The translations under genes were made by a program, and so were the position numbers. From Patescibacteria group bacterium (lineage in GTDB: Bacteria; Patescibacteriota; Minisyncoccia; RBG-13-40-8-A): a stretch of DNA of 44,174 nucleotides. The stretch spans positions 1 through 44,174 of the forward strand of contig JAHJST010000025.1 of the NCBI GenBank assembly GCA_018829905.1, given 5' to 3'. Under the pieces are notes generated by a model. The model did not search any database. It saw only the letters and a program-made list of their open reading frames with translations, and was not told the DNA's origin. Within the stretch, counting starts at the first letter, position 1. Every line of letters starts with the position of its first letter. Below are positions 1-44,174 of this stretch, one piece after another.

Positions 1-1
1 G

Positions 2-61
2 ATTAGAGTATATGTCCAAGAAAAGTTTGTTCAACAATTTAAGAAAATCATTAAAAATTAA
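2..61 (+). CDS. 3' end of an unidentified gene entering from outside the window
   Basis: Frame 2 is open from the first base to a TAA at 59-61 and reads as the last 19 residues of a protein (ending VQQFKKIIKN). The residue mix (charged, Gln-rich, no rare residues) looks like a genuine C-terminus, but 19 residues cannot identify it. It would converge on metG. The 60 bases after it (62-122) hold no gene or clear terminator. Confidence 0.3.
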   Translation: MRVYVQEKFVQQFKKIIKN

Positions 62-122
62 TACTTTCTGCTTCTAATTTATTCTTTCAGACGACATTGC
101 TATGAACGATTAGAGGCGACAT

Positions 123-1526
123 TTATGTGATTGACAACATTCTTTTGAACAAAATAATAGATTTATTATTTTCTAATTGTTTTTTAATCTTTTCACTTGT
201 TTCTGGTAAAAATGGCTCTATTAAAAAAGCAATCTCAGAAATAGCATAAAGTAAATTAGATATTATTTGTTCTCTGTTTTCTGACTCCCATGGTTTATTC
301 TTATCAATATATTCATTACAAAAAGCAATTAACTTCCAAATTTCATTTAATACTTCGAATAATTTAAAATCTTTAAAATATTCTAAATAATTATCTCTTG
401 TTTGTTTTGTTCTATCTAAAATATTTTTTTCTGGTTCTAATTTTTTATCAGTGGCTAATTTTAAAACACGAGCGACTAAATTACCAAGACCATTGGCTAA
501 GTCTGAGTTATATTTTTCAATAAACTTTTCTTTTTTAAAGTCTCCATCTTGTCCAAATGGAAATTGAGATAACAAAAGATATCTGGCTCCATCAACACCA
601 AATTCATTAACAATATCATTAGGATCTATTACATTGCCTATTGTTTTACTCATCTTTTGACCATCAACTGTAAAAAATCCATGAATAAATTCTTTGTCAG
701 GAGTTTTTTGTTTAGCGGCTAATAATATAGCTGGCCAATAAATAGTATGAAATTTTAAAATATCTTTAGCTAATAAATGAACAATCTCAGCATCATCCCA
801 CCATTCATTAAATTCATCAGTCCCATATCCTATTGATGAAACATAGTTTAAAAGTGCTTCAAACCAAACATAAATAGTTTGATTTTTATCAAAAGGAAAT
901 TCTATTCCCCATTTAACCTTTTGACGAGAAATAGAAAAATCATCTAAATCTTGTTTTAATAATGCTAATGTTTCTTTTCTAGCAAAATCAGGTTCAATTT
1001 TTAATTTTCCAGATTCAATTAATTTTTCAACTTTATTCAAATAATCTTTTAATTTAAAAAAGTAGTTTTTTTCTTTAATTTTTTCTGGTTCTTTTTTATG
1101 ATCAGGACATAAACCATCAACTAATTCTTTTTCTGTTAAAAACTTTTCACAACCAGTACAATAAAGTCCCTCGTATTCTTTTTCATAAATAGAGTCTTTT
1201 AAATTTTCTAAAAATTTCTTAACTGCTTTTTCATGTTTTTCATCGGTTGTTCGTACAAAATGATCATATTTAATATTTAAATTTTCCCAAGTTTTTTTAA
1301 ATAACTCAGACTTTTCATCACAAAACTCTTTCGGGTCTTTGCCTTCTTTTTTGGCTGATTCAGCTATTTTTGCACCATGCTCATCAGTTCCAGTTAAAAA
1401 GAAAACTTGTTCTCCTTGTTCCCTAAAAAACCGCGTTAAAACATCCGCAGCTAAAGTTGTATATGCATGGCCTAGATGAGCAATATCATTTACATAATAT
1501 ATTGGAGTTGTAATTAATTTTTTCAT
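123..1526 (-). CDS. metG: methionyl-tRNA synthetase
   Basis: A class I aminoacyl-tRNA synthetase that charges tRNA-Met in the cytoplasm. The N-terminus has the TTPIYYVNDIAHLGHAY HIGH region. A Cys-containing insert follows near residues 120-145 (CTGCEKF, then LCPDH). The KMSKTIGN signature lies near residue 295, and an anticodon-binding helical domain follows. At 467 aa it is the short form without the C-terminal EMAP/Trbp111 dimerisation domain. The start overlaps the stop of rsmI by 4 nt, so the two are probably translated together. The last five residues (MLSIT) after LFKR do not look like the usual MetG tail, so the extreme 3' end may have been altered by an insertion or rearrangement. 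Confidence 0.95.
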   Translation of the reverse strand: MKKLITTPIYYVNDIAHLGHAYTTLAADVLTRFFREQGEQVFFLTGTDEHGAKIAESAKKEGKDPKEFCDEKSELFKKTWENLNIKYDHFVRTTDEKHEKAVKKFLENLKDSIYEKEYEGLYCTGCEKFLTEKELVDGLCPDHKKEPEKIKEKNYFFKLKDYLNKVEKLIESGKLKIEPDFARKETLALLKQDLDDFSISRQKVKWGIEFPFDKNQTIYVWFEALLNYVSSIGYGTDEFNEWWDDAEIVHLLAKDILKFHTIYWPAILLAAKQKTPDKEFIHGFFTVDGQKMSKTIGNVIDPNDIVNEFGVDGARYLLLSQFPFGQDGDFKKEKFIEKYNSDLANGLGNLVARVLKLATDKKLEPEKNILDRTKQTRDNYLEYFKDFKLFEVLNEIWKLIAFCNEYIDKNKPWESENREQIISNLLYAISEIAFLIEPFLPETSEKIKKQLENNKSIILFKRMLSIT

Positions 1527-2137
1527 TTTATTACAATAACAAATTCACCTTTTGTCTTAATCTTTAATTCACTAGCTATTCCTCTATAGATAGTTTCAAA
1601 TTTTTTAGTTAATTCCCTACCAATAACAACTTCTCTATCTCCTAATTCCTTTAGTGTTTTTTCTATACGATAGGGAGATTCATAAATAATAACTGGATAT
1701 TTAAAAGATAAGATTTCTTTAAAAAATTTATTTCTACCTTTTTTATGAGGAGGAAATCCCATAAAAACAAACTTATCCATTGAAAATCCAGAAACACTAG
1801 CAATTGCTGCAACAGCACAAGCACCAGGGATAACAGAAATCTCACAATCTAATTGTTTAATTAATTGATTTCCTGGATCACATATACCTGGAGTACCAGA
1901 ATCAGAAACTAAAGCCAAATCTTTTTCTTTTAACAATTCTTTTATCTTTTCAATCTTATTAATCCTAGAATGTTGATGATAAGATTCTACATTAGTAGAA
2001 ATATCATATCTATTTAATAATTTTTTAGTAACTCTAGTATCTTCACATAAAATCAAATCAACGTCTTTTAAAATTTTTAAGGCCCTTAAACTAATATCTT
2101 TTAAATTTCCTATTGGAGTTGATACAATGTATAGCAT
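1523..2137 (-). CDS. rsmI: 16S rRNA (cytidine(1402)-2'-O)-methyltransferase
   Basis: A SAM-dependent tetrapyrrole-methylase-fold enzyme that 2'-O-methylates C1402 in the decoding centre of 16S rRNA. Diagnostic segments are the N-terminal LYIVSTPIGNLKDISLRALK, CEDTRVTKKLL near residue 32, the SDSGTPGICDPG loop near 80 and IPGACAVAAIASVSG near 103. It is 204 aa, shorter than the roughly 280 aa of well-studied homologues, and lacks the C-terminal extension. This is common in reduced genomes. It is divergent from the HIT gene, with a 46-bp intergenic region, and its stop overlaps the metG start. Confidence 0.93.
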   Translation of the reverse strand: MLYIVSTPIGNLKDISLRALKILKDVDLILCEDTRVTKKLLNRYDISTNVESYHQHSRINKIEKIKELLKEKDLALVSDSGTPGICDPGNQLIKQLDCEISVIPGACAVAAIASVSGFSMDKFVFMGFPPHKKGRNKFFKEILSFKYPVIIYESPYRIEKTLKELGDREVVIGRELTKKFETIYRGIASELKIKTKGEFVIVIK

Positions 2138-2146
2138 AAATAAAGC

Positions 2147-2175
2147 TTAACAGATATTTTGTTTTTTGTTAAGAT
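2147..2175 (+). promoter_or_regulatory. promoter of the HIT gene (leaderless geometry)
   Basis: TTAACA at 2147-2152 and TAAGAT at 2170-2175 are separated by 17 bp. The ATG at 2184 lies 8 bases past the -10, about where transcription would start, so the mRNA is predicted to be leaderless. This also argues against the upstream TTG at 2166 as the start codon. Confidence 0.6.
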
Positions 2176-2183
2176 GTGTATAT

Positions 2184-2543
2184 ATGAATTGTATATTTTG
2201 TAAAATTGCAAAAAAAGAAATTCCTTCAGAAAAAATTTATGAAAATGATAAAGTTTTTTGTTTTCTTGATATTAATCCTGTTTCTAAGGGACATACTTTA
2301 GTTATTTCTAAAAAACATTATGAAAATATTTTTGATATTCCAGAAAATGAATTAAAAGAATTAATTTCTGTGGTAAAAAAAATATCTAAAAAAAGAAAAA
2401 AAGAATTAAATGCTGATGGCATTAATTTATTTAATGCAAATGGAAAAATTGCGGAACAAAGCGTATCTCATTTTCATATTCACATTATTCCAAGGTATAA
2501 AAACGATGGGATAAATATAAGCAAGATGTTTAAACAAAAATGA
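2184..2543 (+). CDS. HIT (histidine triad) family protein
   Basis: A small nucleotide-binding hydrolase of the Hint/FHIT superfamily, which acts on nucleoside phosphoramidates or dinucleoside polyphosphates. The N-terminus has CIFCKIAKKEIPSEKIYE, with two cysteines that are often Zn ligands in this group. The triad HFHIHIIPR is near residue 100, and GHTLVISKKH is the usual mid-domain strand. The frame opens at a TTG at 2166, but MNCIFC at 2184 is the family-typical start and fits the promoter. Its stop overlaps the next gene by 4 nt (ATGA), so the two form a plus-strand pair. Confidence 0.92.
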   Translation: MNCIFCKIAKKEIPSEKIYENDKVFCFLDINPVSKGHTLVISKKHYENIFDIPENELKELISVVKKISKKRKKELNADGINLFNANGKIAEQSVSHFHIHIIPRYKNDGINISKMFKQK

Positions 2544-3064
2544 TATTAACTCCACATATATTAATTGGATCATTAATAGGATCTAAAACTAAAAAACCTT
2601 TTTTGATTATAATATTAGGAATATTGAGTCATATTTTTTTAGACTACATACAACATTGGGATTATGATATTTCTGGAATTGTAAATCCTTCTAGTGATTT
2701 TAAATATTTTTTAATATGTCTTTTAAAAATATTTTTAGATGTTTTTATAGGATTTTTAATTGTTTTTTTTATTTCAAATAAAAAAGGATATTTAAATAAA
2801 AAACACTTACCATTTATTGCTTTTGGAATAATCTTTGCTGTTTTTCCAGATTTGATTCTTTTTGTTTTATATATGTTCAATTTGCAAACAATTTTTGAAC
2901 AATATCTTTTATTTCATCAAAAATTCTTACATACAAGAGCATATAGTGGATTTGGTTTTTGGGGAGTTTTTAATCAAATCATTGCAAGTATGATTTTCAT
3001 ATCTGCTTTTTTTATTAAAATAAAAAAGAGAACAAAAACATCCTCTTTTTCAAAAATAAAATAA
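2540..3064 (+). CDS. putative membrane-bound metal-dependent hydrolase-like protein
   Basis: A 174-aa integral membrane protein with four or five hydrophobic segments. The N-terminal layout TPHILIGSLIGSK, then ILSHIFLDYIQHWDYD, has the spaced His/Asp pattern of YdjM/DUF4184-type membrane proteins annotated as metal-dependent hydrolases. HQKFLHTR near residue 130 supplies further histidines. The substrate is unknown. It is translationally coupled to the HIT gene by a 4-nt overlap and ends one base before the convergent permease gene. The family call rests on the motif only. Confidence 0.55.
   Translation: MILTPHILIGSLIGSKTKKPFLIIILGILSHIFLDYIQHWDYDISGIVNPSSDFKYFLICLLKIFLDVFIGFLIVFFISNKKGYLNKKHLPFIAFGIIFAVFPDLILFVLYMFNLQTIFEQYLLFHQKFLHTRAYSGFGFWGVFNQIIASMIFISAFFIKIKKRTKTSSFSKIK
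3023..3050 (+). terminator. possible terminator at the convergent junction
   Basis: AAAAAGAG (3023-3030) pairs with CTCTTTTT (3043-3050) across a 12-nt loop, inside the last codons of the plus-strand membrane gene. The stem is weak and A/T-rich but has T runs on both strands, as expected between convergent genes. Confidence 0.4.
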
Positions 3065-4090
3065 TTATTTGCGTTTTTTTACTATATCTCTAAAAAATTC
3101 CGCAACTACAGCAGTAATTGGAACAGCTAAAAACATTCCAACAATACCACCCAATTTAGCACCTATTAATAGAGCTAAAATAATTATTACAGGACTTAAT
3201 TTAACAATTTTACCAACAACTAATGGAACAATAAGATTATTTTCTAACTGCTGAATTACAATGTATAGAATAAGGACCCAAAAACCAAGAATAGGTGCTT
3301 GTAAAAATGCTAAAATAACTGCTGGTATACCAGACATAATAGGACCAATATATGGAAGCAATTCAAAAGTTCCAGCTAAAATAGCTAAAACCAATGCAAA
3401 TTTAACATTTAAAAGAGTTAAACCAATATATGACATTGTTCCAACAACCAATCCTAGGAATAATTGTCCTTGCAACCAACGACCTAATTTTCTCTGAGAT
3501 CTTTCCCATAGTCCTAAAATGTAATCTTTGTGTTGATGAGGAATAATAGAGGCTAATGCATTTTTTATTCCTTTTTTTTGTACTGATAAATAAAATGAAA
3601 CAATTAAAGCTGTTAAGAAAGAAAATATACCACCAAAAATACTAACTGCTGTTGAAAATAAATTACTGGTTGCTTTTTTCAATAAGTCTCCTGCTCCAGT
3701 TAAATAGTTCTGTGCTTTATCAATTATTCCACCATATTTAGTAGATGCTTTTTTAAAAGATTCAAATTTTTCAGATAAATCTTCTATATAAGCTGGCAAA
3801 TTTGAAGACAAATCACCAACATCTCTAGAAAGACCAGGGATAATCAAAGAAAGAACAAGTCCAATAAAACCAATAACTATAATATATATTATTAATGCTC
3901 CTATTACTCTGGGGATTTTAATTCTTTCTAAAAGATTTACTACTGGCGCAATAGCAGAAGCAATAATTAAAGCAAAAATAAATATTGCAATAACATCACG
4001 AACCAAATAAAGAAATATTATAGCAAGGATTATAAAAACAACTTTAAATATTGTACTTGAAGATATTGATATTGTTTTTGTATTAGACAT
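3065..4090 (-). CDS. AI-2E family transporter (PerM/YdiK-like permease)
   Basis: A 341-aa polytopic membrane protein with the full family layout. An N-terminal pair of hydrophobic helices is followed by a soluble stretch (residues ~85-145), then a helix cluster including SFYLSVQKKGIKNAL. The signature QGQLFLGLVVGTMSYIGLTL and ELLPYIGPIMSGIPAVILA are near residues 205-260. The C-terminus is VGKIVKLSPVIIILALLIGAKLGGIVGMFLAVP (given here by its ends: VGKIV to FLAVP). Family members export autoinducer-2 or act as Na+/H+ antiporters; which applies here cannot be read from sequence. It lies 4 nt downstream of the M16 peptidase gene in the same operon. Confidence 0.88.
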   Translation of the reverse strand: MSNTKTISISSSTIFKVVFIILAIIFLYLVRDVIAIFIFALIIASAIAPVVNLLERIKIPRVIGALIIYIIVIGFIGLVLSLIIPGLSRDVGDLSSNLPAYIEDLSEKFESFKKASTKYGGIIDKAQNYLTGAGDLLKKATSNLFSTAVSIFGGIFSFLTALIVSFYLSVQKKGIKNALASIIPHQHKDYILGLWERSQRKLGRWLQGQLFLGLVVGTMSYIGLTLLNVKFALVLAILAGTFELLPYIGPIMSGIPAVILAFLQAPILGFWVLILYIVIQQLENNLIVPLVVGKIVKLSPVIIILALLIGAKLGGIVGMFLAVPITAVVAEFFRDIVKKRK

Positions 4091-4094
4091 ATAT

Positions 4095-5363
4095 TTAAAT
4101 ATTTAATAATTTTTCAAATCTTTTTTTATCTTTAAACGGACCAATAAGAGCTAAATTCAATTTTTCTGGAACAAATATATCTTTAGCAACTCTTTGAATA
4201 TCATTTATCGTTACACTTTCTATTTTAGCAAATATTTCATCAAGGGTCAAAATATTATCTTCTAAAAGCTCCTGATCTCCATGAAACATGGCTTGTTCAT
4301 CAGACCCTTCCATAGCTAATATTAATCTTCCTTTAATAAAATCTTTTGCTTTTTTTAATTCTTTTTCATTAACTTTTTTATCTTTTATTAATTTATAGTT
4401 TTTAAGAATAATCTGAATAGCTATATCTATTCTCTTGTTATCTACACCAGCTCTAGTATATAAGGTTCCTGTGTCAGTATAATTATCTGCGTTAGTTCTA
4501 ACATAATAAGACAATCCTTGTTTTTCTCGTATATCAATCCACATACGAGAACTCATACTTCCACCTAAAATAATTCCCAAAATATCTAAAATAAATCTAT
4601 CTTTGTGGAATAAATCATATCCTCTTACTCCTAAAAAAAGATGTGTTTGGTCTGTTTTTTTATAATGAACCAATATTCTTGGTTTTGTTTGTTTTTCAAT
4701 GACTTTTTTCTTATCTTTTGGTTTTTCAGTATTTATATTCTTAAAATAATTATTAATTTTATTTTTTAAGTCTCCTTTAATATTTCCAGCTACAACAACA
4801 ACTGTATTGTGAGAAGAATAATGATTTTTTAAGTAATTTAAAAAATCTTTTTTTGTTAATTTATTTATTACATCTCTTTTTCCAAGAATCAACCAACCAG
4901 ATGGTTGATTTCCATAAAGTAAACTTTCCCATATTTTCCAAATATACATTTTGGGATTATCTAAGTACATATTTACTTCTTCATTTATTACACCTTTTTC
5001 TCTATTTATCTCCTTTTGTTCAATTTTTGAATTTAAAAACATATCTGAAACCCAATCAAGAGCCAAATCTAAGTGTTTTGAATCAACTTTTGCCCAATAC
5101 CCTGTTTGTTCTTTGCCTGTAAACGCATTATACTCTCCACCAACCCTATCAAGAGTCTCGGCAATAGCTAATGTATTTGGCCTCTTCTTGGTCCCCTTAA
5201 AAAACATATGTTCTAAAAAATGCGAAATACCATTTATTTCTTTTGTTTCATATTTAGAACCAGTTCCAACTAAAACTAAAACAGTCACTGCTTTAGTGTT
5301 TTTCATTGGAACAGTGACTAATCTTAAACCATTTTTAAATGTATGTTTTTGAAATTCACTCAT
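4095..5363 (-). CDS. M16 family (insulinase-type) zinc peptidase
   Basis: A processing-peptidase-type metalloprotease. The inverted zinc motif HFLEH (H48, E51, H52) is intact, with a downstream acidic run (VINEEVNMYLDNP) supplying the third ligand about 75 residues later. At 422 aa it has the two-domain size of the bacterial single-chain M16B group (PqqL/YmxG-like). The C-terminal half has the usual GLSYYVRTNADNYTDTGTL segment. No signal peptide is visible, so it is probably cytoplasmic. The start codon overlaps the end of the glycyl-tRNA synthetase gene by 8 nt. Confidence 0.92.
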   Translation of the reverse strand: MSEFQKHTFKNGLRLVTVPMKNTKAVTVLVLVGTGSKYETKEINGISHFLEHMFFKGTKKRPNTLAIAETLDRVGGEYNAFTGKEQTGYWAKVDSKHLDLALDWVSDMFLNSKIEQKEINREKGVINEEVNMYLDNPKMYIWKIWESLLYGNQPSGWLILGKRDVINKLTKKDFLNYLKNHYSSHNTVVVVAGNIKGDLKNKINNYFKNINTEKPKDKKKVIEKQTKPRILVHYKKTDQTHLFLGVRGYDLFHKDRFILDILGIILGGSMSSRMWIDIREKQGLSYYVRTNADNYTDTGTLYTRAGVDNKRIDIAIQIILKNYKLIKDKKVNEKELKKAKDFIKGRLILAMEGSDEQAMFHGDQELLEDNILTLDEIFAKIESVTINDIQRVAKDIFVPEKLNLALIGPFKDKKRFEKLLNI

Positions 5364-6636
5364 TTAGTTTTTTATTTAAATATTCTTTTAATTCATCTAT
5401 TTTAATTCTTTCTTGCTTCATTGTGTCTCTGTGTCTAATAGTAACAGATTTATCTTTTAAAGAATCAAAGTCAAACACAAGGCAAAAAGGGGTTCCAGCT
5501 TCATCTTGAGCAAAATATCTTTTTCCAATATTTCCTCTAGAATCCCATGCACAAACAAATCTAGTTTTTAATAAATCATATACTTTTCTTGCTTGTTTAA
5601 CCAATTCAGGCTTATTAGACAAAAGAGGAAATATAGCTACTTTAATTGGAGCTAAGCTAGGTTTTAATTTTAAAACAATTCTTTTTCCATCTTCATGATA
5701 TGCTTCATTTAAAACAGCTAGTATTGTTCTTTCTAATCCAAAAGAAGGTTCAATAACATGAGGAAAAAACTTATTATTATCAACCTCCTGATATTTTAAT
5801 TCTTTTCCACTAGCATTAGAGTGTTGTTTTAAATCATAATCATATCTATAAGCTAAACCATAAAGTTCTTTAAAACCAAAAGGAAATCTATACTCAATAT
5901 CTTCTGTTTTTTTAGAATAATGAGACAATTCATCTTTTTTATGATTTCTCCATCTAATATTTTTTTTATTAATACCTAGTCCTAAAAACCATTTTTCCAT
6001 TTCTTTTTTCCAATTTTCAAAATGTTTTTTCCAATTTTCTTGTTTAATAAAATATTCTATTTCCATTTGCTCAAATTCTAGTTTTCTAAAGATAAAATTA
6101 CCTAAAGTAATTTCATTTCTAAAGGCTTTACCAATTTGAGCAATACCAAATGGTAATTTTGGATGAAAAGAATCAATAATGTTTTTAAAATTAACAAATA
6201 TTGCTTGAGCTGTTTCTGGTCTTAAATAAACAATAGAAGAATCTTGTTCTACTGGACCAATAAAGGTTTTAAACATTGGATTAAATTTACGAGGATTTGT
6301 TAATTCTCCTCCACAATCAGGACACTTATCCTTTGCATGATCTTGTCTAAATCTCTTTTTGCATTTTTTACAATCAACTAAAACATCAATAAATCCTTTT
6401 GTATGGCCAGATGCATCCCATATTTTAGGACTCATTAAAATACCACCATCTAAACCATATATATCATCTCTATTTTGAACAAATGTTTTCCACCAACTTG
6501 CTTTAATATTATTGGCTAATTCAACACCAAGAGGGCCAAGATCAAAAGTATTAGCCAATCCTCCATAAATCTCAGAACCTGGATATATAAATCCACGTCT
6601 TTTACATAAAGAAACAATTTTTTCCATTTTTTCCAT
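5356..6636 (-). CDS. glyQS: glycyl-tRNA synthetase, single-chain class II type
   Basis: An alpha2-type class II synthetase for tRNA-Gly, not the bacterial alpha2beta2 form. Visible marks are the N-terminal KRRGFIYPGSEIYGG, a Cys4 zinc insert near residues 87-105 (CKKC then CPDC), LRPETAQAIFVNFKN and AFRNEI (motif 2), and the motif 3 region EPSFGLERTILAVLNEAY. The C-terminal anticodon-binding domain has LAPIKVAIFPLL and DEAGTPFCLVFD. It is 426 aa. It is 4 nt from the upstream surface-protein gene and overlaps the M16 gene, so all appear to form one operon. Confidence 0.95.
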   Translation of the reverse strand: MEKMEKIVSLCKRRGFIYPGSEIYGGLANTFDLGPLGVELANNIKASWWKTFVQNRDDIYGLDGGILMSPKIWDASGHTKGFIDVLVDCKKCKKRFRQDHAKDKCPDCGGELTNPRKFNPMFKTFIGPVEQDSSIVYLRPETAQAIFVNFKNIIDSFHPKLPFGIAQIGKAFRNEITLGNFIFRKLEFEQMEIEYFIKQENWKKHFENWKKEMEKWFLGLGINKKNIRWRNHKKDELSHYSKKTEDIEYRFPFGFKELYGLAYRYDYDLKQHSNASGKELKYQEVDNNKFFPHVIEPSFGLERTILAVLNEAYHEDGKRIVLKLKPSLAPIKVAIFPLLSNKPELVKQARKVYDLLKTRFVCAWDSRGNIGKRYFAQDEAGTPFCLVFDFDSLKDKSVTIRHRDTMKQERIKIDELKEYLNKKLNE

Positions 6637-6640
6637 ATAA

Positions 6641-8458
6641 TTATTCTTTTACCTTACCATCTTCACTACTTGTCATTGGATCATCAGGCAAGCTAGTGCT
6701 AACAGCAGGAGTAAAATCTTTTAAAATATTTTTCGTAAAATTATCTTTACCCTCTATAGAAGATTCATTAATTAAAATAGGCATAGTTGCAATTTGATTA
6801 ACAGATGGTCTTAATCCTATTTGAAAAACCAATTCATACCATTCTTTAAAAATTCCAGTTCCTGAAGAAATATATGGTATTTCCCAAACAACTTCTTTTG
6901 TACGCTCATTATACTGTACATTAGTATTAGAATTATCATTTAAATAAAAATTAGACCATTCTATGCCTTGAGGTAAAAATGCAGAAACTCTAACATTTTC
7001 AATATCATTGCTTGTATTAACTATTTGCCAATGAACAGTATAATTAGTTAATTGACCAACACTGGGTGGAATTGGACCTTGATTAATAATTCCAGCTTCT
7101 GGTTCATAATAATAGACCTCTGTAATTAAATCAAGTGTAGAATTTAATTTGCAAGTTAATTTATCTGTAAATCTTAATTCTGAAACAGAAAATTTTTCTG
7201 GTATAGTTAATGTTTGTATTTCAGATATAGCAATTAATTCAAAATTCTTATCATTATTATTAAATATTGGTATTGATCTCATTAAATTAATTGAAAAACT
7301 TAATTTTCCTGATTGATTTGGTTCTAAAAGATTTAATTCAGAAACATCTGCACCGCTCCAAATAATTGAATTATCCCTAGAATCAAAAAATCCTTTATTA
7401 TTTTCAACTGTTTTGAAATCAAAAGCTCTTGAATCTAAATATACTTTTAATATTAATTCTCTTAAAGCAACGTCTGTGTTATTTTTAAACTCAACATCAT
7501 AACTTATTGATTGACCAATATTTAAAATACAATCATCATCATGATTTCTAGCTTTAATATTTAATAATATTGGAGAAGGAGAAATTTGAGTAACAAATTC
7601 TGCTTGAGAATACTGAATAAATTTTCCATTTTCTTGTTTTCCTATTGTTGTTTTTAATATTTTATTCTCCATTTCTAATCCTTGTAAAACACCTATTAAA
7701 TCAATTATTCCTTTTTCTCCTACTTCTAAACTTTCTATTTCCCAAACACCATTAATAGGTTCTGGATTAGATTCTTTTAATTCAAAATCACTAGAATAAT
7801 CTATTTCTATTCTTAAATTAAAAAAATCTTGTTCAGATTTATTCTCATATTCAATTACATAATTAACATCTTGTCCATTTACTGCTTTTTCTGATCCTTC
7901 GATATTTATTTCAATTAATGTAGAATTTATTTCTATTCTAGCAGAAGAAGAGTTTTCAAATCTAGAACTAATATTTTGGGGTAAATAATCTAATTTAATA
8001 CTTAAATTTTTAATATCTCCTTTTTGACCAACAAATCTTGCTTTAAAAGTTTCTTCACCATTAGATTTACGATTAATTGTTCCAATATTTCTTGCTTCTT
8101 GAAATAATTCTTTTCCATTAATATCAAAAGTTCCAGTAGGATAAGCAATTATTAAATTAGCATCATTTAAGTTAACTCTATTATTATTCTCATACTTAAT
8201 TTTAAATTCAACTTCATCACCAGATGCAATATCTTTTGATATTTCTACATTAATAGATACTTTTGATTTAGAAAAAGAATTTTGACCCCATAAAATAGCG
8301 CCTATAAACATTAAAATTAAAACAACAAAAACAATTATTAATGTTTTTGGAAGATTCTTTTTAGAAAACAAAGAAATTAAGCCTAGTTTTTTCTTAGAAG
8401 TCTTTGTATTTTCTAAATTTTTTACTTCAAAACTATTTGGTTGGTTTATTCCATCCAT
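6641..8458 (-). CDS. membrane-anchored surface protein with DUF11/CARDB-like repeats
   Basis: A 605-aa protein with a ~38-residue cytoplasmic N-terminus, one transmembrane helix (residues ~38-58, TLIIVFVVLILMFIGAILWG) and a long extracellular part. The exterior is a string of beta-sandwich repeats with the recurring pattern G-x-x-V-x-Y-x-[VI]-x-[YF]-x-N (for example VNYVIEYENKSEQ, ISYDVEFKNNTDV, TNYTVHWQIVNTSND), typical of DUF11/CARDB-type adhesion modules. Cysteines are nearly absent. A structural or envelope role is inferred. It sits between recO and glyQS in the same orientation, and homologous neighbourhoods may exist in other CPR genomes. The exact family was not checked. Confidence 0.7.
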   Translation of the reverse strand: MDGINQPNSFEVKNLENTKTSKKKLGLISLFSKKNLPKTLIIVFVVLILMFIGAILWGQNSFSKSKVSINVEISKDIASGDEVEFKIKYENNNRVNLNDANLIIAYPTGTFDINGKELFQEARNIGTINRKSNGEETFKARFVGQKGDIKNLSIKLDYLPQNISSRFENSSSARIEINSTLIEINIEGSEKAVNGQDVNYVIEYENKSEQDFFNLRIEIDYSSDFELKESNPEPINGVWEIESLEVGEKGIIDLIGVLQGLEMENKILKTTIGKQENGKFIQYSQAEFVTQISPSPILLNIKARNHDDDCILNIGQSISYDVEFKNNTDVALRELILKVYLDSRAFDFKTVENNKGFFDSRDNSIIWSGADVSELNLLEPNQSGKLSFSINLMRSIPIFNNNDKNFELIAISEIQTLTIPEKFSVSELRFTDKLTCKLNSTLDLITEVYYYEPEAGIINQGPIPPSVGQLTNYTVHWQIVNTSNDIENVRVSAFLPQGIEWSNFYLNDNSNTNVQYNERTKEVVWEIPYISSGTGIFKEWYELVFQIGLRPSVNQIATMPILINESSIEGKDNFTKNILKDFTPAVSTSLPDDPMTSSEDGKVKE

Positions 8459-8475
8459 ATATGTATTATATCATT

Positions 8476-8931
8476 TTAATAAATATCTTTTAAGTCCATA
8501 TCCTTATCATACCCTAATAACTGAATTAAATCTTTTTCAAATTCTTTAATATTAATTGCTTTTTTATCTAAATCTTTAAAAGTTTTTAAAATTAATTTCC
8601 AAACACCTTCATCTTTTTCTTGTTCTGGAAAAGCATTATTAATTAAATCATTTAATTGATTAGCTTTTTTTAATTTTTCTAAATCTTTTTTAATATTTAA
8701 AAATTGATCTAATAAAAAAGCATCTTTTAAAATTAAAAAATTCTTTCCTTCAACTAAAATTAATTGAACAAAAGAAATTGGCTCAATAGAATATCTTAAT
8801 TTACTTTCTATTTTTTTTGTTCCTTTTGCAGAAATAAATATTTTTCCTAATTCTTCAGAATAAATAGATATAACATTATCATATTCATTAGATGATTTTT
8901 TAAAAAGAATTATTGCTTTTGTTTTAATCAT
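8476..8931 (-). CDS. recO: DNA repair protein RecO (short form)
   Basis: It loads RecA onto SSB-coated DNA in the RecFOR pathway. The N-terminal OB-fold pattern is clear: KTKAIILFKKSSNEYDNVIS, then SEELGKIFISAKGTKKIESKLR and EPISFVQLILVEGKNFLILKDA. The helical C-terminal part is much reduced: 151 aa against ~240 aa for typical RecO, and no zinc-finger cysteines are present. The short length is seen in other reduced bacteria, so this is probably intact rather than truncated. TATAAT at 8953-8958 is a candidate -10, 22 bp before the start. Confidence 0.75.
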   Translation of the reverse strand: MIKTKAIILFKKSSNEYDNVISIYSEELGKIFISAKGTKKIESKLRYSIEPISFVQLILVEGKNFLILKDAFLLDQFLNIKKDLEKLKKANQLNDLINNAFPEQEKDEGVWKLILKTFKDLDKKAINIKEFEKDLIQLLGYDKDMDLKDIY

Positions 8932-8966
8932 AAATATTATTTTAATTATCTTATTATATCACAAAA

Positions 8967-9000
8967 TTAAATCGCCTTGATGGAAATCAAGACGATTTAA
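8967..9000 (-). terminator. long hairpin between the Cys-rich gene and recO
   Basis: TTAAATCG-c-CTTGAT (8967-8981) pairs with ATCAAG-a-CGATTTAA (8986-9000), giving 14 paired bases with one mismatch and a 4-nt loop. On the minus strand it is followed by an AATTTTG run. It may be a second terminator for the Cys-rich gene or an operator just upstream of the recO -10. Confidence 0.5.
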
Positions 9001-9052
9001 TATATAAAAATATATTTAAATCCTTTTTTAAATTATTAAATAAATAACAAGC

Positions 9053-9092
9053 CAAAAAAAGATGAGAAGTTTTTAACACAGGAAAACTTCTC
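9053..9092 (-). terminator. rho-independent terminator of the Cys-rich gene
   Basis: GAGAAGTTTT (9064-9073) and AAAACTTCTC (9083-9092) form a perfect 10-bp stem with a 9-nt loop. On the minus strand it is followed by ATC and seven Ts. It lies 12 bp past the stop codon at 9105. Confidence 0.8.
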
Positions 9093-9104
9093 AAAAACCT
9101 CAGC

Positions 9105-9509
9105 TTAATCTACGAAAGACGGAATACCACCGCGAACCCTAAGTCCGAGCTTAGCGGCGACCGTACGAGCTGCTCGCATAGAAACTGTCTGATGAGCGCG
9201 GCGCTTTGACGCAACAGCCTCAGAATCCATGGCCTCCAGTCTTCCAAAAGAGACTGTTCCGCCACTAAAATAATTGTGACGAACATGGACATTCTGAGTC
9301 ATAGCATCAAGTGCCTTCATTTCTTCTCTCGTGAATCCGGGCCAGATCTCTTTCAAACAACGAGCATAGAAATTGTCTTCCATGCCCATTGCCTGCATAA
9401 AGCAACAGCAACAAATCGTGCCCCTTATTTTACCACACTGATCACACATACTCCATCCGCAAATCTTACAGATAGAGACAGCTTCACCTTCCCTACAGAC
9501 ATCACACAT
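9105..9509 (-). CDS. small Cys-rich zinc-binding protein of unknown function
   Basis: I do not recognise this 134-aa protein. The first 40 residues carry paired cysteines (CDVC, CKIC, CDQC, then TICCCC), a B-box/RING-like spacing that should bind two or more zinc ions. The rest is a basic, Ala/Arg-rich helical region (KRRAHQ, MRAARTVAAKLGLRVRGG). I chose ATG 9509 because GGAGG (9514-9518) sits 4 nt upstream; the TTG at 9533 would add eight residues that translate the ribosome-binding site. The gene is strikingly GC-richer than its neighbours, uses codons they avoid (CGC, GCG, GTC), and has its own promoter and terminator. This suggests transfer or very different expression demands. Confidence 0.7.
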   Translation of the reverse strand: MCDVCREGEAVSICKICGWSMCDQCGKIRGTICCCCFMQAMGMEDNFYARCLKEIWPGFTREEMKALDAMTQNVHVRHNYFSGGTVSFGRLEAMDSEAVASKRRAHQTVSMRAARTVAAKLGLRVRGGIPSFVD

Positions 9510-9565
9510 TTTTCCTCCAAAAAGATCAAACAATTTAGATTAACCTTATTTCAGGCTATGGTATA

Positions 9566-9599
9566 ATTATAACATATTGACAGAATTTGTCAATATGTT
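9566..9599 (-). promoter_or_regulatory. promoter with 12-bp perfect palindrome
   Basis: Minus strand: -35 TTGACA (plus 9588-9593), 16-bp spacer, -10 TATAAT (plus 9566-9571), both matching consensus exactly. A perfect inverted repeat, AACATATTGACA (9571-9582) and TGTCAATATGTT (9588-9599) with a 5-bp centre, covers the -35 and spacer. It is placed as a repressor operator would be. The mirror arm also makes a TTGACA on the plus strand, but I see no matching plus -10. Confidence 0.75.
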
Positions 9600-9628
9600 G
9601 TAATCTATTATTGTTTTATTTACTTATT

Positions 9629-12358
9629 TTATATCTTCTCAACTTTAAATTCTCCCTTAATAAGCTTATCCGCTATTACAGCTTTTAATACTTGTTCTTT
9701 ATTTTTTTCAATAATTTCTTCATTATAATATAAATTAATTTTATCATTAGGTGTTAATCCTTGTTTTTTACGCTCATCCTGTACTTTTCTAATAAATTCT
9801 CTTACTATTCCCTCTTGTTCTAATTCTTTAGTAATTTTTAAATCTAATTCAACTCCTTGTTTTAATTCCAAAACAATATTTTTAACATTAACTTCATCTT
9901 TTATCAATTCTAATAATTCATCTTCTAATTTATACTTAGGAATTTTTAAAGACAAAAGAGGTTGTCTTACTTTAATTCCAGCATCTGTTCTTTTTTGAAG
10001 AGCCAAACTACAAACTTCTTTAACTTTTAACATTTTTTCTTCTAATTCTTTATTAATTAAATTTTCTTGTTTTGGCCAATCTTCTAAATGAACAGATTCT
10101 TTCTTTGTTATTTCTTTAAAAACATGATCAGAAACAAATGGCATAACTGGAGCCATTAATTTACTTAATTCAATTAAAACATATTTTAATGTTTGAATTG
10201 CTTTTTTATCTTTATCTTTTATTCTTTGTCTGGATCTTCTTAAATACCAAGTAGATAAATCATTAATAAATGGTTCTAATGGTCTAACAGCTTTATTTAA
10301 ATCATAATTATTATATGCATTAGTAATTTCTTTTTTCAAAGATTCTATTTTAGATAAAATCCATTTATCTAAAATATTGTTAGAATTAAAAGATTCTTTA
10401 ATATCTATTTCAAACATTTTATAAAAAGAAAATACATTTAAAAATATTAAAATGATTTTTTTAACAACTTCGCTTACTTCTTTTTCAGAAAAACATAAAT
10501 CTTCTGCTCTCATAACATGAGAAGATGCTAAATAAAATCTAACTGCATCAACTCCATATTTATCAAACATTTTCATTGGATCAGGATAATTATTTAACAT
10601 TTTAGCCATTTTTTTACCATCTTCAGCTAAAACAATTCCATTAACTATTACATTTTTAAAGGATTCTTTTTGTTTAATAGCACTAGATAATACGTGTAAA
10701 TAATAGAACCAAGCACGAGTCTGATCAACTCCTTCTGCAATAAATTCAGCAGGAAAATTCTTTTCAAATTTTTCTTTATTCTCAAAAGGATAATGCATTT
10801 GAGCATAAGGCATTGAACCAGATTCAAACCAACAATCTAAAACATCTGGAATTCTTTTCATTTTTCCTCCACAATTACAATTAAATTCAATTTTATCAAC
10901 AAAATGTTTATGTAAATCTTTAATTTTTACTCCAGAAATATCCTGTAATTCTTTAATAGATCCAAATACTTTTTTCTCTTGACAAGACTCACAAATCCAA
11001 ATAGGCATAACAGATCCCCAAAATCTTTGTCTAGAAATAGACCAATCTTTTGCATTTTCTAACCATTTACCAAATCTTCCGTCTTTAATATGTTTAGGAA
11101 CCCAATTAATATTTTTAGCATTTTTTAACATTTGATCTTTAATTTTTTCAACAGCAACAAACCAAGAATCAGTAGCATAATTTAAAAGCGGAGATTCACA
11201 TCGCCAACAATATGGATAAGTATGAGTAAATTTCTCTGTTTTAAAAACTAAATTCTTTTTCTTAAGAAAATCAATAATTTTTTGATCAGTAGAAACAGGG
11301 TCATTTTTAGGTTTTACTTCTAATCCAGAAAAATCTTTAACATCTTTTGTAAACCTACCATCCATATTAACATGTTGGATAAACGGAAGATCTTTTTCTT
11401 TTCCTAAATTCATATCATCTTCACCAAAAGCAGGTGCAATATGAACAACTCCAGTACCATCTTCTATTGTTACAAAATCTGCTAATTGAATTGTATAATC
11501 TATATCAAAATATTCAAAAAGAGGTTTATACTTTTTACCTTCTAAGTCTTTTGCTTTAACTTCTCCTAATATTTTATACTCTTTATCTTTAAAAATGTTT
11601 TTTAAATTATCTTTGTTTAAAATATATTTTTCATCTCCAGATTTTACTTTTACATATTTAATTTTTTCTCCCATTGCCAAAGCAACATTACCTGGCAATG
11701 TCCAAGAAGTAGTTGTCCATGCTAAAATATATGTTTTTGGTTCATCAACTAATTCAAATTTAGCAATTATTGAAATATCTTCTACTTCTTTGTATCCTTC
11801 AGCAACCTCTGATTGAGATAAGGTTGTTTCACATCTAGGACAAATATGCATTGATTTGTAACCCTTATAAATTAAGTCTTTGTCCCATAATTGTTTAAAT
11901 ACCCACCAAACTGATTCCATAAAATCTAAATCCATTGTTTTATAATCATTTTCCATATCAACCCATCTACCTAATCTATTAATTACTTTTTTCCATTCTT
12001 CAGCATAAAGCATTACTTTGTTTCTGCAACATTCATTAAATTTATCAATTCCAAAATCTTCAATATCTTTTTTAGATTTTGTTTTTAATTCTTGTTCAAC
12101 AATATTTTCTATTGGCAAACCATGACAATCCCATCCCCATTTTCTTTCAACTTTATATCCCTTCATTGTCCAATAACGAGGAATAATATCTTTCATTAAA
12201 GAAGCAACAATATGACCATAATGAGGCAATCCAGTTGCAAATGGTGGACCATCATAAAATACAAAATCTTGTTTAGATTTTTTATCTAAAGATTTTTTAA
12301 ATATATTATTCTTTTGCCAAAACTCAAGAATATTTTTTTCTATTTCTGGAATGTTCAT
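9629..12358 (-). CDS. ileS: isoleucyl-tRNA synthetase (KMAKM variant)
   Basis: A class I synthetase charging tRNA-Ile. The HIGH motif is HYGH (GLPHYGHIVASLMKD), followed by GWDCHGLPIENIVEQEL. The CP1 editing domain carries AWTTTSWTLPGN, and a zinc site is visible as CESCQEKK with CNCGG. The end of the catalytic core reads GKKMAKMLNNYPDP, so the KMSKS loop is KMAKM, an unusual form. The general architecture (909 aa, NYPDP after the loop) resembles the eukaryote-like/mupirocin-tolerant IleS clade rather than E. coli IleS. The start overlaps the phosphatase gene by 4 nt. Confidence 0.95.
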   Translation of the reverse strand: MNIPEIEKNILEFWQKNNIFKKSLDKKSKQDFVFYDGPPFATGLPHYGHIVASLMKDIIPRYWTMKGYKVERKWGWDCHGLPIENIVEQELKTKSKKDIEDFGIDKFNECCRNKVMLYAEEWKKVINRLGRWVDMENDYKTMDLDFMESVWWVFKQLWDKDLIYKGYKSMHICPRCETTLSQSEVAEGYKEVEDISIIAKFELVDEPKTYILAWTTTSWTLPGNVALAMGEKIKYVKVKSGDEKYILNKDNLKNIFKDKEYKILGEVKAKDLEGKKYKPLFEYFDIDYTIQLADFVTIEDGTGVVHIAPAFGEDDMNLGKEKDLPFIQHVNMDGRFTKDVKDFSGLEVKPKNDPVSTDQKIIDFLKKKNLVFKTEKFTHTYPYCWRCESPLLNYATDSWFVAVEKIKDQMLKNAKNINWVPKHIKDGRFGKWLENAKDWSISRQRFWGSVMPIWICESCQEKKVFGSIKELQDISGVKIKDLHKHFVDKIEFNCNCGGKMKRIPDVLDCWFESGSMPYAQMHYPFENKEKFEKNFPAEFIAEGVDQTRAWFYYLHVLSSAIKQKESFKNVIVNGIVLAEDGKKMAKMLNNYPDPMKMFDKYGVDAVRFYLASSHVMRAEDLCFSEKEVSEVVKKIILIFLNVFSFYKMFEIDIKESFNSNNILDKWILSKIESLKKEITNAYNNYDLNKAVRPLEPFINDLSTWYLRRSRQRIKDKDKKAIQTLKYVLIELSKLMAPVMPFVSDHVFKEITKKESVHLEDWPKQENLINKELEEKMLKVKEVCSLALQKRTDAGIKVRQPLLSLKIPKYKLEDELLELIKDEVNVKNIVLELKQGVELDLKITKELEQEGIVREFIRKVQDERKKQGLTPNDKINLYYNEEIIEKNKEQVLKAVIADKLIKGEFKVEKI

Positions 12359-12900
12359 AATTTTCTTAATTCACCAGTTTTTTGACCTTTAATTGAAAAT
12401 GATTTTTCTGCAAATAAATTTTTAGAAATTCCCTGAAAAGAAACCAATAAATCACTATGAGAAACAATTAAAATATTTTTTTCCTTATACTTATTATCAA
12501 TATCATCTAAAAATCCTTTTGCTCTATTAAAAACATCTGTTAAATTTTCTCCATTAGGTGGTCTTTTTTCAAATCTATTACTATTCCCAAAATATCCATA
12601 CCATTTTTCAATTGAACTACCATTTAAATCTCCTGTATTTATTTCTCTTAATCTTTTATCAAAATTAATTTTTAAATTTAATGATTTTCCAATTATTTCA
12701 GCAGTTGATTTAGCACGCAAAACATCAGAAGAAAATATTAAATCAATATTTTCTCTTTTTAATTTTTTAATTACTTGTTTAACTTGTTTTTTCCCATCCC
12801 TAGTTAATGGATTATACCCTTTTTCAGGCCAAGAACTAACAAAATCATATTTATTAGACCTAGCTTGTCCATGTCTAAGAATAAAATATTGATTATTCAC
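12355..12900 (-). CDS. histidine phosphatase family protein (phosphoglycerate mutase-like)
   Basis: A 181-aa single-domain enzyme of the branch-1 histidine phosphatase superfamily. The phosphohistidine motif is LRHGQARSN near residue 8. SSDVLRAKSTAEII gives the second arginine region, and IVSHSDLL near residue 146 carries the second catalytic histidine. A glutamate-containing EINTGDLNG loop is present. The substrate cannot be assigned: PhoE/GpmB-like phosphatase and alpha-ribazole phosphatase-like roles are both possible. It overlaps both argS (upstream) and ileS (downstream) by 4 nt, so it is embedded in a synthetase operon. Confidence 0.85.
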   Translation of the reverse strand: MNNQYFILRHGQARSNKYDFVSSWPEKGYNPLTRDGKKQVKQVIKKLKRENIDLIFSSDVLRAKSTAEIIGKSLNLKINFDKRLREINTGDLNGSSIEKWYGYFGNSNRFEKRPPNGENLTDVFNRAKGFLDDIDNKYKEKNILIVSHSDLLVSFQGISKNLFAEKSFSIKGQKTGELRKL

Positions 12901-14402
12901 ATTTTTTTAGGCTTTGAAATTCCCATTAAGTCTAATATTTCCTCTAAAACAGTTTTAGTTGCTAAAACTAAACTTAATCTAGCATTTTCCATTTCTTTGT
13001 AATCTCCTAAAACCTTACAATCAGTATAAAATCTATGAAAAGCAGAAGCAACTTCCATTGCATAATGAGGCAATCTTTGAACCTGATAATCTTTAACTGT
13101 ATCTTCAATGATTTCTGGCAATTTAATTAATTGTTTAATTAAATCTAATTCTGAAGGATGATTTAATAATTTTAAATTAGGATTTTTAGGCTTTGCTTTT
13201 TTTAAAATACTATTTATTCTAGCATAAGCATATTGAATATAGAAAACAGGATTTTTTTGAGATTTTTCTTTGGCTAAATCTAAATCAAACTCCATATGTC
13301 TATTAGCAGAATGCATTAAAAAGAAAAATCTTACTGAATCAGAACCAACTTCTTTTAATAAATCATCTAAAGTTTCAAAATTACCTTTTCTTTTAGACAT
13401 TCTAATTTGTTTACCATTTTTAATAATAGTAACAAATTGATGTAAAATTATTTCTAATTTTCCTTTGAACCCAATTGCATCTACTCCAGCCATTAAACTA
13501 GGAACATCTCCATGATGATCAGCTCCCAAGATATTAATTACTTTATCAAATTTTCTAATTTTAAATTTATCTAAATGATAAGCAATATCATCAGCTAAAT
13601 ACGTATATAACCCATCTTTTTTAATTAAAACTCTGTCTCTATTGTCTCCAAACTTAGAAGATTTAAACCAAAGAGCTCCTTCTTTTTCATAAGTTAATTT
13701 TTTTCTTTTTAAAATATCTATTGTTTTTTTAATATCTAAACTACTTTCAAAAAACCATTTATCATATTTAACTCCTAATTTATCTATTGTTTTTTTAATT
13801 AATTTCTCAGTTATTAATTTGGCTGCTTTTTGTCCTGCTTTAAATGGGTCTTTTTCTTTAATATTCAATTTATTAATATATTCTCCTTTATACTCACCTT
13901 CTTTATTCCCTAATACAGAATTTCCTAAACTTAAAATTTGATTACCAGAATCATTAACATAATATTCTTTTTCTACTTTAAACCCAGCCTTATTTAAAAC
14001 ATTAGCTAAAACATCTCCCATAGGTCCTCCCCTGGCATTAGCAATGGTTAAAGGGCCAGTTGGGTTAGCAGATATAAATTCGACTTGGATTTTTTTTCCT
14101 TTCCCAATATTTATTTTACTACCTTTAATTATTTCTTTAACTTGATTTTGCAAAAAAGAATCTTTTAAGAAAAAATTAATAAATCCTGGTTTAACAATTT
14201 CTATTTTTTCAAATAAATCTGTTTTAATTTTTAATTTAATTTCTCCAGCTACTTCTATAGGAGATTTTTTCTTTGCTAAAAGCATTGCTACATTAGTAGC
14301 ATAATCACCAAAAGATTTTTCTTGTGGTGCTTCAACAACAAAATCAATTTTTGATTTAATTGCCTTATTAATTATTTCTTTGATTTGTCTTCTAATAACC
14401 AT
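12897..14402 (-). CDS. argS: arginyl-tRNA synthetase
   Basis: A class I synthetase for tRNA-Arg. The N-terminal tRNA-recognition domain is short (EAPQEKSFGDYATNVAMLLAKK is family-typical in pattern). The catalytic domain starts FISANPTGPLTIANARGGPMG. The usual HVGH is replaced by TIAN, a marked departure at the HIGH motif. Other ArgS marks are intact: YVNDSGNQI, YLADDIAYHLDKF, GADHHG and the KMSKS-equivalent RMSKRKGNF. The DALR anticodon-binding domain closes the protein. It is 501 aa and overlaps the AAA ATPase upstream by 31 nt. Confidence 0.93.
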   Translation of the reverse strand: MVIRRQIKEIINKAIKSKIDFVVEAPQEKSFGDYATNVAMLLAKKKSPIEVAGEIKLKIKTDLFEKIEIVKPGFINFFLKDSFLQNQVKEIIKGSKINIGKGKKIQVEFISANPTGPLTIANARGGPMGDVLANVLNKAGFKVEKEYYVNDSGNQILSLGNSVLGNKEGEYKGEYINKLNIKEKDPFKAGQKAAKLITEKLIKKTIDKLGVKYDKWFFESSLDIKKTIDILKRKKLTYEKEGALWFKSSKFGDNRDRVLIKKDGLYTYLADDIAYHLDKFKIRKFDKVINILGADHHGDVPSLMAGVDAIGFKGKLEIILHQFVTIIKNGKQIRMSKRKGNFETLDDLLKEVGSDSVRFFFLMHSANRHMEFDLDLAKEKSQKNPVFYIQYAYARINSILKKAKPKNPNLKLLNHPSELDLIKQLIKLPEIIEDTVKDYQVQRLPHYAMEVASAFHRFYTDCKVLGDYKEMENARLSLVLATKTVLEEILDLMGISKPKKM

Positions 14403-15655
14403 TTATATATTGATTTAATTATTATTATTTTATTATCTATTTTAATTTCTCCATCTTCATTTTCAGTAAGAATTAATCCCTTTTTTAATTTTAATTCTTT
14501 TAATGCTTTTATTAAAGCCTTTACTTCTCTTTCCTTTGTTTCTATGTTATTCAAGCTTTGAGCAACTTGAATTAATAATTCAAGTTTTCTACCCTTTCTA
14601 ATGGCAAAATCAATTTCTAAATTATTTTCAGTACGATAATAATATATTTCTTTTCCTCTTCTTTTTAATTCTATAAAGACTAAATTTTCTAAAAATTTTC
14701 CAACATCTTTTGAAAATCTAAAAGAAATTGAATTGGCTAAATTATTATCAATACAATAAACTTTTTTATTAGCAACAAATTGCTTTTTCAAAGAATAAGA
14801 ATACAAACTAGTTGTAAATATTAAAAAACTATTTTCAAGATAATCAGTATAACTACTTACAGTATTAACGCTTCCCAATTTCAAAAGACTTTTTAATTTA
14901 TTATATGAAAATAAATTGGCCAAATTACTTAAATAATAAAGAGAAAGCTCTCTTAAAGATTTAACTTCCTTAATCTCGTATCTAGTAACAATATCTCTAT
15001 AAAGGATATCTTCATACATTTTTTTTAAAATTTCAGAATTCTTATAATTTAAATATTCTGGCATTCCTCCTTGTTTTAAATATTCATTAAATAATTTATT
15101 TAATTTTCCTCTTTCAACTGTTTTTAATAAAAAATTTTCTTTAAATTCATATTTATTGAATCTCAAAAATTCATCAAAAGAAAAAGGATAAAGTTCACAA
15201 AGAATATATCTTCCAGTTAATTTTGTTCCAAGCTCCTTGCTTAAAAGAGATGCATTTGAACCAGTTATAAAAAACTTAAATCCTCTGTCTTGCATTCTTC
15301 TAACAAAATTTTCCCATCCTTTAATGTTTTGAATTTCGTCGAAAAAGAAAACCTTTTTTTCACCAAAAAGCTCCAAGAAAGACTCATAAAGTAAATTAAA
15401 GTCTTTAGAAAAAAAATCAAGCAAGCGTTCATCTTCAAAATTAAAATAATAACACTTGTCTTTATAAAAAGATCTTATTAATTGAACTAATAAAGTTGAT
15501 TTCCCAACACGCCTAATTCCAGCAATAACAACAATATGTGGCATTTTAAGATATTTTTTAATTAGAAATAAAGCATTTCTTTCTATGCCTTTATCTTTTT
15601 TATCAATAACTTCTTTTTGTTCTAAAATTATTTCCTTTAACAAAGATTTTTCCAT
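14372..15655 (-). CDS. AAA ATPase with C-terminal DUF4143 domain
   Basis: A 427-aa protein of the archaeal-type ATPase/DUF4143 group. Walker A is GIRRVGKST (residues ~46-54) and Walker B is VFFFDEIQNI (near 97). FITGSNASLLSKELGTKLTG is the sensor-1/arginine region. The C-terminal half has the DUF4143 pattern, including a PD-(D/E)XK-like ENNLEIDFAIRK stretch. The role is unknown; relatives are common in bacteria and archaea and are sometimes found in mobile or defence contexts. It has its own upstream region with three copies of a 9-bp operator-like element, then overlaps argS, so it may co-transcribe with the synthetases. Confidence 0.85.
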   Translation of the reverse strand: MEKSLLKEIILEQKEVIDKKDKGIERNALFLIKKYLKMPHIVVIAGIRRVGKSTLLVQLIRSFYKDKCYYFNFEDERLLDFFSKDFNLLYESFLELFGEKKVFFFDEIQNIKGWENFVRRMQDRGFKFFITGSNASLLSKELGTKLTGRYILCELYPFSFDEFLRFNKYEFKENFLLKTVERGKLNKLFNEYLKQGGMPEYLNYKNSEILKKMYEDILYRDIVTRYEIKEVKSLRELSLYYLSNLANLFSYNKLKSLLKLGSVNTVSSYTDYLENSFLIFTTSLYSYSLKKQFVANKKVYCIDNNLANSISFRFSKDVGKFLENLVFIELKRRGKEIYYYRTENNLEIDFAIRKGRKLELLIQVAQSLNNIETKEREVKALIKALKELKLKKGLILTENEDGEIKIDNKIIIIKSIYKWLLEDKSKK

Positions 15656-15672
15656 AAATAATTAAATTAATA

Positions 15673-15738
15673 GTTCTCATTGATATTATAAGCTTATCAT
15701 GTAAAGTTCTCATTGTCAATGAGAACCATTGTGGATAA
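15673..15738 (-). promoter_or_regulatory. triple 9-mer operator cluster before the AAA ATPase gene
   Basis: GTTCTCATT occurs at 15673-15681 and 15706-15714, and its complement AATGAGAAC at 15718-15726. The last two form a perfect palindrome with a 3-bp centre. A minus-strand TTGACA (plus 15714-15719) lies inside the palindrome. TATAAT at plus 15685-15690 is too far (23 bp) for a standard spacer, so the exact promoter is uncertain. TTATCCACA (rc of 15730-15738) matches a DnaA box. Confidence 0.55.
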
Positions 15739-15751
15739 CCCTTTGATTTTT

Positions 15752-15776
15752 AAAAAGGGCTCTATTAGCCCTTTTT
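15752..15776 (-). terminator. terminator of the rplT operon
   Basis: A perfect 10-bp stem AAAAAGGGCT / AGCCCTTTTT with a 5-nt loop, overlapping the rplT stop codon. On the minus strand it ends in TTTTT. Confidence 0.7.
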
Positions 15777-16115
15777 AACTTCATCTATTATTTTTACAAA
15801 TATATCTGGATGGTCTTGGACCAGTTGAGCTAAGATTTTTCTATCAATAATGATTTCATTTTTCTTTAATGCATTAATAAATCTAGAATAAGAAATTCCA
15901 TTTTCTCTACACATAGCATTAATTTGTATTTGCCACAATCTACGAAAACTTCTTTTTTTATTCCTTCTATCTCTATATGAATAAGTCCAGGCATGTTTTA
16001 ATGCCTCTTTAGCTAATCTATACTTAGACTTTCTTCCCCATTTAAATCCTTTTGCCTGCTTTATTATTTTTTTCTTTCTTTTGCGTTTTTGAACGCCTCT
16101 TTTTACCCTTGTCAT
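15765..16115 (-). CDS. rplT: 50S ribosomal protein L20
   Basis: A 116-aa primary 23S rRNA-binding protein. The N-terminal TRVKRGVQKRKRKKKIIKQA and KYRLAKEALKHAWTYSYRDR are diagnostic, and the C-terminal globular half includes FINALKKNEIIIDRKILAQL. It is full length. It overlaps rpmI by 4 nt, in the standard infC-rpmI-rplT order, and is followed by a strong hairpin at the stop codon. Confidence 0.98.
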   Translation of the reverse strand: MTRVKRGVQKRKRKKKIIKQAKGFKWGRKSKYRLAKEALKHAWTYSYRDRRNKKRSFRRLWQIQINAMCRENGISYSRFINALKKNEIIIDRKILAQLVQDHPDIFVKIIDEVKKG

Positions 16116-16297
16116 AAAAATTTAATTAGATCTTTAGCAATTTTTCCTTTTACAACCTTGAAACCTTTTTTTTTCCTTCTTTGATTTCCTGATTGTTTTG
16201 AATTCAAATGATCCTGATTCTGCGGTCTACGCATCAGTTTTCCTTTTTTGGTTAATCTAAACCTTTTGGTTATTGATTTGTTGGTTTTTCCAGACAT
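16112..16297 (-). CDS. rpmI: 50S ribosomal protein L35
   Basis: A 61-aa, very basic ribosomal protein with the L35 signature TNKSITKRFRLTKKGKLMRR and HLNSKQSGNQRRKK. The start lies 28 nt inside the 3' end of infC and the stop overlaps rplT by 4 nt, so the three are translated from one mRNA. Confidence 0.95.
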   Translation of the reverse strand: MSGKTNKSITKRFRLTKKGKLMRRPQNQDHLNSKQSGNQRRKKKGFKVVKGKIAKDLIKFL

Positions 16298-16821
16298 ATT
16301 GTTATTGCTATTCCTCTTGGATTATTCTTTGTTTCTTCTTCTTTTTTAATATCAAGAGGAATTGTTTCAATAAAATTATCTAATTTTTCTTTAGCAATGT
16401 ATTTTCTACCTCTTTCTCTTCCTTTTAATCTCATTTCTATTCTAACTTTATGACCTAGTTTTAAAAATTTTTCTATTTGCTTAACTCTTGTTTCTAAATC
16501 ATGAGAAGATGTATTAAAACCAATTCTTATTCCCTTTAATTCAAACTTTTTCTGTTTAGCTTTCATTTTTCTTTGTTTTTTCTCTTCAGAATATTGATAT
16601 TTACCATAATCTGTAATCTTACAAACAGGTGGGTTTGCAGTAGGAGAAATTTCTACTAAATCCAATAATCTTTCTTTTGCTATGCTTAATGCCTTAGAAG
16701 TATCAATTATTCCTAAATTTTCTCCTTTTTCATCAATAACTCGCACCTGATCGATGCGAATCATTTCATTGATTCTTGTAAGTTTTTTCTTTTCCTGTTT
16801 TCTAAAAAATGTTTTTCTCAT
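16270..16821 (-). CDS. infC: translation initiation factor IF-3
   Basis: A 183-aa factor that keeps 30S and 50S subunits apart and proofreads initiation codons. The N-terminal domain has RINEMIRIDQVRVIDEKGEN, followed by a basic linker (KQRKMKAKQKKFELKGIR). The C-terminal domain has THDLETRVKQIEKFL-like and VRIEMRLKGRERGR segments. The ATG at 16821 is only two bases past the tmRNA 3' end at 16824. There is no room for a Shine-Dalgarno sequence that is not part of the tmRNA, so the message must be a readthrough of ssrA, a leaderless product of tmRNA processing, or start internally. The basic 15-residue N-terminal tail is normal for this group. Confidence 0.95.
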   Translation of the reverse strand: MRKTFFRKQEKKKLTRINEMIRIDQVRVIDEKGENLGIIDTSKALSIAKERLLDLVEISPTANPPVCKITDYGKYQYSEEKKQRKMKAKQKKFELKGIRIGFNTSSHDLETRVKQIEKFLKLGHKVRIEMRLKGRERGRKYIAKEKLDNFIETIPLDIKKEEETKNNPRGIAITICLEKPTNQ

Positions 16822-16823
16822 TG

Positions 16824-17171
16824 TGGAGACGGGGAGAATCGAACTCCCGTGTAAAAAAATTTTTAAAATAAATCTACAAGCATATTCTGTTTAATTAAAA
16901 CTATTTAAATAAAAAACAGAAAAAAACTTAAATAGTTTTGTCCAAAGAATTCAATATTTTAACCAGGACAAGTTAAAATATCTATCTCAAAAAACTATAA
17001 CATTCTTGATTGTGCATTGAGAATTACAATTAGAATGGCTGTATCAATTAAGCTACAGCAGGTGCAAAATTAAATTTGTTTGCAGTTGTTTTTTATTAGA
17101 TTTTTACGAGCTAACTAATATCCTCGACTTGCATATTTTAAAGAACTTTTCTATCGAAGCCTATCGTCCCC
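16824..17171 (-). ncRNA. ssrA: transfer-messenger RNA (tmRNA)
   Basis: A 348-nt RNA that rescues stalled ribosomes with SmpB. The 5' end GGGGACGATAGGCTTCGA (from 17171) pairs through GGGGACG with CGTCTCC at 16831-16825, followed by discriminator A. The 3' T-arm reads GGGAGTTCGATTCTCCC. CCA is not encoded (A then CAA). The tag reading frame runs from 17083 to 17048: resume codon GCA, peptide ANKFNFAPAVA, stop TAA. The Ala-rich hydrophobic end fits a proteolysis tag although it is PAVA rather than LAA. Pseudoknot-type pairings lie between the tag and the 3' domain. Its 5' end overlaps the smpB stop region by 11 nt, and infC starts 2 nt past its 3' end. Confidence 0.95.
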
Positions 17172-17634
17172 TAAATTCTCTTTGTTTTTCTATTTCAAAT
17201 TCTCTTTTTTTAATTTTTTGTCTTTTATCTATTTCTCTTTTTCCTTTTCCAATACCAAATTCTAGTTTAATTAAGTTCTTCTTAGTATATATCTTAATTG
17301 GTATTAATGTCAATCCTTTTTGTTTTGATTTACCAATCAAAGATTGAATTTCTTTTTTCCTTAACAAAAGCTTTCTTGACCTATATTTATCATAATCATC
17401 AGGTGTGTTTTTCTCTTGATATGGAGAAATTAAAGAATTAATTAAAAAAGCTTCTTGATCTTTAATTACAACATATGATCCTTTTAAACTAATGTGGCCG
17501 GCTTTGATTGCTTTAACCTCATGGCCAAAAAGCTTTAAACCGGCCTCATAAGTTTCTAAAATTTCATAATCATAAAGCGCTTTTCTATTTTCTGCTAGTT
17601 TTTTTGCCTTCTGTTGCATCTTCATGCCATTCAT
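17161..17634 (-). CDS. smpB: SsrA-binding protein SmpB
   Basis: The 157-aa protein partner of tmRNA in trans-translation. It has the SmpB core AENRKALYDYEILETYEAG, GHEVKAIKAGHISLKGSYV and LISPYQ, then a basic C-terminal tail (KGKREIDKRQKIKKREFEIE) that mimics codon-anticodon pairing in the A site. Three in-frame ATGs lie at the start (residues 1, 4, 6). All give an overlap with the upstream membrane gene (up to 50 nt), because the conserved LAENRKA itself lies in the overlap. The TAG stop (17163-17161) is inside the tmRNA gene, so RNase P maturation of a joint transcript would remove the stop from the smpB message. Confidence 0.95.
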   Translation of the reverse strand: MNGMKMQQKAKKLAENRKALYDYEILETYEAGLKLFGHEVKAIKAGHISLKGSYVVIKDQEAFLINSLISPYQEKNTPDDYDKYRSRKLLLRKKEIQSLIGKSKQKGLTLIPIKIYTKKNLIKLEFGIGKGKREIDKRQKIKKREFEIEKQREFRGR

Positions 17635-17917
17635 CTAATTTTTTATCAATTACTTCATCAACTGTATCAATGATTTTCTTTACTTTCTCATGTACTCTTT
17701 CATCGCCAACTATTTTTCCAAAGATATGACTAGCAACAATTTTTTTTCTTTTTTTCTTTAAAGCAAAAATATATGCTGCTGAAACAATTAGTAATATTGG
17801 CCACCATTTCCAAATAGATGCGTCTAATATTCCAAGATTTGTTAATAATGCTACTACTCCAATAATTAGTATTATTGTTGCTAAAAAGCTGAAACAATAA
17901 TTTATATATGCCATCAT
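17585..17917 (-). CDS. small membrane protein, DUF5668/LiaI-like
   Basis: A 110-aa protein with two N-terminal hydrophobic helices (residues ~8-27 and 35-53) separated by GILDASIWKWWPILLI, the W-x-W-W-P-x-x-[IL] pattern of DUF5668/LiaF-LiaI transmembrane domains. A charged helical tail follows (KVKKIIDTVDEVIDKKLDEWHED). The function is unknown; relatives accompany envelope-stress systems. The last ~16 codons overlap the beginning of smpB in another frame, an unusually long overlap that includes conserved SmpB residues, so both frames appear real. Confidence 0.6.
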   Translation of the reverse strand: MMAYINYCFSFLATIILIIGVVALLTNLGILDASIWKWWPILLIVSAAYIFALKKKRKKIVASHIFGKIVGDERVHEKVKKIIDTVDEVIDKKLDEWHEDATEGKKTSRK

Positions 17918-17929
17918 AATTTAATAAAG

Positions 17930-18286
17930 TTACTTTCTAATAATACGACCTTTGTTTCTAATATACCATATAAAGCTCATTAATAAAATACCAATACTAT
18001 TTATTCCTACATCTTTTAATGCTCCGTGTCTTCCAAAAACAAAAGTTTGATGATATTCATCAGAAAAAGCATATAAAACAGCAATTATTATTGATAAAAT
18101 GATTGATTTATTACCAAATGCTCTTAAAAGTAAAAAGGTTAGAATAAAGTATTCTAACACATGAGCAATTTTACGAAGTAAAAAATCTTGTTCTAATCCT
18201 GATTCTAAGCTAGGAAGCGAAGAAAGAAGAAATATTATTCCTGCCCAGACAATGATTGGTAAATAAAATTTTAAAAATCTTTTCAC
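17930..18286 (-). CDS. VanZ family membrane protein
   Basis: A 118-aa membrane protein with four hydrophobic segments and the VanZ-like signature: IIFLLSSLPSL, KIAHVLEYFILTFLLLRA with the conserved His-Glu, and YAFSDEYHQTFVFGRHGALKDVGINS (ends YAFSDEYHQ and KDVGINS). VanZ-like proteins confer low-level teicoplanin resistance in enterococci; the general role is unknown. The frame extends to 18316, but I chose GTG 18286 because it directly follows the RelE-like toxin stop and aligns with the ATG of the duplicated fragment at 19028. The first 123 bp are duplicated at 18906-19028. Confidence 0.85.
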   Translation of the reverse strand: MKRFLKFYLPIIVWAGIIFLLSSLPSLESGLEQDFLLRKIAHVLEYFILTFLLLRAFGNKSIILSIIIAVLYAFSDEYHQTFVFGRHGALKDVGINSIGILLMSFIWYIRNKGRIIRK

Positions 18287-18287
18287 T

Positions 18288-18548
18288 TTAAAATTTGTAA
18301 ACAGAATGATCTCCAACAGAATGAAGCCATATTGTATTTTTATTTTTCAATTCAAATATTATTCTATATTTCTGATCAATAGAAAAAGCCCATAAACCAC
18401 TTAATTTACCAGAAAGCTTATGAGTTTTTAGGCTCTTATCAAATGGATTTTTTCTAAAAATATGTTCTTTTTCTTTAATCTTTTCTTTTATTTTTTTTGG
18501 AAGCTTTTTGTATTTTCTTTCAAATTTAACCGAATAATATATTTTCAT
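18288..18548 (-). CDS. RelE/ParE-superfamily toxin
   Basis: An 86-aa type II toxin-like protein. It has the family layout FERKYKKLPKKIKEKIKEK, a middle KTHKLSGKLSGLWAFSID (LxGxxxxxWxfxid) and a C-terminal KYRIIFELKNKNTIWLHSVG with GDHSVYKF at the end. The terminal H-S-x-Y resembles YafQ/YoeB-type mRNA interferases more than ParE gyrase inhibitors. It follows its antitoxin by 3 nt. The stop is immediately followed by the GTG of vanZ. The module occupies a 619-bp segment between two copies of the vanZ 5' end. Confidence 0.85.
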   Translation of the reverse strand: MKIYYSVKFERKYKKLPKKIKEKIKEKEHIFRKNPFDKSLKTHKLSGKLSGLWAFSIDQKYRIIFELKNKNTIWLHSVGDHSVYKF

Positions 18549-18551
18549 AAA

Positions 18552-18767
18552 TTAATCTAAGTCTTTAAAAGATTTTAAAACTTTGCCTTTTCCTAAAACA
18601 ATTTCTCTTCTGCTTTCTTCTATTTCTTTTAATAATTTTCTTTCCATCCAATCTCTTAATAAACTTCTAAAGAATTCGCTTTTTGTAGCATATTCTCCAG
18701 TTTTTACATTTTTTTCAACAACCTTGTTTAATTCAGCAGGCAATGATATATTTACAATTTTTCTCAT
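18552..18767 (-). CDS. ribbon-helix-helix antitoxin
   Basis: A 71-aa protein whose N-terminus MRKIVNISLPAELNKVVEK is a CopG/ParD-type ribbon-helix-helix DNA-binding domain with TGEYATKSEFFRSLLRDW as the second helix. The C-terminal charged segment (LLKEIEESRREIVLGKGKVL) would wrap the toxin. It is first in the operon behind a strong promoter with an inverted repeat just downstream of the -10, as expected for autoregulation by the RHH antitoxin and toxin complex. Confidence 0.88.
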   Translation of the reverse strand: MRKIVNISLPAELNKVVEKNVKTGEYATKSEFFRSLLRDWMERKLLKEIEESRREIVLGKGKVLKSFKDLD

Positions 18768-18771
18768 ATAT

Positions 18772-18830
18772 TTGTAATATTAATTATTACTTTGTATTAC
18801 AATATTATTATAGAAAAAATAGCTTGTCAA
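18772..18830 (-). promoter_or_regulatory. promoter and operator of the RHH/RelE-like module
   Basis: Minus strand: TTGACA (plus 18825-18830), 17-bp spacer, TAATAT (plus 18802-18807). An inverted repeat TTGTAATA (18772-18779) / TATTACAA (18795-18802) lies between the -10 and the antitoxin start, a good RHH operator candidate. Confidence 0.7.
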
Positions 18831-18902
18831 GTATATTAATATTTATTTTTCCCAATACCAATTTTACTTACAACTTTTCCTATCCTCCTTAAAAGGGCAT
18901 GC

Positions 18903-19028
18903 TTAAGCAATTTTACGAAGTAAAAAATCTTGTTCTAATCCTGATTCTAAATTAGGAATTGATGAAAGAAGAAATATTATTCCTGCCCAGATAATTATTG
19001 GTAAATAAAATTTTAAAAATCTTTTCAT
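18903..19028 (-). pseudogene. truncated duplicate of the vanZ 5' end
   Basis: Bases 18906-19028 repeat 18164-18286 (vanZ start) with 8 differences in 123. It reads ATG through 41 sense codons (ending FLLRKIA) and then TAA at 18905-18903. Its ATG overlaps the stop of the HEPN gene (ATGA), which suggests that HEPN-vanZ was the original gene order before the TA module separated the copies. Confidence 0.88.
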
Positions 19029-19459
19029 AACAATTTTTTCTGTGGATGTGTTTCATGAATCTTTTTTCTAATAATATCAATAAATTTTATTGCTATTTTT
19101 ATAGATTGTTCTGTTTCATATTGGCTTATAAAGCTTATATCTTCATAAATAAACTTGTTTCTTTTTTTTCGCATATCATCAAAAAGCCCTATTAATTCTT
19201 TATGCTTTTTATCTAATTTGTTTTCTATAAAATCTATAATCGCCACATAATGACCAGGTAATGATCTTGGTCTTTTCCCAAAACTAAGCATTAAGGCCAA
19301 GCTTGCTTTAATCATGGCTTCATATGCTGTTTGATAACTTAATTCTTGATCAATTAATAAAACTTTTTTAGAAGAATTTATTTTCTTTTGTGCGCCTTCT
19401 AAAAATCTTTCTATCTGTTCAAAATTTATATCCTGTTCTTTAAATTTTTTATTATTCAT
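19025..19459 (-). CDS. HEPN-domain protein (MNT/HEPN pair, copy 1)
   Basis: A 144-aa all-helical HEPN protein. LSYQTAYEAMIKASLALMLS and GKRPRSLPGHYVAIIDFIE are typical of HEPN proteins paired with minimal nucleotidyltransferases. The catalytic region reads MRKKRNKFIYED: the R-N is present, but the usual histidine of the RX4-6H motif is replaced by Tyr, as also in the second copy at 29754. In HepT/MntA systems the HEPN partner is an RNase toxin that is AMPylated by the MNT. It overlaps the MNT gene by 8 nt. Confidence 0.8.
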   Translation of the reverse strand: MNNKKFKEQDINFEQIERFLEGAQKKINSSKKVLLIDQELSYQTAYEAMIKASLALMLSFGKRPRSLPGHYVAIIDFIENKLDKKHKELIGLFDDMRKKRNKFIYEDISFISQYETEQSIKIAIKFIDIIRKKIHETHPQKKLL

Positions 19460-19997
19460 CTTTTAAAATAATTTTATTTTTTAAAACATTCATTAAAAAT
19501 GGATCTTTGTTTTTTGTCTTTTCGTTAAATTCTTTTAATGAATAAATTATATAATTTATTTCTCTATCTAGTGTTTTCTCAATTTCCCTAATTTTATTAG
19601 AAAATTCTTCTATTTTAGGACTTCCTATAATCAATATATCTATGTCACTTAATTTATCTGTTTTTTCTAAAACAAAAGAACCGAATAGAAAAGCTTTTTT
19701 AATTTTAGAAAAACTTTCTACCAAATTCTTTAATTTTCCTTGAATTCCAGTAGTTTTAAAAATTATGCTTTTTAATTCATTGTATAGTGGATATTGTTTT
19801 TCTATTTTAAAATATCTTTGATTTCCACGATAATGACTTTTAACAATTCCTTTTTCTTCTAATTTATTTAAATCTCTTTGAAAAACACCTGGTTTTTTAT
19901 TTAAAAAACTAGCAATTTCTCTAAAATAATATTCCTTCTCTTGATTTGAATAAAGAAGGCCTAAAATTAACATTTGATTTTTAGTAAAACTAATCAT
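19452..19997 (-). CDS. winged-helix MNT nucleotidyltransferase (copy 1)
   Basis: A 181-aa two-domain protein. Residues ~1-70 form a winged helix (EYYFREIASFLNKKPGVFQR, then LEEKGIVKSHYRGNQRYF). Residues ~90-181 form a minimal nucleotidyltransferase with GSF and SDIDILIIG (the GSx9-10DxD signature). In MntA-like antitoxins this domain adds AMP to the HEPN toxin; the fused HTH would allow autoregulation. It has a strong promoter with a palindrome downstream. Confidence 0.85.
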   Translation of the reverse strand: MISFTKNQMLILGLLYSNQEKEYYFREIASFLNKKPGVFQRDLNKLEEKGIVKSHYRGNQRYFKIEKQYPLYNELKSIIFKTTGIQGKLKNLVESFSKIKKAFLFGSFVLEKTDKLSDIDILIIGSPKIEEFSNKIREIEKTLDREINYIIYSLKEFNEKTKNKDPFLMNVLKNKIILKDE

Positions 19998-20005
19998 ATG
20001 CTATA

Positions 20006-20042
20006 TACATACAATTGTATGCTATTTAAATACACTTGTCAA
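20006..20042 (-). promoter_or_regulatory. promoter and palindromic operator of MNT/HEPN copy 1
   Basis: Minus strand: TTGACA (plus 20037-20042), 17-bp spacer, TACAAT (plus 20014-20019). The perfect 14-bp palindrome CATACAATTGTATG (plus 20008-20021) covers the -10. The -35 overlaps the end of the DedA-like gene. The same TTGACA-N17-TACAAT layout recurs at copy 2. Confidence 0.72.
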
Positions 20043-20716
20043 TTGTTATTATTCATCTTATTAATCGCCCTGCCTATTTTTCTAAAAAAAGCAAATTTAT
20101 GATCTTCTAAATTTTTAAAAAACTTTAATTTAGTAATCTTTCTCAACCAAGCAATTAAAACAATAGATATAATTATTAAAAAGATTATTACACCAATAGC
20201 CAATCCTTTAGCAATTTTTTGAGTAATATCACCAACTGCTTTATATCCCAATCCAAGAGAATAACCAATTATTAATACAGACAATATCCAAACAATAGAA
20301 GCAAAAAAAGTTGTAATAAGTACTGTTTTTTTCTTAATTTTTAAACTACCAGCAATCATTAAAACAAAAATACTTGTTCCAAGAGTAATTCTGCTAATAA
20401 ATATTGTTTTTACTACATGCTTTTCAAAATATTTTTCTATTTTTTCTAATATTTTTCTTGTTAAATGAAACTTTTTTATAAATTTATCTATAATATTTTT
20501 TCCACCAAAATATCCTAATAAATAAAAAAAGATTCCATTAATGTAATATCCAACAAAAAGAACAGCAAATAACCCAAAAAAATTAAAAAATCCAAATTTT
20601 AAAAGAACACCAGCAAGAACTAAAGTATAAGTGCCCTCAAATAGCGCACCAATAAAAGAAAATATATATCTATGTTCATATAAAAGACCAAGAATTGAAT
20701 TTACAAATAACTCCAT
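20039..20716 (-). CDS. DedA/VTT-family membrane protein
   Basis: A 225-aa polytopic protein with the VTT (SNARE-associated) layout: FIGALFEGTYTLVLAGVLLK (N-terminal re-entrant helix with Glu), LLGYFGGKNIIDKFIKKF near residue 67, then FISRITLGTSIFVLMIAGSLK carrying the conserved arginine. Members act in lipid-carrier recycling or membrane homeostasis. It lies 5 nt downstream of the EndoQ-like gene and may share its transcript with the O-antigen ligase-like gene, which would fit an undecaprenyl-linked envelope role. Confidence 0.82.
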   Translation of the reverse strand: MELFVNSILGLLYEHRYIFSFIGALFEGTYTLVLAGVLLKFGFFNFFGLFAVLFVGYYINGIFFYLLGYFGGKNIIDKFIKKFHLTRKILEKIEKYFEKHVVKTIFISRITLGTSIFVLMIAGSLKIKKKTVLITTFFASIVWILSVLIIGYSLGLGYKAVGDITQKIAKGLAIGVIIFLIIISIVLIAWLRKITKLKFFKNLEDHKFAFFRKIGRAINKMNNNN

Positions 20717-20721
20717 ATAAT

Positions 20722-23238
20722 TTAAAATAAAGTATCTTGCCCTCCATTTTTAATTCTTTTTTCATTTTCTTTAAAAACATTAATTTTACCAAATTCTCCA
20801 TCATATCCTGGTTGTATTGAAACTTTTCCTTTTCTAACCCTATCTATGCCATCTGCTATTTCTGGTAAACTAACAGAAGCTATTTTTTCCTTAGAAACAT
20901 TTAATAATATATTAAATTCTGTTTTAAAAGCTTTAATTAATGCCTTGTAATGAGTTTCTACTGTTTTTGTATTAGGACCAACATCTAAAGCATTCCCAAT
21001 TATTTCATCTAATGGAATTATATGTCTAAAAGGAATTGTATTTTTGTGCTTTTCTCCTAATTTTCTATCTGCTAACGCAAAAACTCTATTCATTACTCCG
21101 ATTGTTAATGGCTTTTTACACACAGGACATATATTGTTATGCTTGTCAGACTCTTCAGGACTTAATACTATATTACATTTTCTATGTCCATCCCAATGAT
21201 ATTTTCCTTCTTCTGGAAAAAACTCTAATGTTTCAATTAATTTTAATTCTTTTGACTCTCTTTTAATTGCCTGTTTAATTAGATTATATGATATTTTCTT
21301 TCCTTCAAAAATATTTGCTTCTCTACCGATCTTACGCGGACTGTGAGCATCTCCATTACTAATTAAAGTAATATTATCTAAAGAAGAATTGGCCCAGCTT
21401 GCTATAGGATCAGAACTTAATCCTGTTTCTATTGCAAAAATATCTTTTGAATATTCTTCAAAACATTCTTCTATTGAATCAAAGCCAGATTTAGAACCAA
21501 ATATACTAAACCATGGAGTATAACAATTATGAATTATAGCAAATTCTGCAGTATAAGAATTATCTTGTTTTACCTCTAAATTATATACATCACCCTTATA
21601 ACTACCTACTTCTATATCTCTAACAGGAATATAAATATATTTATTATCCATCCAACCATGTCTTCTTTTTAGTTTAGTGTTAAATTTTTTAAATTCAGGA
21701 GTTTTTAATAAATTAAAATCATCTTTTAAAAACGAAAGATTAGTCAAACAAAAAGAATTATAATTTGCAGTAATAATCCTATTCCCTATTTTAGACTTTT
21801 TACTATTAATTTTATCCATGTCTTGTTCTAAAATAGAAGGGATTATTCCCAATCTCAGTAAAATAATTTTCATTTGATTCATTAACGAACGAGATGAAGT
21901 TGCTCCAACATCACCACGCCACCATCCTATCAAAATTTCTTTTTGTTTTTCTAGTGGCAGGTCTAATATCCAACTAGGCAATTCTTTTGTAATTGCTGTT
22001 TTTTTATTAGAATCATTATAAAAATTATTTTTAAATATTTTTGATAAAATTTTTGAAAAATATATAATTTCTATGCTTTTAACTCCATCTCTACTATATT
22101 CCCTTGGCTCCAGATTAAAGCTTTTTTTCATTATTTTTTTTAGATCTTCAACATATTCTTCTTCGTTCTCATGAAAACAAAAAGAAATTGAATCTCGACT
22201 GTCGGTATATCCCTCTGACATATAATAACCTATCAATCTACAAAAATCTTTAGTAATTTCTATTTTATTTGGAATTAATTTTGCCCTTCCACCAAAACAA
22301 GAGATCTTGTTGTTGGTTATTTTAAATTCTTTTTTATTTAAAAAATCACTAAGTTTTATTTCTTTAATATCTTTAATTTTATCTAAAAATCTTGGGAATA
22401 TAAGAATATCACCTTTTTCAATATTTTTAGCTTGTATCCATTCTGGCTTATATTTTTTATATTCCTCATGCGTACATTTTCTATTGTCTTTGTACGCACA
22501 TATTGGCTTACAAACATTATGCGATACATTTAAACAGTCTTTATACGTCTTAATTGCATAGAATGGATGTTCAGAAGTGGTTTTTAATCCAAGTCTAAAA
22601 TAATATGGTCTAATATTATAAATCTTTCCATTATATTTTCTTTTATAAACCTCTTCTACTTTTCTCCACCTTCCTTTGTGTGTAAAAACTTTATCATTTT
22701 CAGAAACATTTTTAATTTTTTTCAATTTATTATTTACATGCAAATATGAATCGGGCAATAAACAATGAGCAGGAATAATCATACAATCTTTAGAAATTTT
22801 AAAAACAATTTTAGCTAACTCCTTAGCATCTAATCCTAATATTGGCCTACCATCTGATTTAATATTCCCTATCCAGCCTAAATGAGCATTTATTTTATCT
22901 ACAACATCAAACGAAGGAGCAAAAATTAAATTATGTATTTTTCTTACTTTACCTCCCTTGGAATAAATACTAGATATTTCTGCAGTTAAAATGAATCTTA
23001 AGTCTTTATCTATTCCATTCTTAATTTTAAATCTTTTCTTAATTTTATATAACCCTTTTTCAGCTGGTTCTAGTTTTGTTTTTAATTCTTTAAACCACAA
23101 AGGATGAGTAAAATCTCCTGTTCCTAAAATATCTATTCCTTTAATATTTGCCCATTTATCTAAATTTTCAACATCCATGTCTTTAGATGTTGCTCTTGAA
23201 TACTTAGAATGAATATGAAAATCAGCTATGTATTGCAT
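20722..23238 (-). CDS. Endonuclease Q-type PHP nuclease interrupted by an intein
   Basis: An 838-aa precursor. Removing the intein leaves 425 aa, the size of EndoQ. The N-terminus is a PHP domain (MQYIADFHIHSKYSRATSK, GTGDFTHPLW). Further marks are ILTAEISSIYSKGGKVRKIH, the spliced junction PAH-CYTPWFSIFGSKSGFDS and SNGDAHSPRKIGREAN. A Cys zinc region follows (C near KCNIVLSP, then CPVCKKPLTIGVMNRV). EndoQ nicks DNA 5' of uracil, hypoxanthine and other deaminated bases. The frame opens at 23256, but M at 23238 is the family-like start. It overlaps the upstream O-antigen ligase-like gene by 13 nt. These proteins are often misannotated as UvrD helicases; no helicase motifs are present. Confidence 0.85.
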   Translation of the reverse strand: MQYIADFHIHSKYSRATSKDMDVENLDKWANIKGIDILGTGDFTHPLWFKELKTKLEPAEKGLYKIKKRFKIKNGIDKDLRFILTAEISSIYSKGGKVRKIHNLIFAPSFDVVDKINAHLGWIGNIKSDGRPILGLDAKELAKIVFKISKDCMIIPAHCLLPDSYLHVNNKLKKIKNVSENDKVFTHKGRWRKVEEVYKRKYNGKIYNIRPYYFRLGLKTTSEHPFYAIKTYKDCLNVSHNVCKPICAYKDNRKCTHEEYKKYKPEWIQAKNIEKGDILIFPRFLDKIKDIKEIKLSDFLNKKEFKITNNKISCFGGRAKLIPNKIEITKDFCRLIGYYMSEGYTDSRDSISFCFHENEEEYVEDLKKIMKKSFNLEPREYSRDGVKSIEIIYFSKILSKIFKNNFYNDSNKKTAITKELPSWILDLPLEKQKEILIGWWRGDVGATSSRSLMNQMKIILLRLGIIPSILEQDMDKINSKKSKIGNRIITANYNSFCLTNLSFLKDDFNLLKTPEFKKFNTKLKRRHGWMDNKYIYIPVRDIEVGSYKGDVYNLEVKQDNSYTAEFAIIHNCYTPWFSIFGSKSGFDSIEECFEEYSKDIFAIETGLSSDPIASWANSSLDNITLISNGDAHSPRKIGREANIFEGKKISYNLIKQAIKRESKELKLIETLEFFPEEGKYHWDGHRKCNIVLSPEESDKHNNICPVCKKPLTIGVMNRVFALADRKLGEKHKNTIPFRHIIPLDEIIGNALDVGPNTKTVETHYKALIKAFKTEFNILLNVSKEKIASVSLPEIADGIDRVRKGKVSIQPGYDGEFGKINVFKENEKRIKNGGQDTLF
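21526..22764 (-). other. intein with LAGLIDADG-like endonuclease region in the EndoQ-like protein
   Basis: Residues 159-571 of the precursor (413 aa). The N-terminal splice junction is PAH|CLLPDSYLHV, with HINT block B as TTSEHPFYAI. The C-terminal blocks are GDVYNLEVKQDNSYTAEFAI then IHN|C, so Cys1, the terminal His-Asn and Cys+1 are all present and splicing should work. The centre holds two degenerate LAGLIDADG-type motifs, LIGYYMSEGYTD and EILIGWWRGDVGA, each with an acidic residue, so homing activity is possible. The insertion falls inside the conserved PAHxxTPWF motif of the PHP site. Confidence 0.9.
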
Positions 23239-24539
23239 AAACTTAAACCCAACCAAAACATTAATGCCCCAGAATTAAGCGTGTAAAAATAATGATCATT
23301 AAGACTAATAATTAAAAATCCTATTATTAAAAAAGCAAAACCAAGAGTTTTTGTTTTAATTAAAGTTTTTAAAACAAATATACCAATTAAAATTAAACCA
23401 ATAATTCCTAATTCTGTTGCTATTAATAAATATATATTATGCACTGGTTGATAAGCCCAATCAGGAATAGAATCATTATTTTTTAATTTTTCTAAGGTTG
23501 GTTCTATGCTTTTAATCATATTTACACCAGCTTTTAAATATACAGGATAATTTTGAGAATGAAAAACAAAATTTCCTATTCCTATCCCTATAACGGGCTT
23601 TTGTTTTATCATTTCAATGGCTATTTTATTATAGAAAAACCTTAAATCAACTGCTTCTTCATTTATTGATATTGTAAAAAATCTAGCTTTTAAATATGGA
23701 GATAGAATTAAAATAGATAATATTGAAATAATTAGAAAAACAAAAAACAAAGATATTAATTTTTTACTCAATTCTCTTCTCTCTTTATTATTGCCCATTT
23801 TTTTAATTACAAAAAATTTAATTAATAAATACAAAGGTACAAGAATTAAAAAAACTGTTAAGGATGTACGAGAAAATGTTAAAAACAAAGTAAAAATAAA
23901 AAGAGAAAAACCAATTAAATATATTTTCTTAAAATCAAATTTTAAAAAAAGAACTAAAAAACAAAAAATGCATAAAAGCATAAAACCAGCTAAAACATTT
24001 GGATGAGATAATGAACCATAAGCTCTTAATATTTTATCGTCATTAAATATAAAGCTAGCAACATTATATGCTCCTGGCTTTAAAACACCAGGTTCAATAA
24101 ATTTTAAACCCAAGCTAGATTGTTTAATAAATTGTAATATTCCTAAAACTGCTTGAAAAATTCCAGAGGAGAATATAATTAATAAAATATTCTTTAAATT
24201 TAAAAATTTAATATTTCTTACAATATATATGTATAAAAATGAATAAGATAATAATTTAATAAATCTAAAAACAGCTATTGATTGATTAGAAGAATAAAAA
24301 ATTGAAATAAAAGAAATAAATAAAAACAAAAACAAGAATATATCTTGTTTTTTAAATTTAATCCTTTTATTAATTATTGAAAATACAAATATACCAATTA
24401 AAATAATATCTGATAAATATAGAAAAAAATTATTCCATTCATTTGCTTGCCAATTAAATACATACCTTACTTGAAAAGGAATTAAGAAAATAAAAACATA
24501 AAAAAGAAATTTTTCTAATTTAATCATTAACTTAATCAT
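23226..24539 (-). CDS. O-antigen ligase/polymerase-like membrane protein
   Basis: A ~437-aa protein with about ten to twelve hydrophobic segments and the Wzy_C/WaaL pattern: a large loop (residues ~310-370) with VIGIGIGNFVFHSQNYP and, after it, PVHNIYLLIATELGIIGLI, where the conserved H-N-x-[YF] sits. Upstream, FLTFSRTSLTVFLILVPLYL carries the usual S-R. It probably joins or polymerises glycan on a lipid carrier. The frame opens at a TTG at 24563, but that start lies within the terminator stem-loop of the upstream unit, so ATG 24539 is preferred. Confidence 0.8.
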   Translation of the reverse strand: MIKLMIKLEKFLFYVFIFLIPFQVRYVFNWQANEWNNFFLYLSDIILIGIFVFSIINKRIKFKKQDIFLFLFLFISFISIFYSSNQSIAVFRFIKLLSYSFLYIYIVRNIKFLNLKNILLIIFSSGIFQAVLGILQFIKQSSLGLKFIEPGVLKPGAYNVASFIFNDDKILRAYGSLSHPNVLAGFMLLCIFCFLVLFLKFDFKKIYLIGFSLFIFTLFLTFSRTSLTVFLILVPLYLLIKFFVIKKMGNNKERRELSKKLISLFFVFLIISILSILILSPYLKARFFTISINEEAVDLRFFYNKIAIEMIKQKPVIGIGIGNFVFHSQNYPVYLKAGVNMIKSIEPTLEKLKNNDSIPDWAYQPVHNIYLLIATELGIIGLILIGIFVLKTLIKTKTLGFAFLIIGFLIISLNDHYFYTLNSGALMFWLGLSLCNT

Positions 24540-24540
24540 A

Positions 24541-24573
24541 CAAAATAAAAAAACAAACAGCAAAAACTGTTTG
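24541..24573 (-). terminator. terminator after the AbiEii-like gene
   Basis: CAAACAG (24554-24560) / CTGTTTG (24567-24573), a 7-bp stem with a 6-nt loop and a TTTTTTTATTTTG tail on the minus strand. The plus strand also has an ATTTTTATT run, so it could act both ways. A close relative is at 31850-31879. Confidence 0.75.
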
Positions 24574-24593
24574 ATTTTTATTAATAAGTATAT

Positions 24594-25223
24594 CTATTTT
24601 AATACATAATCTTTAACTTCTTTTATTATATAATTTTTAATACTTTGCCAATTAATGTTTGAGTTTAAAATTCTTATTTTTGATCTATTTTGCTTTGTTT
24701 CTGCATCTTTAAAATAAAGCAACGACCTTAAACACAAATACTCATTAAAGGTTTCTGGATATTTTTTCTTTGTAAATTCAAGAATTTTTTTTAAACTAAA
24801 TTTTTTAATTAAAAAATAAATATCTATAAAATCTCTTTTCGTTCCTCTCCCAATAATTGCTTCTACTTTCATTGCTGCAATATCCTTTATATTTGCTAAT
24901 AATAAAAGTTTATAATTATCAAAAGGACCAATTAAATTATAAGGATATTTAAAAAAAGATATATCTGTTATACCTATTTTAAACTCAAGAGTATTTTCAG
25001 AATAGATAGGCTCAGAAATATCTTTTGAAAATTCTTTTTTAAAATCAAGATAAAGTTTTTTTGAATCAAAATCTTTTTTTGAATAAAAATCAAAATCTTT
25101 AGATGTTCTATGGCCTAATTGTAAGGCCAATGCTGTTCCACCGGCTAAATAAAAATTATTCTTTAAAAATTCCATTTTTTTAATTATCTTTTTTTGATTC
25201 TGATTTAAAATTTCATCTTTCAT
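24594..25223 (-). CDS. AbiEii/DUF1814-type nucleotidyltransferase toxin
   Basis: A 209-aa protein with the full AbiEii-type core: LAGGTALALQLGHRTSKDFDFY (motif I-II; GGTAL then SxDxD), and later DIAAMKVEAIIGRGTKRDFIDIYFLI (the AxK and R-D-x-x-D-x-Y motif). Enzymes of this group transfer nucleotides, for example to tRNA acceptor ends in MenT-type toxins. It overlaps the upstream DUF6922-like gene by 4 nt, the arrangement expected for antitoxin then toxin, and is followed by a strong terminator. Confidence 0.87.
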   Translation of the reverse strand: MKDEILNQNQKKIIKKMEFLKNNFYLAGGTALALQLGHRTSKDFDFYSKKDFDSKKLYLDFKKEFSKDISEPIYSENTLEFKIGITDISFFKYPYNLIGPFDNYKLLLLANIKDIAAMKVEAIIGRGTKRDFIDIYFLIKKFSLKKILEFTKKKYPETFNEYLCLRSLLYFKDAETKQNRSKIRILNSNINWQSIKNYIIKEVKDYVLK

Positions 25224-25567
25224 AATCTTATTTCTTTTTTTAAAATTCTTTTCATTATTCTTATCTTTTCTAAAGATGGAAATATTTCACGAATAGCTAA
25301 TTTGTATTTATCTTCACTTATCTTAAGATTAAAAATCGTTAACCAATAATTTAAAACATTATCATACCAAAATCCTCTTTTGGGATTTTTTAAAACGTCT
25401 TTTATTTGCTTTTTAGAATAATTATTAAAAAGCCATTTTAAATGTTTTTTGGTTCCATGATTTAAAACCTGCTGAATAATTAAATTTTTATCCTTTTTAA
25501 TATCTATATCTTTTAAGTCATAACTCCATAAAACTGATTCTAAAAACTTAGGTAATTTTTTTTCCAT
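25220..25567 (-). CDS. DUF6922-like putative antitoxin
   Basis: A 115-aa protein starting KKLPKFLESVLWSYDLKDID, followed by IIQQVLNHGTKKHLKWLFNNYS and IKDVLKNPKRGF. The L-P-x-F-x-x-x-x-x-W-x-[YV]-D and hG-x-x-x-x-x-x-W-L pattern matches the small proteins that accompany AbiEii-type NTases. No DNA-binding motif is obvious. The start is 8 bp past a good -10, so the message is probably leaderless. The antitoxin role is inferred from position. Confidence 0.65.
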   Translation of the reverse strand: MEKKLPKFLESVLWSYDLKDIDIKKDKNLIIQQVLNHGTKKHLKWLFNNYSKKQIKDVLKNPKRGFWYDNVLNYWLTIFNLKISEDKYKLAIREIFPSLEKIRIMKRILKKEIRL

Positions 25568-25575
25568 ATATCATC

Positions 25576-25604
25576 ATTATACCACAAATATATGACTATT
25601 TCAA
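25576..25604 (-). promoter_or_regulatory. promoter of the DUF6922/AbiEii-like pair
   Basis: Minus strand: TTGAAA (plus 25599-25604), 17-bp spacer, TATAAT (plus 25576-25581). The ATG at 25567 lies 8 bp after the -10, so the transcript should be leaderless. Confidence 0.7.
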
Positions 25605-25613
25605 ACCTATTTT

Positions 25614-25680
25614 TTTAGTTTATAAACCATATATAATGGATAAAACTCATAATAATGATCTTAAATATTTAAAATCCATT
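25614..25680 (-). pseudogene. 3' remnant of a second copy of the zinc-ribbon/PD-(D/E)XK gene
   Basis: The minus strand encodes DHYYEFYPLYMVYKL followed by a stop, matching the last residues of the gene at 26877 (DHYYEFYPLHMVYKL) with one change. Similarity continues weakly upstream into GATTTTAAAT, which also supplies the stop codon of the truncated AbiEii gene at 25669. The AbiE module therefore lies between two copies of this gene end. Confidence 0.8.
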
Positions 25681-26001
25681 ATTTTTAATATAGTCTTCTA
25701 TTTTTTTAATTGCCTTTTCAAAGTCTAAAAGTTCTGGTATTTGTTTTGAAAGACGAATTTTCCAATTCAATTTATATTCTTGTTTTTTAATTGCTGTCAA
25801 AAAATCAAGATCTTCTGAAAATCTATAATCAGGAAAATACATCTTTTTAAGCGCTGTTCCTCCTCTAAATATTAAATCTTTAATGTTTTTATGTTTAGAA
25901 AAATAAAAAAGAAACAATTCAATAAAATAATCTTTTTCAATTGTTTCTACTGGAACTCCTTTTTCTGATGCCTTTTTTACAATTTGAGAATAATTTATCA
26001 T
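25669..26001 (-). CDS. truncated AbiEii-type nucleotidyltransferase
   Basis: A 110-aa remnant of a toxin normally about 250-300 aa. The N-terminal half is good: KASEKGVPVETIEKDYFIEL, then FRGGTALKKMYFPDYRFSED with LDF after it. After LDF the sequence jumps to LNWKIRLSKQIPELLDFEKAIKKIE, which looks like the C-terminal helix. The central AxK and RDxxD motifs are missing, so there appears to be an internal deletion, and the last codons derive from the adjoining gene remnant. It should be catalytically dead. It overlaps abiEi by 4 nt. Confidence 0.8.
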   Translation of the reverse strand: MINYSQIVKKASEKGVPVETIEKDYFIELFLFYFSKHKNIKDLIFRGGTALKKMYFPDYRFSEDLDFLTAIKKQEYKLNWKIRLSKQIPELLDFEKAIKKIEDYIKNNGF

Positions 26002-26810
26002 GTTTTAATTATTTTTCTGATTTGATTAGGAGAAACATTATCAATTAAACGCCAATTATTTTTAGCTAAATTTTTTTTTGGTAAAACAGGATCAAAAACA
26101 TCATATTGTTTACCAATTATTCTTTTTAAATCATTTAATGTCTTTTTGTCTCCAATGTTTAATATTTCTGAAATATATCCTAAGCGTTTAACTATTATAC
26201 TTTTATTATATTTTTTTAAATAAAATAATATTTTTTTCCAATCTATTTTATCTTTTACTAAAAAAATGCCTTTTGCTATTTCTGTAATACCCCCACAATA
26301 TTCTGGATGAAAAAGCGCGTCTAAAATTGTTTTTTCTAAATCAGAAATTCTTACTTTTTCCTTTTTGTCTATCCATTTTTCCGTAACTCCAAAAATGAAT
26401 TTTTTGCTTATAAAGACAAATTTAAATCTATCTTTTGCATTAATCGGTGAAATCTGTCTTTTGTTAGTAGCTATAAAAATCTTATTTATTGGATGAATAG
26501 TCATGCCCCAAAAATCCATTGCACTATAAAAAGCAATATAATAATTTAAACTATTAACTATATTTTTTGCAGCTATAAACCAATTTCCAATATAATTATT
26601 TACATTTCCTAATTCTTGAGGAATAATTATATGTTTTCCTTTTTTTAATGAAGCAATAATTTTTCTATTTTTTAATTCTGAAATAAGTCGTCCAGCAGAA
26701 AAATAGTTTAATCCAGTTATATTTACAACATCATTAATACTAAAAATTACTTTATTTTTATCATAAAGACCTTCAATCAATTTTGCACTTGTTTTTCCTA
26801 AGGTTTTCAT
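25998..26810 (-). CDS. AbiEi-type transcriptional antitoxin
   Basis: A 270-aa protein with the AbiEi plan: an N-terminal winged helix (FSINDVVNITGLNYFSAGRL and ISELKNRKIIASLKKGKHII) and a C-terminal domain with AFYSAMDFWGMTIHPINKIF, FGVTEKWID, and ISDLEKTILDALFHPEYCGG, the family hallmark. It represses its own operon by binding inverted repeats, and a 12-bp inverted repeat is present in its promoter. Its toxin partner at 25669 is truncated, so it may persist as an orphan repressor or protect against related AbiEii toxins. Confidence 0.88.
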   Translation of the reverse strand: MKTLGKTSAKLIEGLYDKNKVIFSINDVVNITGLNYFSAGRLISELKNRKIIASLKKGKHIIIPQELGNVNNYIGNWFIAAKNIVNSLNYYIAFYSAMDFWGMTIHPINKIFIATNKRQISPINAKDRFKFVFISKKFIFGVTEKWIDKKEKVRISDLEKTILDALFHPEYCGGITEIAKGIFLVKDKIDWKKILFYLKKYNKSIIVKRLGYISEILNIGDKKTLNDLKRIIGKQYDVFDPVLPKKNLAKNNWRLIDNVSPNQIRKIIKT

Positions 26811-26827
26811 AAATCAATGTTTATTTA

Positions 26828-26880
26828 ATAGTATTAACGCCCATACCGTTAATACTATACAGAAAAAATACATTTGTCAA
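26828..26880 (-). promoter_or_regulatory. abiE promoter with 12-bp inverted repeat operator
   Basis: ATAGTATTAACG (26828-26839) and CGTTAATACTAT (26847-26858) form perfect arms around a 7-bp centre. TTGACA (plus 26875-26880) and TATAGT (plus 26854-26859) are 15 bp apart, so the operator covers the -10 and start. The -35 overlaps the stop codon of the upstream nuclease gene. Confidence 0.7.
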
Positions 26881-27905
26881 GGTTTTAATTTATAAACCAT
26901 GTGTAAAGGATAAAATTCATAATAGTGATCTTGGTCAAACCATGCACATTTAAAATCATATAATCTTAATCCTGTTAACCTTGAAAGAGCTATTGCATAC
27001 CATGTTAATTGTTCGTATGGTTTATCTTTTTTACTTTTTGGTTTGAAATCTAATATATGTATTTGATTATTTCTAAATTGTATAAAATCTATATGACCTG
27101 TTAATATTTCTGGTTTAATTGGAAATTCAAATTTTAATACTTTTTCCATATATTCTATATCTTTTCTTAATAAATATATTGGTATTTCTACTGCTACTGT
27201 TACTGAATCATTGGCTAACATAAATCTTTGCAATATTTCATGTCTTAATCTATTGTTTTTTACTGATTGCAAAACTAAATTGGCTGTTCGGGTTGCATAG
27301 TTTTGTTTTTCTTTGACCATTACTTGTTCTAAGCTAAATTTTAATTTTTTTGTTTGCGATGCTCTAGAATTTTCTTGATGAAAATAGTGGTGTGGGCATG
27401 ATTGATATATTGTTTCTAAAAATTCTTTAAATATTTTAAAACTTTTATTACTTGGAAAATCTTTTGTAATTAAATCTAATTTAGCTTGATGATAACAATA
27501 TTCATATACTTGTTTATGATTTAGGTTTAATTTTTTAATTATCTGATTTGGAGTGTATAATTTTTTTCCTTGTTGTCTATATCTTGAATAAGTACACAAA
27601 TATTTAAGTTCTTCTATCCAATTTGATAAAGTTTTAGAACTAATATTTATTCCGAATTTTTCTTTTAATAATTTTATTGTTTTTTCTTTGCTATTGCCTA
27701 TATTATATAAAGTTAAACCCTCTAAAATAATTTTTAAAGGGTATTTTTTGTTTTTTATTGGATACGGTGTAAATGTTTTATTACAATCTTTGCAAATATA
27801 TAACTGAACAGTTTGAAGCTTGTTTTTTCTTATTCCTCTTCTTATTATGTTCTTACTATCACAATATGGACAGCTCTTTATATTTAAATTATCTACTACA
27901 TTCAT
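26877..27905 (-). CDS. zinc-ribbon/HTH protein fused to a PD-(D/E)XK nuclease domain
   Basis: A 342-aa fusion I cannot place in a named family. Residues ~10-50 are an IS1 InsA-like zinc ribbon (CPYCDSKNIIRRG, CKDCNKTF). Residues ~55-100 are a helix-turn-helix of the kind that follows it in transposases (GINISSKTLSNWIEELKYLC). No DDE domain follows. The C-terminus is a RecB/Cas4-type nuclease: D273 in GHIDFIQF, D286 and K288 in ILDFKPK, and Q299 in YEQLTWYAIAL. It starts 1 nt after the RhuM-DOC gene and is the last gene of a three-gene operon. Pieces of other copies lie at 25614-25680 and 30930-30960. Confidence 0.75.
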   Translation of the reverse strand: MNVVDNLNIKSCPYCDSKNIIRRGIRKNKLQTVQLYICKDCNKTFTPYPIKNKKYPLKIILEGLTLYNIGNSKEKTIKLLKEKFGINISSKTLSNWIEELKYLCTYSRYRQQGKKLYTPNQIIKKLNLNHKQVYEYCYHQAKLDLITKDFPSNKSFKIFKEFLETIYQSCPHHYFHQENSRASQTKKLKFSLEQVMVKEKQNYATRTANLVLQSVKNNRLRHEILQRFMLANDSVTVAVEIPIYLLRKDIEYMEKVLKFEFPIKPEILTGHIDFIQFRNNQIHILDFKPKSKKDKPYEQLTWYAIALSRLTGLRLYDFKCAWFDQDHYYEFYPLHMVYKLKP

Positions 27906-27906
27906 A

Positions 27907-28911
27907 TTAATTAATTAAAAAATTTATTATTAATTTTATCATTGTATCTTTTTCTTTTGGGTTGCTTTGTGCTATTAATAATGCTAATGCCACCAATGCA
28001 TTGTCATTAAACTTCTTTTCTCCTTTTTTATTGAATAAATAACTATTTTTTGCAAGAAAAACAATAAATAAAAAAGAACCAATGCGCTTATTTCCATCAG
28101 TAAATACATGGTCTTTAATAATAAAATACAATAAATGAGCTGATTTTTCTTCAATACTTGGATATAATTCTTTTTTATCAAAAGTTTGATTTATTGTTCT
28201 CAATATTCCTTGTAAACCATTTTTTGTATCTGTTCCAAATAAATCACTAGCTTGTTTCTTTTTAATTAAATTGTTCTTTAATTCTAGAATGATTTGATTT
28301 GCTTCTTTATAATCTATTGTTTGTTTTATTTTTGTAGTTTTTTCTATTCTTAATTTCCCTTCATCGTATTTATGTAATAAAATCCAAGCATTAGCATAAT
28401 CAGTAATAACTTTTAATAATCCCTTTGCTTCTTTAGTATTAAGTTTTTTTGATTCTATTGTTTTTTTAATTAAAGAAATAGCTTGTTCAAATTCTTTTAA
28501 ACTTGTTTCTTTTAATCTTTTTTGATTTATTGTAAATCCTTTAATTATATGATCTTTTAAGATTTTTGTTGCCCAAATACGGAATTGAGTAGCTCTTTTT
28601 GAATTAACACGATAACCAACTGCAATAATCATATCTAGATTATAAAAATCTATTTTTCTTTCTACGAGTTTCTTTCCTTCTTTTTGAACTATCCGGAATT
28701 TCCGGATAGTTTGTTTTTTCTCAAGCTCATCACTTTTAAAAATATTTTTGATATGCTCATTTATTGTTCTAATATCTTTGCTAAATAATTCAGATATTTG
28801 TTTTTGATTTAACCATATAGTTTCTTTTTCTAATTTAACATATAAAGATATTTTACCTTTTGTTTTGTATATTATTATTTCTCCTTTATTATTTTGATCT
28901 TGTTTTTTCAT
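27907..28911 (-). CDS. RhuM-family protein with C-terminal DOC/Fic domain
   Basis: A 334-aa protein. The N-terminal ~120 residues are RhuM/KilA-type: VKLEKETIWLNQKQISELFS-like start, then FYNLDMIIAVGYRVNSKRAT and FRIWATKILKDHIIKGF. From ~residue 235 a DOC-type Fic domain follows with HVFTDGNKRIGSFLF (H268), matching HxFxxGNKR. The conserved H, D, N and R are present, so nucleotidyl- or phosphotransfer on a protein is plausible. RhuM-Fic proteins are frequent in TA and mobile contexts. It lies between two nuclease genes (12-nt and 1-nt gaps). A perfect 11-bp inverted repeat is embedded in codons 67-75. Confidence 0.87.
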   Translation of the reverse strand: MKKQDQNNKGEIIIYKTKGKISLYVKLEKETIWLNQKQISELFSKDIRTINEHIKNIFKSDELEKKQTIRKFRIVQKEGKKLVERKIDFYNLDMIIAVGYRVNSKRATQFRIWATKILKDHIIKGFTINQKRLKETSLKEFEQAISLIKKTIESKKLNTKEAKGLLKVITDYANAWILLHKYDEGKLRIEKTTKIKQTIDYKEANQIILELKNNLIKKKQASDLFGTDTKNGLQGILRTINQTFDKKELYPSIEEKSAHLLYFIIKDHVFTDGNKRIGSFLFIVFLAKNSYLFNKKGEKKFNDNALVALALLIAQSNPKEKDTMIKLIINFLIN

Positions 28912-28923
28912 TATTTTTTAAAT

Positions 28924-29604
28924 TTAAAATTTAGTTTCTTTTACTTTGTCTATATAATAACAAAGGTCTTTACAGTCTTTTCTTGATTTTGGTGGTTGTG
29001 GCTGGTCTAAGATTTCTCTTGCTTTTAGAAGAATTTTTGGGATTTTTTCTAAATCTATTTTTATATCTACAATATATGTTTCAAATCCCAGTTTAAAATT
29101 TTCATCACTATCTAGATCATCATGAGGATGACAATAAATTAAAGATAAATTTCTTATTGGTTTAAATCCATATTTTTCAGCTAAAAATGCATAACAATTT
29201 AATTGTATTTCATATAAAGGAAATAGTTCGTCTTGTCTTTCTGTAAATTTTGCTGTTTTATAATCAATAATATGATATGCATTATCTTTTGTTTTTAAAA
29301 TATCATCTGGTTTTCCAATCAATATCCAATCACCATGCTCTACTGGAAGTTTAAATGTTGTATCATCTTCTACAACTTCTATTGCATCTGGAATTGGTAA
29401 CCATTCTGGTGGTTGGCCCTGATTATTAAAAGAACGATGAGTGCTTCTTTTTGAAACAGAGTCCAATGTACTAAATATTCCTGGAAATATTCCTGGTGCT
29501 TTTCCTATGTGTCTTTCATACCAAAAACATCTTGGACAAAAATCTGGCATGTTTAATTTTCCCAAGTCTTTTGCGCTTATTGATTTTAAATAGTTTTGTT
29601 TCAT
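28924..29604 (-). CDS. Cas4/RecB-like PD-(D/E)XK nuclease with four cysteines
   Basis: A 226-aa nuclease. The active-site set is D100 or D101 in IGKPDDIL, D114-Y-K116 in HIIDYKTAKF, and Q134 in EIQLNCYAF. C23-x-x-C26 (DFCPRCFWYE) and C211-x-x-x-C215 (DCKDLCYY) bracket the domain as the Fe-S ligands do in Cas4/AddB-type nucleases, so a 4Fe-4S cluster is likely. No Cas1/Cas2 or CRISPR array lies nearby. The frame extends to 29640, but MKQNYLKS at 29604 is the likely start and the same start is seen in the decayed copy at 31143-31158. It is first in the three-gene operon. Confidence 0.78.
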   Translation of the reverse strand: MKQNYLKSISAKDLGKLNMPDFCPRCFWYERHIGKAPGIFPGIFSTLDSVSKRSTHRSFNNQGQPPEWLPIPDAIEVVEDDTTFKLPVEHGDWILIGKPDDILKTKDNAYHIIDYKTAKFTERQDELFPLYEIQLNCYAFLAEKYGFKPIRNLSLIYCHPHDDLDSDENFKLGFETYIVDIKIDLEKIPKILLKAREILDQPQPPKSRKDCKDLCYYIDKVKETKF

Positions 29605-29753
29605 TTTTTTATAATTTTTCAAAATTATTAATACTGTCAAACTAAAAATTAAAATTTTTATAAATTTTCTATGTTCTACAAATTATACAATTAAAACAAT
29701 AATCACAACATTTCTTACCACAATTTTCAATAATCAATCTTTTGAAAAATTTT
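29605..29753 (-). other. spacer with a hicA-like 3' remnant and a Cys-rich short frame
   Basis: Just upstream of the nuclease ATG, the sequence GAAAAATTATAAAAAAATGA closely matches the last codons of hicA at 31143, suggesting that a hicA gene once preceded this cassette too. Further up, 29669-29737 encodes from a TTG a 22-residue peptide with six cysteines (CGKKCCDYCFNCIIC). I see no ribosome-binding site for it, so it may be chance. TTGACA at plus 29633-29638 (rc) has no well-spaced -10. Confidence 0.35.
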
Positions 29754-30272
29754 CTAAACTTTTTCAATTTTTCTAGTTCTTTTTGCATAAATTTGTTTTT
29801 TGTCATTATAAACTAATTTTTTCTGAGGATTTTTCTTTTCAATTATTTTTTCTATTCTTTTAATAAAATCTTCAGCTGTTTTTATGGCATTTTTTGCTTC
29901 AATTTCAGAAATTATTAAATCTGTGCCATAAATTAAATAATTTCTTTTTTGTTTCATTCTTTTAAATTTTTCTATTAAAATCTTAAATTCTTTTCCTAAA
30001 TAAGATTCACAAAATCTTATTGTAATTATATGAGAACCAACGGTTCTTGGCTTGTATCCTAAAGAAAATATTAAAGCACGACCAGCTAAAATCATTGATT
30101 TGTATGCTTGCTCAAAAGCAGACTCATCAATGTTTTCCTTTAATAAAATTTTTGCTGCTTTGATTGACCTGCAAGACTTAATTAGCACGCTTTCTACTTC
30201 CTTAAGGCTGAATTTCTTTTTTTGTAAACTATTATCATCTAATAATTTTTTCAAATTCATTTTGATTTCCAA
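29754..30272 (-). CDS. HEPN-domain protein (MNT/HEPN pair, copy 2)
   Basis: A 172-aa helical protein (M at 30260 is an alternative start). AFEQAYKSMILAGRALIFSL and GYKPRTVGSHIITIRFCESY align in pattern with copy 1 at 19025. The catalytic region MKQKRNYLIYGTD again keeps R-N but has Tyr in place of the usual His. A basic tail of ~25 residues is extra relative to copy 1. It is the presumed RNase-type toxin of the pair. It overlaps the MNT gene by up to 38 nt. Confidence 0.8.
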   Translation of the reverse strand: MEIKMNLKKLLDDNSLQKKKFSLKEVESVLIKSCRSIKAAKILLKENIDESAFEQAYKSMILAGRALIFSLGYKPRTVGSHIITIRFCESYLGKEFKILIEKFKRMKQKRNYLIYGTDLIISEIEAKNAIKTAEDFIKRIEKIIEKKNPQKKLVYNDKKQIYAKRTRKIEKV

Positions 30273-30819
30273 TAATAAATATTTTTGGATTACTTATTAT
30301 GTCTTCTAAAAAAACAGATTCTTTTGATTTTTTTCTAAAATCTTGTTGAGAAAATATAACATAATTTATTTCTCTGCTTAAATATGTTTCAATTAATGAA
30401 ATATTTTTAATTAAAATATTTTCATCTGGATTACCTATTATCATTAAATCAATGTCGCTAAATTGATCTTCTTTTTGTTTTGCAAAAGAACCAAAAATAA
30501 AAGATATTTTAATATTTTTTATTTTTTTTAAACCTTTTTCAATTCTTGCTTCTATTCCTATTGTTTTAGAAACTATTTTTTTTATTTCTTCAAAAAGTGG
30601 TGTTTTTTTATTTAAAAAATAGTAAAGCTGATTTCCTTTTTTCTCTTTTTTAAACAAACCAATTTTTTCCAAAGACAAAAGCTCTCTTCGAATATTTCCC
30701 ACTGAAATTTCTAGTTTTTTTTCTAATTCTCTTAAATAATATTTTTTATCAATATCTGTAAAAAATAATTTAAGGATTTTTTTTCTAGTTTTGGATTTTG
30801 AAATTCTTAAAATATCCAT
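30235..30819 (-). CDS. winged-helix MNT nucleotidyltransferase (copy 2)
   Basis: A 194-aa protein, homologous in layout to the copy at 19452. It has a winged helix (KYYLRELEKKLEISVGNIRR, then LEKIGLFKKEKKGNQLYYFL) and a minimal nucleotidyltransferase with IFGSFAKQKEDQFSDIDLMI. The frame extends to 30846, but that codon lies inside the -10 box, so M at 30819 is the real start. It is probably the antitoxin that modifies the HEPN partner and represses its own promoter. Confidence 0.86.
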   Translation of the reverse strand: MDILRISKSKTRKKILKLFFTDIDKKYYLRELEKKLEISVGNIRRELLSLEKIGLFKKEKKGNQLYYFLNKKTPLFEEIKKIVSKTIGIEARIEKGLKKIKNIKISFIFGSFAKQKEDQFSDIDLMIIGNPDENILIKNISLIETYLSREINYVIFSQQDFRKKSKESVFLEDIISNPKIFIIGNQNEFEKIIR

Positions 30820-30845
30820 ATTTATTGTAGTCAATACATACTTCA

Positions 30846-30874
30846 ATTGTAGTCGATTTAAACTACGATGTCAA
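30846..30874 (-). promoter_or_regulatory. promoter of MNT/HEPN copy 2
   Basis: Minus strand: TTGACA (plus 30869-30874), 17-bp spacer, TACAAT (plus 30846-30851). The spacer carries CGTAGT...ACTAC inverted arms, and GACTACAAT recurs about 25 bp downstream, so there are several operator-like half sites. The box spacing and -10 are the same as at copy 1. Confidence 0.72.
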
Positions 30875-30929
30875 GTTCTTATTTTATATATTTTTGTATG
30901 TTTTTATCTCGCGGGTTTGGATATGTTTT
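30871..30929 (-). repeat. repeat R, copy 1 (upstream of MNT/HEPN promoter)
   Basis: About 59 bp that match 31609-31667 at roughly 85 percent, including CTCGCGGGTTTGG against CTCACGGGTTTGG. Both copies lie immediately upstream of the -35 of a TA operon (MNT/HEPN here, hicBA there). Confidence 0.75.
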
Positions 30930-31158
30930 ATATATTTAAATTATCTACTATATTTATATTTGTTAATTAATTAAAAAATTTACTATTAACTTTATCATAA
31001 TATCTTTATTAGTATGTTCCACATTGGAACATACTAATTTTTTATATAATTTTTTACTATCTAAAATATTGTTTATATATTTTGTAATCACTGATTTTTT
31101 AATTCTAAAATGATTTTACTATCTGTTTTAAATAATTTTGTTTCATTTTTTTATAAAA
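30930..31158 (-). pseudogene. decayed copy of the nuclease / RhuM-DOC / zinc-ribbon-nuclease cassette
   Basis: Read on the minus strand, 31145-31120 starts MKQNYLK, the start of the Cas4-like gene. 31085-31120 matches an internal part of the RhuM gene (ATCATTYTAGAATTAAA). 30966-31005 encodes KDIMIKLIVNFLIN and a stop, matching the RhuM-DOC C-terminus (KDTMIKLIINFLIN). 30931-30960 matches the start of the zinc-ribbon nuclease (NIVDNLNI) with ATG changed to ATA. Order and orientation equal the intact cassette at 26877-29604, so this is the same three-gene unit after large internal deletions. Confidence 0.82.
31008..31038. repeat. perfect 13-bp inverted repeat inside the decayed cassette
   Basis: ATTAGTATGTTCC (31008-31020) and GGAACATACTAAT (31026-31038) around a 5-bp centre. 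It is not followed by a T run, so it is not a standard terminator. The intact RhuM gene holds another perfect palindrome at 28687-28711, at a different place. Confidence 0.6.
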
Positions 31159-31364
31159 TCTTCTTTGGTTAGTTTTGATTGTCTTAAAATAGATTTAAAT
31201 GTTCCTACTGGTATTTCTTTTGAATGAATAGGGACAACAACTGTTAATGTTTCTTTTTTTGTAATTTTTCTATACTTAACATGACTTCCTTTTTGAGAAA
31301 TAAAAAGAAATCCTCGTTTTTCGAGAATTTTTATTATATAACGAGAAGTAAAAATTTTAGACAT
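31143..31364 (-). CDS. hicA: HicA-type mRNA interferase toxin
   Basis: A 73-aa double-stranded RNA-binding-fold toxin. IIKILEKRGFLFISQKGSHVKYRK has the catalytic His in GSH (given in parts: ILEKRGFLF and KGSHVKYR), followed by VVVPIHSKEIPVGTFKSILR and a short KLTKEDFIKK tail. It cleaves mRNA/tmRNA in characterised systems. It overlaps hicB by 8 nt. Its stop codon overlaps the ATG of the decayed nuclease gene (ATGA), which implies that hicBA once led into the cassette. Confidence 0.92.
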   Translation of the reverse strand: MSKIFTSRYIIKILEKRGFLFISQKGSHVKYRKITKKETLTVVVPIHSKEIPVGTFKSILRQSKLTKEDFIKK

Positions 31365-31575
31365 ACTTTAATTGATGCGTAGTAATAGTCGGTTGTTCCA
31401 CCTTTATAATCTCTGATTTTGGAATATCTTCTAAATATAATTCTAAGGCTTCTTCTAAATTTTTTAAAGCCTTACTTCTAGTGTCTCCGAAACTAGAAAC
31501 ATCCACATTAAGACATTGAGCAACGTAATATTTACCTTCTTTCCATGTTATATATATAAATTTATTCTTTTTCAT
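31357..31575 (-). CDS. hicB: HicB-type antitoxin
   Basis: A 72-aa antitoxin of the short HicB class with the partial RNase-H fold: IYITWKEGKYYVAQCLNVDV, then SFGDTRSKALKNLEEALELY. There is no appended DNA-binding domain, only a 20-residue tail. It precedes hicA, the reverse of the classical order but common. The ATG lies 8 bp past the -10 of its promoter, so the mRNA is probably leaderless. Confidence 0.92.
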   Translation of the reverse strand: MKKNKFIYITWKEGKYYVAQCLNVDVSSFGDTRSKALKNLEEALELYLEDIPKSEIIKVEQPTITTHQLKYV

Positions 31576-31583
31576 ATATTTAT

Positions 31584-31612
31584 ATTTTATTATTTAAAAA
31601 ATTAAATGTCAA
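31584..31612 (-). promoter_or_regulatory. hicBA promoter
   Basis: Minus strand: TTGACA (plus 31607-31612), 17-bp spacer, TAAAAT (plus 31584-31589), start codon 8 bp downstream. Confidence 0.68.
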
Positions 31613-31667
31613 GTTTTTATTTCGTATATTTTTGTATTTTTTACCTCACGGGTTTGGGTGTGTTTTT
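31609..31667 (-). repeat. repeat R, copy 2 (upstream of hicBA promoter)
   Basis: Partner of 30871-30929. Similarity begins at the -35 box and runs ~59 bp upstream, ending near a GTGTGTTTT stretch. Confidence 0.75.
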
Positions 31668-31849
31668 TGAGTTTTTTGTTGTTTTTCGTGAGGTGGTTTT
31701 GTTTTTGTTTTTTGGTTGTTTTCGTGAGTTTTTAAGCTGATTTTGTGGTTTTTTGTTTTTTATTCAATAATTTCTTCTTGTTGTATGGTTTCTTCTGGTT
31801 GTGTGGTTGACTATGGTCCTGATAATCCTTTAAACATTAAATTTTAACA
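31668..31849 (-). other. gene-free A/C-rich tract with a possible surface-protein C-terminal remnant
   Basis: No intact gene. The minus strand is rich in ACAACCA/AAAACAACC with CTCACGAAAA recurring twice. At 31761-31823 one frame reads GLSGP, TAG, then STTQPEETIQQEEIIE and a stop. This resembles the Gln/Glu-rich tail of the giant surface protein (EQTPQSEAVIK). It may be the eroded end of another such gene. Confidence 0.3.
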
Positions 31850-31879
31850 TAATTAAAAAACAAACAGTAAAATGTTTGT
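31850..31879 (-). terminator. terminator of the coiled-coil gene
   Basis: ACAAACA (31860-31866) / TGTTTGT (31873-31879) with a 6-nt loop and TTTTTTAATT tail on the minus strand; related in sequence to the hairpin at 24554-24573. Confidence 0.7.
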
Positions 31880-31904
31880 ATTTTGAATAATAAATATATT
31901 AAAT

Positions 31905-32201
31905 TTATCTTGATTTAATTCCTAATTTAAATTCTAATTTCCTAACTCTTTTTTTTAAGTCATTTACATCAAATTGAAAGGCTGTATTACCTAGTCTTAA
32001 TTTAATGTCTTCATTGGCCTGTTCTATCCTTTCTAATCTGTTCTCTACCTTATCTAATCTGTCATCTACCTTATCAAATCTTTTATCTACTTTATCAAAT
32101 CTTTTATCCATATTATCAAAACCACCTTTAACCATTTCAGCTGTAGGAAATATTTCTTTTTGGGCTTTTATTAGTTTTTTGATATCTTTATCTGTAAGCA
32201 T
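31905..32201 (-). CDS. small coiled-coil protein
   Basis: A 98-aa soluble protein. Residues ~28-70 are a heptad series with near-identical 7-mers (FDNMDKR FDKVDKR FDKVDDR LDKVENR LERIEQ), predicted to form a parallel coiled coil. A second shorter helix (VNDLKKRVRKLEFKL) ends the protein. Such proteins are widespread in CPR genomes and have no assigned function; some resemble phage or plasmid hypothetical proteins. It is monocistronic, with its own promoter and terminator. Confidence 0.7.
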   Translation of the reverse strand: MLTDKDIKKLIKAQKEIFPTAEMVKGGFDNMDKRFDKVDKRFDKVDDRLDKVENRLERIEQANEDIKLRLGNTAFQFDVNDLKKRVRKLEFKLGIKSR

Positions 32202-32207
32202 AGTTTA

Positions 32208-32235
32208 ATTTTATCAAATGTTTATTCTATGTCAA
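32208..32235 (-). promoter_or_regulatory. promoter of the coiled-coil gene (leaderless)
   Basis: Minus strand: TTGACA (plus 32230-32235), 16-bp spacer, TAAAAT (plus 32208-32213). The ATG at 32201 is at the expected transcription start. Confidence 0.68.
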
Positions 32236-32262
32236 GTTTTTCATTTTTATCCATAAAAAAAC

Positions 32263-32357
32263 TTGACAAGGGGTTTTTTATAATATAGAATTATAATATC
32301 ACGATGAGAGGGCACGCCTAAGGTTTCGTCCGAAGGTTACTCCCTCTCTTTTGTTTT
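32263..32357 (+). ncRNA. putative small RNA 1, convergent with the NYN gene
   Basis: Plus strand: TTGACA (32263-32268), 17 bp, TAGAAT (32286-32291), predicted start near 32298. The transcript folds as GAGAGGG (32306-32312) with CCCTCTC (32342-32348), enclosing an inner CCT-AA-GG / CC-GA-AGG hairpin, then a TTTTGTTTTG run. The expected size is ~60 nt. Its 3' stem overlaps the last codons of the NYN gene on the other strand. No open frame beyond a 5-codon ATG is present. It is not recognised as a known RNA family. Confidence 0.45.
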
Positions 32358-32849
32358 GCCCAATTTATGGTTTAAATCATCTATATAAATAAAATATTTA
32401 CGAAACTTTCTTAATAATGCAGAATATTTTCTACGATTAGGAATTATTATACGGAAGAGTTTTCTTTGTTTTTCTAAATATTCTATTAAACAATGAAAAT
32501 CTCCATCACCAGAGACAATAATTGCTTTATCATAATTAGGATATTCAATCATTGTATGTAATACTAATTCTGCATCAACATTTCCTTTTATAAAATTTTC
32601 TTCTTTCTTTTTGTATTCAAGGGTTGGTTTGAAAATAACAATATAACCAGTTTTTTGTAAAAAAGTATACAATGCCTCATTGCCTGGAACATAACCAATA
32701 AAAAGAAAGCTCTTTGTAACCTTATACTTGTCTTTAATATAAATATAGAATTTAGCAAAATCTAATTCCCAGCCACGATCTTTAATTGCTAAATTAAGAT
32801 TCTGACTATCTACAAAAGCATAATTATTTTCTTTTATTTTTTGACTCAT
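32337..32849 (-). CDS. NYN-domain (LabA/DUF88-like) putative RNase
   Basis: A 170-aa PIN-like nuclease. The acidic catalytic residues are in YAFVDSQNLNLAI (D14), KGNVDAELVLHTM (D near 91) and IIVSGDGDFHCLIEYL (D near 114 and 116), the full NYN set. NYN proteins cleave structured RNA or act in RNA turnover. TATAAT abuts the ATG with no gap, so it cannot be this gene's -10. A CTTATTATcAAAATAAG inverted element just upstream is shared with the second NYN gene. The 3' end runs into the small-RNA hairpin. Confidence 0.85.
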   Translation of the reverse strand: MSQKIKENNYAFVDSQNLNLAIKDRGWELDFAKFYIYIKDKYKVTKSFLFIGYVPGNEALYTFLQKTGYIVIFKPTLEYKKKEENFIKGNVDAELVLHTMIEYPNYDKAIIVSGDGDFHCLIEYLEKQRKLFRIIIPNRRKYSALLRKFRKYFIYIDDLNHKLGKTKERE

Positions 32850-32913
32850 ATTATATAGCTTATTTTGATAATAAGTTGTTTTTTTTATTCATAAAAAAAA
32901 CTGTAAAAAAAAC

Positions 32914-32994
32914 TTGACAAGAGGTTTTTTATAAATTATACTGAATAATGTGATAGCACTCTGGGGTGTCCTTTGGACAGCCCCAGATTTTTTT
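32914..32994 (+). ncRNA. putative small RNA 2, convergent with the broken NYN gene
   Basis: Plus strand: TTGACA (32914-32919), 17 bp, TATACT (32937-32942), predicted start near 32949. A strong hairpin CTGGGG-t-GTCC / GGAC-a-GCCCCAG (32961-32986) is followed by ATTTTTTT, a typical intrinsic terminator. The expected RNA is ~46 nt, with no gene downstream on this strand. The promoter region matches that of small RNA 1 (AAACTTGACAAG then GGTTTTTTATAA), but the transcribed part differs. Confidence 0.5.
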
Positions 32995-33429
32995 ATTGAG
33001 AAATTTCGTTTTTTAATTTGTGTAGATCAATATATTTAGCTCTTTCTAATAATTCTTTAGAAATACGCCCTCTTGTGGACATAACAATAATCCATTTACT
33101 TTTCTTTTTAATTCTATTTCGAAAGCTAATTCCATATCAAGATTTCCTTTGAGCTTATCGCGATAACTAGATATTTTTATTTTTTTAATAGCTTTGGTTC
33201 TTAAAATATATCCATTAATGTCTAGCATATCTAAAAATTTCTGTTCATTTTGCTTGTTTTCGTCATAAGCAGCGTAAATAAAACATTTTACATCCTTGCC
33301 ACATTCTTTTTTAAAATATTTCATTAATTTTTCATAAGAAATCTTCCAACCCAAAGTCCTTTGAGCATAAAAAGTATTAGCTGCGTCTATAAAAACATAT
33401 ACTTTGCCTTTAATAAATTTCTTAATCAT
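32993..33429 (-). pseudogene. broken NYN-domain gene with internal deletion and frameshift
   Basis: From 33429 the frame gives YVFIDAANTFYAQRTLGWKI and KGNLDMELAFEIELKRK, the first two NYN acidic motifs, then goes out of frame and stops at 33046 (127 aa). In another frame the end is still readable to TAA 32993: WIIVMSTRGRISKELLERAK, then YIDLHKLKNEISQ. The SGDGDF motif and ~20 following residues are missing between two copies of IIVMS-like sequence, consistent with a deletion between short repeats. The encoded product should be inactive. Confidence 0.82.
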
Positions 33430-33460
33430 ATAGCTTATTTTAATAATAAGTTATTTTTTT

Positions 33461-36400
33461 TTATTTAATAACTGCTTCTGATTGTGGTGTTTGTTCTGGT
33501 TCAATGACTGGTTTTTCAATTGGCTGTGGTTCTTCTATTGTTGGTTGTTCAACAACTGGCTTTAATAATTCATCAATTACGGGGATAGATTCCTCTGGAG
33601 CAATGTCGGCAGAACCATCTTTATCTGGGGTTGGTTCTTCAACAACTGGTTCTAGTACTGGGGTTGGGGTTGGTGTTGGTGTTGGTGTTGGTTCAATAAT
33701 TTCGGGTTCTAAAGGAGGGGTTTCTTCCTCTATTATACATGTGGAATCACAGCCGTCTCCGTCTATTTTATTGCCGTCATCACATGATTCTCCTGGTTGT
33801 ACAACACTATCTCCGCAAAAAGCTTCGACAACTCCGGCATTGTTATTATCGGATGCAATATCGGCATCTGATGCAATGTCGGCAGGAGAATCTTCCTCAT
33901 CTACTAATAAAATCCAGTAATCAAATTCTAGGGGTTCTGGGGTTACGTCGCTTAAGCGGATTGTAAATCCAGCTCCTTGTGCTTTTTCTGATATGTAGTA
34001 AGTTCTGCCTCCTGTGTCTGAGGTAAATGTAATGAATATTTTTGAATTTGTTTCAACTAGTTTATTCTTTACTCTGTATTCTATTTGTTGGGCTGGGAAT
34101 ATGTCTGAACCAACAATAGAATCTTTGTCTTTTTGTTTTTTAACTCTAAATTGTTCTACTGCTAGTTTAGTAATATTTGTTATTCCGTCTTTTATTGTTA
34201 TTCCTAGATTCTTTAAAGTGTTAATAATTTGGCTTACTATGTTTGTATCTAATGATGGAGGAAGAATAGAATGTTTAATTGTTATATTATCCTCTTTGCT
34301 TATTGATGTTCCATTCTCTTTTATTTTTATTAACTCTTTTTCATTTATACATGTTTTTCCTATACATAGTTTATTACCTATGTGTAAATCTTTGGATATT
34401 GATGCTGTGCCTGCGACTGTTAGTTTGTAGGTTGGGTTAGTTGTTCCTATGCCGACGTTATTTGAAGCGTTATCTACAAATAACGTACCACTATCTACAT
34501 TAAAATCACCTGCGACGGTAAGACCTCCTGCAAAGCTGGAACTTGCTGTTCCTGATACGGTTAAAACACCTGTTAATGCTGATGATGAGGCAAGAATTCC
34601 GCCTGCAACTTCTAACTTATATAGGGGTGAAACATTTCCGATGCCGACGTTGCCTGTGGAGTTGATTGTTATTGATTCAATATTTTGTGGTGCATTAATT
34701 ATATTCATTATTGAAAACATTTCGCTAAATGTTTGGGCCCATAGACCATGTAATTTTTCATATTCTATTGCTTTTTGATTATCAAATAATTCAGTAGTTT
34801 CTGTATGAACCGCTTCTGGTAGTATTGCTTCAACTTCCTGAGCAATCATACCTATCTGTGTTTCTTGGTTTTTATCTGGATCTGTCCAATTAAATGTTAC
34901 CCCTCTTAATTGAGATGCTTTTTCTAATGCACTTGTAACTGTTGTTATATTTGTTTTTAAACGTTCATCAGAAGATGAATGATATGCGCCAAAAACTCCA
35001 CCAACATATCCATCATCTTCAATCCAAAACACATCGCTTCCTGCGTGCTGAACATGCACAAAACTGTCCGCATCATTATTATCACTGTCCATATTTATGT
35101 ATAAATCATCTTTTGCATAATAATATCCATAAGTAGAATACCCTTGATAAGTAGTTGCAGTTATTGTTCCAGAAGCATTAAAAGCAGTTCTATCTATCGT
35201 TGCTTCTAAGAGCGCGTCTGCCAATGTTCCTATTGAAAAGAAGGATGTTGCACTGTCTCCTGTTAAGGCAGATCCTGCTTCAGCATCACCAGCAGCATAA
35301 TTACCAGTAGTATCTGTGCCCAAAGCAACTGAATTAGCAGCAATTGTTGTTGTAATTGCTGTTGTTCCTGAACCAGTAACATCTCCTGATAATGTAATTG
35401 TTTGATTTCCTGTAAGATATGAAGAATCATTGGTCCACATAGATATATTTCCTGTAGCTCCTGTTAATGCTCCTCCAGTAAGTATGGCTGTGCCATCTGT
35501 TAAGGTTCCTCCTCTAATTATGTCTGTAGCTGTTAATGAATCAGATATTGATGCACGTACAAAATCAAACTTAATACCTCCTGTAATATTACCTGATAAT
35601 TTAATATTACCTACAACATCTAATTTTTCTGCTGGCCCCGTCGTCCCGATGCCGACGTTGCCGCTCGTTCCATAAATCCCCATTCGCACCGTTCTTGCAC
35701 TACCATTCCAATTAGACAATTCTACATTCGTAACATTGGAGGAAGGATTAGAAAATCTCATTCCACCCCACGAAGAGGCAGGTGAACCTACACGAAAATC
35801 AGTTGCGGAGTGAGAAGTGTCATTTGAACCCATAGAAAATTTGAAAATAACATCATCATCAGTTGTCCCAGTACCCGCAACCTCAAGTTTTCCAGTCGGG
35901 TTCGTCGTCCCGATGCCGACGTTGCCTCTTTGTGTTCCGCCCCCAATAGTCATTGCGATACTTGAACCGCCCACATTTCCCGTAACAAAATTGATATTGC
36001 CGTAAGTGCCGCCACTGGCCGCATAATTATTTACGATATTCGTGTCGACATAATTACTGCCGAAACGAAATGGCCCCGCCCCGCCATTATTCTGCTCAAA
36101 CTCCGAAGTATATACCGCTGCTGTGGCTCGTATTATTCCGCTGCCACCTCCGTTGACTGGGACGGTTTGAAAGTTGCCCAGAACCAAATTCGTGCCCGTG
36201 GTTTCAGCCTTAAAGACGTTTAGCAAAGCCCCTGGACTCGTTGTCCCGATGCCGACGTTGCCTGATGTTGTTAATGTTCCCACTGTTAACCCAGCGTCGC
36301 CACTATCATCAGCCAGTCTAACCGCTAAAGTTGTTGCGCTCTTTTTTAATGCAGGAAAAGAAGAAGTCGTGCCACCAAATTTAAGCATTGAAAAATCAGT

Positions 36401-39400
36401 TTGTGCATCGTTATACAGCTGTATTACTCCATCAGTAGCACTATCTATTCTAAATCTATTACTTTTTTGCAATACTCCCCCAAAGGCCACGTCACTAGTA
36501 AAATAACCTGTTCCGACAACATATAAAGCTTTTGTCGGCCCTGTTGTCCCGATGCCTATATTTCCTTGAACATATAAATGAGATGAGATTGATGCTATTC
36601 CATCAAAACTAACACTTCCTGAGCTTACAATTGAACTTCTAAAGATGGCTGTTCCATTTACGTCTAATAAAGCAGCAGGAACGGTTGTCCCGATGCCGAC
36701 GTTGCCTTGAATTGCTAATCCGTCCGTTGGTCCTGCAGAAGCCGCATATCCTGAACCAATGACAGCATTTCCACTGACGGCTAACTTTGACCCAGGCGAA
36801 GCTGTCCCGATGCCGACGTTGTCGCTTATATATGCCGTCCCTAAAACATCAAGAGTGTTAGTTGGGTCGGTAGTGGCATTATCCGCTATAGTAATACCTG
36901 AAGCTCCGATAAGCATCTTTGTTTTTGAGGTTGAAACATTATATATAGCAAAACCACCATTAGCCGCTGCTGGTTTTCCTGCGACTAATTGCCAACTTTG
37001 ACCATTAGCCCCAGTATTAACTATCCCAATTCGTGAAGTTGATTGGTCTCCTGATGATACAGTTAATAATGACCCTGGCGCCGTCGTCCCGATGCCGACG
37101 TTGCCTCCTGATAATATAGTCATACGACTTGTTCCAGTAACAGTCGTATTATTGGCTGCTGTAAAAAATTGTATATTGGTAGCTGCATTCATTATAGAAG
37201 ACCCTCCACCAATTTGCACATAATTATCGCTTGTATCTGACACGGCATACATTAAACTAATTGGTTCTTCTGCGTTTGTATAATGATACATACCCAAACG
37301 ACCATATTTATCTGTGGTGTTTGTTCTTGTATTAGCTGCTGAATCAGCACCTAATACAATAGATAATCCACCATTTGCAACATCAAGTTTTCCAGTCGGA
37401 TTCGTCGTCCCGATGCCGACGTTGCCGCTTGGTTGTATTCTCATCCTTTCCACACCAGTATTTGAGGTAACTGGATTTGTAACAAATCGTATAGCACTTC
37501 CGCCATTACTACCATCTGTGTCCCCTATTACTGAAATATCTAATATACGAGTATAAGGTGCACCAGCAATTGTGTAAGAATCTAATGTGGTCTTAGCTGG
37601 ACTATTCCAAGTTTTAAGAGATACCCCTGTTCCAGAAATACCGAATGATAACTGACCAACTGGCGCCGTCGTCCCGATGCCGACGTTGCCTTGTATTGTA
37701 AATTGTCCTGATACGCTCGCTGTGCCATCAACGGCTAATTTAGCAGTCGGAAGGAGAGTCCCGATGCCGACGTTGCCGTTCATTACTGCTAACCCTGCTG
37801 TCCCTGGAGTAGCTGTTCCTATTCCAACATTTCCTCCACTTGTGATAGTCATTGCTAAAGAATTATTATTACCAAATTTCATATCAGTATTTTCAAAATT
37901 CCAAAATAAAGGTTGTTCTACTGAATTTAGTCCTATCCTAAGTCCATCTGAGGTAGTTTGCCCGGTCCCATCATTTGTAAAATATTGATAAGTAGTTGCC
38001 CCTGTTGCACCATTATGTAACCATAACGGAATTGCATTTACATTACTTGTTCCAACATCTACCTGAAGTTTAGATAATGAAGGATTAGTCGTCCCGATGC
38101 CGACGTTGCCTGATTTATCTATTGTCACTGCCGTAGTCAATGTCCCGCCAGTGTTAGCAGTTCGTAAGTAAAGTTTGCCACCCACATCCACGGAGGTATC
38201 CTGAAGTCCGCCAGCAATAGCCGCTGGTGTATAACGAGTAGTGCCGCTACTATAATGATTTTCAAAAACTAATTGTGACTGTATGTTAGTTGGAGCCCAC
38301 GCATTAGTAATACCAGAACTAATTACAGCAAGGGTATTAAACCCTGTATTGTCGTTTACATTTTTAAGAACATCAAATAATACTGTAGGACTAGTCGTCC
38401 CGATGCCGACGTTGCCGGCACTTGTTATTCTGACCTGTTCCGTTTGCGCCCCACCATTTGTGTTGGTGGTAAATGTTATCTTTGATGGAGGACGATTCCC
38501 TGATGTAGGTACCCCATCAACCGAAAGTAATATGCCCGCGGTAGCAAAAAAACCTGTGCCTCCATGTGCATTTCCTTGAAGTAGAAGGATTTGATCTCCA
38601 TCAGAAACAATAGAAGGAGAAGCATGTGTCCCACCCGATCTTACCCCATATATTACAGACCTTGCCCCTGCTCCAGATATAGCTAGACTACTTTCTACCG
38701 CATCTTTGGCTAAATGTAATTGATACCCCGGCCCCGTCGTCCCGATGCCGACGTTGCCGTTCATTACTGCCAGACCCGCTGTCCCTGGATTAGCAGTACC
38801 AATTCCAATATTTCCACTTCCAAATATTGTTATTGCATTGACAGGGGTTCCAGCCGTTTTTGTGCGGAAATACCAGTTACTAACGTCAGTGTTAAACGGG
38901 AAATCCACATATACTTGACCAGTTGTAGCGTTTACCCACGTATCTAGCCCGGAATCAGTACCACTTCTAAAGATTTTGAAATGCGGATTTCCACTCGATG
39001 GCTCTATGTGAAGATTAGCCGTCGGCCCCGTCGTCCCGATGCCGACGTTGCCTTGATTTTGTATATACAAGACCTCGCTGATACTGGCTGTGCCTGCTAC
39101 TTCCAATGTTGCCCCTATATCGGTTGTCCCGATGCCGACGTTGCCGCTACTTCTTTGAATCCTCATAGCCTCATAATATGAACCACCGTAATATCTATCT
39201 ATTGCTAAATCAGAATCTGGAGTGACAGAGTGTCTAAATCCCCAATAAGGACTAGTAGCATAATTAAACCTTAGAATTGGAGTTGTTCCTGGGGTATCTG
39301 ACCTATTAACGGTTGATAGGTTTAATAACGCTCCTGGGTCGCTGGTGCCTATACCTACCATTGAGTTTGATGCTACAACAAAGGTTGTGTCCATTATTCT

Positions 39401-42400
39401 GGTTTCTGCACTTATAGATGCTGTCCCATCAACGCTTAACTTATATCCAGGGCTGGTGTCTCCGATGCCGACGTTGCCTTGATTTGTTATTCTCATTTTC
39501 TCGGAAATATTAACTGCATCACGATATGTGGTGAAAAATGCTAATCCCGTAGTACCACCAAATGTATCATTTTCATCTACTGCGGTAATTTTTGCTCTAA
39601 CTCCAGCTACACCTGACGTCCAGGCACTAACATCATTTGAATAAAATTGTAATTGTCCTATTGTTTCTCCATCAGCCACAACAGTATTACTAGATTCAAG
39701 TCGTAAGATATTATTAGCGGAAGTACTTTTTATATTAAGAAGTGCCCCCGGCCCCGTCGTCCCGATGCCGACGTTGCCCGTTATATCATTCATATTTATA
39801 GTACCTACTCCAGAAATTATAGACAATGTATTGGCAGTATTTCCATAATTTATCTGCCCTTTTATTGTTCCTGCTGATTTAAATAAAATTCCCGGCACTC
39901 CACTTGTTGTTGTATCTAAAGTAATATATCCATAACCTGCGTCCCCTTTAAATTTTGCTACTCCAATACCGCTTACATGAGTTCCCAAAACATCTAATGT
40001 CGCCCCCGGCGTTGTCGTCCCGATGCCCACATAATTAGCACCCGCATCTACATAAAGGGTGCCGCTGTCTATGTTCATTCCTGATGCTACGGTTAGTTCG
40101 TCCCATAGGGTTAAAGCTCCTGAGATAGATGCTGTGCCATCAACGCTTAGTTTAGCAGTCGGAAGGATAGTCCCGATGCCGACGTTGCCGGTTCCTTTTA
40201 TAGTCATCACAACGTCACTGGTTGTCTTGTAAGCAGAATTGAAAAGCGAATGAAAATTAAAATTGGTCGAAGTACCATCAAACACCATTCCAATACCTCC
40301 GACGGGCGTACCATTTGCTCCAACTTCATTTCGCCATATAATACCCTTTGTCCCCGTTCCCAACCCGCCAATATTATGTAACGTAAGTATTTCTGCGTCA
40401 GTAGTAGTACCAATGTTAGTTTGGATGTGTAATTTCCCCTGAGGTCCCGTCGTCCCGATGCCGACGTTGCCGCCAGTGAAATAAGAATTACCGGACCCTG
40501 CCGATTGTACAGGTCCGGGTCTGAACTTTTCGTAGCCGGTTCCTGGATTATCTCTAACCGCTATCGCTCCGTCACTTTCAATAGCTAGTTGTGAAGCAAC
40601 CACTCCTCCCCAGTGAAAGCTGAGCCGCGGCGGTAGATAGGCACTTGTACCACCAAATTGGGCTTCACGTAATTGTATTGGAGCTGTAGCATAATTAGTA
40701 GCTACATTATCACTTTGAGCCAGGATAGAGCTGCCGAGTGCTTTTATATTACCATTTACATCCAACTTCGCCCCTGGAGACACAGTCCCGATGCCGACGT
40801 TGCCTTGATTTTGTATATACAAGACCTCGCTGATACTGGCTGTGCCTGCTACTTCCAATGTTGCCCCTATATCGGTTGTCCCGATGCCGACGTTGCCGTT
40901 CTGGTCCATCAACATACCAGTATTCAATGTGCCACCTGAATTATATGTTTGTAGCTGTAACTTACCTCCTTGTCCAACAACTGGATTAAAATAAGCCGAA
41001 ATTAATGCATGATTATAGTAACCATTAAAAGTAAGTGATTCTCCTTGGGTATAATCTTGTGCGCTTGGATTACTCAAAGTAACAAGATTTGCAATACCAA
41101 AAAAACCCTTATTGACTGTTAGAGGTGCCCCCGGCCCCGTTGTCCCGATGCCGACGTTGCCTGAGCTTACTATCACATTGTTTCTCGGGTTTAAAATTAT
41201 ATTATCAGTTCCAGCTTGGTGAAAATCTATAAGGAGACGACTTGTCCCATCCGAATCCTTAAAATTATATCCTGTATATGACCCTTGATTTCCTTGAAAT
41301 TCAAGTATTCCATTACTACTATTTCTACCTATTTTGTAGTAAATCCCACCACCCATACCTATTCTTAATTGATCGCTTGAAGTTGTTCCTACAATGTCCA
41401 GAGCACTTCCCGGTGCCGTCGTCCCGATGCCGACGTTGCCTTGTATTGTAAATTGTCCTGATACGCTGGCGGTGCCATCAACGCTTAGTTTAGCAGTCGG
41501 AAGGAGAGTCCCGATGCCGACGTTGCCAGTGCTTGCAATACTCATTAATTCGAGTCCAGTACCACTTAAAATAGATAATCTTTCAGAATCTTCGCCATCT
41601 TGATAATTAGACCTGATAGTAAATCTCTTGTCTGTCTCATTTCCTGAAGTAATATCAAAAGAAGCAGTAGCAGTAGAGGCAATACTTAATAAAGCAGTAG
41701 GCCCCGTCGTCCCGATGCCGACGTTGCCGAGTACATTGAAACCATATTCACCAGCACCAATATTCTCCAAAGTTAATGACGTATCTGTATACCCTGTATT
41801 TGTTAGTATTCTAAATTTCCTAGCTGCAGTAGCATCAATCAATAGTGGGTAAGTAGAATTTTGAGGGTCTTTGAGTGCCAATATATCATCACCATTAGAA
41901 GCAGCAGCCACTTCCAACTTCGCCCCTGGACTCGTTGTGCCGATGCCGACGTTGCCTTGTATTATAGTTTGTCCTGAGATACTTGCAGTGCCATCAACGC
42001 TTAGTTTAGCAGTCGGAAGGAGAGTCCCGATGCCGACGTTGCCGCTGTCTAAAAAGGTTACAAGTTCCGCTCCACCAGTGGTTGTTGTTCTATTATGACC
42101 AAAATGATAGCCGGCCCCCGTTTGATTGTTATCCGAATCAATATTAAAAAACATTTCATCCGCAGTATTGATAGTTGCATTGATAGATCCCGCCGTACCC
42201 AATGTCAAAACCGGAGAAAAATTAGCGGTACCTAAGAATGTTCCCTCACCGGCAACTACAAGTTTTGTCCCCGGACTCGTTGTCCCGATGCCGACGTTGC
42301 CGCTTCCTTCTAAATGCAACACCGGGCTTGAACTCCAAGTTCCTGCAGAAGTAAGTAAATAATAATCAAGTTTTCCAGAAGAAACACCAGCTGAATATTT

Positions 42401-44174
42401 TGTTCCCTGTAAATAAGCTGTGTTTAAACCATCAACATCAAAAAGTATAATCTTCTGTCCTGTGGTTGAATCTAATCTCATCGCTCCAACCGCAGAACCA
42501 CCTGTGTCTATATCTAATTTAGCCCCCGGTCCCGTCGTCCCGATGCCGACGTTGCCGGTTGATTGCTCAAGAACCATTACATTCTTTGCGTTTTGCTCGT
42601 CAAAAAAGTACAAATGCGTTGCATCATTCGCACGCTGTCCAATACTCCATCTCCATCCACTCGCACCTGTATTGAAATACAAATTAGCATCGCTTGTTGA
42701 GACAGAACGTGTAATTCCAATTCCACTTGAATTCTTCGCTACTTCAAGAGCCAACACTGGATTCGTCGTCCCGATGCCGACGTTGCCGCTTCCTAAAATT
42801 GTGACCAAATCCGTTGTGTAATTCTGAATTTTAAGAACAGTTTCAGTGGCGGCGAGTGCCATAATTGATGTTCCTGCTACATCCTTTTTTGCGCCTACAA
42901 TGCCAACTGCCTGCAATGTTGCTGTTGGAGAATTACTTCCAATTATTCCGAATAAATCCAATCCTTGAGCATTAGCGTCAGATGCTCCATATAATCTGTA
43001 TCCTCCAGCAGTTGAAGATATAATGGTATGGTAAGCAAAAGTAGTATCATTAGACGCACCGAACCATCCTGATAAGCCATTACTTACATCTGCGTCGGAG
43101 AGAATAAAATTTCCATCACGAACATCTAATTTTCCAGTCGGCGCCGTCGTCCCGATGCCGACGTTGCCTGTTTCTGTTATTCTAACCTTTTCACCATTAT
43201 CGGAACCATAAAAAGCAGACATACCATCATCTCTTACAATAAATCTTGTAGCCCCAGCAGAATTTGCTGCTTCAAGTGAATATGTAGCCGAGGTTGTTCC
43301 TGCACCTCTTATAGACAACCTACCATTTCCAACTCCCGCTGTTCCGACTCTAAGGTCACCGGTTATTATCCCAATACCTACAACATGAAGAGGTGAGCTT
43401 GGCACCGTCGTCCCGATGCCGACGTTGCCTTGACTATCTATTCTCATTTTCTCGGTTAAATTAGTAGCACTTCCTCCAAGGTTAGTATAGAAAACCATAT
43501 CCTGCCTATAATTAATACCTTGTCCAACAGATATAGTGCCTATTTTCCCAGCCTGCCAATTCTCCCCAGTATACCCTGCCATAAAACCAATCGCTGGACC
43601 GGAAACGACGTCCCCAGCAGCCGGTCCCGCTTGTAGATTTAATACCGTGTTTAAACCAGACGCTGTAGAACCTTTAATATGCAAATTATAGAGTGGCCCC
43701 GTCGTCCCGATGCCGACGTTGCCTTGATTTTGTATATACAAGACCTCGCTGATACTGGCTGTGCCTGCTACTTCCAATGTTGCCCCTATATCGGTTGTCC
43801 CGATGCCGACGTTGCCAGAAGTATTGATTGTCATAGCCAATACTCCATTAGCGCCTAATTGTAATTTGGAACCAATTCCACTAGATAAAATAGCTAAATC
43901 GGTAGACAACCCTCCACTAAATTCTTGATCAGCATTTGCAATTCTACCAATTATTGTCCCCCCGACAGACAATGCTATTTCCGCACGAGTTGCATGATTA
44001 ACGGTCAATAACTCGCCCGGTGCCGTCGTCCCGATGCCGACGTTGCCGCTTGTTTGTTCAATGACTACCTTTGGTGTAGCCGCACCTGCAAAAAACTCTG
44101 CACGACCGCTGTCTTTTAAAACAAACAAATTCAAAGTATTGGCTTCGTTATTAAACCTATATCCTGCCGCCGCA
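33461..44174 (-). CDS. giant modular surface/tail-fibre-like protein with S74 chaperone domain (5' end outside window)
   Basis: At least 3,570 codons; the frame stays open through the window edge (YRFNNEANTLN precedes the first in-window start), so the N-terminus is missing. Most of it is a mosaic of modules, each ending GNVGIGTTxPxxxLxVxG, a beta-rich fibre repeat. An S74 chaperone-of-endosialidase domain starts at HSSSDERLKTN (autocleavage Ser-Asp at 34972-34967) and includes GMIAQEVEAILPEAV. About 500 residues follow: more GNVGIG repeats, IGNKLCIGKTCI, a DUF4215-like CGDSVVQPGESCDDGN, PTPTPTPTPTP and a Glu/Pro-rich tail. It is probably a trimeric adhesin; there is no sortase motif or C-terminal membrane helix. 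Confidence 0.88.
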   Translation of the reverse strand, partial: AAAGYRFNNEANTLNLFVLKDSGRAEFFAGAATPKVVIEQTSGNVGIGTTAPGELLTVNHATRAEIALSVGGTIIGRIANADQEFSGGLSTDLAILSSGIGSKLQLGANGVLAMTINTSGNVGIGTTDIGATLEVAGTASISEVLYIQNQGNVGIGTTGPLYNLHIKGSTASGLNTVLNLQAGPAAGDVVSGPAIGFMAGYTGENWQAGKIGTISVGQGINYRQDMVFYTNLGGSATNLTEKMRIDSQGNVGIGTTVPSSPLHVVGIGIITGDLRVGTAGVGNGRLSIRGAGTTSATYSLEAANSAGATRFIVRDDGMSAFYGSDNGEKVRITETGNVGIGTTAPTGKLDVRDGNFILSDADVSNGLSGWFGASNDTTFAYHTIISSTAGGYRLYGASDANAQGLDLFGIIGSNSPTATLQAVGIVGAKKDVAGTSIMALAATETVLKIQNYTTDLVTILGSGNVGIGTTNPVLALEVAKNSSGIGITRSVSTSDANLYFNTGASGWRWSIGQRANDATHLYFFDEQNAKNVMVLEQSTGNVGIGTTGPGAKLDIDTGGSAVGAMRLDSTTGQKIILFDVDGLNTAYLQGTKYSAGVSSGKLDYYLLTSAGTWSSSPVLHLEGSGNVGIGTTSPGTKLVVAGEGTFLGTANFSPVLTLGTAGSINATINTADEMFFNIDSDNNQTGAGYHFGHNRTTTTGGAELVTFLDSGNVGIGTLLPTAKLSVDGTASISGQTIIQGNVGIGTTSPGAKLEVAAASNGDDILALKDPQNSTYPLLIDATAARKFRILTNTGYTDTSLTLENIGAGEYGFNVLGNVGIGTTGPTALLSIASTATASFDITSGNETDKRFTIRSNYQDGEDSERLSILSGTGLELMSIASTGNVGIGTLLPTAKLSVDGTASVSGQFTIQGNVGIGTTAPGSALDIVGTTSSDQLRIGMGGGIYYKIGRNSSNGILEFQGNQGSYTGYNFKDSDGTSRLLIDFHQAGTDNIILNPRNNVIVSSGNVGIGTTGPGAPLTVNKGFFGIANLVTLSNPSAQDYTQGESLTFNGYYNHALISAYFNPVVGQGGKLQLQTYNSGGTLNTGMLMDQNGNVGIGTTDIGATLEVAGTASISEVLYIQNQGNVGIGTVSPGAKLDVNGNIKALGSSILAQSDNVATNYATAPIQLREAQFGGTSAYLPPRLSFHWGGVVASQLAIESDGAIAVRDNPGTGYEKFRPGPVQSAGSGNSYFTGGNVGIGTTGPQGKLHIQTNIGTTTDAEILTLHNIGGLGTGTKGIIWRNEVGANGTPVGGIGMVFDGTSTNFNFHSLFNSAYKTTSDVVMTIKGTGNVGIGTILPTAKLSVDGTASISGALTLWDELTVASGMNIDSGTLYVDAGANYVGIGTTTPGATLDVLGTHVSGIGVAKFKGDAGYGYITLDTTTSGVPGILFKSAGTIKGQINYGNTANTLSIISGVGTINMNDITGNVGIGTTGPGALLNIKSTSANNILRLESSNTVVADGETIGQLQFYSNDVSAWTSGVAGVRAKITAVDENDTFGGTTGLAFFTTYRDAVNISEKMRITNQGNVGIGDTSPGYKLSVDGTASISAETRIMDTTFVVASNSMVGIGTSDPGALLNLSTVNRSDTPGTTPILRFNYATSPYWGFRHSVTPDSDLAIDRYYGGSYYEAMRIQRSSGNVGIGTTDIGATLEVAGTASISEVLYIQNQGNVGIGTTGPTANLHIEPSSGNPHFKIFRSGTDSGLDTWVNATTGQVYVDFPFNTDVSNWYFRTKTAGTPVNAITIFGSGNIGIGTANPGTAGLAVMNGNVGIGTTGPGYQLHLAKDAVESSLAISGAGARSVIYGVRSGGTHASPSIVSDGDQILLLQGNAHGGTGFFATAGILLSVDGVPTSGNRPPSKITFTTNTNGGAQTEQVRITSAGNVGIGTTSPTVLFDVLKNVNDNTGFNTLAVISSGITNAWAPTNIQSQLVFENHYSSGTTRYTPAAIAGGLQDTSVDVGGKLYLRTANTGGTLTTAVTIDKSGNVGIGTTNPSLSKLQVDVGTSNVNAIPLWLHNGATGATTYQYFTNDGTGQTTSDGLRIGLNSVEQPLFWNFENTDMKFGNNNSLAMTITSGGNVGIGTATPGTAGLAVMNGNVGIGTLLPTAKLAVDGTASVSGQFTIQGNVGIGTTAPVGQLSFGISGTGVSLKTWNSPAKTTLDSYTIAGAPYTRILDISVIGDTDGSNGGSAIRFVTNPVTSNTGVERMRIQPSGNVGIGTTNPTGKLDVANGGLSIVLGADSAANTRTNTTDKYGRLGMYHYTNAEEPISLMYAVSDTSDNYVQIGGGSSIMNAATNIQFFTAANNTTVTGTSRMTILSGGNVGIGTTAPGSLLTVSSGDQSTSRIGIVNTGANGQSWQLVAGKPAAANGGFAIYNVSTSKTKMLIGASGITIADNATTDPTNTLDVLGTAYISDNVGIGTASPGSKLAVSGNAVIGSGYAASAGPTDGLAIQGNVGIGTTVPAALLDVNGTAIFRSSIVSSGSVSFDGIASISSHLYVQGNIGIGTTGPTKALYVVGTGYFTSDVAFGGVLQKSNRFRIDSATDGVIQLYNDAQTDFSMLKFGGTTSSFPALKKSATTLAVRLADDSGDAGLTVGTLTTSGNVGIGTTSPGALLNVFKAETTGTNLVLGNFQTVPVNGGGSGIIRATAAVYTSEFEQNNGGAGPFRFGSNYVDTNIVNNYAASGGTYGNINFVTGNVGGSSIAMTIGGGTQRGNVGIGTTNPTGKLEVAGTGTTDDDVIFKFSMGSNDTSHSATDFRVGSPASSWGGMRFSNPSSNVTNVELSNWNGSARTVRMGIYGTSGNVGIGTTGPAEKLDVVGNIKLSGNITGGIKFDFVRASISDSLTATDIIRGGTLTDGTAILTGGALTGATGNISMWTNDSSYLTGNQTITLSGDVTGSGTTAITTTIAANSVALGTDTTGNYAAGDAEAGSALTGDSATSFFSIGTLADALLEATIDRTAFNASGTITATTYQGYSTYGYYYAKDDLYINMDSDNNDADSFVHVQHAGSDVFWIEDDGYVGGVFGAYHSSSDERLKTNITTVTSALEKASQLRGVTFNWTDPDKNQETQIGMIAQEVEAILPEAVHTETTELFDNQKAIEYEKLHGLWAQTFSEMFSIMNIINAPQNIESITINSTGNVGIGNVSPLYKLEVAGGILASSSALTGVLTVSGTASSSFAGGLTVAGDFNVDSGTLFVDNASNNVGIGTTNPTYKLTVAGTASISKDLHIGNKLCIGKTCINEKELIKIKENGTSISKEDNITIKHSILPPSLDTNIVSQIINTLKNLGITIKDGITNITKLAVEQFRVKKQKDKDSIVGSDIFPAQQIEYRVKNKLVETNSKIFITFTSDTGGRTYYISEKAQGAGFTIRLSDVTPEPLEFDYWILLVDEEDSPADIASDADIASDNNNAGVVEAFCGDSVVQPGESCDDGNKIDGDGCDSTCIIEEETPPLEPEIIEPTPTPTPTPTPVLEPVVEEPTPDKDGSADIAPEESIPVIDELLKPVVEQPTIEEPQPIEKPVIEPEQTPQSEAVIK
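39033..39145 (-). repeat. 113-bp exact repeat, copy 1 (others 40785-40897 and 43704-43816)
   Basis: Three copies, identical by eye, encode GTTDIGATLEVAGTASISEV and LYIQNQGNVGIGT. Each is bounded by the GNVGIGT 20-mer at both ends, so a whole module plus its borders was copied. Confidence 0.85.
40785..40897 (-). repeat. 113-bp exact repeat, copy 2
   Basis: Same module as 39033-39145, followed by a different downstream module (DQNGNVGIG side), showing module shuffling. Confidence 0.85.
43704..43816 (-). repeat. 113-bp exact repeat, copy 3
   Basis: Same module as 39033-39145, 2.8 kb from copy 2, with unrelated flanks on both sides outside the 20-mer borders. Confidence 0.85.

Follow-up and report, generated by a model that had tools for sequence, protein, structure and literature searches.

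In the genome of a Patescibacteria group bacterium (GCA_018829905.1; 641 kb, 27 contigs), the smpB gene ends inside the downstream ssrA gene, which encodes tmRNA. This raises the question whether the two genes form a built-in feedback loop, in which maturation of tmRNA removes the stop codon of the smpB message, or whether their overlap is a product of genome compaction. A related question is where the transcription of ssrA starts. The locus lies on contig JAHJST010000025.1, of which positions 1 to 44,174 were analysed and are referred to here as the window.

Anatomy and distribution of the smpB/ssrA overlap

The smpB gene (17161..17634, minus strand) is a 157-aa open reading frame. Its product was identified as SmpB by the PF01668 domain (E=7.8e-51) and by a complete, basic C-terminal tail of 22 aa (DKRQKIKKREFEIEKQREFRGR), whose length equals that found in non-overlapping relatives. 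The ssrA gene (16823..17171, minus strand, 3' end approximate) was recognised by ARAGORN, with the tag ANKFNFAPAVA, and by Rfam, where it matched the tmRNA model RF00023 over its full length (model positions 1-374, 120.8 bits). By reading, tmRNA has a 7-bp acceptor (GGGGACG/CGTCTCC), the discriminator base A at 16824 and no encoded CCA. The two genes share 11 nt (17161..17171, minus strand), the junction being ...GAA TTT A/GG GGA CGA TAG, with the slash at the tmRNA 5' end (17171). The smpB stop codon TAG is nt 9-11 of tmRNA, where the acceptor strand ends and the D-arm begins; it lies within the mature molecule, as in the overlap known from Carsonella. These ends were taken from the open reading frame list, ARAGORN, Rfam and the sequence itself, and the initial annotation had placed them correctly. 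The same 11-nt overlap is present in three other genera of the family, so it is not a sequencing oddity.

The whole smpB-ssrA-infC region is tightly packed. The smpB gene overlaps an upstream membrane-protein ORF by 50 nt (17585-17634), and infC (16270..16821, minus strand) overlaps rpmI by 28 nt (16270-16297). The ATG of infC stands 2 nt past the tmRNA discriminator base (16819-16824), and the infC message would be nearly leaderless (CA-AUG) after 3' maturation of tmRNA. Other features of the window, all recognised by reading, include: (i) small gene pairs resembling RelE-type toxin/antitoxin and HEPN/nucleotidyltransferase systems (18288-18767 and 19025-19997), (ii) a PHP-type ORF of 844 aa (20722-23256), seemingly interrupted by an intein (C...HN/C block) and (iii) a 3557-aa protein (33461-44134) with GNVGIGTT repeats and an SSDERLKTNI segment like that of tail-fibre chaperone (peptidase S74) domains.

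For the comparison, SmpB was located in members of the same class and in other relatives (Sungiibacteriota, Uhrbacteria, Kerfeldbacteria and Saccharibacteria), the flanking DNA was taken and the distance from the smpB stop to the tmRNA 5' end was measured with ARAGORN. Since many tmRNAs were missed by this program, loci without an ARAGORN hit were searched again with Rfam. In this way 36 loci of the class (e.g. L006, L008, L013 and L092) gained a tmRNA, and most of the calls in which ssrA had seemed not to be adjacent proved false; the ARAGORN-only overlap count of 28/114 was superseded by 30/149. The ssrA gene is co-directional with and downstream of smpB in 149 of 155 genomes of the class. 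The initial annotation had suggested looking for the overlap in related genomes, where it does recur: the smpB stop lies inside ssrA in 30 of the 149 linked genomes and in 19 of 67 families, with overlaps of 8 nt (17 genomes), 11 nt (4), 12, 18 and 21 nt (2 each) and 1, 25 and 35 nt (1 each). Within the source genome's family, the 11-nt form occurs in 4 of 6 genomes, representing four genera, while in the other two smpB and ssrA are 23 and 71 nt apart. None of the 26 linked pairs from other Patescibacteria classes overlaps (p=0.009 versus the source genome's own class).

Probable stop capture through genome compaction and the proposed feedback loop

The most frequent overlap lengths correspond to stop codons present at the 5' end of tmRNA itself. 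TGA occupies nt 6-8 in 60 of 113 tmRNAs, and a smpB frame that has lost its own stop therefore ends there. In the source genome's family, C stands in place of T6 and is matched by a G in the 3' strand (by reading); the frame thus continues to the TAG at nt 9-11. The register in which a stop is met soonest, giving the shortest extension, is used by 22 of the 30 overlaps (p=1.4e-5). Usually just the last 2-3 residues of SmpB are encoded within tmRNA, and the median tail length is 23 aa in overlap genomes versus 22 aa otherwise. Transfer RNAs likewise carry TAG at nt 8-10 (98/184). The base preceding the cut in overlap genomes is A in 14, C in 7, T in 6 and G in 1 (n=28); stop completion by polyadenylation, as in mitochondria, was rejected, as T is not enriched at this position (6/28).

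We consider it likely that the locus as a whole reflects an overlap driven by compaction, an ssrA promoter embedded in smpB (described below) and a nonstop by-product that is tolerated. In small Patescibacteria genomes, the reduction of intergenic space would have brought ssrA up to smpB, and the tmRNA 5' end would have offered a ready-made stop, i.e. TGA at nt 6-8 or, here, TAG at nt 9-11.

The main alternative is an autoregulatory loop established by selection, in which maturation of ssrA makes the smpB mRNA nonstop, nascent SmpB is tagged and destroyed, and the level of SmpB is thereby set against that of tmRNA. Cleavage between 17171 and 17172 would indeed remove the stop and leave one nucleotide of the last codon, and the source genome encodes the RNA and the protein of RNase P as well as ClpP. 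Its only match to PF05833 (RqcH-type) is below threshold and has four internal stops, with no full-length gene, and no protein of ArfB size was found, the two genes with an RF-1 domain both being of release-factor size; tmRNA-SmpB is therefore apparently the chief means of ribosome rescue. The occurrence of the overlap in 19 families, and its sharing by four genera of the source genome's family, also speak for the loop, an idea already present in PMC4131195. A separate observation concerns the release-factor gene that follows rpmE (L307, G000:C19:25706-26032): its open frame encodes just 252 aa, which suggests an RF1 that lacks the N-terminal domain.

Several controls bear on the choice between selection and compaction. 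Overlaps of the same kind between a coding sequence and a downstream tRNA gene were found in 12 of 77 pairs from the same class, and the smpB-ssrA rate (30/139 at gaps of up to 300 nt) does not differ significantly from this (p=0.37); at gaps of up to 20 nt the smpB-ssrA share is nominally higher (30/73 versus 12/44, p=0.16), the tRNA control being a small sample of limited power, most of which comes from four genomes, including three of the source genome's own family. Several genes upstream of the overlapped tRNAs are recognisable as full-length (by reading), among them FtsH-like, P-type-ATPase-like and RbfA-like ones. The overlap follows genome size, being present in 15/46 small, 11/66 middle and 4/37 large genomes, and the smpB-ssrA gap is correlated with size (rho=0.36, p=5.6e-6). 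On the SmpB tree the overlap changes state about 24 times at least (shuffled mean 27.7; 5 of 300 shuffles equally low).

These results fit compaction with stop capture, with which a later regulatory use would be compatible, and the overlap appears to be a by-product of shrinking genomes, not a proven feedback switch. The built-in loop that the initial annotation had put forward as a possibility finds no support in an arrangement that is about as frequent at tRNA genes, varies with genome size and has been gained and lost repeatedly. Moreover, most linked relatives lack the overlap, and ssrA probably has its own promoter, which would make the coupling of the two genes loose. A loop maintained by selection is therefore, in our view, unlikely. 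Little credence can also be given to a wider form of the idea, that the overlap and the embedded promoter are one selected module in which smpB is deliberately made nonstop and SmpB limited to the amount of tmRNA, with apparently no other rescue factor at hand.

Further coding sequences that stop inside downstream tRNA genes were noted at L268, L273, L269, L255 (in the source genome itself), L120, L241, L305 and L287, often with TAG at tRNA nt 8-10 or with its G as tRNA nt 1. Several messages may therefore turn nonstop on tRNA maturation. Such stops are common in this class, and RNase P may routinely create nonstop messages there.

A promoter-like site embedded in smpB

The initial annotation had not recognised a strong ssrA promoter within smpB. 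A pattern scan of the region gave, as its best sigma70-type match, a -35-like hexamer TTGACA (17308..17313, minus strand; Leu-Thr codons of smpB, residues 108-109) and a -10-like hexamer TATACT (17284..17289, minus strand; Tyr-Thr codons, residues 116-117). With its 18-nt spacer, the site TTGACA-18-TATACT (17313-17284) lies on the smpB strand, encodes LTLIPIKIYT and matches the consensus at 11 of 12 positions, within the 16-18 nt spacing of sigma70-type promoters, on the assumption that E. coli promoter rules apply to Patescibacteria. The total of promoter-like matches in the smpB stretch is not above that of shuffled sequences, so the scan is by itself no proof. No terminator-like site was found between smpB and ssrA by pattern scan. 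A scan for generic promoters, confined to the 120 nt directly upstream of ssrA, had shown no enrichment; it was later judged a false negative, because the -35 box is about 142 nt upstream and thus outside the scanned span.

The site is marked by codon choice across the class. For 147 codon columns in 146 linked class members, the base at the third position was set against the codon usage of those loci. Constraint within smpB is strongest at two third positions, namely G in TTG (139/146, z=16.4) and the T that closes TATAMT (135/146, z=13.6). In other classes with ssrA downstream, TTG is used in 21 of 26 loci (expected 5.2), whereas loci without ssrA downstream have it in 6 of 24 (expected 5.5), two of the six being later found linked. 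For L032 and L034, which had been classed as unlinked and have the full motif, a downstream ssrA was predicted, and tmRNA was then found there with Rfam.

At a threshold of 10 or more of 12 matches, the motif is present in 142 of 171 ssrA-linked genomes versus 1 of 36 unlinked ones (p=8e-21), the genomes being related and non-independent, so that p-values are to be read as upper claims. Both groups of classes show this separately: 119/141 linked versus 1/7 unlinked genomes in the source genome's own class, where the unlinked set is small, and 23/30 versus 0/29 in the others. Even the residue after Tyr follows the linkage (T, N or S in 149/171 linked versus 9/36 unlinked genomes). Among the overlap genomes tested, 25 of 28 have the motif and 3 lack it. 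The sole unlinked genome with a strong motif is L141, in which infC begins 427 nt past smpB; no tmRNA was recognised in the interval, which may hold a divergent one. In many relatives infC lies 3' of ssrA, and it was considered as the true client of the promoter; this was rejected, since 51 of 60 ssrA-linked loci without infC within 1.2 kb have the motif.

The hexamers might instead be a coding artefact, with no promoter involved, as the LT..P...Y residues are themselves conserved in SmpB, codon habits could do the rest and TATACT or TATAAT occurs in all gap groups of the class. A pure coding constraint had indeed been read from the Tyr-Thr codons alone, and was overturned by the per-codon usage tests and the unlinked controls. 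A third-position bias far above same-locus codon usage, its disappearance where ssrA is not downstream and the shift of the residue after Tyr make this explanation improbable. Still less can be said for an obligate joint transcript, with no ssrA promoter and all tmRNA derived from the smpB message: the in-line order in 149/155 genomes and the lack of a terminator-like site would suit it, but hexamers that bear the strongest synonymous constraint in smpB, and are lost where ssrA lies elsewhere, speak against it.

Synonymous constraint and linkage to ssrA thus make it most likely that transcription of ssrA begins independently, some 106 nt ahead of the gene, and that the initial annotation was wrong on this point. 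The position of the hexamers would place this start near 17277, with a leader of approx. 106 nt. A conserved site tied to ssrA linkage also suggests that the smpB message is not needed for making tmRNA.

RNase P trims pre-tmRNA at its 5' end (predicted here at 17171). According to the preferred explanation, a sigma70-type ssrA promoter contained in the LTxxPxxxY(T/N) codons, approx. 112-118 nt upstream of ssrA in overlap genomes, would yield most tmRNA as a short, RNase P-trimmed precursor, and not from the smpB message. The stop would be lost just in those smpB transcripts that run on into ssrA and are matured there, as the lack of a terminator-like site after smpB would permit. The derivation of a nonstop smpB message from the RNase P cut thus stands as a prediction for read-through transcripts, with RNase P and ClpP both encoded, but tmRNA could be made without that message. 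Part of SmpB would then be made from nonstop mRNA, on which ribosomes would need rescue and tagging would be possible; the tagged product would end in ...REF followed by AANKFNFAPAVA. Normal SmpB could still be made in an early round of translation, with ssrA not yet fully transcribed. The net effect would be damping, mild at most, and no switch. Promoter use, read-through, RNase P cleavage and SmpB tagging are here predicted from sequence, and nonstop SmpB production is probably a tolerated by-product.

In the literature searched, mostly open-access, no paper was found that deals with tmRNA in Patescibacteria or with a promoter of ssrA inside smpB. The embedded promoter is a more interesting result than the overlap. 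A probable ssrA promoter coincides with the codon positions under the strongest synonymous constraint in smpB, and the residue that follows Tyr shifts along with it. This provides a defined case, open to testing, of a promoter that shapes both codons and residues of an essential protein. The site also indicates where tmRNA transcription should be sought in bacteria that can hardly be cultured.

Comparison with known systems

In Carsonella ruddii, half of the strains have overlapping smpB and ssrA genes (Hudson, Lau and Williams 2014, PMC4131195, which credits Mao et al. 2009). According to that paper, tmRNA maturation is expected to yield nonstop smpB mRNA in Carsonella, feedback is suggested, and the overlap was found only in Carsonella among 2,031 genomes. 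It is now seen in 19 families of one class of Patescibacteria, a different phylum. Both cases have the smpB stop inside ssrA and the same expected effect of maturation; the nonstop consequence, already proposed for Carsonella, is plausible here, and the loop is not clearly favoured by the comparative evidence. The Carsonella protein, as described in the same paper, has no C-terminal tail and an essentially random extension, whereas the tail is complete here (median 23 aa in overlap genomes versus 22 aa otherwise). An embedded promoter is not reported in the consulted part of PMC4131195, in contrast to the promoter-like site in smpB found here. The survey in that paper also covers the same same-strand geometry, with an upstream stop inside a t(m)RNA gene, and gives 250 such overlaps with upstream coding sequences among 115,660 t(m)RNA genes (approx. 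0.2%); a looser, ORF-based count in this clade gave 12 of 164 distinct tRNA genes (7%).

Two other systems offer partial parallels. In E. coli, RNase III makes the arfA message nonstop (Garza-Sanchez et al. 2011, as cited in PMC4131195). In both cases, as a prediction for smpB, the message of a rescue factor becomes nonstop through RNA processing, although the nuclease and the factor are different. The truncated arfA product is the working factor, whereas in the case of smpB the protein itself would be tagged. In mitochondria, UAA codons are completed by polyadenylation. The lack of enrichment of T before the cut sets the overlaps described here apart from that mechanism. Excision of an RNA gene nevertheless trims the stop of the upstream message in the tRNA punctuation of animal mitochondria as well (e.g. 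PMC9674279). Finally, intragenic operon promoters likewise have their hexamers within an upstream coding sequence; unlike them, the site in smpB occupies fixed codon positions, is apparent across much of the phylum and is tied to the linkage with ssrA.
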